From a virus, in IMG/VR virus record IMGVR_UViG_3300045136_000882, positions 1-35,786 of that record: 35,786 bases of DNA, one strand, 5' to 3'. Below are positions 1-35,786 of the stretch, one piece after another (the first letter of the stretch is position 1; the number at the start of each line of letters is the position of its first letter). The notes beneath the pieces were generated by a model. The model ran no database searches. It had not been told where the DNA came from and saw only the letters and a list, made by a program, of their open reading frames with translations. Position numbers and translations under genes: made by a program.

Positions 1-804
1 ATGGCGGCAAGAGCGACAGCAACCGTGGCGGCGAGGAAGCCGAAGCAGCCGGCGGCAGCCAGTGCGGAGAAAAGGCTCGCGGTGAAGCGCGAGCAGCGCG
101 ACAAGGTTGTCCTCGAACATCTCCCTCTCGTGAAGGCGATCGCCGTGCGCGTTCATGAGGGGCTCCCGATTCACGTCGAATTGGACGACCTCGTCCACGC
201 CGGAATTCTCGGACTTTTCGACGCTGCCTCGAAATACAACCCCAACAAGAAGGTGGCCTTCTCCAGTTACGCGAAGCACCGCATCAAGGGCGCCATTCTC
301 GACAGCCTCCGCCAGATGGATTGGGCTTCCCGCGACATGCGCCGCAGACACCGCCAGGTCGAGCAGATCACGCGCGACCTCTGCGCCCTGCTGCACCGCC
401 AGCCCACCGAAGACGAATTGGCCGAGCGCATGGGCGTCGCCGTCTCCCGGTGGCGCCAGATGGCTCTCGATCTCCGCAACATCGGGCTCGTCTCCGCCGA
501 CACCCGCAGCCAGGATCAGGACGAACTGCCCCCTCCCGACTACCCCGGCGATCCCGAAAGCCAGCCTGACTTCATCTGCGCCCGCGAACAGATGCGCGAG
601 CGCCTCCAGAAAGCCATGAGCGTTCTGCCGGAGCGCTATCGGAAAGTCGTGATCCTGTATTACTCCAACGAGCTCACGATGAAAGAAATCGGCGGCATGC
701 TCGGCATCAACGAAAGCCGCGTCTCCCAGATCCACAAGTCCGCCCTCGAAAAAATGGCCGCCGCCCTCCACGAAAGCGGCATCACCTCCGTCAGCGAATT
801 CTGA
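1..804 (+). CDS. fliA: FliA/WhiG-family RNA polymerase sigma factor (host)
   Basis: A 267-residue group 3 sigma factor that would direct RNA polymerase to flagellar/motility or developmental promoters. Region 2 covers about residues 35-110, with LDDLVHAGILGLFDA and the DSLRQMDW stretch typical of FliA. Region 3 follows at about 115-160. Region 4 is at about 205-255, with the helix-turn-helix around LTMKEIGGMLGINESRVSQI. The N-terminal ~25 residues are Ala/Lys-rich and probably disordered. It starts at the first base of the window, so its ribosome site is not visible. It is the only clear host gene. FliA and WhiG cannot be separated from this sequence alone. Confidence 0.9.
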   Translation: MAARATATVAARKPKQPAAASAEKRLAVKREQRDKVVLEHLPLVKAIAVRVHEGLPIHVELDDLVHAGILGLFDAASKYNPNKKVAFSSYAKHRIKGAILDSLRQMDWASRDMRRRHRQVEQITRDLCALLHRQPTEDELAERMGVAVSRWRQMALDLRNIGLVSADTRSQDQDELPPPDYPGDPESQPDFICAREQMRERLQKAMSVLPERYRKVVILYYSNELTMKEIGGMLGINESRVSQIHKSALEKMAAALHESGITSVSEF

Positions 805-853
805 GCCCGGCGTCCCCGCCGCCGTTCGGCCGCAGCCCTCTCTCTCGGATTTC

Positions 854-953
854 CCCTCGGCCTTGGCCGAGGGCTGCATCCCAACCGTGTTGCCTGCGCC
901 CTCGTCAGCGGTTTCCCCGCCGCCCTTGGGCGGCGGCTGCATCCCGACTGTGC
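854..953. repeat. Two copies of a hairpin plus GCTGCATCCC element
   Basis: The 311-base stretch after the sigma gene (805-1115) holds no convincing gene. It contains two related units about 63 bases apart. Unit 1 is a perfect 9-bp stem with a TT centre (854-873) followed by GCTGCATCCCAACCGTG. Unit 2 is another perfect 9-bp stem with a TT centre (917-936), followed by GCTGCATCCCGACTGTG. The stems differ in sequence but keep the same architecture, so the hairpin appears selected rather than the bases. Neither has a T-run, so these are not ordinary intrinsic terminators, although they could stop or protect the sigma transcript. A dispersed host intergenic repeat is plausible. Confidence 0.6.
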
Positions 954-1026
954 CCGGTTCCCTTTCACCGACGGTGTGCGCGCGTGGTAGAAACTCTGTG
1001 GATATTGGTAAAAACTGCCAAAAAAC

Positions 1027-1126
1027 TGTCGGTTCACCTGGTGCAACAAAAGGGCATTCCCCAGTCAGGCGGTAGGGATTCAGTTGTTGCGCCAGGTGAA
1101 CCAAAGGACGGTCACCTAACCGCTGG
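1027..1126. other. Proposed right end of the Mu-like prophage
   Basis: The phage late genes stop at 1116 and the host sigma gene ends at 804, so the junction must lie between. At 1027 the plus strand reads TGTCGGTTCACCTGGTG. Ends of elements moved by MuA/TnsB-type DDE transposases begin with TG, and TGTCG starts are common in related elements. The next bases form the first of two inverted 19-base motifs (1031-1049 and 1084-1102), with a partial third CGGTCACCT at 1109-1117, which would suit multiple transposase sites as in Mu attR. The five bases before it (AAAAC, 1022-1026) would be one copy of the target duplication. The partner end is not in view, so this is an inference. Confidence 0.55.
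1031..1102. repeat. 19-bp inverted repeat, putative transposase-binding sites
   Basis: GGTTCACCTGGTGCAACAA (1031-1049) and TTGTTGCGCCAGGTGAACC (1084-1102) are reverse complements at 18 of 19 positions, separated by 34 bases. The spacer is too long for a typical terminator loop and no T-tract follows. Location at the expected phage/host junction, downstream of the last late gene, favours protein-binding sites at the phage end. In Mu itself R1 and R2 are in the same orientation, so the inverted arrangement is unusual. Confidence 0.7.
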
Positions 1127-1352
1127 AAGGTCGGAACAAGCCCAGGGCATTGAAAGTCGTAACGACGCGGCTGACAACTCGGGCCACCGCGGGCTTCAAG
1201 TCGTCCGCCGCGCCAACGACATCGTCGATGACACCCAGGATCAACTCCAGCTTCTCTTTGCCTGCCTTCGGCAAGGGGATAGCATCTTCCGCTGCCCGGA
1301 TCGCCTGGATCAGAGCAGGAAGCATCGTCAACACCTGAATCAACTTCTGCAT
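1116..1352 (-). CDS. Small phage protein near the right end, holin-like or unknown
   Basis: A 78-residue protein, last gene of the late operon. The start is the ATG of MQKLIQVL, preceded by GGAGG with good spacing; an upstream in-frame ATG lacks such a site. An N-terminal hydrophobic helix (residues 1-20, MQKLIQVLTMLPALIQAIRA) is followed by an amphipathic helical region (about 25-65), with PLPKAGKEKLELIL in between. Hydrophobic-helix plus PxPGKGK-type layout is seen in small phage proteins sometimes annotated as holin-like. No catalytic motif is present. Its position next to the phage end, where Mu-like phages keep dispensable genes, leaves an accessory role possible. Confidence 0.65.
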   Translation of the reverse strand: MQKLIQVLTMLPALIQAIRAAEDAIPLPKAGKEKLELILGVIDDVVGAADDLKPAVARVVSRVVTTFNALGLFRPSSG

Positions 1353-1368
1353 ACGTACCTCCACAAGA

Positions 1369-2136
1369 TCAAAGACCTCCACGCAGAGCCGCACCCGCCA
1401 GCGTCAAGCCGCCTTCGACAAACAACCGCCGCTTGCTCGTGTACCATCGCCCCATCCGGTCTAGGCTCGCCGCGATCCCGTCCACGCTCTTCGCCGTGCT
1501 CGGGCCATATCGCCGAAGTGTCTCGCTGGTCGTCTCGGCGGCCAGCGTGACGGATGACATCGTCAGGTTCGCCTTGCGCGTCATCCACCACAACTCGTAC
1601 TGCAGGCATGGCTTGCCCTCGCCGACCACGCCGCTGCCGCAGTCGATCCAGGGAAAGACGCTACGGTGCAAGTCAGCCACGGCGCCATCCGTGCGCTGCA
1701 GCAGCCGTTCAGCCGAGGCCAGGGGGCCGGAGGACTGGCTCACCAGACGAGCCACCGATCCAGTCGCCTCTCCGAGCCGCCGGTCGGCAGTTGCTATTGC
1801 CTCGCCCAAGCGCGCATCGAGGCGCGCCTCTGCGCTCGCCAGCCGCGCGTCGGCCGTCCGTTCCAGCGAGGCAAACCGGGCCGCTGCCGTCCGTTCGAGG
1901 GATCCAGCGCGCTCGTCGATACGCGCGACGATCTCGGCGGCCCGACGGTCGATGATGAGCGGCAAATCCGCCGCCACGCGGTCGGCGGTCCGCACTGCAT
2001 GCGCAATGGCCCGTGCCGCCATGGCCGCTTCAGCGGCGAACCATGCGCAGCATGCAAGTGTCACAAGGGCAGTCAACATGAGCAGCGTGTGGAGGAAGCC
2101 GCGTCGAGTGTGCACAGCCACCGTTCCGTCACCCAT
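1369..2136 (-). CDS. Membrane-anchored coiled-coil protein of unknown function
   Basis: A 255-residue protein starting at MGDGTVAV, which has GGGAGG upstream. It overlaps the preceding gene by 8 bases. One strong transmembrane segment lies at about residues 17-40 (LLMLTALVTLACCAWFAAEAA). A long Ala/Arg/Glu-rich helical region with near-heptad repeats follows at about 45-155 (for example RTADARLASAEARLDARLG), then a less repetitive C-terminal part containing two Cys (CGSG and KPCLQ). The layout suggests a single-pass protein with a long coiled coil projecting from the membrane. I do not recognise a family. In late-end position it could belong to lysis, envelope modification or superinfection exclusion. 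Confidence 0.7.
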   Translation of the reverse strand: MGDGTVAVHTRRGFLHTLLMLTALVTLACCAWFAAEAAMAARAIAHAVRTADRVAADLPLIIDRRAAEIVARIDERAGSLERTAAARFASLERTADARLASAEARLDARLGEAIATADRRLGEATGSVARLVSQSSGPLASAERLLQRTDGAVADLHRSVFPWIDCGSGVVGEGKPCLQYELWWMTRKANLTMSSVTLAAETTSETLRRYGPSTAKSVDGIAASLDRMGRWYTSKRRLFVEGGLTLAGAALRGGL

Positions 2137-2635
2137 CAGATCCTCCCCAGTTCGTAGGAAACGGTTGGTCCACGGGAATCCCGAGCCGCCCCGCCACAAA
2201 CTCAGCGTATTCAGCCGGGTTGTTCCCATCAGATGCCGGCGCGTACTTGGCGAACATCTGGAGCGGCGTGGGCCGCCTGCCTTCCGTATGACGCCCGCTC
2301 AGGTAAATCTCGATCTGCCGCTTCAGCTTGCGCCACCCCTCTTCCAGCGCGCGCCGCCTCAGTTCCGCTTCCGGCAGATTGCCAAACTTCTGGCGCGCCC
2401 ACGCCACGAAGTCCACATACCCCCGAGGTCTCCCATCCGGCCCGAGACCACCGGTAGTCGGATACCAGCGCCCCTGAGCGTCCTGCCACGCCCGGATGTT
2501 TCCGGGGTTACAGCACTTCTGCGCGATGGTCGGCCACTTGATGCCGCGCTGCCGAGCCTGCTTCTCGGTAACGTAAAAGCCCTCCTTGGTAGCCATTGCC
2601 TCGGCCATCGCATCAATCAGAGCCTTGTCGCTCAT
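2129..2635 (-). CDS. Putative virion-associated lysin or structural protein
   Basis: A 168-residue protein with start ATGAGCGAC preceded by GGAGGTGAA and an ATGA overlap with the upstream gene. It contains CCNPGNIRAWQD at about residues 41-52, a central FVAWARQKFG helix, and a C-terminal block with TPLQMFAKYAPASDGNN followed by YAEFVAGRLGI. The NPGN start, a repeated-helix middle and a YAP-x-dNN ending recur in phage proteins annotated as structural or peptidoglycan-cleaving virion proteins. A catalytic residue cannot be assigned from sequence. It could be the endolysin, since no other muramidase is obvious in the late operon. The gene is certain; the function is tentative. Confidence 0.7.
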   Translation of the reverse strand: MSDKALIDAMAEAMATKEGFYVTEKQARQRGIKWPTIAQKCCNPGNIRAWQDAQGRWYPTTGGLGPDGRPRGYVDFVAWARQKFGNLPEAELRRRALEEGWRKLKRQIEIYLSGRHTEGRRPTPLQMFAKYAPASDGNNPAEYAEFVAGRLGIPVDQPFPTNWGGSDG

Positions 2636-2964
2636 TTCACCTCCTCGATACGCCGCACGACCGCCCGCACTGCCGCCATTTCCTCTGCAGCGCGCGCCTG
2701 GGCGAGCTGGGCCTCCAGCTCAGCCGCCTGCTGCCCCGCCGGCCCGGCAAGCTGGCGCACACTCAGCCCCTGCCTCTCCAGGACCGGCTTCAGCCAGTTC
2801 TGCCAGGTGAACCGGATGAACAGATCCGTCTTGCCGGCCACGGGCTGCCCCTCGGCCTGCAAATAGGCTACGTGGCGATCCAGCACCGCCGCGATGGCCC
2901 CGGGAATCTCGATCACGGAAGGCTGCTGGCCCTCCTCCTGAAACATGATGGTGATTTTCGGCAT
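2632..2964 (-). CDS. Hypothetical phage protein with C-terminal coiled coil
   Basis: A 110-residue protein starting at MPKITIMF, chosen because GGAGG lies just before it. The N-terminal 45 residues look like a mixed alpha/beta domain (MPKITIMFQEEGQQPSVIEI). Residues about 75-108 are Ala/Gln/Glu-rich (AAELEAQLAQARAAEEMAAV) and should form a helix or coiled coil. It sits between the tail fibre and putative lysin genes, with an ATGA overlap into the latter. I recognise no family; a fibre-assembly or accessory role is only a guess from position. Confidence 0.65.
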   Translation of the reverse strand: MPKITIMFQEEGQQPSVIEIPGAIAAVLDRHVAYLQAEGQPVAGKTDLFIRFTWQNWLKPVLERQGLSVRQLAGPAGQQAAELEAQLAQARAAEEMAAVRAVVRRIEEVK

Positions 2965-2993
2965 TATGTCCTCCAGACTTCTCACTCGCCGCC

Positions 2994-4043
2994 TCACGGC
3001 GCCGTGGTCGTGTGAACCCAGGTCACACCCGTGCCGACCAGGTCCAGATACTTGTAGCGCACCGTGCCAGCGTCGTTGTACTGCACCACCAGCTTGCTGC
3101 CCTTGACGTAGATCTTCGCCTCCGCACTGGCGGCCGGCGTTGAAGGCGTGGCCGGCGCCGCCGCCAGGACAAACGCCCCGACGCCCTCCAGCCGAAACCG
3201 TGTCGGAATGCTGGTCTCGTTCGGCCCGTTCGCTTCGATGTAGATGTCGGTGTGGCAGTTGGACGCTGACCAGTTGGACCCGGCCCGGAACCGGATCTGT
3301 GCGCCGATGGCAGCCACCGTGCCGGTATAGCCGTAGCCGGCGATCTGCAGCAGCCGGTCAGGGTACTGAGTGCCCTGCGGGCTGCTCCGCGACCCGCGGG
3401 CACTATACCCTCTGAAGATCCCACCGCTGCAGAGTCCGCCGCCTGACCATGCCTTGCAGACCAGCTCGCCAGAGGTAAAATTCTGGTCTCGCTCTGTCTC
3501 GACCAGAATTCGAGTCGCTACTTGCCCGCTATACAAATGGAGGATCTCGGTCGGTTGAGACGTGCCGATGCCCACCAATCCGCCCACGTACGCAATCCCG
3601 CCAGAGATTAACTGCCATGCCTCGCCTGGCTTGCCGGTGATATCGTCCCAGCTGACAGCCTGCCAAGTCTGATCTCCTCGCAGGAACGTACTTGCCGAGG
3701 GGGTCCCTCCACCCAAACGGGCCAAGGGCACCGTCCCGGTAGCAATCTCCGAGCCGTCATGGCTATGCACCTCCGGCGGGAACGAAGTCGGCCGACCAGC
3801 CATATCCTGCCACTGCACCTGCTGCCACGCGCCATCCCCACGCAGAAACGTGCCAGAAGTGGGACTGCCAGAGCCAAGGCGCGCCGCAGCGAGCACGCCG
3901 CTCACAATCGCGGAAGCATCGTGCCCGTGACTGGCTGCCGCCTTCCCCGCGAGCTCGTCATTCAGCGCCGAGAAGTTGCCGTTGATCGCCGCGAGACTGG
4001 CGTCAACCGGATCATCCAACGAGAGCACCGTCAGAAGCGCCAC
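2994..4043 (-). CDS. Tail fibre protein with LRGD repeats
   Basis: A 349-residue protein with a GTG start preceded by GGGAGG; it overlaps the upstream gene by 13 bases. The N-terminal ~25 residues (DPVDASLAAINGNFSALNDEL) resemble fibre attachment segments. Two repeats follow, GSPTSGTFLRGDGAW and GTPSASTFLRGDQTW, each ending in W-x-D-(M/I)-(A/T)-G-(R/K)-P, a signature common in phage tail fibres. HGHDAS and HSHDGS motifs add possible metal-binding His in a trimeric stalk. The C-terminal ~200 residues, with GLVGIGTSQPTEILHLY, form a globular tip and probably bind the host surface. It likely attaches to or accompanies the gpJ tail tip. Confidence 0.82.
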   Translation of the reverse strand: MALLTVLSLDDPVDASLAAINGNFSALNDELAGKAAASHGHDASAIVSGVLAAARLGSGSPTSGTFLRGDGAWQQVQWQDMAGRPTSFPPEVHSHDGSEIATGTVPLARLGGGTPSASTFLRGDQTWQAVSWDDITGKPGEAWQLISGGIAYVGGLVGIGTSQPTEILHLYSGQVATRILVETERDQNFTSGELVCKAWSGGGLCSGGIFRGYSARGSRSSPQGTQYPDRLLQIAGYGYTGTVAAIGAQIRFRAGSNWSASNCHTDIYIEANGPNETSIPTRFRLEGVGAFVLAAAPATPSTPAASAEAKIYVKGSKLVVQYNDAGTVRYKYLDLVGTGVTWVHTTTAP

Positions 4044-4486
4044 GTCAGCCTCCCCCGAGACAACCGCGCCGGTGGCGTCACAGTCGGGCGCAGCGCGCCG
4101 CCAGACGCCCCGCTCAGCAGGAGCGCCACGTACTCCGCCCCCGCCGACGCCGTGATGCGCCCATCAGCCACAGGCGCGACTCCCAGTGCCGCGGCCACCG
4201 AGCCCGCACCATCAATCGACCCGGAACCCATGATTGCCAGCGCCACAATCGCGTCCGCGCCATCCCCTGCCAGCAAGCGGCCACCAGCCCCGCTCCCCGC
4301 AACCGCCGACAGAGTGACCGGCGCTGCGTCCGCTCCATACGCCAGAGCGCCAGAGGGTGCCGATGCAGCCAGCACTGGGAGCGACAGCGGGACAGCCAGC
4401 ACGCGCCAAGCCCCGGTGTAATCACGCCAGCGGTCAATCAGCGTCCGCCAAGCTGGATAGCATGGAGAGCCAGCGGTCAGCGTCAT
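4031..4486 (-). CDS. Gly/Ala-rich tail-region protein, unknown
   Basis: A 151-residue protein whose ATG overlaps the previous stop as TGATG, showing translational coupling. After an N-terminal segment (TLTAGSPCYPAWRTLIDRWRDYTGAW) it becomes rich in Ala, Gly, Ser and Val, with repeated AGAGAG-like and GSGSIDGAGSV stretches, ending in an Arg-rich tail. Such composition suits a beta-structured or glycine-rich fibre accessory. Position among fibre genes supports a tail-fibre or adsorption role, but no family is recognised. Confidence 0.6.
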   Translation of the reverse strand: MTLTAGSPCYPAWRTLIDRWRDYTGAWRVLAVPLSLPVLAASAPSGALAYGADAAPVTLSAVAGSGAGGRLLAGDGADAIVALAIMGSGSIDGAGSVAAALGVAPVADGRITASAGAEYVALLLSGASGGALRPTVTPPARLSRGRLTWRF

Positions 4487-4833
4487 CAGGGCACCTGGAC
4501 AACCACAGTGGACGGACGGAAGAAGAACCCGTCGCCAGCCAAGAGAGTCCGCGGCTGTGTCAGCGTCGCGCCGAACAGGAACGTCGAACCGCGCCACACA
4601 CCGCAATGTGTTACCGTGCAGCCGGGCAGATCAGTCCAGACGATCTGCTGTGTGTTGCTGGACTGCCCGTTACTCGCCACAGAGAACGTGCTGCTCGCCC
4701 TGGAATACGATCCGCCAGACACCTCGCCCGCGCCAGTCGTGCCCGGATCTGCCGTATGCAGGGACACATAAATGGCGGCCCCTTGCAAAAGGGCGTCCAG
4801 CATCAGGTTCTTCGCGTCATTGCTGGCCGCCAC
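4486..4833 (-). CDS. Small tail protein, fibre/tail-needle-like
   Basis: A 115-residue protein with a GTG start and GGGAGGTAAAA upstream, overlapping the preceding stop by 17 bases. The N-terminal helix (DAKNLMLDALLQGA) is followed by IYVSLHTADPGTTGAGEVSG, a segment typical of a widespread family of small phage tail-fibre-associated proteins of about 110-130 residues. The rest is beta-rich with GVWRGSTFLFGATLTQPRTL. It lies immediately after the tail tip gene cluster and is coupled to the Gly/Ala-rich protein. The family is usually annotated as putative tail fibre protein; its biochemical role is unclear. Confidence 0.72.
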   Translation of the reverse strand: MAASNDAKNLMLDALLQGAAIYVSLHTADPGTTGAGEVSGGSYSRASSTFSVASNGQSSNTQQIVWTDLPGCTVTHCGVWRGSTFLFGATLTQPRTLLAGDGFFFRPSTVVVQVP

Positions 4834-5083
4834 TTTTACCTCCCGATACGGTCAGTTCCACTTCGGCGCGCGCCTCGCCGTCGTGCATCTTGGGCTCGAC
4901 ACGCACCAATCCGCTCAGATCATCAGCCAGCCGCCAATCGCCATCGAGCCCGTGCGCTGCACAGAGTGAGGAGATCGCCACTCGGAGGGCGAGTTCCACC
5001 CTCGTCAATTGCGCCGATGCCTCTCGATGCTGCGCCACGATCTCTCGGACCAGGCGGGACTCGTTCTCCGAAAAAACGTGCAT
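4817..5083 (-). CDS. Hypothetical small phage protein
   Basis: An 88-residue protein starting at MHVFSENESRL. The site AGGAGG lies 6 bases before the ATG, which decides this start over an upstream ATG that lacks one. The N-terminal half is helical and charged (SRLVREIVAQHREASAQLTRVELALRVAI). The C-terminal half alternates (SGLVRVEPKMHDGEARAEVELTV) and is probably a beta hairpin. It directly follows the tail tip gene. No family is recognised. Confidence 0.6.
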   Translation of the reverse strand: MHVFSENESRLVREIVAQHREASAQLTRVELALRVAISSLCAAHGLDGDWRLADDLSGLVRVEPKMHDGEARAEVELTVSGGKSGGQQ

Positions 5084-5106
5084 TCCTAACCTCCTAGAAG
5101 TCAAAC

Positions 5107-8100
5107 TCACTGCGGCTGCCCGCAACTCACCCCCTGAACCGCCACATCGGTCACCACTTCCAATGAGTAGCTGTTGTTGTATTGGTCCACATAGTTGATG
5201 ACCTGCTTCGTCACAGCCAGAGTCACGGTCACGTTGTGGCTATGGCTCGACGAAGAGTAAGCGCTGTGCGTATGGTTGCCGGCGGCCACATCCCCAGCGC
5301 CAGTACCAACGTTGCGATACGCCGCATTGCCCAGCGTCTGTCCGTTTACTGTCAGTGACGTGATGAAGTTCCCCGTATACGCCTGGACAGACTGGAAGAT
5401 GCCCTGCCCTGAACCGTTAACCCCCCAATAGTTGGAGCTCACCGCCCCGCAATATACGGTCCCAGACCCAGGGGAGAAGGGGTTCGACGCGACGTTGATA
5501 AAGCCCAGCACGTATAGATTGCCTACGGCGTAGTCGAGCGAGTCGCTAACCAGCTTGTTCGCGTAGATGAAGCCGATCTGGTTATTGCTGATGGTGCCCG
5601 TGATCTTGTCGGCGGTGATCGAGGCAATCTGGGTCGCCTGAATCGAGCCGGTGATCTTGTCCGCGCTGATCGAGGCGATCTGGGTGGATTGGATCGACCC
5701 GGTGATCTTGTCCGCGCTGATCGAGGCGATCTGGGTGGATTGGATTGACCCGGTGATCTTGTCCGCGCTGATCGAGGCGATCTGGGTGGATTGGATTGAC
5801 CCGGTGATCTTCGACGCTTCGATGGAGGCGATCTGCGTAGACTGAATCAGCCCGGTGATCTGGGTTGCATTGACCGCCTGAATCTGAGCCGCCGTGATAA
5901 GCCCAACAATGGCCGAGGCATTCACCGAGGCAATGTCAGTCGAGGTGATGCTGCCGGTCAGTTCCGCCGACGGATCGACCCGCACCCATGAGCCGCCCTG
6001 GTTCTTCCAGAGCGTTCTATCGGAAGACCGCAGCACGATACAGCCATTCGGGTAATTCGCATCCGGCAGCGTCGGCAGAGACGGCACCTTCACCGAGATC
6101 CCCATGCCGGACGCAATGAGCCGCGCCGAGTTGAGGATCTGGTCGGCAAGCTGCTGCGAGACGATCACTCCCGTGATCGCCGTGGCGCTCACAGAGCCGA
6201 TCTGGCTGGATTGCAGTACGCCGCTCACCTGGTTCGCATTGATCGACTGGATCTGCGATGACGCGATCTGACCGGCGATCTTCTCGGCGGCAATCGAATC
6301 GATCTGAGACGACTGGATCAGCCCGGTGATCTGCGTGGCATTGATCGACTCGATCTTGGACGCCGCGATCAGACCCTGGATCGACTCCGCGTTCACGGAG
6401 CCGATGTGCTGCGCCGCAATCGCCCCCGGATTGATCGTGACCCGCCCGCTGGCATCCACACTCACCGGGCCAGTCACAGCGCCCGGAGACACCTTGCCAG
6501 CCGTCACGCCGCTCGACGCAGGCACAGTCGCCAGCACTACCGGCGGATTGTCAGCGTTCTCCTGCCCCAAGCTGTTACACGCGACGGCCTTAAAGAGCCA
6601 GTACTCCGGCTGGCTCGGCAGAGGCCACCAGCTGCCCGGCCCGCCCGTGATGATCGACGCCACCTTATCCGGCAGCCAGTCAGCCAGCGGATTCCCAAGC
6701 GAGTCCGCTGGCCGCCGGTAGACGTGAATGTGGTGGAAGTCTGGATCATTCGGGGGCGTGAAGGCGAACACGAAGCGCCCGCGCGGAATGTCTTGCGACT
6801 GGTCGGTTTCCACCGTGACAGACCAGTTAGCCACCTGCTCGCTCAGCCCCGCCTGTGGCAGCCACACCGACGCCACCGGGAGCGTGCCGTCCTGATAGTC
6901 CGACGGCTTCGGCCAGAAGCCATCCGCCGGAAGCTGAGCCACCAGCGCCAGATGGATGTATTCCCCATCCCCCGCCGGAGGCGGAACCCACATCGTGATC
7001 GTGCTCTCGGCGGTATTCGCCTCGGTCGGCCCATAGAGTGAGTACAGAGGCGGCTCAGAGTCCACCGAGCGGTACTCATAGATGCCGTACACCACCCCTG
7101 GAATGTCAAGCGGCGTCCAACTCAGATCCAGCTTGCCGTATCGAATGCCGTTGCCATCATCCCAGTAGCCGTTGAGCTGCGCGGTGAAGTTCCAAGTATG
7201 CCCCGTGCCCGGCACAGCATCCCCAAGCGGGAGATGCAGGGAGTACGGCCCGGCCACATCACTCCACGCCCGGCCCACGCCGGAGCGGTCGCGCGCGACA
7301 GCCCGCAGCCAGAACTGAATCGACGTGCCTGGCGTGATCGGGAACCACGCACTATAGACCGTGGGCGAATCCCCCGGCCGATGCTCAGCAATCCCTCGCA
7401 GCAGCGCCCAACCGGAGGCATCCGATGGCTCCGACTCATCAGCAAAGCGCACATAGATATCCGAGCCGCCATATTGAGGCTGCGAGAGCACATCGCCGCC
7501 CAAGGTCACAGCAAACCGGTACGCCCAGCCGCCCTCGGTGTGCTTGTACTCCACAGCAGACGACTGGATCGACGGAGCCCCAAGTGCCACAGACTCGCTG
7601 CTCAGCGTGACCACCGTGCCCCACTCGGAGGGCACAAATTGCGGTTCTCCGTTCTCCCATGAGATCCGAGCCGGTGTGCGAACGTAGCCATCCCCCCACT
7701 CGCCCGCCAATTGAATCGCCACCTTCGCCGGGAGCGCGGCGGGAAGGGGGATGGATAACTTGACCCACCCATACGCCTCAGGAAACGTCGTGCCGACGCC
7801 CTCGTAGGGCCACCGACCATGTGGCTCGTTTTGCGGGCTCTGCTCGGTGGAGCTGTAGGCGTAGACCGCGGCCAGATTGGTGGACGGATAGATCGGGAAA
7901 TACGCCAGCCGTATCTCAGCCCGGCCATCCACCACCTCGAGCGTGGTCATCATGGGCTCGATGGCAGGGCCCAGATGCCCCTGAGCCGCCATGGCGGCGA
8001 CATTGGTGAAGTCAAGCGTCACAGCCACCCATGGCGAGGCGTCCGCCGGAGCCGCCGGACTCAGGCTCGTCAGCCGTTTCAGCGGCTGGCAAGCCTCCCA

Positions 8101-10665
8101 GGTTTCCGTGAGCACATAGAAGACCCAGGTAATCTTGAGCGGTTGCGAGGGCGTGTAGCGCGCTGCCAGCCATGTGTCTGGCGGGAAGGGCAGCGCAATC
8201 TCCATCCGCACGGGTTGACCTGGCTGGGCATACTGGGGCCCGACAAAGAACATCTGCCCTGGCAACGTGGGGTGTTCCAGATCCGGGTCGTTTTCCTGCG
8301 GAATCTCGACATACACCCTGAATTGCGACAGGCTCTCAAAGTCCGGAGCCGTGCCGGTCAGTGCGAGTCGCACCTGCCTGGCGTCAACATCCAGCGCCAC
8401 ATCCGCCGCCGCGAGACCGTTGATGCCGGGGATCAGGGACGTGAGCGGTTTGAAGATAGCCGGCACCGTGAGGGTGGCCTGCGGCGCCTCATCGCTGTAA
8501 ATGCCCAGGCTGTAAAGCTGGCCGGTCAGGATCACCTCGTCGTCTTCGAGGAACGACATCTCCGTGATCCGGAACGGAACGGCCTGCAGCCCCACTTCGC
8601 CGGCCGACACGGCGATGACGTCGCCGATCTCCAGCAGGCTGGCGCGCAGGTCCGTCCGGAAGGTGATGTACCTTCCAAGATCCCTGGCCTTGGCGCGCAT
8701 CCATTGCCCGATGCGCCATGCCTGGTTGTAGTTGTCGATGGCGGACCCATCGACGTCCAGATTCTCGACCCGGCGCACCTGAGCCTGGTGCTCGTAATCG
8801 TTGATGCGGAGCTCGCGCGGCTCGAATCCAGCGGGTGCATCGACATATTTGACGGTGACGCGGTTGTAGCTCGGCTGGCGGTCCGCCAAGGGATACTCGA
8901 GGTCGCCAACGATCGAGCTGTCGTCGAAATACATGGCGATCCGGTGCAGCACCGCGCCGGCATCATGGGCGAACTGCACTGGCGCCGCCAGGGACAGCTG
9001 TCCCGGCGCAACCGCGGAAATTACCGCGATCTCTGCCGCCGCGGTGAATGGATTCAACAGGATCAGGTCGCCAGCCAGCAGACCCGCCACCGAAGCTACG
9101 TCCAAAGTCTGCGTGCCATGCGCGGCCGCGGCCACCAGGCTCGTGTTCGGCTCGGGCTTCTCGACGCAGATCTGGAGCTTGCCATCCTTGGAATACTTTC
9201 GGAAGCCTCGGAAGGCCGGGAACAGCTTTCGCTGCAGAATGTCGATTGCCTTCTCCTGCTTGGCGATGGCCACATTCAGCGTGAACCGCTTGATCTGCTT
9301 CTGCGGCGGAGGGGCCTCGTCGAGCGCCGGGGTATAGGTCTCATAGGGCCCATCATCGAGTTCCCCGATCCCGGAGACGCCCGTGCTTTGATACCGCCTG
9401 TAGTCTTCGCCTGGCGTGACAGGAGCCTCCGGCGGCACGACGATCATCTGCGACCCGGTCACATCCGTGATCAACTCGTCGCAATAGGCCGCTTCGCGGG
9501 CCAGGTGCGCATCGTCGATCCACTCGAAGGGGAACCCCATCCCTCCTTGCGCCAGCGGAAGAGTCAGCAGGTGCCGGACATTCCAGATCGGGTTATCGGT
9601 CCACTCGGTGGTAACGAGATTGCCCTGCTCGTCGAAGACCGCCACGATCGATCCGAGGAGGACGCAATCGACGGCGGGCGCCGGATCTTCCTGCGTGACA
9701 TCGCTTGGCACAGTGATGCCGGCGTAGCACAGCAGCGAATAGGGATATGCCCCGGGGAAGCGAGGATCTGGGAGCTGATTTCCCTCCCCCCCGAACTGGC
9801 CGGCATGAGCAGACCAATCCGTGACGACTTGGCCATTCGCGCGCAAATAGGTGATCGCCGAGCAGGCGCCTGCGGCGAAGGCCGCAAGAATCTTCGTCTG
9901 CCCGCCTTCATCGACGTGTTGGATAGGTATGCCAGTAATCTGTGTCCGCCCGAGGACGATGGGGATCGGCAGATCGTAGATGACATCATCGACCGCGTTG
10001 AACACGGCCGTGACCGTTTTCTCTTTCTTGCGGGCCCAGAGCCCCAGAGTGTACCAGGTGCGCTGCTTCTCGACCTGCTTGTATTGATAAACACCGCTGT
10101 GCGGGATGAAGCGGAATCCGCCGAAACGGGCCGTGTTTCCGAGCTGCTGGCAGCGTGCCCAGCTCTTGTTGCACTCGTTCTCGGTCCCGCCATAGGCGCA
10201 CTCCTCGCCCTTGAACTGCCAGGGGCAAGAGGGCGAGAACACCCTCGCGGGCACCTCCACGTCAATCGAGCCCAGCAGCTCCCGTGCCGTGATTTGAGCC
10301 GTCTTCTCATCGATTCTGGACGGCCTGTCCATGAGTCCGTTGAACAGCACAATGCTGTCGCCAGCCACGGAGCGGTCGATCTTGCGGATGATCAGGCGGC
10401 GGCCCTCAATGGGCTCGGTCAACAGCAGCTGGGCGACGGCGGTGTCGACGTTGGAGAGCGTTACGGTGACAGAATCGATCTCACGCTCCGACCGGCGCAC
10501 ATCGGACCGGTCCACGACGTAAGGCAGATACTCATGGCCTTCCCAGGTAATGTGCTCGGTGGAGTAATAGCGGATACCGCTGTCGAGATGCAGCTCATAC
10601 AGGTCGAGCGGCTGGCACTCGGCCGAGAAGAGCTTGGCGCGGAGGGCGGAGCTCACCTGAATCAC
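5107..10665 (-). CDS. Giant gpL-gpJ fusion: tail tip, central hub and fibre
   Basis: An 1852-residue protein with an ATGA overlap to the gpM-like gene. Residues 1-190 match lambda gpL: a beta-rich start and four Cys (147, 156, 165, 172) in CPWQ...GEEC...ENEC...ARC, followed by FGGFRF; in lambda gpL such Cys hold an iron-sulfur cluster. Residues about 450-760 are the gpJ-like hub (AIDILQRKLFPAFRG; YNQAWRIGQWMRAKARDLGR). Residues 760-1400 look like fibronectin-III-type or beta-sandwich domains. About 1410-1700 hold 17-residue repeats. The C terminus has GNHTHSAYSSSSHSHN, a His-rich stalk motif, and a short tip. In lambda L and J are separate, with K and I between; here no K or I gene is seen. 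It should close the tail tube and contact the receptor. Confidence 0.88.
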   Translation of the reverse strand: MIQVSSALRAKLFSAECQPLDLYELHLDSGIRYYSTEHITWEGHEYLPYVVDRSDVRRSEREIDSVTVTLSNVDTAVAQLLLTEPIEGRRLIIRKIDRSVAGDSIVLFNGLMDRPSRIDEKTAQITARELLGSIDVEVPARVFSPSCPWQFKGEECAYGGTENECNKSWARCQQLGNTARFGGFRFIPHSGVYQYKQVEKQRTWYTLGLWARKKEKTVTAVFNAVDDVIYDLPIPIVLGRTQITGIPIQHVDEGGQTKILAAFAAGACSAITYLRANGQVVTDWSAHAGQFGGEGNQLPDPRFPGAYPYSLLCYAGITVPSDVTQEDPAPAVDCVLLGSIVAVFDEQGNLVTTEWTDNPIWNVRHLLTLPLAQGGMGFPFEWIDDAHLAREAAYCDELITDVTGSQMIVVPPEAPVTPGEDYRRYQSTGVSGIGELDDGPYETYTPALDEAPPPQKQIKRFTLNVAIAKQEKAIDILQRKLFPAFRGFRKYSKDGKLQICVEKPEPNTSLVAAAAHGTQTLDVASVAGLLAGDLILLNPFTAAAEIAVISAVAPGQLSLAAPVQFAHDAGAVLHRIAMYFDDSSIVGDLEYPLADRQPSYNRVTVKYVDAPAGFEPRELRINDYEHQAQVRRVENLDVDGSAIDNYNQAWRIGQWMRAKARDLGRYITFRTDLRASLLEIGDVIAVSAGEVGLQAVPFRITEMSFLEDDEVILTGQLYSLGIYSDEAPQATLTVPAIFKPLTSLIPGINGLAAADVALDVDARQVRLALTGTAPDFESLSQFRVYVEIPQENDPDLEHPTLPGQMFFVGPQYAQPGQPVRMEIALPFPPDTWLAARYTPSQPLKITWVFYVLTETWEACQPLKRLTSLSPAAPADASPWVAVTLDFTNVAAMAAQGHLGPAIEPMMTTLEVVDGRAEIRLAYFPIYPSTNLAAVYAYSSTEQSPQNEPHGRWPYEGVGTTFPEAYGWVKLSIPLPAALPAKVAIQLAGEWGDGYVRTPARISWENGEPQFVPSEWGTVVTLSSESVALGAPSIQSSAVEYKHTEGGWAYRFAVTLGGDVLSQPQYGGSDIYVRFADESEPSDASGWALLRGIAEHRPGDSPTVYSAWFPITPGTSIQFWLRAVARDRSGVGRAWSDVAGPYSLHLPLGDAVPGTGHTWNFTAQLNGYWDDGNGIRYGKLDLSWTPLDIPGVVYGIYEYRSVDSEPPLYSLYGPTEANTAESTITMWVPPPAGDGEYIHLALVAQLPADGFWPKPSDYQDGTLPVASVWLPQAGLSEQVANWSVTVETDQSQDIPRGRFVFAFTPPNDPDFHHIHVYRRPADSLGNPLADWLPDKVASIITGGPGSWWPLPSQPEYWLFKAVACNSLGQENADNPPVVLATVPASSGVTAGKVSPGAVTGPVSVDASGRVTINPGAIAAQHIGSVNAESIQGLIAASKIESINATQITGLIQSSQIDSIAAEKIAGQIASSQIQSINANQVSGVLQSSQIGSVSATAITGVIVSQQLADQILNSARLIASGMGISVKVPSLPTLPDANYPNGCIVLRSSDRTLWKNQGGSWVRVDPSAELTGSITSTDIASVNASAIVGLITAAQIQAVNATQITGLIQSTQIASIEASKITGSIQSTQIASISADKITGSIQSTQIASISADKITGSIQSTQIASISADKITGSIQATQIASITADKITGTISNNQIGFIYANKLVSDSLDYAVGNLYVLGFINVASNPFSPGSGTVYCGAVSSNYWGVNGSGQGIFQSVQAYTGNFITSLTVNGQTLGNAAYRNVGTGAGDVAAGNHTHSAYSSSSHSHNVTVTLAVTKQVINYVDQYNNSYSLEVVTDVAVQGVSCGQPQ
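5600..5854 (-). repeat. Array of 51-bp tandem repeats inside the fibre gene
   Basis: Five consecutive 51-base units. The middle three (5651-5701, 5702-5752, 5753-5803) are almost identical; the flanking two are diverged. Each encodes 17 residues of the form ISADKITGSIQSTQIAS. A second, more diverged set of the same protein repeat occupies about 6150-6420. The near identity of the central copies points to recent expansion, which would change fibre length. It is intragenic and in frame, so it is not a CRISPR array. Confidence 0.9.
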
Positions 10666-11018
10666 GCCGGCACCTCCTTCAGCTGCAGCTCGAGTTCATA
10701 GGCGTTATAGCCGACATGCCTGACCTGAATGGGACCGGCATAGCGGACGACCAGGATCTCGTTCCATTCGGGATGAGTCCAGTTGAAGGCGAACAGCTGC
10801 CCGTACTGTTGCGCATAATGATCCAAGAACGCCTGCGCCTCCTGCCTGGTGAGCGGAGTGGACTGGCCGATCGTGAATCGGAAGATCCGCCCGTCGCCTG
10901 CGCCGCGTAAGCGCCGCTGCTCGCTGCCGTCCCGGTGCCGTGATACGAGCACTTCCGGTTCCGGCGCCTGCACCTCCACCGGATAATCGGGCCTGCGGAT
11001 TGTGGGGAAATCAGCCAT
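10662..11018 (-). CDS. Minor tail protein, lambda gpM-like
   Basis: A 118-residue protein between tape measure and gpL-gpJ, the position and size of lambda gpM (about 110 residues). It begins FPTIRRPDYPVEVQAPEP, has a central helix LTRQEAQAFLDHYAQQYGQL, then FAFNWTHPEWNEILVVRYAG and a beta-strand end. The pattern of aromatic FxWxHP before a VRY strand is typical for small tail-tip proteins of siphophages. It likely joins the tape measure and gpL at the tail tip. Its stop overlaps the next start as ATGA. Confidence 0.75.
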   Translation of the reverse strand: MADFPTIRRPDYPVEVQAPEPEVLVSRHRDGSEQRRLRGAGDGRIFRFTIGQSTPLTRQEAQAFLDHYAQQYGQLFAFNWTHPEWNEILVVRYAGPIQVRHVGYNAYELELQLKEVPA

Positions 11019-11019
11019 G

Positions 11020-13518
11020 TCAGATGTTCTGGATCACGGTCCGCAACGGGCCGTTCGACTGGATGTTCGATTTGACCTCCTGGACGATCAGGCCGCGCTC
11101 GAGCTTGATCGTCAGCGTGCCGAGTTCCTTCGGCTTCTGCGGTTGCGCTTCGGCGCGGCTCTGGGCCCGGCCGGCGGCGCCGACTTCAATGACCTGCACC
11201 TGAGATCCGGATATCGGCCGCGGAACGTTCTCCTGGAAGGTCGCGCCGGAGCCGGCGCGATTCGTCTGGGCCATGACCGCCGCGGCGCCGACCATTGCGC
11301 CCCCCAGAGCCGCCATCACCGTTCCAGTGGCCACGGCCCTGGCGCCGGCCGCGTGCGACGCACCCATCATCTTCCCGATCAGAGTGGATGCCAGCGCCAT
11401 CTCGGCAATGCCTGCCTGAATCAGGAAGACCCCCTGCTTGACCAACATCTGCCCGAGCATGCCGAGGAAGGCCGCCAACAGCTTCTTGCCGGCGTTCTCC
11501 TGGCCGCTGACCAGGTCTGAGAAGAAATTCGCAAACGCCTGTCCGGCGCCTGCCGCGAAGTCGGCGATGCCGGACCGCAGGGCGCCGATGGTCTGGTGAA
11601 AGGGGTCCATCTTGAGCTGGTTCAGCCTGTCCATTTCGAGATGGAGATCCCGCAACGGCTTTGCCCAGTCCGGCGTATCGCGGTCCATCTGTTTGCGGAG
11701 CGCCTCCTGCGCGCGCTGCCATTCCTGCATGCGGGCCAATTCGGCCTGGCGGTGGCCTGCATAGGCAGCATCGGCGCCGAGGTTGCGGTCAGCCTGCTGC
11801 GGGGGCGGAGGCATCCGGCTGAGATCTTTCTGGTGCTCGAGCAGCATGCGCTCGAGCTCCCACTGCTCTTTCCATTCGGCGAAGGCCTTGTCGCGGGCCT
11901 CTTTGTCGAGTTCCCGCATCCGCTTCAGCCACGTCCGGAACGCCTCTTCCCGAAGGAGATTCTTCTGCCGCTCGCTCACGGCGGTGAGCCTTTCGATTTC
12001 GTTCAGCGTGGCGATGTAGTCCAGCGTCGCCTGAATGGGAGGCGTGGCCCACCGCTTCTGGAACTCCGAGGCCAGCTCGTTGTACTTTTTCGTCTGCTCC
12101 TTAAGCTGCTCCACGGTGACGGCTGCGCGCTCCGTCTCCCGGCGCATGCTGCCGGTGGCCGCTGCGCCTCTGACGACGTTGCCCGCGAAGCGCTCCATCT
12201 CGCGCGCGGTGCTTTTGAGCGACTCCGACATCCGTTCCAGGGCGATCACGCCAGAGCCGAAGCCCTCGAAACTCCGCTGGAAGGTTTCGATGCCCCGCCA
12301 TCGCCAGTCAAGCAGTTGGTCCCGCAGCCGCGCCATCTCAGCCACGGCCGGCTTGAACATCTCGCCGACGCGCGGGATGAGGCTCAGCACTTCGACCAGG
12401 CGCCCCACGACATGTACGACCACGCCCAGGATCAGATTCAGCACATAGAATGCCAGGCCGCCGAGCGCCTTCAGCCCGGCGTACAGGCTCGCCCAGACCG
12501 GACCGAAGGCCGTGATCAAGTCCAGAATCCGCGCCAGAAGCTGCATCATGTCGATCAGGGCGCGGTTCACGGCCAGAGCCATCTTCTCGACGCCGGAGGC
12601 CGAAGGCCCCATGTCGTCGAGAGACTGGCTCAGCCTCTGGAGCAGGCGTTCGAACACTTCGCTGCGGCCGATCGCCTCGCCAATGGAATTCACCCAGGCT
12701 TTGAAGACGTTCTGGGATTTGGCGAACGCATCGGCAAGGCTGAAGTAGTCGGCGGCGTTCTTCTGCGCCGCGCTCGAGGTGGCGCGCAGCAGCTCGTTGT
12801 AGAAGACGCGCAACTTGGCATCGGCCTCGACTTTGCTCATGCTCTGGCCGGTCGCCTCGGCCATCTGACTGATGGCGTCACGCACGCCGCCCAGGTTCAG
12901 CCCCAGGGCCTGCAGTCCGCGGGCATTGCCTCGGATCAGCGCGTCCGTCAGCGTCTGGATCGCCTGTGCCGCATCGACGCCGGCGGCCTTGCTGAGCTTG
13001 AAAATCGAGCCGACAAGCTGGATATATTGCTGGCTGGTCAGCGGGATGTCTGCGCTGAGGACGCGGTTGGCGTTGCGCAGCAACACGGTGCTGGAGACCA
13101 GTCCCTCCGTGGCGCGCTTGAGGTTCCCCATCATCGTGTCGGCAGCCACGCCCATGGTGGCCGTAAGACTCTCGAAGGCGAGCTTTAGTTCGAGTACTTC
13201 GCTCGCCTGGCGCGACACGTCTGCCAGGAATCCAGCCGCCGCGGATGCGATCCTGGCGAACACCCCGGTCACGACCACCCCGAGCGCAGCGAACCTCCAC
13301 GCCAGGCCCTGAGAGGCGGAGGCCCCCTGCCTGCTGACGTTCATCATCTGCAGGCCGAAATTGATCCAGGAGCTGACCATGCCGTCCACTGCCGCCTGTA
13401 CTCCGGCGGACATGGCCATGATCCCGGCGCGCATCGTGTCCATGGTGCGGCGCACGCCGGCGCTGACGTGGTCGACATACCGGGAGACGAGCACTGCTTC
13501 GACCGTATTAGCGGCCAT
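11020..13518 (-). CDS. Tail length tape measure protein
   Basis: An 832-residue protein starting at MAANTVEAVLVS (GGGGAGAAA upstream; a longer reading has no ribosome site). It is long, mostly helical and Ala-rich, and lies right after the G/GT chaperones as usual. Residues 1-300 contain tape-measure motifs (AFESLTATMG; RNANRVLSADIPLTSQQYIQLV; ALIRGNARGLQALGL). A hydrophobic stretch at about 350-390 (LAFYVLNLILGVVVHVVGRL) may insert in the host membrane during DNA entry. Residues 480-640 are charged coiled coil; about 680-780 hold Ala/Gly/Met-rich hydrophobic segments. At about 1 residue per 1.5 angstrom it would set a tail near 120 nm. No lysozyme domain is seen. Confidence 0.9.
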   Translation of the reverse strand: MAANTVEAVLVSRYVDHVSAGVRRTMDTMRAGIMAMSAGVQAAVDGMVSSWINFGLQMMNVSRQGASASQGLAWRFAALGVVVTGVFARIASAAAGFLADVSRQASEVLELKLAFESLTATMGVAADTMMGNLKRATEGLVSSTVLLRNANRVLSADIPLTSQQYIQLVGSIFKLSKAAGVDAAQAIQTLTDALIRGNARGLQALGLNLGGVRDAISQMAEATGQSMSKVEADAKLRVFYNELLRATSSAAQKNAADYFSLADAFAKSQNVFKAWVNSIGEAIGRSEVFERLLQRLSQSLDDMGPSASGVEKMALAVNRALIDMMQLLARILDLITAFGPVWASLYAGLKALGGLAFYVLNLILGVVVHVVGRLVEVLSLIPRVGEMFKPAVAEMARLRDQLLDWRWRGIETFQRSFEGFGSGVIALERMSESLKSTAREMERFAGNVVRGAAATGSMRRETERAAVTVEQLKEQTKKYNELASEFQKRWATPPIQATLDYIATLNEIERLTAVSERQKNLLREEAFRTWLKRMRELDKEARDKAFAEWKEQWELERMLLEHQKDLSRMPPPPQQADRNLGADAAYAGHRQAELARMQEWQRAQEALRKQMDRDTPDWAKPLRDLHLEMDRLNQLKMDPFHQTIGALRSGIADFAAGAGQAFANFFSDLVSGQENAGKKLLAAFLGMLGQMLVKQGVFLIQAGIAEMALASTLIGKMMGASHAAGARAVATGTVMAALGGAMVGAAAVMAQTNRAGSGATFQENVPRPISGSQVQVIEVGAAGRAQSRAEAQPQKPKELGTLTIKLERGLIVQEVKSNIQSNGPLRTVIQNI

Positions 13519-13544
13519 TGCATTTCTCCCCGCGCCGCCGTAAT

Positions 13545-13760
13545 ATGAAGGCGATGGCGACAGTAGCGGCAGCATTGATCGGAGGCCTGCTGGTGCTGGC
13601 GGCGTTCTGGCTCATTGATTCCGTGCGCCGCGGTGCCTGCGCGCTGGCCGGGCTCTTCTGCTTCGCGGTGGCCGGCGTATTCTGGATGGTCTCCCTGACG
13701 CTCCGCGCCATCCGCTGGATGCTTGCTCCGGCGAGCCCGTCAAAGAGCCCTGCCCAATAG
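13545..13760 (+). CDS. Putative plus-strand two-helix membrane protein (moron candidate)
   Basis: A 71-residue ORF opposite to the surrounding tail operon, filling the 220-base gap between the GT frameshift ORF and the tape measure gene, where no minus-strand gene fits. It has two hydrophobic segments, about residues 10-25 (GGLLVLAAFWLID) and 32-58 (ACALAGLFCFAVAGVFWMV), Arg between and a Ser/Pro tail. Third codon positions are GC-rich like real genes. No clear ribosome site precedes ATGAAGGCG, and the end overlaps GT antisense by 21 bases. If real it resembles a moron gene, perhaps superinfection exclusion. It could also be chance. Confidence 0.4.
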   Translation: MKAMATVAAALIGGLLVLAAFWLIDSVRRGACALAGLFCFAVAGVFWMVSLTLRAIRWMLAPASPSKSPAQ

Positions 13761-14476
13761 GCGCGCCTGCGCCTCGATATCCTGCACGGCAAACCATCGG
13801 GTGATCTCCGCCAGGGCCGCCCACTGGGCAAAGTCGAGTTCCTCGCCATCCAGGCGGTAGCCGGCCTGCCGCCACTTGTACAGGCGGATGAGATTGAAGA
13901 CCCAGGAACGGAACTCTTCCGGATACAGTGCGTCCAACCGGCGCAACGGACAGATGCTGCACCGGCCGTCGTCCTGGATATCGTGTTCCGGCGCCTCGCA
14001 CGCATCGCAGTCCCGCTCCTTCTTCGCATAGTCCTCCTCCAGAAACCGGAGGACGCGCGCAGTCAGTTTCCCTCCTCATCCTCCTGGCTGAAATTCAGGG
14101 CGTCCTCGAAATGCATCGCCACGGCGGACTTCCAGTTGAGCGGGATCAGGTCCTTCCAGCTGGCGACGGGTTCGCCCAGCATCTCGCTCCAATGCTGGCG
14201 GTCGGCCTCGGTCAGCACGGTGCCGGCATTCAGCGGCGCCGTTTCCCCGGCCGCCGTTTTCCAGGTGACATTTTCCACGTCAATCAGAATCGAGTCGACG
14301 AATTCCCGGCGAGCATCATAGAGCCGGTCGATGATCTTGCCGCGCGGCCCGCGGCGCCAGCGGTTGTTGAGGAAATTCGAGATTTCCTTCGCCCTCGGCC
14401 GGCGGCAGACGAAGACGACGTCCTCATTGCCGACCGGCACCGGGATCCGCAGGTTGTCAGTCGCGATCTGTACCAT
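13740..14476 (-). CDS. Tail assembly chaperone gpGT (-1 frameshift product)
   Basis: Predicted 245-residue fusion made when ribosomes slip back one base at 14066-14072 and pass the gpG stop. The first 137 residues are gpG. The extension of 108 residues begins LTARVLRFLEEDYAKKERD, then has two CxxC pairs (CDAC and CSIC, 18 residues from first to last pair start) that could bind zinc, and continues as a helical T domain with EEFRSWVFNLIRLYKWRQ and FAQWAALAEITRWFAVQD. No ATG initiates the second frame close to gpG, and the frame is open from the slip site to 13740. In lambda, gpG and gpGT bind the tape measure and recruit tube protein; both are absent from mature virions. Confidence 0.8.
14063..14476 (-). 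CDS. Tail assembly chaperone gpG
   Basis: A 137-residue acidic-tailed protein following the tail tube gene, with GGAGG before the ATG (MVQIATDN). The N-terminal half is beta-rich (LRIPVPVGNEDVVFVCRRP), then a helix with ISNFLNNRWRRG, and a C-terminal helix with SWKDLIPLNWKSAVAMHFEDAL. It ends EDEEGN, where the last codons form the slip site. Position between tail tube and tape measure, and the frameshift, identify it as the G-type chaperone although sequence similarity to lambda G is not evident. Confidence 0.78.
   Translation of the reverse strand: MVQIATDNLRIPVPVGNEDVVFVCRRPRAKEISNFLNNRWRRGPRGKIIDRLYDARREFVDSILIDVENVTWKTAAGETAPLNAGTVLTEADRQHWSEMLGEPVASWKDLIPLNWKSAVAMHFEDALNFSQEDEEGN
14066..14072 (-). 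promoter_or_regulatory. Programmed -1 frameshift slippery heptamer GGGAAAC
   Basis: On the minus strand the zero frame reads G GGA AAC TGA, so GGGAAAC sits directly against the gpG stop codon. Lambda uses the closely related GGGAAAG at the same place. Slipping back gives GGG AAA, then CTG ACT GCG, which continues through an open frame of 108 codons. A stop immediately after the slip site is compatible with efficient frameshifting in other phages. I could not identify a clear stimulatory pseudoknot by eye. Confidence 0.85.
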
Positions 14477-14492
14477 TCATGCCTCCTTGCAA

Positions 14493-15497
14493 TCAGCCGA
14501 GATAGTTGTTCTGGAACAGGTTGATGACGCGGACGATGAACCCGCCATGCGTCGGATGGCTGAGAACGGCGAATTTCGCCGCCACCGTGAGCGTGCCGTC
14601 GTCGACGCCCTTTTTCGCCTCGCGATACACGACTCGGGGGAAGATCAGCTCGACCGTATAGCGCGCCGTGCCGTCCGCCACGGCGCCGACCATCGGGAGC
14701 GAGACGACATACTCGGTCCCGGCCAACAGCGCCGTGCGGTGGGAGGCATCCTCGATCTCGAAGTCCAACTCGAGAGACACCTCGTATTTCTGCCCGCGGC
14801 GGATCGAGCCCATGTTCCCGCTCGCATCGCCGAACAGATGGACTCCTTTGCCGTTGTTCTTGAATTCCACCTTGAAGCTCTTCAGCGGCGCGCTGAGGTC
14901 GTCGCCGCCGGTCACTTCGCTCCCATTGAACGTGCCGCCGCGCGTGAGTTTGACGTCCTGGTAAGTGAGATAGCTCTCATTGACGCGCGCCGGCTTGGCG
15001 GTCGCATCGGATGATTCCGACCCGGAGCCCAGCAGGTCCGCCTCAAACTCGACGAAGCCGCCGCGCTCGCCGGATAGAGAAAATCCGGTGCAGGCCACGC
15101 CAGTGAAGCGCCGCTGCTGGTAGCCGTCGTTTTCGATCATGGTCCGGAACGGGAGCTCTACGACGTCCTTGTCGACCTCGATCTTGTGCTGGTAGGCGGA
15201 CGTCGTGGCCACCTGCGTGACCGTATCGCGCCCCATCGCCTGGCTGGCGAAGAGGCCGACGATATGAGGAAACGCCTTGGTTTTGTGCTTGCCGGTGAAC
15301 TTCTTGTTCAGCGCCCGGGCCACCGTGGGGAGCAGCTCGCCGGTGATTTCGCTGTCGTTGACGTAGAACGTATCGATCTCCGGCTCCATCGGCTCGCCCT
15401 CGAAATAGAGCAGCGTGTCGACGGCCGCCGGCGTCTGGATATCGGCCTGCTTGGCGAGCGAGAAGCCGCGCCATGCGCCGATGATGGATTTCGGCAT
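14493..15497 (-). CDS. Major tail tube protein
   Basis: A 334-residue protein beginning MPKSIIGAWRGFSLAKQADIQTP, with TGATG coupling to the 58-residue gene. Its beta-rich body (FTGVACTGFSLSGERGGFVEFEADLLGSG; FKVEFKNNGKGVHLFGD) matches the siphophage tail tube fold, in which a central GFSLSG strand and a FEADLLGSG strand form the ring. Length is usual for tube proteins with an extra domain. Gene order (terminator, tube, G/GT, tape measure) is the standard non-contractile arrangement, and no sheath gene is present. A structural copy number of hundreds per virion is expected. Confidence 0.85.
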   Translation of the reverse strand: MPKSIIGAWRGFSLAKQADIQTPAAVDTLLYFEGEPMEPEIDTFYVNDSEITGELLPTVARALNKKFTGKHKTKAFPHIVGLFASQAMGRDTVTQVATTSAYQHKIEVDKDVVELPFRTMIENDGYQQRRFTGVACTGFSLSGERGGFVEFEADLLGSGSESSDATAKPARVNESYLTYQDVKLTRGGTFNGSEVTGGDDLSAPLKSFKVEFKNNGKGVHLFGDASGNMGSIRRGQKYEVSLELDFEIEDASHRTALLAGTEYVVSLPMVGAVADGTARYTVELIFPRVVYREAKKGVDDGTLTVAAKFAVLSHPTHGGFIVRVINLFQNNYLG

Positions 15498-15673
15498 CAG
15501 TCCTTACCCTCCTTCTTGCGGGCCGGCCGCTCCTCGCGCACGGCCTCGAACCAGAATGGATACTTTTCCGCGAGAAGGGCCGCGCGGTCACCCGCGATGA
15601 CCTGTCCCGCTTCATAACTGCCCTCCAGGCCCTGTTCGTAGATCTGCACAGGGGCCTTGCACCTCGCCTTCAT
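15497..15673 (-). CDS. Small coupled protein between tail terminator and tube
   Basis: A 58-residue protein starting at MKARCKAPVQIYEQG, with ATGA overlap to the upstream gene and TGATG overlap to the tail tube gene. It has a short beta-like N-terminal part (KAPVQIYEQGLEGSYEAGQVIAG), then AALLAEKYPFWFEAV and a Lys/Glu/Arg-rich tail. Small proteins of this pattern are common in phage head-tail joining clusters, usually unannotated. No function can be given. Confidence 0.72.
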   Translation of the reverse strand: MKARCKAPVQIYEQGLEGSYEAGQVIAGDRAALLAEKYPFWFEAVREERPARKKEGKD

Positions 15674-16143
15674 ACCGGCACCACCTTCGTTACCGTGAAA
15701 TCGACCTGAGCCAGCCCGAAGTGCGCGGGACGATCCTGGATTACCGCCAGAGAGCTCCTCACCGGTCCCGTCACTACTGAGTTCTGCCCCAAGGGATTGG
15801 CCGACCGGCGCGCCTGGTGGACCAGCTTCTCGACTTCCCACTGGATCGCGCGTGCGGCGGACCGCGCCAGGCCCTTCTCTTGATGCCTGGTGACGATAAC
15901 CACCGTCACCGGCACCTGATAGCGGATTTCTCCAGCCGTAAACGGTTCGCTCTCGCAGGGCTCTGCCACCGCGCTGACGTTGATGGCCGGCAGCTCGCCG
16001 GCATTGAAGCCGCGCGCAGCCAATTCCCCGGAAAACAACGCCTCCCGGATGTCGGCTTCGAACGTCCTTACCTCGGCCAGAGCTGGCGCCTGGCGCAGCA
16101 TGTCGAGCACGGCCTGTTCGACCTCGATATAGATGTCGCTCAT
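15670..16143 (-). CDS. Tail terminator-like protein (Mu gp37/DUF1834-like)
   Basis: A 157-residue protein with ATGA overlaps on both sides. It begins IEVEQAVLDMLRQ, has a hydrophobic strand VPVTVVIVTRH in the middle, a helix SAARAIQWEVEKLVHQAR and a final beta strand QVDFTVTKVVPV. This alternation of an N-terminal helix, a long strand and a C-terminal ring-forming helix/strand fits tail-completion (terminator) proteins, which cap the tube and join it to the head. Position between the gp10-like neck protein and tube protein supports the call. Sequence similarity is weak. Confidence 0.62.
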   Translation of the reverse strand: MSDIYIEVEQAVLDMLRQAPALAEVRTFEADIREALFSGELAARGFNAGELPAINVSAVAEPCESEPFTAGEIRYQVPVTVVIVTRHQEKGLARSAARAIQWEVEKLVHQARRSANPLGQNSVVTGPVRSSLAVIQDRPAHFGLAQVDFTVTKVVPV

Positions 16144-16709
16144 CGCCCGCCGGTCTCCTTGCGCAGCTCGCGCTGGATCAGATAGATGTACCGCGGCAGG
16201 AATTTGGCCGTCTGTTCGCGCCAGACCGGACGCGGTTTCATGCCCCGCACGCTTTTCCGGAAAACGGCCGCGACATCCGCTTTGCGTGCGACCGTGGTTT
16301 GGCCGGATCGCGTCTTCGCGGCCCGGTAGATGGTCCTGCCATCGCCGGTCATTCCGATCTGCACCGGGGCGAACCAGCGCAGCGCCTTCGCCCGGACAGG
16401 CACGATCGGCCTCTGCCGGGGGCCGAAGATGCCGGTGCCGTATTCGATGTAGGCGGCGTAAGGCAGATGCGTGCCGATGCGCGCCAGAAACGTACCGGCC
16501 TCCGGCCGCTCGAAGCGCACCGTCGCGCTCCGCGCCAGCGTCGAAGTCTTCTTCGGCAGAGTCTGCTTGATCTGCGCCAGCAGCTCGAAGGCCCCTGCAC
16601 GGACCGCCGACTCGGGGACGGCCCGGACGACATCGCCACGCCGGCGCAGCTCCTCATGCACCTGCCTGAGCAGGCGGTTGGGGTCCTTCCAGGCGAAGTC
16701 AATCTTCAT
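16140..16709 (-). CDS. HK97 gp10-like neck/virion morphogenesis protein
   Basis: A 189-residue basic protein. The middle stretch ARIGTHLPYAAYIEYGTGI, followed by GPRQRPIVPVRAKALRW, is the hallmark of gp10/virion-morphogenesis family proteins, where an aromatic YAxxxExGTG loop recurs. The N-terminal half contains KIDFAWKDPNRLLRQVHEEL and TLPKKTSTLARS. The C-terminal helix has SVRGMKPRPVWREQTAKFLP. It is coupled by ATGA overlap to the connector gene. It likely sits at the head-tail joint or tail neck. Confidence 0.78.
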   Translation of the reverse strand: MKIDFAWKDPNRLLRQVHEELRRRGDVVRAVPESAVRAGAFELLAQIKQTLPKKTSTLARSATVRFERPEAGTFLARIGTHLPYAAYIEYGTGIFGPRQRPIVPVRAKALRWFAPVQIGMTGDGRTIYRAAKTRSGQTTVARKADVAAVFRKSVRGMKPRPVWREQTAKFLPRYIYLIQRELRKETGGR

Positions 16710-17578
16710 AGGGGCATCACCTTCGGCCTGCGATACCGGTTCGCCAGCGCCCGCGCCGCAGCGGAAAGCAGCCCCTGCTGGAAGGCCGTCTGGACGCCAG
16801 CCGTCGTGTTGCCCTCGTTAGCCACGCCCTGTTTGGCGAGCGTATTCATGAGGTAGGAGACCTGGAGGATGCAGGCCTGAGCGATTTCCGCGGGCACCTG
16901 CTCGTAGCCTGCCCGGTAGCTGACCGTGATGTTTTGCACTCCGGCCGGAAATGCCCGAGCGGTCGTTCTGAGCCGGGCTTCATAGGATCCTGCGTCATCG
17001 AACTGCAGGAATTCAGGCGTCACTTTGACGTCGCTGACGGGCACAGGCTGGCCGCAGATCGACAGCGAGAGCACCTCCAGGATCGGCGTCTGCCGCAAGC
17101 GCAGGATGCTCGTCCCGTCGCCGTCATAGGATTCGGTGTATTCCAGCACCCGGAATTCGCGCTGACAGTAGCCGGCGAGTGCGGAGCTGGCGAGCAGGAT
17201 CATCTGCCTGAACCGGTCATCCTGGCTCTCATCGTCCAACCGCAGGCCCAGCGCGGCCTTGAGCTGTCCGAGGGAGACGAGCGGGAACGCCTGGGCGATT
17301 TCAGGGCTGCCGGAGATGTCCAGTGTCAGTGCGTTCGATGGGTCCTGGCCTGGGTTCAGCACCGAAACCGCGAGCTGGCCGGACATACCCTGAAACAGGT
17401 CCGGCACCACGGATCGGAGTTCGGAGCTGCTGACCATCTGCGGGTTTGTATCGCTGGCGGAAACATTCGCCGCGCGATAATCCACCCGAATGCCAGGCAG
17501 AAATCCGCCCCCGAGCAGGGTGAGCAGCTCTCCCGGCCGGGCCGGCGACGGGCTCAGACTGGTCAGCAGCGCCGCCAT
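16706..17578 (-). CDS. Head-tail connector with N-terminal IPT/TIG-like domain
   Basis: A 290-residue protein preceded by GGAGGATGA. The first ~90 residues, LTSLSPSPARPGELLTLLGGGFLPG and following strands to NALTLDISG, resemble an IPT/TIG immunoglobulin-like domain. Residues about 95-290 are an adaptor of HK97 gp6 type: LVSLGQLKAALGLRLDDESQDDRFRQMILLASSALAGYC with a helical core, then a beta part and a helical end (IAQACILQVSYLMNTLAK). Such adaptors form the ring under the portal. The extra Ig-like domain is unusual in this family and could decorate the capsid/neck or bind surfaces. Confidence 0.75.
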   Translation of the reverse strand: MAALLTSLSPSPARPGELLTLLGGGFLPGIRVDYRAANVSASDTNPQMVSSSELRSVVPDLFQGMSGQLAVSVLNPGQDPSNALTLDISGSPEIAQAFPLVSLGQLKAALGLRLDDESQDDRFRQMILLASSALAGYCQREFRVLEYTESYDGDGTSILRLRQTPILEVLSLSICGQPVPVSDVKVTPEFLQFDDAGSYEARLRTTARAFPAGVQNITVSYRAGYEQVPAEIAQACILQVSYLMNTLAKQGVANEGNTTAGVQTAFQQGLLSAAARALANRYRRPKVMPL

Positions 17579-17587
17579 TCATCCTCC

Positions 17588-17812
17588 TCAGCCTTTGGCC
17601 GCCTCCGCGCGGAGCCTCTCGACGTCAGCCTGCGCAGCCTGCTCGGAGTCGAAGAACCGCACGGGGGTGGTCTCCGGGCAGGCGAGCGCGGCCGTGGCCG
17701 GCTCGACCGCCACCGCTGCGAAGGGCGCCAACCGCACCGCGCCGAGCGTGAGCGAGCCGGTCGTCCGCTGGAACACGGCCCATAGTTTGGTGTTCTGCTT
17801 CTTCTCAGCCAT
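17588..17812 (-). CDS. Small capsid-region protein, unknown
   Basis: A 74-residue protein starting at MAEKKQNTKLW, chosen because AAGGAG lies before it. It has a basic beginning, a middle of strands (TLGAVRLAPFAAVAVEP) and a helix with SEQAAQADVERLRAEAAKG at the end. It lies between major capsid and connector genes, where phages often carry a small decoration or joining protein. No family is recognised. Confidence 0.65.
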   Translation of the reverse strand: MAEKKQNTKLWAVFQRTTGSLTLGAVRLAPFAAVAVEPATAALACPETTPVRFFDSEQAAQADVERLRAEAAKG

Positions 17813-17858
17813 CTGTGTCTCCTTGGGACGGGGCCGGCGGGGCACCGGCCCCCAGAGT

Positions 17859-19457
17859 TCACTTCACCTTGGCGTGATCGTAGATCGCGATCGCGTCGGC
17901 GTTTTCGATCTTGACGTCGGCGCGCATCGAGATCACCCAGTCGGTGCAGCGCTTGCGGGCCCACCGCTGAGGCTCGATCCGGATCTCGCGCTGGATGCCC
18001 ACGATCAGATTGCGCAGGTCGGTCACCATCACGAACGTGCCGTCCGTGTAGTTCTGGCTGTTGTAGGTGAAAGCCATGTCGGTCTTCAGCAGCGGCACCC
18101 GGATGTTGCGGATCGAGCGGATCGGCACGTCCTGCATGCCGGTGATCGCCTGCCAGGCTTCGCTGTAGCCCTTGCTGGCCAGCTCGTCCATGTAATCCAG
18201 GTACAGGTCGTTGTGCAGCAGTACCGCCAGCGTGCGGTAGTCCTGGCGGTACTTGGTCGGCAGCGTCTTGAGCAGGCGCGTGGCCTTGCCGCCGTTGGTG
18301 CCCGGCCAGTAGCGGTCCGTGTCCGCCATGGCCTCGATCACATGGGCGCCGCCCGCCTTGGCCAGCTTGTAGAAGCCGTCCCAGCGGTCGAGAATGCCCG
18401 TGGGATCCGCCGCGCCCGTGTCGCCATGGATGGCGGCCTGTTCGATCTCGTTGGCGGCCGCCCGGCCGATCATGCCGAGCAGATGCTGGACGAACGCCTC
18501 GCCCTCGATGTTGTCCTCGATCAGGTCGTCGCTGACGGACACGATGCCGACGACCTCCGAAGCCACCAGTTCGATCGCTGTCGGCGCGGGAACGGCGACG
18601 GTGTCGCCGGGGTCCACACCCGGCTGGCCTTTGCGCAGCACCCGGTCGCCCAGTCCGATCTTGTCGATGCGGTGCTTGGCTGCGGTCATGCGCACGGTCC
18701 GGATCTGCTTCAGCAGGACCGACTCGTCGATGACATAGTCGAGGAAGCGGTCCGCCTCCTCCAGACTCAAACCATAGCTCCACCCGGAAGTGGTCAGCGT
18801 GGCCTTTGTCAGTTTCTGGCCCGGCGTCAGGCCGGAGACCTGCGCCAGGAACTTCGCGAACTCGGGGAATTTCTCGCCCGAGTTGGATTCGACGGAAACG
18901 AAGTGGGGCATGGATTTCACCTTCTGGGAGACCGCCGCGCGTTTCTCCACCGCCGCGATGCGGCTGTCGAGCTGGCTTACGGCGGCCACGAGCGGATCGA
19001 GCGCGGTGCCGATTTCCTTGGCCAGATCCACCGGATCCGGCTGGGGCTGAGCTTTGGCTGCCGCCGCCGGCCCGGCGGCCGCTTCCGGCGAGGTGTGCTG
19101 CACCGCGTCGCTGATGACCACGACCGTGGATCCGGCATCCTGCGCGGCCGGCTGGCCGTCGTCGGTGACCGTGTCCACGGTGCGGCTGGTCGAGTTGTAG
19201 ACGGTTTCGGATGTGCGCGTGGTGGTGGCTTTGCCGATCACCAGCCGCACGGCATCCACAATCTGCGCTGCCAGCGACTTCTGCTGAGGCTCGGCCGCCG
19301 GCGTCTGAGTCTTGTTCATCTGCCTCTCCTTCTCCTGTTCCGCATCCGCGGGCATGGATTTGTACTTCAACGCGATCGCCTCGGGGTTGGCAGGCTTGAC
19401 GTCGCTGCCCCGCACGATCGAAAACTCTTCAAGCACGAGGTTCTTCAGGCGTCCCAT
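17859..19457 (-). CDS. Major capsid protein (HK97-fold) with scaffold-like N-terminus
   Basis: A 532-residue protein. Residues 1-35 (LKNLVLEEFSIVRGSDVKPA) look like sequences found in prohead protease/scaffold proteins. Residues 35-180 are polar, Thr/Ala/Pro-rich and end in a coiled coil (TALDPLVAAVSQLDSRIAAVEKR), as in HK97 delta domains. The capsid core starts about residue 185, with GWSYGLSLEEADRFLDYV, EVVGIVSVSDDLIED, GMIGRAAANEIEQAAIHGDTG, and strands to the end. An in-frame ATG at 19319 has its own GGAGAGGCAG, so a shorter 486-residue form could also be made. The gene overlaps the protease gene by 29 bases. Confidence 0.85.
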   Translation of the reverse strand: MGRLKNLVLEEFSIVRGSDVKPANPEAIALKYKSMPADAEQEKERQMNKTQTPAAEPQQKSLAAQIVDAVRLVIGKATTTRTSETVYNSTSRTVDTVTDDGQPAAQDAGSTVVVISDAVQHTSPEAAAGPAAAAKAQPQPDPVDLAKEIGTALDPLVAAVSQLDSRIAAVEKRAAVSQKVKSMPHFVSVESNSGEKFPEFAKFLAQVSGLTPGQKLTKATLTTSGWSYGLSLEEADRFLDYVIDESVLLKQIRTVRMTAAKHRIDKIGLGDRVLRKGQPGVDPGDTVAVPAPTAIELVASEVVGIVSVSDDLIEDNIEGEAFVQHLLGMIGRAAANEIEQAAIHGDTGAADPTGILDRWDGFYKLAKAGGAHVIEAMADTDRYWPGTNGGKATRLLKTLPTKYRQDYRTLAVLLHNDLYLDYMDELASKGYSEAWQAITGMQDVPIRSIRNIRVPLLKTDMAFTYNSQNYTDGTFVMVTDLRNLIVGIQREIRIEPQRWARKRCTDWVISMRADVKIENADAIAIYDHAKVK

Positions 19458-19809
19458 CGTCCTCTGCCCATCCTCCAATCGAGAAACCGCTGATCTCCCC
19501 GCGGCGGGCCGCCTCGCGCAGATCCTCATCGAGCAGCTTTACGCCGACGAACCACGCCACATTGGTCCCCAGCAGGTGGAACGTGGATTCCACCAGGACG
19601 GCCTGCGCAGGCTTCCCGTGGTTGACCCGGATCGTCGTCTCGCCGCGGTAGTAGTTCTCCATGAACTCGTAGACGGCCCGGATCAGCTCGTCCTGGGGGA
19701 TCAGGTCGCCCTGTTCGTCGAGGATGTCGGCCACCGAGGCGTAGCCCCAGATGATGCCGAGTTCCTGGTCCTGCCGAGCCGCCTGGACCCGAAGGGAGAG
19801 CTTCCTCAT
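19429..19809 (-). CDS. Prohead protease-like protein (XkdF family)
   Basis: A 126-residue protein beginning MRKLSLRVQAARQ. It contains LGIIWGYASVADILDEQGD, ELIRAVYEFMENYYRG, RVNHG, ESTFHLLGTNVAWFVGVKL and GEISGFSIGG, the ordered motifs of PBSX XkdF-type serine proteases: the GYAS strand, the H of NHG and the SGFSIGG end are candidate active-site elements. It would mature the capsid by clipping the N-terminal region of the capsid protein encoded just downstream. Its start overlaps the stop of a 42-codon gene as ATGA. Confidence 0.78.
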   Translation of the reverse strand: MRKLSLRVQAARQDQELGIIWGYASVADILDEQGDLIPQDELIRAVYEFMENYYRGETTIRVNHGKPAQAVLVESTFHLLGTNVAWFVGVKLLDEDLREAARRGEISGFSIGGWAEDDGTPEEPRA

Positions 19810-19934
19810 CGCCTCGCCTCCCAGACAGGCCCGCTAGCCTGTCCCAATTCGTCCCAGTGCGTCCCAAACCTGGTGGGGTATACATCGGGCATCCTCCGCC
19901 CTGTCAGCCCCGTCCTGAGCCAAATCCGCCTCAT
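19806..19934 (-). CDS. 42-residue coupled small ORF between F and protease genes
   Basis: A minus-strand ORF starting ATGAGGCGG two bases after the F gene stop, with GAGGGGG just upstream, and ending in an ATGA overlap with the XkdF start. The product begins MRRIWLRTGLTGRRMPDVYP and ends QASGPVWEARR; it is basic with several Trp. The tight coupling on both sides is the main reason to call it. The stretch would otherwise be a 126-base gap in an operon with no other gaps. No function is recognised; it could simply act as a translational bridge. Confidence 0.5.
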   Translation of the reverse strand: MRRIWLRTGLTGRRMPDVYPTRFGTHWDELGQASGPVWEARR

Positions 19935-19935
19935 T

Positions 19936-20832
19936 TCAGTCCCCCTCCCAGATCCGTGCAGGGTCAAGCTCGAAATCGTCCGAGACTACGGGGGTGAGCC
20001 AGCAGTGGCAGTTGACAAGCTCCTGCGCCGGCAGCCGCGGATCCAGAGGATGATCCGCCGGGTGGCCGCCGACGTCGAACTGCTCGTCGATGCCCACCTC
20101 GACGCCGTCCAGCGCCGCATGGGTGTCGCGCGTGTTGACGCCGAGGATGTTCCAGCGCTTTCGCGTTACGCCATTGCGCCGGTATACTTCCGCCTGCGCC
20201 AGCTCGCTGGCGATCCCGGTTTCGGTCAGGGCGAACCTCCGGGCCTGCCAGTCGGCCACTCCGCCGAGCTCCCTCGTCAGCCTGGCGATGAAATCCCTGT
20301 CATAAGGGTTCCGGCCGAGTTCGTAGAAGTTGTCCAGAATGGTCGACAGGATGCTGTCCAGGTTATTGCGGGCCGCATGCACGTCGGCCTGTTTCCGTTC
20401 GAGCAGGAGGTCCTTGATCCGTTCGTTCCTCAGCTGGAACTCCGGGCTGGCAATGCCAAGCTGCCGCAATGCGAATCTCGCGGCCTCGTTGAAAGTTTCG
20501 AACCTCGTGGCTTCCACGATCGCCGCGGCCCGGCGCTCGGCGTCGTCATAGAAGCGGAAGCCGGCCAGCAGCTCCGCAACAAACCGCCGCTCCTCATCGT
20601 TGAGCGCCTTGCGGAGTGCAGACACCGGCAGCCGCCGCTGCACGAACTGCTGGATCTTGTCCCACCCGCCCCGGTCCAGATATGAGACCAGGGCATCGAT
20701 CCCCTCGCTCCACCATGCATTTGTCATCCGGTGCAGCTTCCGCGCGGCGCGGATGCGGTCGAACCGGCGCGGCGGCTTCAGCCGCCGGAGCGCGCGGGCA
20801 GTCGCGGAGAAGACCATGCAGGCGCAGCTCAT
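19936..20832 (-). CDS. F: Phage head morphogenesis protein (Mu F-like, minor capsid)
   Basis: A 298-residue protein with ribosome site GGGAGG before ATGAGCTGC. It is helical at the N-terminus (TNAWWSEGIDALVSYLDRGGWDKIQQFV), then has the Mu F/SPP1 gp7 domain from about residue 190: ALTETGIASELAQAEVYRR, RKRWNILGVNTRDTHAALDG, EQFDVGG, PADHPLDPRLPAQELVNCHC. The conserved H, the DP(R)LPA..NC.C end and spacing match that family. It binds the portal or DNA in the procapsid. It overlaps the portal gene by 4 bases. Confidence 0.85.
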   Translation of the reverse strand: MSCACMVFSATARALRRLKPPRRFDRIRAARKLHRMTNAWWSEGIDALVSYLDRGGWDKIQQFVQRRLPVSALRKALNDEERRFVAELLAGFRFYDDAERRAAAIVEATRFETFNEAARFALRQLGIASPEFQLRNERIKDLLLERKQADVHAARNNLDSILSTILDNFYELGRNPYDRDFIARLTRELGGVADWQARRFALTETGIASELAQAEVYRRNGVTRKRWNILGVNTRDTHAALDGVEVGIDEQFDVGGHPADHPLDPRLPAQELVNCHCWLTPVVSDDFELDPARIWEGD

Positions 20833-22247
20833 TTCCTGATTGCCTCCCGGACGAGCCGCTGCAGGTCTCCCATCGCCTGGTCGATCCCGGCCAGATCGGA
20901 CATGGAGGGCGCCCCGACAGGCTCATCCCCGCCGGGCAACGGCGCCGCGTCGGGGAACCGCTTCGCGCGGACCTCGTTCGGCACAAGGACGCGGTTCTGG
21001 AGATAGATCTGATCGATCTCGGCATTGAGCTTGCGATCCTCGATGTCGGCCGGGAGAAACTCGAACCGCAGACCCTCGTGCCCGAAGCCGCGCCGGACCA
21101 GGTCCGTCATGCGGGCAGCGATCTCTTCCTGGCTCGGCACCACGATCGACAGCTGGTATTCGCGGATCTGCTCGCTCGACAGATTCCCGCCCAGCTTCCC
21201 GGTTTCGACGATGCCGACCTTCTGGGGCGGCACGCCATGGGCATGGAGGATCTCGTCGCGGCAGTCGGTTCGCAACAGGCGAAAGCTGCCTTCGCGTGCG
21301 CTGGAATCGGTCAGCTTCTCAAAGCGGATCTTCGATCCAGAGGGAGATTCCAGCACCAGGGTCTTGTGCGCCTGGCCTTTCAGGTGGTGCCGGAAATAGG
21401 TCCGGATTACGTCGGCGGCCTGCTCCTCGACCTCGCCCTCCAGAATCACCGCATAATCCGGGATGGCGTTGTTCTGGAAGAAGGTCAGGTTGTACTCATT
21501 GACCAGCACCGACAGGCAGATTGCCGACCAGGCCGGCAGGATCGCAGGCAGCCCGTAGAATGGCGACCATGGCGAGTACCGCAGGAAATGCACGACCTGG
21601 GTGGCAGGCCTTCCCGCGGCGAGCGGGTCCTCGGCGGGGAGGCCCTCATAAGCCTCCTCGTCCAACCCCCAGACGCGGAAATGAGCCGCCTCGCCGCCGC
21701 GCTGCTGGACATACCCCAGGCCATCGAGCCGCACCCACATCTCTGTGGCGGGCAGATGTTCCAGGGCCACAGGCTCCCCGCGTGGATCCGTGACGACCTC
21801 CAGGTAGCCATTGCCCAGCCCTTCGTAGTCAGTCCACACGCAGCCCATGCCCTGAGCGAAACTGCGGCGATCGAACGCCCCCCGGAAAAACCGCTCGACG
21901 ATCGTCTTTGCCGCGGCGCTGCCGTCGCCGGCGATCACCCATGGGCGGCCGGTGATGTCTTTCACTTTCGCCCGCACCGCGCGCGCATGATAGACGTTGA
22001 GCGTCATCGCGTAGGCGAACAGCGCCATGTCGAAGGGCCGGGAGGCGCAGCTCACGCCTCCCACCTGCACGCCATACTTCTGCCGCAGACGCCGGCTGCC
22101 GCGAGGCGATGGATCCGTGACGGCCTTGACCACGTCATGGTGCGCAGCCAGCTCCTGCATCGCCATGGCCAGCAGGGGCGAGTTGATCCGAGCCACTGCG
22201 CCCGAGCCTGAATCAAACACGAATGCCTGGATGCGCCTGTCCGTCAT
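20829..22247 (-). CDS. Portal protein (PBSX/XkdE-type)
   Basis: A 472-residue protein with an ATGA overlap to the terminase. Diagnostic stretches are YSPWSPFYGLPAILPAWSAI, VNEYNLTFFQNNAIPDYAVI, HAHGVPPQKVGIVETGKLGGN and SSEQIREYQLSIVVP, the usual core of portal proteins of the P2/PBSX-like group: the FFxNxxxPxxxxxxEG and G.L.g.n....... spacing is typical. It forms the dodecameric ring at one capsid vertex. The Mu portal (gp29) belongs to a different family, so the head module here was joined from a non-Mu source. Confidence 0.88.
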   Translation of the reverse strand: MTDRRIQAFVFDSGSGAVARINSPLLAMAMQELAAHHDVVKAVTDPSPRGSRRLRQKYGVQVGGVSCASRPFDMALFAYAMTLNVYHARAVRAKVKDITGRPWVIAGDGSAAAKTIVERFFRGAFDRRSFAQGMGCVWTDYEGLGNGYLEVVTDPRGEPVALEHLPATEMWVRLDGLGYVQQRGGEAAHFRVWGLDEEAYEGLPAEDPLAAGRPATQVVHFLRYSPWSPFYGLPAILPAWSAICLSVLVNEYNLTFFQNNAIPDYAVILEGEVEEQAADVIRTYFRHHLKGQAHKTLVLESPSGSKIRFEKLTDSSAREGSFRLLRTDCRDEILHAHGVPPQKVGIVETGKLGGNLSSEQIREYQLSIVVPSQEEIAARMTDLVRRGFGHEGLRFEFLPADIEDRKLNAEIDQIYLQNRVLVPNEVRAKRFPDAAPLPGGDEPVGAPSMSDLAGIDQAMGDLQRLVREAIRK

Positions 22248-23716
22248 AACAGCCTCGCCCGGATCCGCCCGGAGCCCGTTCCGCGCAACAGCGCGACGGC
22301 CCGTTCGACAGCATCGGGCCCGTCGTCATGGGCCTGCGACGAGACGCCCAGCGCCTCGAATTCATCCAGACACTTCTGCACATCCGGCGACCAGTACGAG
22401 CTGGCCGCCGATGGGAACAGGAGCCGACCCTGCTCGACCAGCGGCGCGAGCCGGGAAATGCGCCGGATCTTGTCGGTGGAGATATCCTCGACCGGCACGC
22501 ATGGTATCTGCAGGTTCGCCCTCCTGGCGGCATCCACCACCAGCTGCCTCAATGCATCCTGATAGGCGACGGTCTCAATGCCGAACCGCGTGATGCCGGG
22601 CCACTCGCGGCAGGTCGACAGCACGAGCTCGACCTGCTGCTGGACCTTCAGCTTCCGGATGACCACCCGCACGACGTAGTAGTTGCCGTTGTGCTCGCCG
22701 ACCACAGCCAGGGCCGTGTCATCATTCTTCTGCTTGAGCCCGATCGCCACGTCGATGGCGGCCACCAGATTGAGCTTGACGCCGCGGAGGTCATCATCCG
22801 TGAAAAACTTCCAGGCGTTCGGAGAGAAAATCTGCTCTTCCTCATTGGCCGGATCGTTCAGAAACTCGGTGGCAAAATGCCGGGCGCCGATCTCGGCCCG
22901 TTTCGCCTCCAGCCGCCGCAGCGGCCAGCGGGCCGGCCAGAGCGGCCGGCCATCCTCGCCGATCGCCCGCCAGACGCGCGTGGTGAAGACATCGGTCTGC
23001 TTGAGGAACCTCACGAGGACGGAATCGTGATGCAGCACGGTGCCGATCATGAAGAATCGGCCGCCAGGGCCGATCATTCCCAATACCGCCCGCCGCAGCC
23101 AGCGCTCGAGCTTGTCGCGCTGCGTGCGCGAATCGACCAGCTCGTCGTCCTCGATGTCATCGACGATGACCAGGTCCGGCCGCCACTGCTTGAACCGCAG
23201 CCCCCGGATCGGCGATCCGCGGCCGCGGCCCAGCACCTTGACGTCGTTCGAGGTCACGAATTCCGCCTCGGTCCACTTCCGCTTTCCGATCAGGTCGCCG
23301 AAGTCTTCCAGAATGCGCTCGTTCTGTTCCAGCTCCTGCCGCAGGTCATCCACGGCTTGCTTGGCAACGTCTTCGCTCTCCCTGATCAGCACGATGAACC
23401 GGGCATGGCCGTAGCAGATCGAATGCAGGACCTTGGCGAAGCTGACCACGGTGGACTTGGCGTGCTCGCGCGGCGCCGCGCAGACCACCCTCTCGCGCGT
23501 CTCGATCAGCTCGGCCAGCTCCCGGTGGAAGGGCGCGGGTTCGGAATGGAAGTACTCGCGCAGATATTGACGACAGAACCACGCGAAATCGGTGCTGCCG
23601 CGGGCCCTGCGCTCGTCCCGAGTCATCCGGTCATCCGGCCGCGCCCCGCGCAGCAGGCGCTCGGCCCGCGCGCCGAGCTCTTCGGTCGAGATCACACGCT
23701 TGCGCCGCGCGCTCAT
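22244..23716 (-). CDS. terL: Terminase large subunit
   Basis: A 490-residue protein starting MSARRKRVIST, with ATGA coupling to the small subunit. The ATPase domain has a Walker A-type APREHAKST at residues 81-89, a coupling region and Walker B DLVIVDDIEDDE at 181-191. The nuclease domain starts about residue 330 with AAIDVAIGLKQKNDDT, where D in AAIDVA begins the RNase H-like active site, and ends HDDGPDAVERAV with two acidic ligands. It packages phage DNA into proheads by ATP-driven translocation and cuts the host-joined DNA. Length is within the usual 450-600. Confidence 0.9.
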   Translation of the reverse strand: MSARRKRVISTEELGARAERLLRGARPDDRMTRDERRARGSTDFAWFCRQYLREYFHSEPAPFHRELAELIETRERVVCAAPREHAKSTVVSFAKVLHSICYGHARFIVLIRESEDVAKQAVDDLRQELEQNERILEDFGDLIGKRKWTEAEFVTSNDVKVLGRGRGSPIRGLRFKQWRPDLVIVDDIEDDELVDSRTQRDKLERWLRRAVLGMIGPGGRFFMIGTVLHHDSVLVRFLKQTDVFTTRVWRAIGEDGRPLWPARWPLRRLEAKRAEIGARHFATEFLNDPANEEEQIFSPNAWKFFTDDDLRGVKLNLVAAIDVAIGLKQKNDDTALAVVGEHNGNYYVVRVVIRKLKVQQQVELVLSTCREWPGITRFGIETVAYQDALRQLVVDAARRANLQIPCVPVEDISTDKIRRISRLAPLVEQGRLLFPSAASSYWSPDVQKCLDEFEALGVSSQAHDDGPDAVERAVALLRGTGSGRIRARLL

Positions 23717-24240
23717 CCGGCCGTCTCCTGCCCGAACTCTGCGGCGATCTCCTGCACGAGCTTGCCCACCTGGGCGGCATGGTCTTCGAGCGGCTTCTCC
23801 AGCCCTTTGATCGAGCGCAAACCGGCGAGAAACTTCTCGATCGCCCGCGACAGCACTTCCATCGAGATCCGTTGCGGGTCCTGTTGCGCCAGATGCTGCC
23901 GCGCCAGATCGGCGATCTGCTTGGTCACCGAGGTGAAGGCGTAGACCTTCTGCGTGTCGGCAGCGTTCTCTTTGATCTCCTGGAACAGCCGCTCCCGGAT
24001 GGCATTCAATTCCAGCATCAGGGCGCGCGCGGTGTCGCGGCACAGCTCTTCGAATTCCCGCCGCTTCAGATCGGCCAGCGCCCGGCGCGTCTTCCAGTCG
24101 AACTTCCTCTCCCACTCGTCCCAGGTCGAGGCCGAGAATCCGGGATAGACCTTGCGGATCTCCGGCAGGGCCCGCTCCTTGGACCAGCCGCGGAGATAGA
24201 AGCCGAAGACGAAATCCTGCGCCTTCGTGTCGTACGCCAT
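23713..24240 (-). CDS. Small terminase-like protein (DUF1804/Mu gp27-like)
   Basis: A 175-residue protein starting MAYDTKAQDFVFGFYL, overlapping a 42-codon gene as TGATG. Residues 10-55 form a helix-turn-helix type region: YLRGWSKERALPEIRKVYPG, then SASTWDEWERKFDWKTRR, the pattern of DUF1804-like small terminases in which a YPGFxxSTWxxWxxKxDW motif binds DNA. The rest is helical (LNAIRERLFQEIKE; GKLVQEIAAEF) and should make a ring. It sits directly before the large subunit, as expected. Confidence 0.8.
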   Translation of the reverse strand: MAYDTKAQDFVFGFYLRGWSKERALPEIRKVYPGFSASTWDEWERKFDWKTRRALADLKRREFEELCRDTARALMLELNAIRERLFQEIKENAADTQKVYAFTSVTKQIADLARQHLAQQDPQRISMEVLSRAIEKFLAGLRSIKGLEKPLEDHAAQVGKLVQEIAAEFGQETAG

Positions 24241-24368
24241 CAGGCACGCACCGCCCTCAACCAGCGAATCTCGGCATCCAGTTGCACCCTCAGGATCCGG
24301 CGCCGCAGCCAGGCGCACCGCGCCCACAACCAGGCGTCAGCCGCGGCGAGCAGGGCGCGGGCGATCAT
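24240..24368 (-). CDS. 42-residue coupled ORF before small terminase
   Basis: Starts at ATGATCGCC with GGGAGGCTTGA just before, overlapping the end of the preceding membrane protein gene by 32 bases, and ends TGATG onto the terminase start. The product begins MIARALLAAADAWLWARCAW, with Leu/Arg/Trp-rich amphipathic character, then RRRILRVQLDAEIRWL. Ribosome site and coupling on both sides support a real gene or a translational bridge. Small overlapping proteins near a holin-like gene can be lysis accessory proteins, but there is no lipobox. Confidence 0.5.
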   Translation of the reverse strand: MIARALLAAADAWLWARCAWLRRRILRVQLDAEIRWLRAVRA

Positions 24369-24564
24369 TCAAGCCTCCCTCGAGCAGCTGCTCGAGCACC
24401 GCCACCCGCTCCTTCAGCAGCTCTTCGATCCGCCCGTACAGCGCCTTGTTCTCGCGCCAGAGCGAGATCACCACGGCGCCCATGACGATGCACGCCATGA
24501 TGAGCACGGCCATCCCCACACCGTGACCGGCCGCCAGCTGCTCGAAGGTGTTCAGGTCCGGCAT
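24337..24564 (-). CDS. Small membrane protein, holin- or Rz-like
   Basis: A 75-residue protein starting MPDLNTFEQLAAG, with GGGGGAGG upstream. One strong transmembrane helix lies at residues 16-35 (GVGMAVLIMACIVMGAVVIS), followed by a charged helix (ENKALYGRIEELLKERVAVLEQLLEG). An N-out anchor with a periplasmic or cytoplasmic coiled coil is seen in spanins, single-pass holins and T4-type accessory proteins. Position between an upstream structural-module gene and terminase is common for lysis genes in PBSX/Mu mosaics. Function is a guess from topology. Confidence 0.65.
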   Translation of the reverse strand: MPDLNTFEQLAAGHGVGMAVLIMACIVMGAVVISLWRENKALYGRIEELLKERVAVLEQLLEGGLNDRPRPARRG

Positions 24565-24567
24565 GCA

Positions 24568-24846
24568 TCAGGCCTCCCCCTCCTCCTCGTCGTCGCCCAG
24601 CATGCTGTGCGCCCGGTTGGCGCCTGTGAACGCCCGCAATACGCTTGCCACCTGCGGACCGATGATGAGTTCCGTGCGGGACTCGCGCTTCGCCTTTTCC
24701 TGCCGGACCAGCAGGTCGCTCGCCGTCGTCAGCGCCGCCAGCAGCGTCTCCTCGCGCCGCGTCCGTTCCTCCTCCGCCTTGGAGCGGATGCGGAGGTTCA
24801 AATACTCCTCGATGTGCTCCCGGAGCTCTTCAGCCGTCTTGGCCAC
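24568..24846 (-). CDS. Small helical protein, first gene of the late operon
   Basis: A 92-residue protein with GTG start and GGAGAGG upstream. It is highly charged and helical (ELREHIEEYLNLRIRSKAEEERTRREE), then has ELIIGPQVASVLRAF and an acidic end LGDDEEEGEA. A coiled-coil or DNA-binding partner is possible. It is separated from the membrane protein gene by only 3 bases. No family is recognised. Confidence 0.62.
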   Translation of the reverse strand: MAKTAEELREHIEEYLNLRIRSKAEEERTRREETLLAALTTASDLLVRQEKAKRESRTELIIGPQVASVLRAFTGANRAHSMLGDDEEEGEA

Positions 24847-24917
24847 TCACACCTCTCCGGCCCACAGCCTGGAAAATCGGGGAGGAGCGCCGCCGCTTGC
24901 GCTCCCCCCCCACGACA

Positions 24918-24938
24918 GTTCACCCGGAGGCCGTGAAC
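24918..24938 (-). promoter_or_regulatory. GTTCAC-GTGAAC inverted repeat at early/late boundary
   Basis: GTTCAC, nine bases, GTGAAC: a 6-bp inverted repeat in the 155-base gap before the 92-residue gene. The arms match the core of the GGTTCACC motif found at the proposed phage end. This gap is the one long non-coding stretch between early and structural genes and must carry any late promoter. It could be an operator for a late regulator or an internal transposase site. No clear -35/-10 pair was found. Confidence 0.4.
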
Positions 24939-24960
24939 CTGTATCGAGTGTCCTTCAGGG

Positions 24961-24995
24961 AAGAAAATAAAGCTGCCGAATTTCGGATGATTCGG
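24961..24995 (-). terminator. Possible weak intrinsic terminator of the early operon
   Basis: On the minus strand, just after the stop of the excisionase-like gene, CCGAAT (loop of 8) ATTCGG forms a 6-bp stem at 24976-24995, then after four bases comes TTTATTTTCTT. The stem is short, so this may be weak or a leaky end of early transcription. The AT-rich stretch contrasts with the GC-rich surroundings. Confidence 0.4.
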
Positions 24996-25001
24996 GCGGA
25001 A

Positions 25002-25223
25002 TTATTCCACCAGCCGCGCGCCAGACGCCCGGAGAAAATCGAGAAATGCCGCCCTCGGAATGCGCCACCGCCCCACCAGCTTGTATGCTTCGATCCGCCC
25101 CTCCTCGCACCAGCGCCTGACCGTGCCCACGCTCACCTTTGCGATTCGCGACGCCATCCACACGTCGAGCGTCTCTTCGATCTTGACGAAATGCAGCCGC
25201 AACTGCTCCTTTCGCTGATGCAT
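25002..25223 (-). CDS. Excisionase-like / MerR-type helix-turn-helix protein
   Basis: A 73-residue protein with GGAAGG upstream. Residues 18-60 read ETLDVWMASRIAKVSVGTVRRWC followed by EEGRIEAYKLVGRWRIPRAAFLDFL, the helix-turn-helix with wing (SVGTVRRWCEEGRIxAxKxGxxWRI) of the HTH_17/excisionase class. It binds DNA, probably as an accessory to transposition or as a late gene switch, being the last gene before the structural operon. Which of these cannot be told. Confidence 0.8.
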   Translation of the reverse strand: MHQRKEQLRLHFVKIEETLDVWMASRIAKVSVGTVRRWCEEGRIEAYKLVGRWRIPRAAFLDFLRASGARLVE

Positions 25224-25262
25224 TACAGCCTTCCTTCCAATCTCTCCACGCCTTCTGGCCTG

Positions 25263-25736
25263 TCAAACGGCCGCCGGCCGCCCCTGCGCTTTCCCAAAGA
25301 GTCCGTCCCTCCGGTTCATCGCCTTCAGCGCCCACAACACCCGGTTCAGATCTCCGAGGGTTCTCAGCGGCCGGCCGCTATTCTGCCGCCGGCAGAAAGC
25401 CTCCAGCGTCTCCTGGCTCCAGCCGCGCAAGGCGGCCGCCTCCCGCAGCAACGCCATCTCCCGGGCGTTCACCAGATGCTCCACCTGGCCGCGCGCGTCG
25501 CGCCGGCCCTCCGTTGCCGTGGCGCGGCCCCGGGCTGTGCCCTTCAGGCCGGAGACGCCGCGCCCGCCCTTCCGCTGCCGCAGTCCATCCAGCAACTCCC
25601 TGCATTCCCGCTCGGTCAGCAGCTTCAGGCTGGTCTTTCCGAACCGCTGCTCGACAATCAGATGCAGGAGATCGTTGTCGATCCCTTCCTGCCTGCAGAC
25701 GCCGTAGATGGCTCTGTACCAGCGATGCTCAGGCAT
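25263..25736 (-). CDS. gemA: GemA-like regulatory protein (Mu gp16 family)
   Basis: A 157-residue protein overlapping the preceding small gene by 8 bases. The start MPEHRWYRAIYGVCRQEGID, then DLLHLIVEQRFGKTSLKLL and TERECRELLDGLRQRKGG, is the DUF1018/GemA domain: IYxxCRxxGIDxD and a basic linker. A basic middle part follows, and a C-terminal helical domain (GWSQETLEAFCRRQNSG, LRTLGDLNRVLWALKAM). In Mu, GemA modulates host gene expression and DNA supercoiling. It belongs to the early operon. Confidence 0.8.
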   Translation of the reverse strand: MPEHRWYRAIYGVCRQEGIDNDLLHLIVEQRFGKTSLKLLTERECRELLDGLRQRKGGRGVSGLKGTARGRATATEGRRDARGQVEHLVNAREMALLREAAALRGWSQETLEAFCRRQNSGRPLRTLGDLNRVLWALKAMNRRDGLFGKAQGRPAAV

Positions 25737-25872
25737 GGCCCGTGATCCAGCGAATCAGCGTCCAGAATACCCATCCGAGCAGCGCCCAGACAGCCACGCC
25801 GAACAGCGTGCTCAGCAGCCAGGCCGCGATAAGGACCGGGTTCAGGTCAAGGTTGATCCTGTCACGCCACAT
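25729..25872 (-). CDS. 47-residue membrane protein
   Basis: Start is ATG of MWRDRINLDL, because GGAGGGAGCAA lies just before it; longer in-frame starts overlap the preceding gene. One or two hydrophobic segments fill residues 12-40 (PVLIAAWLLSTLFGVAVWAL; LGWVFWTLIRWI). It overlaps the preceding stop by 11 bases and GemA by 8. A holin-like size and topology, adjacent to NlpC/P60 and coiled-coil genes, is compatible with lysis, although early position argues for another use. Confidence 0.6.
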   Translation of the reverse strand: MWRDRINLDLNPVLIAAWLLSTLFGVAVWALLGWVFWTLIRWITGHA

Positions 25873-26275
25873 TTGCTCCCTCCGCATCTCCATCCAGCCT
25901 GCCCCAGCGGTCGCGGAACCACTGGGGCGCATCCGCGAGATGAAACCTCCCGTCCCTCTTCATCCGGCCGAGCAGGTACGTCACCTGCTCCCGGCTCAAC
26001 ACGACAGCGTCCCAGTCGCGATTGCCGTAGCCGAGGATCGACGTCTTGAGATGCCATTTCGTTCTGAGAAACGTCAGATCGTGGCTGCTGGAGCGGATGG
26101 CGATGGCCGGGTATGGAGCCTGGATTTCGAAGATCGCATCCAGCGGCTCCCCGATATAAACGGCCGTGGCGCGCCCGGCATGATATCCGCGCGCGAATTC
26201 GGCCGCCTGGAAGGCCACGATCACCGCCCGGTCATGGATGGCCCGGCGCACTTCCTCGTACAACCTCGCGCTCAT
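25862..26275 (-). CDS. Hypothetical early phage protein
   Basis: A 137-residue protein with ATGA coupling to the preceding gene. Beta-rich middle (RATAVYIGEPLDAIFEIQAPYPAIAIR), then SHDLTFLRTKWHLKTSILGYG and a helical end (REQVTYLLGRMKRDGRFHLADA). There is no catalytic motif. Mixed alpha/beta pattern suggests a compact soluble domain. No family is recognised. Confidence 0.65.
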   Translation of the reverse strand: MSARLYEEVRRAIHDRAVIVAFQAAEFARGYHAGRATAVYIGEPLDAIFEIQAPYPAIAIRSSSHDLTFLRTKWHLKTSILGYGNRDWDAVVLSREQVTYLLGRMKRDGRFHLADAPQWFRDRWGRLDGDAEGANVA

Positions 26276-26523
26276 AGGCTCTCCCCTTCCACCAGCGCCG
26301 CCGGCCCGATGAGTCTCTCAAGCAGCGCGGCGGCCGATTCCCGCATGGATTCCAGCCTGCTCGCATCGCCGCCCGATTCCGTAGCTTCCAGGATCCCTTC
26401 CAGCGCCGCCTGCAGCTGCTCGATTTCGTCTTCCAGCTCGTCCAGCCTCATCTCGAGCGCGGCCCGCACCCTCATCTCGTGCCGCGCCTGTTTCCTCCAG
26501 TACTCCGATGACGATCGGCTCAT
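26272..26523 (-). CDS. Small coiled-coil protein
   Basis: An 83-residue protein coupled by ATGA to the NlpC/P60-like gene. After a basic start (SSSEYWRKQARHEM) it has an acidic-leucine coiled coil (LEMRLDELEDEIEQLQAALE) and a helical end. It could be a dimeric accessory protein. No family is recognised. Confidence 0.62.
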   Translation of the reverse strand: MSRSSSEYWRKQARHEMRVRAALEMRLDELEDEIEQLQAALEGILEATESGGDASRLESMRESAAALLERLIGPAALVEGESL

Positions 26524-26999
26524 GCATCACCTCCGGCTTTCAGCGCATCGTTCCATCCAAGCAGCGCCAGATGCAGTTGGTCTGGCCGCGTGTCGTGGGG
26601 GATCAGACTACCCAGCACGCGGCCAGTCCGCAAGGCCGCCGCGACGAACTCGCTGCAGAACCACCATTGGGGGACCTGAATCCCCGGCAGCGGCGACAAC
26701 CCGATCGAGATCACCCCAGGCCAGTCGTACCTGGCGCCTTCCTGCTGCCGGCAGAACGCCTCCATCCGCCCGATTTGGCTGTCCGGACGCAGCCGAACCC
26801 CGATGACGTCCCATTTCCCATCGCCAAGGTCGATCCGCTTGCCGCGCACGCAGCCCTCGCGCGGACTCGCCGACCAGCACGTCCCGTCAGGCAGCACCAG
26901 TTCGACATGTGAATATCTCGATCCGGTCCTGGCCGCGATGAGCTTGTCCCACCACTTGCCCTTGTCCGCCCTGTAAAATGCCAGCCGCAGCGAGTCCAT
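26520..26999 (-). CDS. Permuted NlpC/P60 (YiiX-like) papain-fold protein
   Basis: A 159-residue protein starting at MDSLRLAFYRAD, with GAGGAGGGGG upstream and its ATG overlapping the previous TAA. SRYSHVELVLPDG at about residues 27-40 gives the His (H31) and the strand, and WWFCSEFVAAALRTGR at about 112-127 gives the Cys (C115) with CSEF, the order reversed from ordinary NlpC/P60. The family cleaves amide or peptide bonds of cell wall or lipids in some members. Here it could be a lysis enzyme or a modifier of the host envelope. It occupies the middle/early region, not the late end. Confidence 0.78.
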   Translation of the reverse strand: MDSLRLAFYRADKGKWWDKLIAARTGSRYSHVELVLPDGTCWSASPREGCVRGKRIDLGDGKWDVIGVRLRPDSQIGRMEAFCRQQEGARYDWPGVISIGLSPLPGIQVPQWWFCSEFVAAALRTGRVLGSLIPHDTRPDQLHLALLGWNDALKAGGDA

Positions 27000-27292
27000 T
27001 ACCCCCTCCTCTTCCGCCAAAGCTCCTGGATCCGCTCGGCGCACAGCATGAGCAGATTGCGGCAGTAGGCGATTTGTTCCCGGTCCTCGGCGGGCATCAT
27101 CAGCTCGGCCTGGTCCAGATAGTTGATCCCGTCGATGCACTCCTCGAAAGCGTCCGGCAGCGGGTCGCCCTTGAAGCACAGCCCGTGCTTCTCCCGGCCC
27201 TCGTTCCACTTGACGATGCAGGCGCGCACCAGCGGCGCATGAATCAGATCCGTCGCCGGCCTGCCGCCATCCCGGAATTCCCTGAGCGTCAT
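26999..27292 (-). CDS. Hypothetical protein, MazG-like motif possible
   Basis: A 97-residue protein directly after the winged-helix gene (TGAATG). It begins MTLREFRDGGRPATDLIH, then helices with AFEECIDGINYLDQAELM and REQIAYCRNLLMLCAERIQEL. EEx2DxxNYL recalls the metal-binding helices of MazG-type nucleotide pyrophosphohydrolases, but the match is too short to be firm. All-helical, about 100 residues, it would suit a small nucleotide-handling protein. Otherwise unknown. Confidence 0.6.
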   Translation of the reverse strand: MTLREFRDGGRPATDLIHAPLVRACIVKWNEGREKHGLCFKGDPLPDAFEECIDGINYLDQAELMMPAEDREQIAYCRNLLMLCAERIQELWRKRRG

Positions 27293-27706
27293 TCAATCCT
27301 CCAGCCGCAGCTGCCCCAGCAGCTCCATGAGTTTGTGCGGCTGCTCCAGCACCCGCAGCCGCCGCCACATCGCCAGGATTTGGTTGCGGTAGGGCTTCAC
27401 CGCCGCCTCCAGATCCTCGGCCGTCTCGATCATGAAATATCCGGCCGGGTCTTCCCGCCGGGCCCCGATCCTTATCCGGTGCGCCACCACAAGCTGCTCG
27501 ACGATGCCCTTGATCTGGCGCTCGCTGAATCCGGTCAGCTGCCTCAGCCTGGCGATGGAGATCGGATTCCCGCGTCCCCGGCGCTGCCAGATTAGCGACG
27601 CCACCAGAACTTCCTCCTTCGTGGGAGGCAACTGGGAAGCGGAGAAGGGGCCCTCGCGCCGCCCCTTCTCCTCGAACAGGCCCGCCTGCTGGAGCGCAGC
27701 CGTCAT
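27293..27706 (-). CDS. Winged-helix regulatory protein
   Basis: A 137-residue protein starting at MTAALQQAGL, where ATGA overlaps the previous stop and GGAGGCTGGC is upstream. The middle (ASLIWQRRGRGNPISIARLRQLTGFSERQIKGIVEQL) is a helix-turn-helix with a following wing (HRIRIGARREDPAGYFMIE). The end is helical (AVKPYRNQILAMWRRLRVLE). It resembles small transcription factors in phage early operons. Target unknown. Confidence 0.7.
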   Translation of the reverse strand: MTAALQQAGLFEEKGRREGPFSASQLPPTKEEVLVASLIWQRRGRGNPISIARLRQLTGFSERQIKGIVEQLVVAHRIRIGARREDPAGYFMIETAEDLEAAVKPYRNQILAMWRRLRVLEQPHKLMELLGQLRLED

Positions 27707-28155
27707 GCCAGCCTCCACTGGTCTCCTTCCTTCACGACATCCCCCCTCTTCCTGAGGTAGGAGAGGTAGGAGCTGACCTTGCCCGCCTTCAGCGGCACCC
27801 CGGAGGCCTCGAGTTCCTCTTCGATCTGCTGGGCCGACGCGCGGCCGAGGCTTGCGACCGTGGTCCGGAGCAGATCACAGAACGTGGCCGAGCCGTCGCC
27901 AGATCCCGTAACGGGCTCTGCGTTGGCCGGCTTCGCCGTTTTCTGAATCCGTTTCCGCGCCGCACAGGAAGCAACGCGGCCATTGGACTTCGGCTGCGGC
28001 GCAGAGAACTGCGCCTTTTGATCGGCCTCCTCTGCGGCCAGGCGGCGCAGCTCGCTCCGGATCGCCGCCTCCGCGTCCTCCCCCGTCAGAACGGAAATGG
28101 CCTCGATCGGCGCACCGAGCAGGAACGCTTGCAGAATGGTTGCCTGATCCGCCAT
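27703..28155 (-). CDS. Protein with C-terminal winged helix
   Basis: A 150-residue protein preceded by GGGAGG. The N-terminal 40 residues are helical (MADQATILQAFLLGAPIEAI; EDAEAAIRSELRRLAAEE), the middle is Lys/Arg/Pro-rich and probably flexible, and the end is a winged helix: RASAQQIEEELEASGVPLKAG then KVSSYLSYLRKRGDVVKEGDQW. It probably binds DNA, next to Gam in the early operon. No family is recognised for the whole. Confidence 0.65.
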   Translation of the reverse strand: MADQATILQAFLLGAPIEAISVLTGEDAEAAIRSELRRLAAEEADQKAQFSAPQPKSNGRVASCAARKRIQKTAKPANAEPVTGSGDGSATFCDLLRTTVASLGRASAQQIEEELEASGVPLKAGKVSSYLSYLRKRGDVVKEGDQWRLA

Positions 28156-28171
28156 GCTCGTCCTCCCTGGC

Positions 28172-28675
28172 TCAGGCCGCCTTCACCCGTTCGGGGAAAG
28201 TCTCGAGGAAGAACTCGTCCTCCTGCTTGATCCGCAGCCCGATCTGCGCCAGCGCCTCCTCGTCGAGGTTCGCCTTCACGCCTTCCTTGTTCACGCTCTC
28301 CTTCACCGTGACCAGTGCGCTCAGCAGGTCCGGCTTGCGCGACCAGCGCTCCTTGATCGCCTCGAGCACGCGGTCCCACTTCCAGCCCTTCAGCAGCGCC
28401 AGCGCGGGCTTGCCCAGCCGCATGCCGAGCCGTCCGTAGGTCAGCTCCACGCTCCGCTTGCCTTCGGCCTCGATCTTCCTTCTCTGGCTCCGGTAGAAGG
28501 CCTCGAGCTCTTCCACCAAAACCTGGCGCGTCGCCAGCAGCGGCGCCGTCTCTTTCTGGTATTCGGTTTGCGCTGCGAGCGCCTTCTGATCCCGCACGGC
28601 CGCGGCCTCCGCCACCTGGAGATCGATCAGCGCAATCTTGCGCAGGGCATTGTCAGCTTCAGTCCAGTTGTTCAC
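28172..28675 (-). CDS. gam: Gam-like host-nuclease inhibitor, DNA end-binding
   Basis: A 167-residue protein with GTG start (VNNWTEADNALRKIA) preceded by GGAGGGAG. The opening tilted helix WTEADNALRKIALIDLQVAE, a long coiled coil to about residue 85, then ELTYGRLGMRLGKPALALL followed by a helical domain (KGWKWDRVLEAIKERW) and KANLDEEALAQIGLRI, match the Mu Gam family (174 residues). It is a Ku-like dimer that would protect phage DNA from RecBCD-type nucleases. It overlaps the preceding gene by 17 bases. The MuA-MuB-Gam order is that of Mu. Confidence 0.85.
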   Translation of the reverse strand: MNNWTEADNALRKIALIDLQVAEAAAVRDQKALAAQTEYQKETAPLLATRQVLVEELEAFYRSQRRKIEAEGKRSVELTYGRLGMRLGKPALALLKGWKWDRVLEAIKERWSRKPDLLSALVTVKESVNKEGVKANLDEEALAQIGLRIKQEDEFFLETFPERVKAA

Positions 28676-29033
28676 GGTTCTCCCTCCTGGGTTCGTTGAC
28701 ATCCACGCAGCGGGCCGTCTCGCCAAGGGCGGCCATGCACCCGCCGCAAATCCAGACGTTGGGGTCCTGCCAGGCCGTCAGCAGCACAGCCACCCGGTCG
28801 CCGTCGGCGCCGCACCAGCTGCACCGCGGCCGCTCCGGGTTCGGCCGCGCCCGGTGCCAGCGGCACCGGATGAGCTGCGGCGATAGGAACAGCGGATCCG
28901 CCTTCGCCGCCCGCTCAGCCAGGAACATCGCCGCCCGCAGCGCGCGCGCCGGCGCAGGGGCCTCGCCCTCCGGATGCCGCAGCACCCATCTCAGCAGCGT
29001 CCCCAGCGCGCTCACCTCATGCAGGGTCATCAT
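28659..29033 (-). CDS. CxxC-CxxC putative zinc-ribbon protein
   Basis: A 124-residue protein starting MMTLHEVSALGT. Its N-terminal half is helical (TLLRWVLRHPEGE; ALRAAMFLAERAA). The C-terminal half contains RCSWCGADGDR and VWICGGCMAALGE, two CxxC pairs that should hold one zinc. Such a ribbon is common in small phage regulators. It sits between MuB and Gam with an 11-base gap after MuB. No family is recognised. Confidence 0.68.
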   Translation of the reverse strand: MMTLHEVSALGTLLRWVLRHPEGEAPAPARALRAAMFLAERAAKADPLFLSPQLIRCRWHRARPNPERPRCSWCGADGDRVAVLLTAWQDPNVWICGGCMAALGETARCVDVNEPRRENREQLD

Positions 29034-29044
29034 CGCCGCACGCC

Positions 29045-30151
29045 TCACGCAGCCCGCTGCGTGCTCCCTCCGGCCAGGTCCACCACGCGTGCCGGCACCC
29101 TCATGCCCGGCTGCACGTCGAGCGTCGACCACATCTTCGTGAGCACCTGCGAGCAGACGTTGTTGATTTCGAGCGGATAGCCCAGCGCCGGCACGCCCGG
29201 CTTCCGCCGGAAGCGCGCAAACAGCGCCTCGGCCGCGGCCGTCTCGAATACCTGCTCGATCGAGCTGCCCACCCGCTTCAGCTTGAAGTCGAGATACTCG
29301 CGCACGAACACCGGCGGGATCTCGATCATCCGCGTCCGGTGGCCGATCTCCGGCGTCCGGTACAGCTTCTTCGGCAGCTCCTCCGTGCCCACCAGAACGA
29401 TCGCCAGCAGCCTGTGCCGGCCCGCCTTCTCCTCGTGGAACGCCTTCAAGGCGCGCAGCACCGGAGCGTTGCAGTGATGCGCGTCGTCGATGTAGAGCAC
29501 CACCCGCCTGCCGCCCTCATGGCCCATGCGCAACGCCAGCAGCGTCCGGCTCAGCAGCCGCCCCTGATCCTCGGCGTTGGCCGGGATCTTCGCCGTCTCG
29601 CCCGTCATGGCGAACAGCAGCGCGCGAGTCAGATGGCCGTCGCTCAGCTTCTCCTTGTCCTTGATGCGCGGCTTGCAGATCACGTCGCCGCGCAGGGCGA
29701 GATCGGCCTCGATGCCGTCCATCATCGTCGTCTTGCCCGAGCCCACGGGCCCGACGACGGCCACCATCGCGCACTCGTCGATGGCCTCGCGGATCTGGCG
29801 GTCGATCTTCGCGTACGTCTTGTAGCGGAATACGTCGGCGTCATCCTCCACGTCGTTCACGAACGGATCCGCCGTGAAGCGGAAGTGCTGGAGGATCGCG
29901 GCATCCAGTTTCATCGGTTCAGCCTCCTTGCTCCTGCCGAGGAGTCCTCCCCCCGGCATCTCGATCGGTTCACTGCCCAGGCCGTGCTCGGCGAGCACGG
30001 CCGCCAATGCATCCATAAGGTGGGTGCGCCGCCTCACCGGCAGCTCCCCATCGTTCACGAGCCGTTCCAGCGTGCTCTTGCTCACCCCGGTCATCTCGGC
30101 CAGCCGGCGGTAGCTCAAGCCCGTCTTCTGCACGGCCTCCCGAATCGTCAT
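29045..30151 (-). CDS. B: MuB-like AAA+ transposition target ATPase
   Basis: A 368-residue protein starting MTIREAVQKTGLSYRRLAEM, with GGAGGCCGC upstream; longer readings are unsupported. Residues 1-60 form an XRE-like helix-turn-helix (TGVSKSTLERLVNDGELPVRR), as in Mu B. The ATPase starts at about 80: Walker A GPVGSGKT (134-141) and Walker B VVLYIDDAHH (217-226), sensor VGTEEL near 275. The C-terminal ~60 residues are helical. B binds target DNA and brings it to the MuA complex, giving target immunity. It follows the transposase stop by 8 bases. Confidence 0.9.
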   Translation of the reverse strand: MTIREAVQKTGLSYRRLAEMTGVSKSTLERLVNDGELPVRRRTHLMDALAAVLAEHGLGSEPIEMPGGGLLGRSKEAEPMKLDAAILQHFRFTADPFVNDVEDDADVFRYKTYAKIDRQIREAIDECAMVAVVGPVGSGKTTMMDGIEADLALRGDVICKPRIKDKEKLSDGHLTRALLFAMTGETAKIPANAEDQGRLLSRTLLALRMGHEGGRRVVLYIDDAHHCNAPVLRALKAFHEEKAGRHRLLAIVLVGTEELPKKLYRTPEIGHRTRMIEIPPVFVREYLDFKLKRVGSSIEQVFETAAAEALFARFRRKPGVPALGYPLEINNVCSQVLTKMWSTLDVQPGMRVPARVVDLAGGSTQRAA

Positions 30152-30159
30152 GCGGCCTC

Positions 30160-31836
30160 CTACGCCTGCCCGGCGCGCAGCGGAATCACCTCCGCGACGA
30201 CGCCGCGCTCGATCTCCTCCACCACCGCCCGGATCTCGCTCTCGGTGACGCGCTCCCCGAACCGTCCCAGCAGACGCTTCTCCGTCGGTTCCAGGCCGCG
30301 GCCAATGCGCGCGGCCACCTCCAGGCAGGCATCGACGCGGCTCCACGCCGCCTCTTCCGCCTGGCCCGAGATCTCCGTCTCGCGGCTCCGGATTCCGCTC
30401 GACTCCAGCCCTTCGAGATGGTAGCCCCGCGTAACCAGCCGGCCGCCCGGCCAGGTCTCCGCGATCGCCCGCGCCTCTTTCACCAGCCGCTGCGCCGGCC
30501 CTTCCTTCCGGCTCTTGAACTCCTGCCCGATGACCGCCGCGTCGGCGAAGAAGCCGTGCTCGTTTCGCTCCAGCGGCTCCAGCACGAACTTCGGCGCGCC
30601 CATCTCATCCGCGCGCACGGCCACATTCGGGTAGTCCCACGGGCTGTACTCCACCAGCAGTTTCTTCCGGTGCAACAAAACATCAGGCACCCGGTAGTGC
30701 TTGCCGCGGTACCGCACCGTCCCATCGCCCGCCACGCGCACCGGCTGAGCCGCCGCCACAGCGTACCGCTTGGCCACTTCGAAGCTGCAATTCGGCACCC
30801 GCAGCTGCGTCTCGAAACTTCGGTTGATGTGCCACTCCCAGTGATCCGAGCGCGGGCTGCCGTGCCGCGTGTGCTTCAGCGTCCTGCACAGATGGGCCGC
30901 ATACTGCACAGCCTCGTCGTTGAGCTGCTCGATCGACTCAACAGGCTCGGCCCGGAACCGGCTCTCGAAGCGCTCCTCCCACCAGCCATGCAGGCTCTCT
31001 ACCTGCCCCTTCGAACGCGGACCCTCGCAGATGTTTGGCCGCACGTCCAGCCAGGCTAAGAAGTTTCGGAATACCTCCGACCTCGTGCCCGGCCCGCGGT
31101 CGATCATCAGGATCCTCGGCACTCCGCGGAACGGATAGACGTCCGTGATGTCGCGCCCGTCGCAGCGCTTCTTCGTCCACGCACGCCACAGCCCCTCCAC
31201 CAGCAGCATCACGTTCTCCCCCACCGATGCTGCGTACCAGACGAAGAACGCCCCCGAGCAGTGGTCCGTCACAATGAATCGCCACAGCCGCGGCTCGCCC
31301 TCGGCCGGCAGCTTGTTCTTGTATACCCAATGCTCGTACACCGGGCGGTTGTTCTTGATCTTCCAGTTGATCGCCAGCGAGAAGTCCGCCTGGTGCACAT
31401 GATTGGGACCAAGGCTCGCCAGGTGGATGTGCCGCGTCGGCTCGTCCAGCACGTTCCTGCCTCCGCCCTGCCCCCGCGCCCAGGCGCGGTAGGCGTCCGC
31501 CGATACGATCCCCGCCGGAATGCGTCCATTCCGCTCGGCGACCTCGATGGCCACCTCGGCCGGCATCAGCAGCCCGGCACCCTGCTTGTAGCTCGACAGC
31601 TGCACCGCGAAGACCTCGGCGTAATGGCTCTCCACCGGAGCCGGAGCCCTGTCCTCCCGGTCCGCCTCGGCGGCCCGGAACCGGAGCCCGCGCGCCGCCA
31701 GCATGCGGCTGAATGTCGTGCTGCTGACGCCGAGCATCTGCTCCAATTCACGCCTCCTTGCCGCCCGCCGGCGGCGGTCCATCCGGCTCAGGTCCTCCAG
31801 TTCGCCCTCGAGCCACGCAGGGAACGCGGGGGCCAT
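30160..31836 (-). CDS. A: MuA-like DDE transposase
   Basis: A 558-residue protein, GGAGCAATAGGCGATG at the start. Residues 20-60 hold a helix-turn-helix type DNA-binding domain (RRELEQMLGVSSTTFSRML). The catalytic core has D151 (NHVHQADFSL), D246 (RILMIDRGPG) and E280 (SKGQVESLHGWW), with D246-E280 spaced 34 residues as in the DDE-integrase fold. The Mu-type beta barrel and C-terminal tail follow (PDVLLHRKKLLVEYS; helical end for contact with B). It cuts and joins phage ends during transposition. Mu A is longer (663); the N-terminal enhancer-binding domain appears reduced. Confidence 0.93.
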   Translation of the reverse strand: MAPAFPAWLEGELEDLSRMDRRRRAARRRELEQMLGVSSTTFSRMLAARGLRFRAAEADREDRAPAPVESHYAEVFAVQLSSYKQGAGLLMPAEVAIEVAERNGRIPAGIVSADAYRAWARGQGGGRNVLDEPTRHIHLASLGPNHVHQADFSLAINWKIKNNRPVYEHWVYKNKLPAEGEPRLWRFIVTDHCSGAFFVWYAASVGENVMLLVEGLWRAWTKKRCDGRDITDVYPFRGVPRILMIDRGPGTRSEVFRNFLAWLDVRPNICEGPRSKGQVESLHGWWEERFESRFRAEPVESIEQLNDEAVQYAAHLCRTLKHTRHGSPRSDHWEWHINRSFETQLRVPNCSFEVAKRYAVAAAQPVRVAGDGTVRYRGKHYRVPDVLLHRKKLLVEYSPWDYPNVAVRADEMGAPKFVLEPLERNEHGFFADAAVIGQEFKSRKEGPAQRLVKEARAIAETWPGGRLVTRGYHLEGLESSGIRSRETEISGQAEEAAWSRVDACLEVAARIGRGLEPTEKRLLGRFGERVTESEIRAVVEEIERGVVAEVIPLRAGQA

Positions 31837-31839
31837 CGC

Positions 31840-32745
31840 CTATTGCTCCAGCGGCGGCTTCTCCAAAGTCTCGTACCACTCGCCCAGCAAATCCCTCTTG
31901 CGCGCCGTCATCTCGGCCACGTCCAGGTTGATCGCCGGGTACGGGCGGTTGTTCGGCCCCTCCGCATACTGCTGCATGGTGTCCCACCAGATCTCGTGGT
32001 AAATCGACCATGCCCAGTTGGCCAGCCCCACGAGCATGTCGATCTGACGCTCGTTGAGCTCCTCCTTCAGAAGCCCCCGTAGCCTCGTCGCCTGCAGCAG
32101 CAGCTGCGTCTGGATGTCCAGCATCCGCGAATGGAGCGGATCCTTCGTCCAGCGGTACTGGGCGTTGCGCTCGTGCTCCAGCGCTTCTTGCAGCTTCGTC
32201 ACCCGCTCCTCGCTCTCCTTGGCGAGCGCCTTCTTCTCCTCCAGGGCCTCCGTAAGCCGCTTGGCCGACTTCTGATGCGCCTCCCTCTCCCGCCGCGCCT
32301 CCGCCTTGAGCTGCTTCACATAGGCCCGGATCTTCTCCGCGTTCGCCTTGTTGACCTCCACCTCCTCGCCATCGATCACCAGCTTGCCGTCCTCATTGAA
32401 GTCCATGTAGCGGTAGACCTCGCCCGGCACCCGGCAGCCGGCCGCCTCCGCCAACTCGAAGATCTTCTGCCCGTGCTGCTCCAGGTCCTTGATGATGGCG
32501 TCGATGAACGGGCGTGTGCGGTTCAGCACCGTCGGGCAAAAACGCTCCCAATCCATCCCGAGCCGCCTGTAAGCGCCGCTATCCTTCAGTCGCTTAAGGG
32601 CAACGGCCTGAGTGTAGGTGCAGTACTGCGCGATGTGGGCTGCCATTTTGACCGCGCCGCTGAGCTCGCCGATCTGTAAGAGATCCATCATCGCTTCGTC
32701 GATCTCTTCGCCGGCCCGCTGGAGCGCTTTCTTTCCGTCTTCCAT
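31840..32745 (-). CDS. Coiled-coil early protein preceding the transposase
   Basis: A 301-residue protein starting MEDGKKALQRAGEEID with GGGAGGCGAG upstream and 3 bases between its stop and the transposase start. The first ~95 residues are helical (GAVKMAAHIAQYCTYTQAVAL; RLGMDWERFCPTVLNRTRP). A long coiled coil occupies about 130-200 (EKIRAYVKQLKAEARREREA; EALEEKKALAKESEERVTKL). The C-terminal part is helical (ERQIDMLVGLANWAWSIYHE). A role in transposition or replication is inferred from position. No family is recognised. Confidence 0.75.
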   Translation of the reverse strand: MEDGKKALQRAGEEIDEAMMDLLQIGELSGAVKMAAHIAQYCTYTQAVALKRLKDSGAYRRLGMDWERFCPTVLNRTRPFIDAIIKDLEQHGQKIFELAEAAGCRVPGEVYRYMDFNEDGKLVIDGEEVEVNKANAEKIRAYVKQLKAEARREREAHQKSAKRLTEALEEKKALAKESEERVTKLQEALEHERNAQYRWTKDPLHSRMLDIQTQLLLQATRLRGLLKEELNERQIDMLVGLANWAWSIYHEIWWDTMQQYAEGPNNRPYPAINLDVAEMTARKRDLLGEWYETLEKPPLEQ

Positions 32746-32754
32746 CTCGCCTCC

Positions 32755-32840
32755 CGTAACTGCGTTACGATTCCTGTACTGAAAACAAAGGGTTTACTCG
32801 CAACAAGAGCGTGAAAAACCGTAACCTGTTACGGTTTTTC
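32755..32840 (-). promoter_or_regulatory. Twin GTAAC/GTTAC hairpins (terminator/attenuator-like), copy A
   Basis: Two inverted repeats share the core GTAAC/GTTAC. 32813-32840 forms a perfect 13-bp stem with a 2-base centre on the stop codon of the winged-helix gene, with T-rich arms, and looks like an intrinsic terminator. 32755-32769 is CGTAACTGCGTTACG, directly next to the ribosome site of the coiled-coil gene. All arms can pair with one another, so alternative structures are possible. The AT-rich stretch between may hold a promoter for the transposition genes, but no clear consensus was found. Confidence 0.6.
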
Positions 32841-33080
32841 CAGCCTCACCTCCGGGACCAGGCGCACGGCCCGGGGCCCAAGGACCCAGACCGGGCGCCG
32901 CGGCCCGGTGCCCACATCGCGGAGCCAGCCCATCTGGGCTAGCGCCCGCAGATATCTCGATGCCTGCGCCCTCGTCCAGCCGAGCTGCTCGGCCACAACC
33001 GTGACCCGCAGCCCGCCGATCCGGCCGGCCAGCTCGATCAGATCGAGCCCCTTGCGCAGGCTCTCGAATGCATCCGTCAT
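32829..33080 (-). CDS. Small winged-helix regulator, duplicate copy A
   Basis: An 83-residue protein (MTDAFESLRKGLDLIELAGR), with LGWTRAQASRYLRALAQMG as recognition helix and RPVWVLGPRAVRL as wing. It resembles IclR-type N-terminal DNA-binding domains, in which the winged helix alone is retained. This copy has the same sequence as copy B. Its leader begins with GAGGCGAGATGGAAGAC, a truncated end of the 74-residue gene, so it retains GGAGGCG before its own ATG. It should be a second dose of the same regulator, perhaps of the GTAAC operators. Confidence 0.8.
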   Translation of the reverse strand: MTDAFESLRKGLDLIELAGRIGGLRVTVVAEQLGWTRAQASRYLRALAQMGWLRDVGTGPRRPVWVLGPRAVRLVPEVRLEKP

Positions 33081-33124
33081 CGCCTCCGCCGCGCCTCCTC
33101 GATCAGGTCTTCCATCTCGCCTCC

Positions 33125-33210
33125 CGTAACTGCGTTACGATTCCTGTACTGAAAACAAAGGGTTTACTCGCAACAAGAGCGTGAAAAACCGTAACCTGTT
33201 ACGGTTTTTC
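33125..33210 (-). promoter_or_regulatory. Twin GTAAC/GTTAC hairpins, copy B
   Basis: Identical to copy A by duplication: CGTAACTGCGTTACG at 33125-33139 and the 13-bp stem at 33183-33210, covering the stop of winged-helix copy B. Here the downstream gene is winged-helix copy A rather than the coiled-coil gene, so any attenuation now affects a regulator copy. Confidence 0.6.
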
Positions 33211-33450
33211 CAGCCTCACCTCCGGGACCAGGCGCACGGCCCGGGGCCCAAGGACCCAGACCGGGCGCCGCGGCCCGGTGCCCACATCGCGGAGCCAGCC
33301 CATCTGGGCTAGCGCCCGCAGATATCTCGATGCCTGCGCCCTCGTCCAGCCGAGCTGCTCGGCCACAACCGTGACCCGCAGCCCGCCGATCCGGCCGGCC
33401 AGCTCGATCAGATCGAGCCCCTTGCGCAGGCTCTCGAATGCATCCGTCAT
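33199..33450 (-). CDS. Small winged-helix regulator, copy B
   Basis: Same 83-residue protein as copy A. The ATG overlaps the stop of the 74-residue gene as ATGA, with GGAGGCG upstream; longer in-frame starts run antisense-like through that gene and lack support. This is probably the ancestral position, since it retains normal coupling to its upstream neighbour. Helix-turn-helix at residues about 25-50 and wing at about 55-75. Confidence 0.82.
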   Translation of the reverse strand: MTDAFESLRKGLDLIELAGRIGGLRVTVVAEQLGWTRAQASRYLRALAQMGWLRDVGTGPRRPVWVLGPRAVRLVPEVRLEKP

Positions 33451-33671
33451 CGCCTCCGCCGCGCCTCCTCGATCAGGTCTTCCATCTCGCCTCGCGCGGC
33501 GGCGTAGCTGTCGTAACGGTGGCCGGTCGAAACGGCCAGCATCCAGCTGCCTCCTTCGGCCCGGACCATCACATGCCCGGCCCATTTCCCGTTCACCTTG
33601 TCCGCCGTGGCCATCGCCTCATTCCGCGCGATCGCATCCACGGTGATCCTGCTCAGCGTCTCCACGCCCAT
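33447..33671 (-). CDS. Small hypothetical early protein
   Basis: A 74-residue protein starting MGVETLSRITVDAIARNE with AGGAGGCCGTGC upstream. The middle reads VNGKWAGHVMVRAEGGSWML and AVSTGHRYDSYAAARGEM, suggesting a beta sheet followed by a helix, and the end is LIEEARRRR. Part of its 3' end forms one of the three 17-bp repeats. It overlaps the membrane protein gene by 53 bases. No family is recognised. Confidence 0.68.
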   Translation of the reverse strand: MGVETLSRITVDAIARNEAMATADKVNGKWAGHVMVRAEGGSWMLAVSTGHRYDSYAAARGEMEDLIEEARRRR

Positions 33672-33885
33672 GCACGGCCTCCTTTCGTGTGAGCTTCACT
33701 CCAAGCCGGCGCTCGTTGCGCTCCCACGCGCGGCGCCGGAATGCGCGCGCGGCCTCTGTGGTTTCCGCCTCTGTCAGTAGCGCCGCCGCCAGCAAGCGGC
33801 AAATCTCGGGCGACAGCGCCGCGCTGAATGCCAATACAGCCGCCGCCCCGCCGACGAGCATCAGGAACCCTGCCAGCGCCGTCAT
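33619..33885 (-). CDS. Small membrane protein in early operon
   Basis: An 88-residue protein coupled by ATGA to the CII-like gene. One or two hydrophobic segments lie in residues 3-36 (ALAGFLMLVGGAAAVLAFSA; EICRLLAAALL). The remainder is charged (RAFRRRAWERNERRLGVKLT) and runs 53 bases into the next gene, so the very end may be poorly constrained. Early small membrane proteins often act in superinfection exclusion; this is a guess from topology. Confidence 0.58.
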   Translation of the reverse strand: MTALAGFLMLVGGAAAVLAFSAALSPEICRLLAAALLTEAETTEAARAFRRRAWERNERRLGVKLTRKEAVHGRGDAEQDHRGCDRAE

Positions 33886-34331
33886 GCGAACAGATCCTCC
33901 TGCCGGTAATCCTTCACCGCCCGTTTCATCGCCGCCACGTCCGCCAGATGGCGCGCGATCGTGTCCAGCAAGCCCAGCGTTTCCGCTTCGCTCGCCTCGG
34001 CCGTGTAGGCGCAGAAGTCGGCCATCATCTTGGCAAAGCGCCCCTGGATCTCGTTAAGAATGGCCGGATCTTTCTTCTTCAGCGCGGCCACCCGGCGGAC
34101 CTTCACTGCGACGTGATCGCACCTGGCGGCGATGTGGCGCAGGATGCGGTAATCGTCGGTCGCGCGCATGAGAGGGATGAGGCGGCTCAGCGGCATCTCG
34201 GCCCCGCTCTCGCCGTCGAGCCCGTAGCGGTATAGGATCGATTCCGAGCAGCCCATCTCGTCGGCGATCTGGGCCACGCTCTTCTTCGATCCGAGAATCG
34301 TCCGCTTGATCACGCTCCTTAACTCGCCCAT
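33882..34331 (-). CDS. CII/CP76-like phage regulatory protein
   Basis: A 149-residue protein. Start at MGELRSVIKRTI, chosen because AGGAGGCCGC immediately precedes it. Residues 1-75 contain SVAQIADEMGCSESILYRYG as helix-turn-helix, then MPLSRLIPLMRATDDYRILRHIAARC, the characteristic LxxLxxxTGDYxxLxxLA-like segment of the phage regulatory CII (CP76) family. The C-terminal half is helical. It would regulate lysis/lysogeny transcription. An 8-base stretch in its leader can pair with its ribosome site (see the regulatory element at 34336-34406). Confidence 0.78.
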   Translation of the reverse strand: MGELRSVIKRTILGSKKSVAQIADEMGCSESILYRYGLDGESGAEMPLSRLIPLMRATDDYRILRHIAARCDHVAVKVRRVAALKKKDPAILNEIQGRFAKMMADFCAYTAEASEAETLGLLDTIARHLADVAAMKRAVKDYRQEDLFA

Positions 34332-34335
34332 GCGG

Positions 34336-34406
34336 CCTCCTGAAAAACAAATCCAAAGGTTTTCGTTCCATTCGGGGCCCGCCGGCCCCATCATGGGCTC
34401 AGGAGG
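34336..34406 (-). promoter_or_regulatory. Possible ribosome-site-sequestering RNA stem
   Basis: On the minus-strand transcript CCTCCTGA (34406-34399), right after the HTH gene stop, is the exact reverse complement of TCAGGAGG (34343-34336), the ribosome site of the CII-like gene. The 55 bases between contain a GGGGCC/GGCCCC hairpin (34374-34389) and a CCCATCATGGG palindrome. Folding would hide the ribosome site, and translation of the upstream gene through its stop could disrupt it. This is inference from base pairing only. Confidence 0.45.
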
Positions 34407-34409
34407 TGA

Positions 34410-34652
34410 TCATGCGGCGCGCCGCGCGCCAGCAGCCGGCGGATCGTCCAGCAGCCACAGCGGAAAGCCGAGCTCCCTGACCATGCGGGCCCGCAGACGC
34501 CAGCCCTTCTTGCGCAGATTCAGGATGTTCGAGACGAAGGCCCGGTCCGCCTTCAGCAGCTCGGCGATCTTCGTGACAGTCAGCCCGCGCGCCCTCATCT
34601 CCTCGCGGATCGCTTTGCGGTACTCTGAAGTGTCGTAATTTCTACGGTCCAT
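34410..34652 (-). CDS. Cro/Ner-like helix-turn-helix early regulator
   Basis: An 80-residue protein starting MDRRNYDTSEYRKAIREEM. Helix-turn-helix at about residues 22-45 (LTVTKIAELLKADRAFVSNILN), a basic segment and a Leu/Trp end (GFPLWLLDD). It is first in the minus-strand operon, divergent from the repressor, which is the place of Ner/Cro. No conventional ribosome site precedes the ATG; the -10 element ends 6 bases upstream, so its mRNA is probably leaderless. Confidence 0.8.
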   Translation of the reverse strand: MDRRNYDTSEYRKAIREEMRARGLTVTKIAELLKADRAFVSNILNLRKKGWRLRARMVRELGFPLWLLDDPPAAGARRAA

Positions 34653-34658
34653 ACCTGT

Positions 34659-34687
34659 ATTCTAGACACATCTAGAACGCAGGTCAA
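34659..34687 (-). promoter_or_regulatory. Early promoter (TTGACC-17-TAGAAT), probably leaderless
   Basis: Minus strand -35 TTGACC (34687-34682), exact 17-base spacer, -10 TAGAAT (34664-34659). The next gene ATG begins at 34652, six bases after the -10, so transcription would start at or next to the initiation codon. The match to sigma-70-type consensus is strong relative to the GC-rich background. Confidence 0.75.
34660..34677. promoter_or_regulatory. Palindromic operator TTCTAGA-N4-TCTAGAA
   Basis: A perfect 7-bp inverted repeat around CACA, overlapping the early -10 and spacer, so a bound repressor would block the early promoter. A related half-site CTAGATG (34705-34711) lies on the start codon of the repressor gene and may serve autoregulation. 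The XRE repressor or the Cro-like protein is the expected ligand. Confidence 0.7.
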
Positions 34688-34708
34688 GCAAAATCTTGAT
34701 GCACCTAG

Positions 34709-35440
34709 ATGAATCTTCCTGAAGCTATCCGCTCAATCCGCCATCGCACGGGAAAGACACTTGTCCAGCTCGCCCAGGTATTGGGAGTCAAGAATCCCAC
34801 TGTGTCCCAATACGAGAGCGGAAAGGCGAAGCCGAGTCCGAAGGTTCTGCTCCTCCTGCTCGAGATGGCGGAGGGCGAAGAGCGTCAGCCGATCTTGGAG
34901 GAGCTACGCCGCAAAGGAGTCCGGACAGTCGAGGATGCCAAGCGCGTGCTTGGGGTCTTGGTGGATGAAGAGGATGATGTTCCCGAGGGTCTAGTCCAAC
35001 TGGCTCAGCACCTGCGCCGGCGCGTCCAGCAGAATCTGGACGTCGAGCCAATCATTCTGGAGCTGCTCGAGCTGCAAGAGAAGCATGCCTCGGACCCCCG
35101 CTTCTCAGACTTCTGGCTGCGTCTCACCCAGTTCATCGACCGCGAGCTCGAGGACAGGCTCGGCCGCCGGCCGCTGCGGCAGCCTAAGTATGTCCCCCCT
35201 CCTGAACCTGGCGGCCCGCCATATAGTAAGGATGACCCGCGCTACGAGAACCAGATCCTCTGGGTCATGACCTATTGCTACTACGACAAGAAGCCCTTCT
35301 GGACTGGCTTCACGACGACCCAGAAGCACTACGAGCATGCGAGCATCCCGGACATGAGGGCGGTCTGTCCGTATTGTCATATCTCCCAGGTCTGGAACAG
35401 GGACAATGCCTGGCTCGCTCTGCCAGGATCCCAGCGATAA
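34709..35440 (+). CDS. XRE-family repressor with unusual CxxC C-terminus
   Basis: A 243-residue protein, the only confident plus-strand gene in the phage. Residues 5-60 are an XRE helix-turn-helix (GKTLVQLAQVLGVKNPTVSQYESG). About 75-155 is helical and acidic, probably for dimerisation. The C-terminal ~75 residues have YENQILWVMTYCYYDKK, KHYEHA and CPYCHISQVWNRDNAW, where CxxC and nearby His could bind metal. There is no LexA/CI peptidase signature, so control is likely not by RecA-induced self-cleavage. No good ribosome site precedes the ATG. The last 131 bases overlap an oppositely oriented gene. Confidence 0.82.
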   Translation: MNLPEAIRSIRHRTGKTLVQLAQVLGVKNPTVSQYESGKAKPSPKVLLLLLEMAEGEERQPILEELRRKGVRTVEDAKRVLGVLVDEEDDVPEGLVQLAQHLRRRVQQNLDVEPIILELLELQEKHASDPRFSDFWLRLTQFIDRELEDRLGRRPLRQPKYVPPPEPGGPPYSKDDPRYENQILWVMTYCYYDKKPFWTGFTTTQKHYEHASIPDMRAVCPYCHISQVWNRDNAWLALPGSQR

Positions 35441-35786
35441 CGCCCTCAACCTGTCGGACCAGCTCCAGCTTGGCGGCCGGTGGCGCCGCGGAAATCAACA
35501 GCGTGAACGACACTTGGCCTTCTTTCAGTGAGGCGACGACATGGATCGACTCGAGCACGGGGCCGTTCAGGATCCTGCCACGCGCACCGATGAACGGCAG
35601 CGCCTGGAGCACTCGGCGCAAGGAAGTCATGTCCTCGACAGAGAATTCGATCTCAGCCGTCGGGTTCCCGGTGCCGTGGCCGGCGCAAGAGCTTGCCGTC
35701 TGCACCCCGTCGATCAGATTCAGCAGATCCACGAGCCGCCGGAGTTCAGGGTCCAGTCCCTCGGGCACGGTCGGTTCAATAGCCAT
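35310..35786 (-). CDS. Hypothetical protein with SCAGHG motif (convergent with repressor)
   Basis: A 158-residue ORF beginning at the last base of the window (MAIEPTVPEGLDPELRRLVD). Residues 18-40 contain LLNLIDGVQTASSCAGHGTG, matching a family of small uncharacterised proteins with LNxxxGIxTxxSCxGHG. A beta/alpha body follows, to about residue 120. The final ~38 residues (CPCSRPGRYDNTDRPPSCPG) are read from the antisense of the repressor gene and look unlike the rest, so the natural end may have been lost. It might be a phage gene near the left end or a host gene cut short. Ribosome site is outside the window. Confidence 0.65.
   Translation of the reverse strand: MAIEPTVPEGLDPELRRLVDLLNLIDGVQTASSCAGHGTGNPTAEIEFSVEDMTSLRRVLQALPFIGARGRILNGPVLESIHVVASLKEGQVSFTLLISAAPPAAKLELVRQVEGVIAGILAERARHCPCSRPGRYDNTDRPPSCPGCSHARSASGSS

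Follow-up and report, generated by a model that had tools for sequence, protein, structure and literature searches.

We propose that a regulatory cassette in a B3-like transposable prophage was duplicated recently, and that the two palindromes in this cassette are operators of the 301-aa protein encoded directly downstream, a joint reading to which we assign a probability of about 0.68. The prophage lies in the window, as we call the whole analysed stretch of 35,786 nucleotides (IMG/VR record IMGVR_UViG_3300045136_000882). Taken alone, the duplication is nothing unusual, a recent event in a single record. What deserves attention is the cassette, in which a regulator and its operators appear to be paired across a whole family, with two bases apparently set by two residues. 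No description of this pairing was found in the open-access literature searched.

The 370-bp tandem duplication and its surroundings

Repeat analysis of the window identified positions 32737–33493 (minus strand) as a head-to-tail repeat with a period of 370, 100% matches and no indels. Two 370-bp units, which differ at 0 of 370 positions, are followed by a terminal third copy of a 17-bp sequence, and the exact self-match length in the window is 387 nt. The 17-mer, GAGGCGAGATGGAAGAC on the minus strand, has three exact copies at 32737–32753, 33107–33123 and 33477–33493; allowing up to three mismatches, no further match was found in the window, with 0.08 expected. Each unit holds a full ORF for an 83-aa IclR-type winged-helix protein and two palindromes, CGTAACTGCGTTACG and AAAAACCGTAACCTGTTACGGTTTTT. 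The original prediction of a 370-bp tandem duplication framed by three 17-bp copies was borne out, at 100% identity and with exact coordinates.

The same prediction placed the 17-bp repeats at gene boundaries. The proximal copy (32737–32753) does provide the SD sequence and start codon of the 301-aa gene, and it is the same in the closest relative, L031, but the distal copy (33477–33493) falls inside a 74-aa ORF (33447–33671, minus strand), at the GEMED codons in its 3' part, about 12 codons upstream of its end. The junction copy (33107–33123), between the units, gives the SD sequence and ATG of a 12-aa mini-ORF (33077–33115, minus strand). Here the start site of the 301-aa gene is fused in frame to the end of the 74-aa ORF, which yields MEDLIEEARRRR. 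The stop of the 74-aa ORF overlaps the start of the distal winged-helix gene (33199–33450, minus strand) as ATGA, and the end of the mini-ORF likewise shares an ATGA with the start of the proximal winged-helix gene (32829–33080, minus strand), to which the mini-ORF is presumably coupled. Both copies thus keep a plausible translation start, and both are probably translated. The 83-aa product matches Pfam HTH_IclR (E=5e-10; 39.4 bits vs. a cut-off of 22) as a DNA-binding domain only; the IclR effector domain is absent from the 83 residues.

Judged by its genes, the prophage is B3-like and transposable: a Mu-type transposase (30160–31836, minus strand; phrog_310, 1.7e-47) is followed by a MuB-like AAA ATPase, the DNA transposition protein (29045–30211, minus strand; phrog_296, 1.2e-28). 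The early order in the window is Ner-like, CII-like, winged helix, phrog_4623 and transposase, as in Beetrevirus records. The transposase is immediately preceded by the 301-aa gene (31840–32745, minus strand) and not by the winged-helix gene. Its product matches the phrog_4623 profile over residues 17–214 (E=1.4e-10), which places it with that family. Fold searches with the whole 301-aa protein and with its N-terminal domain gave no reliable match to a solved fold, a result that is silent on membership. A candidate HTH_3 repressor gene is divergent (34709–35440, plus strand). At the other end of the window, positions 1–804 are a FliA/WhiG sigma factor gene which lies outside the stretch colinear with a relative and is probably host flank, making the record probably a prophage with a host junction. 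Beside the sigma gene, positions 832–955 match an array of ~63-bp repeats near the end of the relative prophage (L076, 6800–7862). Separate 51-bp tandem repeats, at 5600–5861 and 6236–6375, lie inside an 1852-aa tail-type ORF (5107–10665).

How old is the duplication? Among IMG/VR and GenBank phages, searches with the DNA, with the 301-aa protein and with a degenerate pattern for the winged helix returned no near relatives, and the transposase as a single-protein query had no match in viral contigs and matched only L004 in genomes. The genome of L004 is a Bryobacteraceae MAG. A profile search of its order yielded the Bryobacterales genome G544 (relative L031), while phylum and family searches added no genome; the remaining related loci came from profile scans. 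From about base 975 to its end, the window is colinear with the prophage in G544 at 75–96% identity. L031 has a single unit at the matching place, and the 370-bp unit is ~92% identical to this segment over 307 alignable columns. In the 44 further related loci we found no tandem copy and no bracketing direct repeat of similar length; what repeats longer than 12 nt those loci have are the palindromes themselves. All 45 related loci, L031 included, therefore have one unit or no tandem copy, and the case in which all homologues carry two diverged copies is excluded by the loci examined. Identical copies, ~92% identity to a relative and a single unit in that relative fit the predicted recent event bracketed by a 17-bp repeat. 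Together with the lack of any duplication in the 44 loci, the single unit in L031 argues for a recent event, private to this record and derived from a single-unit ancestor, rather than a conserved switch.

The proximal 17-mer of L031 is identical to that of the window, and its distal counterpart (about 7910–7935) differs at four positions, so that distal and proximal agree at only 13 of 17. The expected "two natural repeats" are therefore valid for this record only. All four differences make the window copy at 33477–33493 match the proximal 17-mer. The distal 17-mer may have been converted towards the proximal copy, or the relative may have lost the match. For a conversion of the outer copy, simple slippage or unequal crossing-over is not a sufficient explanation.

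One alternative is an assembly artefact, in which a single genomic unit was doubled at the 17-bp repeat by the assembler or by contig joining. Perfectly identical copies, single units in every relative and a window that is a record without reads would all suit this explanation. However, assembly normally uses k-mers longer than the 17-bp repeat, which means that reads would have to contain the junction between the units, and a wrong join over 17 bp would require two contigs that both ended precisely at the repeat. We consider an artefact unlikely, though worth keeping in mind, and infer that the duplication is real. The original prediction also raised a reversible duplication and deletion that would switch the dosage of early control. 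Perfect 370-bp tandems recombine readily, and both winged-helix copies stay translatable. Any such tandem is unstable, however, and this instability does not make the duplication a switch. Since every relative examined lacks both a second unit and a comparable bracketing repeat, the distal 17-mer matches at only 13 of 17 positions in the closest relative, and there is no sign of selection on copy number, the switch is not supported and we regard it as highly improbable.

Paired palindromes at the phrog_4623 gene

Each unit carries a palindrome P1 (distal copy 33183–33210, proximal copy 32813–32840), CCGTAAC-NN-GTTACGG in an A/T-flanked hairpin, and a palindrome P2 (distal copy 33125–33139, proximal copy 32755–32769), CGTAAC-NNN-GTTACG, with a centre-to-centre distance of 64.5 bp. 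All four are putative operators. In most relatives, two matched palindromes lie in the leader or in the 5' coding part of the phrog_4623 gene. The half-site is common to both palindromes of one phage and differs between phages: CCGTAAC in the window, CCGTAAA in L031, CCGCAAC in L004, GGGGA in L006 and CCGGTCAA in L007. Spacing is fixed within each group, at 63–65.5 bp in the leader type and 76 bp in the Pseudomonas phages examined; the remaining relatives carry the pair within the phrog_4623 gene, at a distance of 90 bp or, in two cases, 87 bp. A best-pair score of at least 24 was reached by 33 of 46 gene regions, window included, vs. 2 of 138 random stretches from the same loci, a contrast that is not a probability since the loci are related. 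For L041, L053, L054, L059, L061 and L072, the sites were identified by visual inspection of the DNA; those in L072 have no spacer base. Allowing up to two mismatches, the window has no sites beyond the four in the duplication, and in the scanned stretches of eleven phages exact copies occur at the pair and almost nowhere else.

A protein-level cause of the repeated motif (VTVT and similar) was considered and rejected. At 76 bp, the two sites of the Pseudomonas phages fall in different reading frames, which points to a constraint on the DNA and not on the encoded amino acids, and L014 keeps its palindrome with different synonymous bases.

The palindromes might instead act as RNA hairpins, as a terminator or attenuator. 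P1 does fold well (-18.5 kcal/mol, z -3.15; z -3.66 in L031) and is flanked in the window by A and T runs. In most relatives, however, the pair is inside a coding region, the stems are short (6+1+6) with the same half-site used twice, the half-site tracks a recognition helix (see below), and a scan for consensus terminators found none. RNA hairpins in place of protein operators are thus a rather improbable reading. Of the predicted terminator/operator role, the operator part is the better explanation, as a putative operator pair of the downstream protein; P1 may also be terminator-like, and a double role for it, as operator and hairpin, is possible.

Between P1 and P2 lies a conserved spacer motif, GTAAACCCTTTGTTTTCAGTA (32777–32797, second copy 33147–33167, minus strand). 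The non-palindromic form GTAARYCYTTTGTTTTCARTR is conserved in the window-type phages (L031 8236, L007 3266, L004 4145), and in L004 it has the opposite orientation relative to the genes. An invertible segment between the palindromes was considered on account of this inversion and left, the segment being coding in most relatives. The motif was not found elsewhere in the window, so there is no sign of a transposase end site, and a sigma-70 scan detected no promoter between the palindromes. One candidate for binding the spacer motif is the winged-helix protein, which has a conserved recognition helix in these phages.

Sites outside the common pattern were seen in a few loci. L007 has a third exact copy of its half-site palindrome, GGTCAACTTGACC, at 2002–2014, at the start of the Ner-like gene, and the reader may therefore also act at the early promoter there. 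In L061 (about 4088–4200) the two sites are identical and are imperfect palindromes (GGTAACGGTTTCC); L041 and L053 share the right half of this site.

Covariation of a predicted recognition helix with the half-site

If a protein reads these palindromes, which one? We compared half-sites with 296 alignment columns of the phrog_4623 protein in 35 representatives (L034 numbering), a set that left out L006 and the loci with no readable pair. Base 4 of the half-site is best tracked by residue 95, with a z of 7.7 against shuffles that do not remove shared ancestry; the next column reaches 3.6. Base 3 tracks residue 91 (z 8.0, shuffles), beside columns that merely encode the sites. Where base 4 is C, residue 95 is Arg or Lys in all five cases; where it is G, Glu is found in 11 of 12, and where it is A, Asn or Gln in 9 of 18. 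Common contacts of amino acids with bases pair Asn or Gln with A, Arg or Lys with the G opposite C, and Glu with the C opposite G, and the observed pairings match them.

AlphaFold2 models were made for the window protein and for the N-terminal domain of L034 (local pLDDT above 80, mostly above 90). In these models, residues 91 and 95 take positions 2 and 6 in the second helix of the predicted helix-turn-helix. In the window protein, the predicted recognition helix comprises residues 78–91 (32473–32514, minus strand), and P79 and A83 align with the specificity residues 91 and 95.

Among disjoint sister pairs, residue 95 differs in five of the six that differ in base 4, and so it does in four of the nine that do not, which makes residue 95 suggestive in this test and not its top column. 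The code has exceptions in L004, L041, L054 and L059, and the window and L031 both have Ala at the residue-95 position yet differ in base 6 of the half-site. With phylogeny only partly controlled, residues of the predicted recognition helix covary with site bases in this family, as looked for in an autoregulator. The covariation suggests a phage regulator not described before, whose DNA code can be read in part.

The obvious rival reader is the winged-helix protein, which has a clear DNA-binding fold and whose gene adjoins the palindromes and was duplicated with them. Put through the same covariation test, its alignment peaked at z 3.2, with no column that tracks the half-site. Identical winged-helix proteins (L048 and L054) go with different half-sites, and near-identical ones (L036, L039 and L064) with three different half-sites. 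It is very doubtful, on these grounds, that the winged-helix protein rather than the 301-aa protein reads the palindromes. In both sets, alike winged-helix genes stand beside phrog_4623 genes with different helices and sites. From such comparisons, the boundary between the winged-helix gene and the phrog_4623 gene looks like a recombination point.

A proposed specificity cassette and known systems

In the mechanism that we favour, a recent tandem duplication would have joined the 17 bp at the start of the 301-aa gene to the matching 17 bp near the end of the 74-aa ORF, within what is probably the early operon of the B3-like prophage. The duplicated unit would be a regulatory cassette, with the winged-helix gene followed by a leader that has two matched palindromes, and these would be DNA operators of the phrog_4623-related protein directly downstream. 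This protein would bind each palindrome as a dimer through its helix-turn-helix, its recognition helix setting the half-site. Binding in its own leader would limit expression of the 301-aa gene and of the transposase genes behind it, most likely by repression. The duplication would double the winged-helix gene, with both copies translatable, and would raise the operators from two to four while the proximal pair stayed as far from the 301-aa gene as before. More winged-helix protein would be expected, and control might become stronger or change.

For the family as a whole, we think it fairly probable that the phrog_4623/DUF3102-like proteins of B3-like phages form an undescribed family of operator readers. 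Each would read its own fixed-spaced pair through a half-site partly predictable from two helix residues, reader and sites would form a specificity cassette that moves independently of the winged-helix gene, and the outcome would be a phage-specific control of transposition, with the pair just doubled in the window prophage. A link to the DUF3102 label itself (PF11300) is possible: 1 of 30 N-terminal fragments matched this Pfam family, at E=0.001. This reading proposes a function for a family that is annotated as unknown or as 'ATPase' and immediately precedes the transposase in many phages, phages of Pseudomonas aeruginosa among them. The family is also a natural data set of a protein and its binding sites changing together, even with the sites inside its own coding sequence.

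Pseudomonas phage B3 and Beetrevirus have the same gene order, from Ner-like HTH through CII-like, winged helix, DUF3102/phrog_4623 and transposase to MuB-like ATPase. The early operon of the B3-type phage Fc02 begins with the pE promoter at ner and extends over the transposase genes, and B3 has been proposed to have an additional promoter among its early genes (PMC9936078). The proteins are distant, however, and tblastn with the window 301-aa protein finds none of them. Window-type phages have the palindrome pair in the leader and not in the gene, whereas B3 itself, with a DUF3102-annotated protein (ORF13) at the same place, has no pair.

Lambdoid repressors and operators have an immunity-like specificity: from phage to phage, a different recognition helix goes with different operators. 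The phrog_4623 proteins resemble them in this joint change. The ParB and Noc proteins, with their sites parS and NBS, offer a second likeness, as related DNA-binding proteins described as differing in their DNA preferences, which specificity-switching mutations change (PMC7383237). No sequence or fold match to ParB was found, which is not proof of difference. Unlike the ParB/Noc sites, the palindromes here lie in or beside the gene of their putative reader, as a fixed-spaced pair that varies phage by phage. In contrast to the lambdoid arrangement, the pair is not at the divergent repressor promoter, where a different palindrome is found (TTCTAGACACATCTAGAA, 34660).
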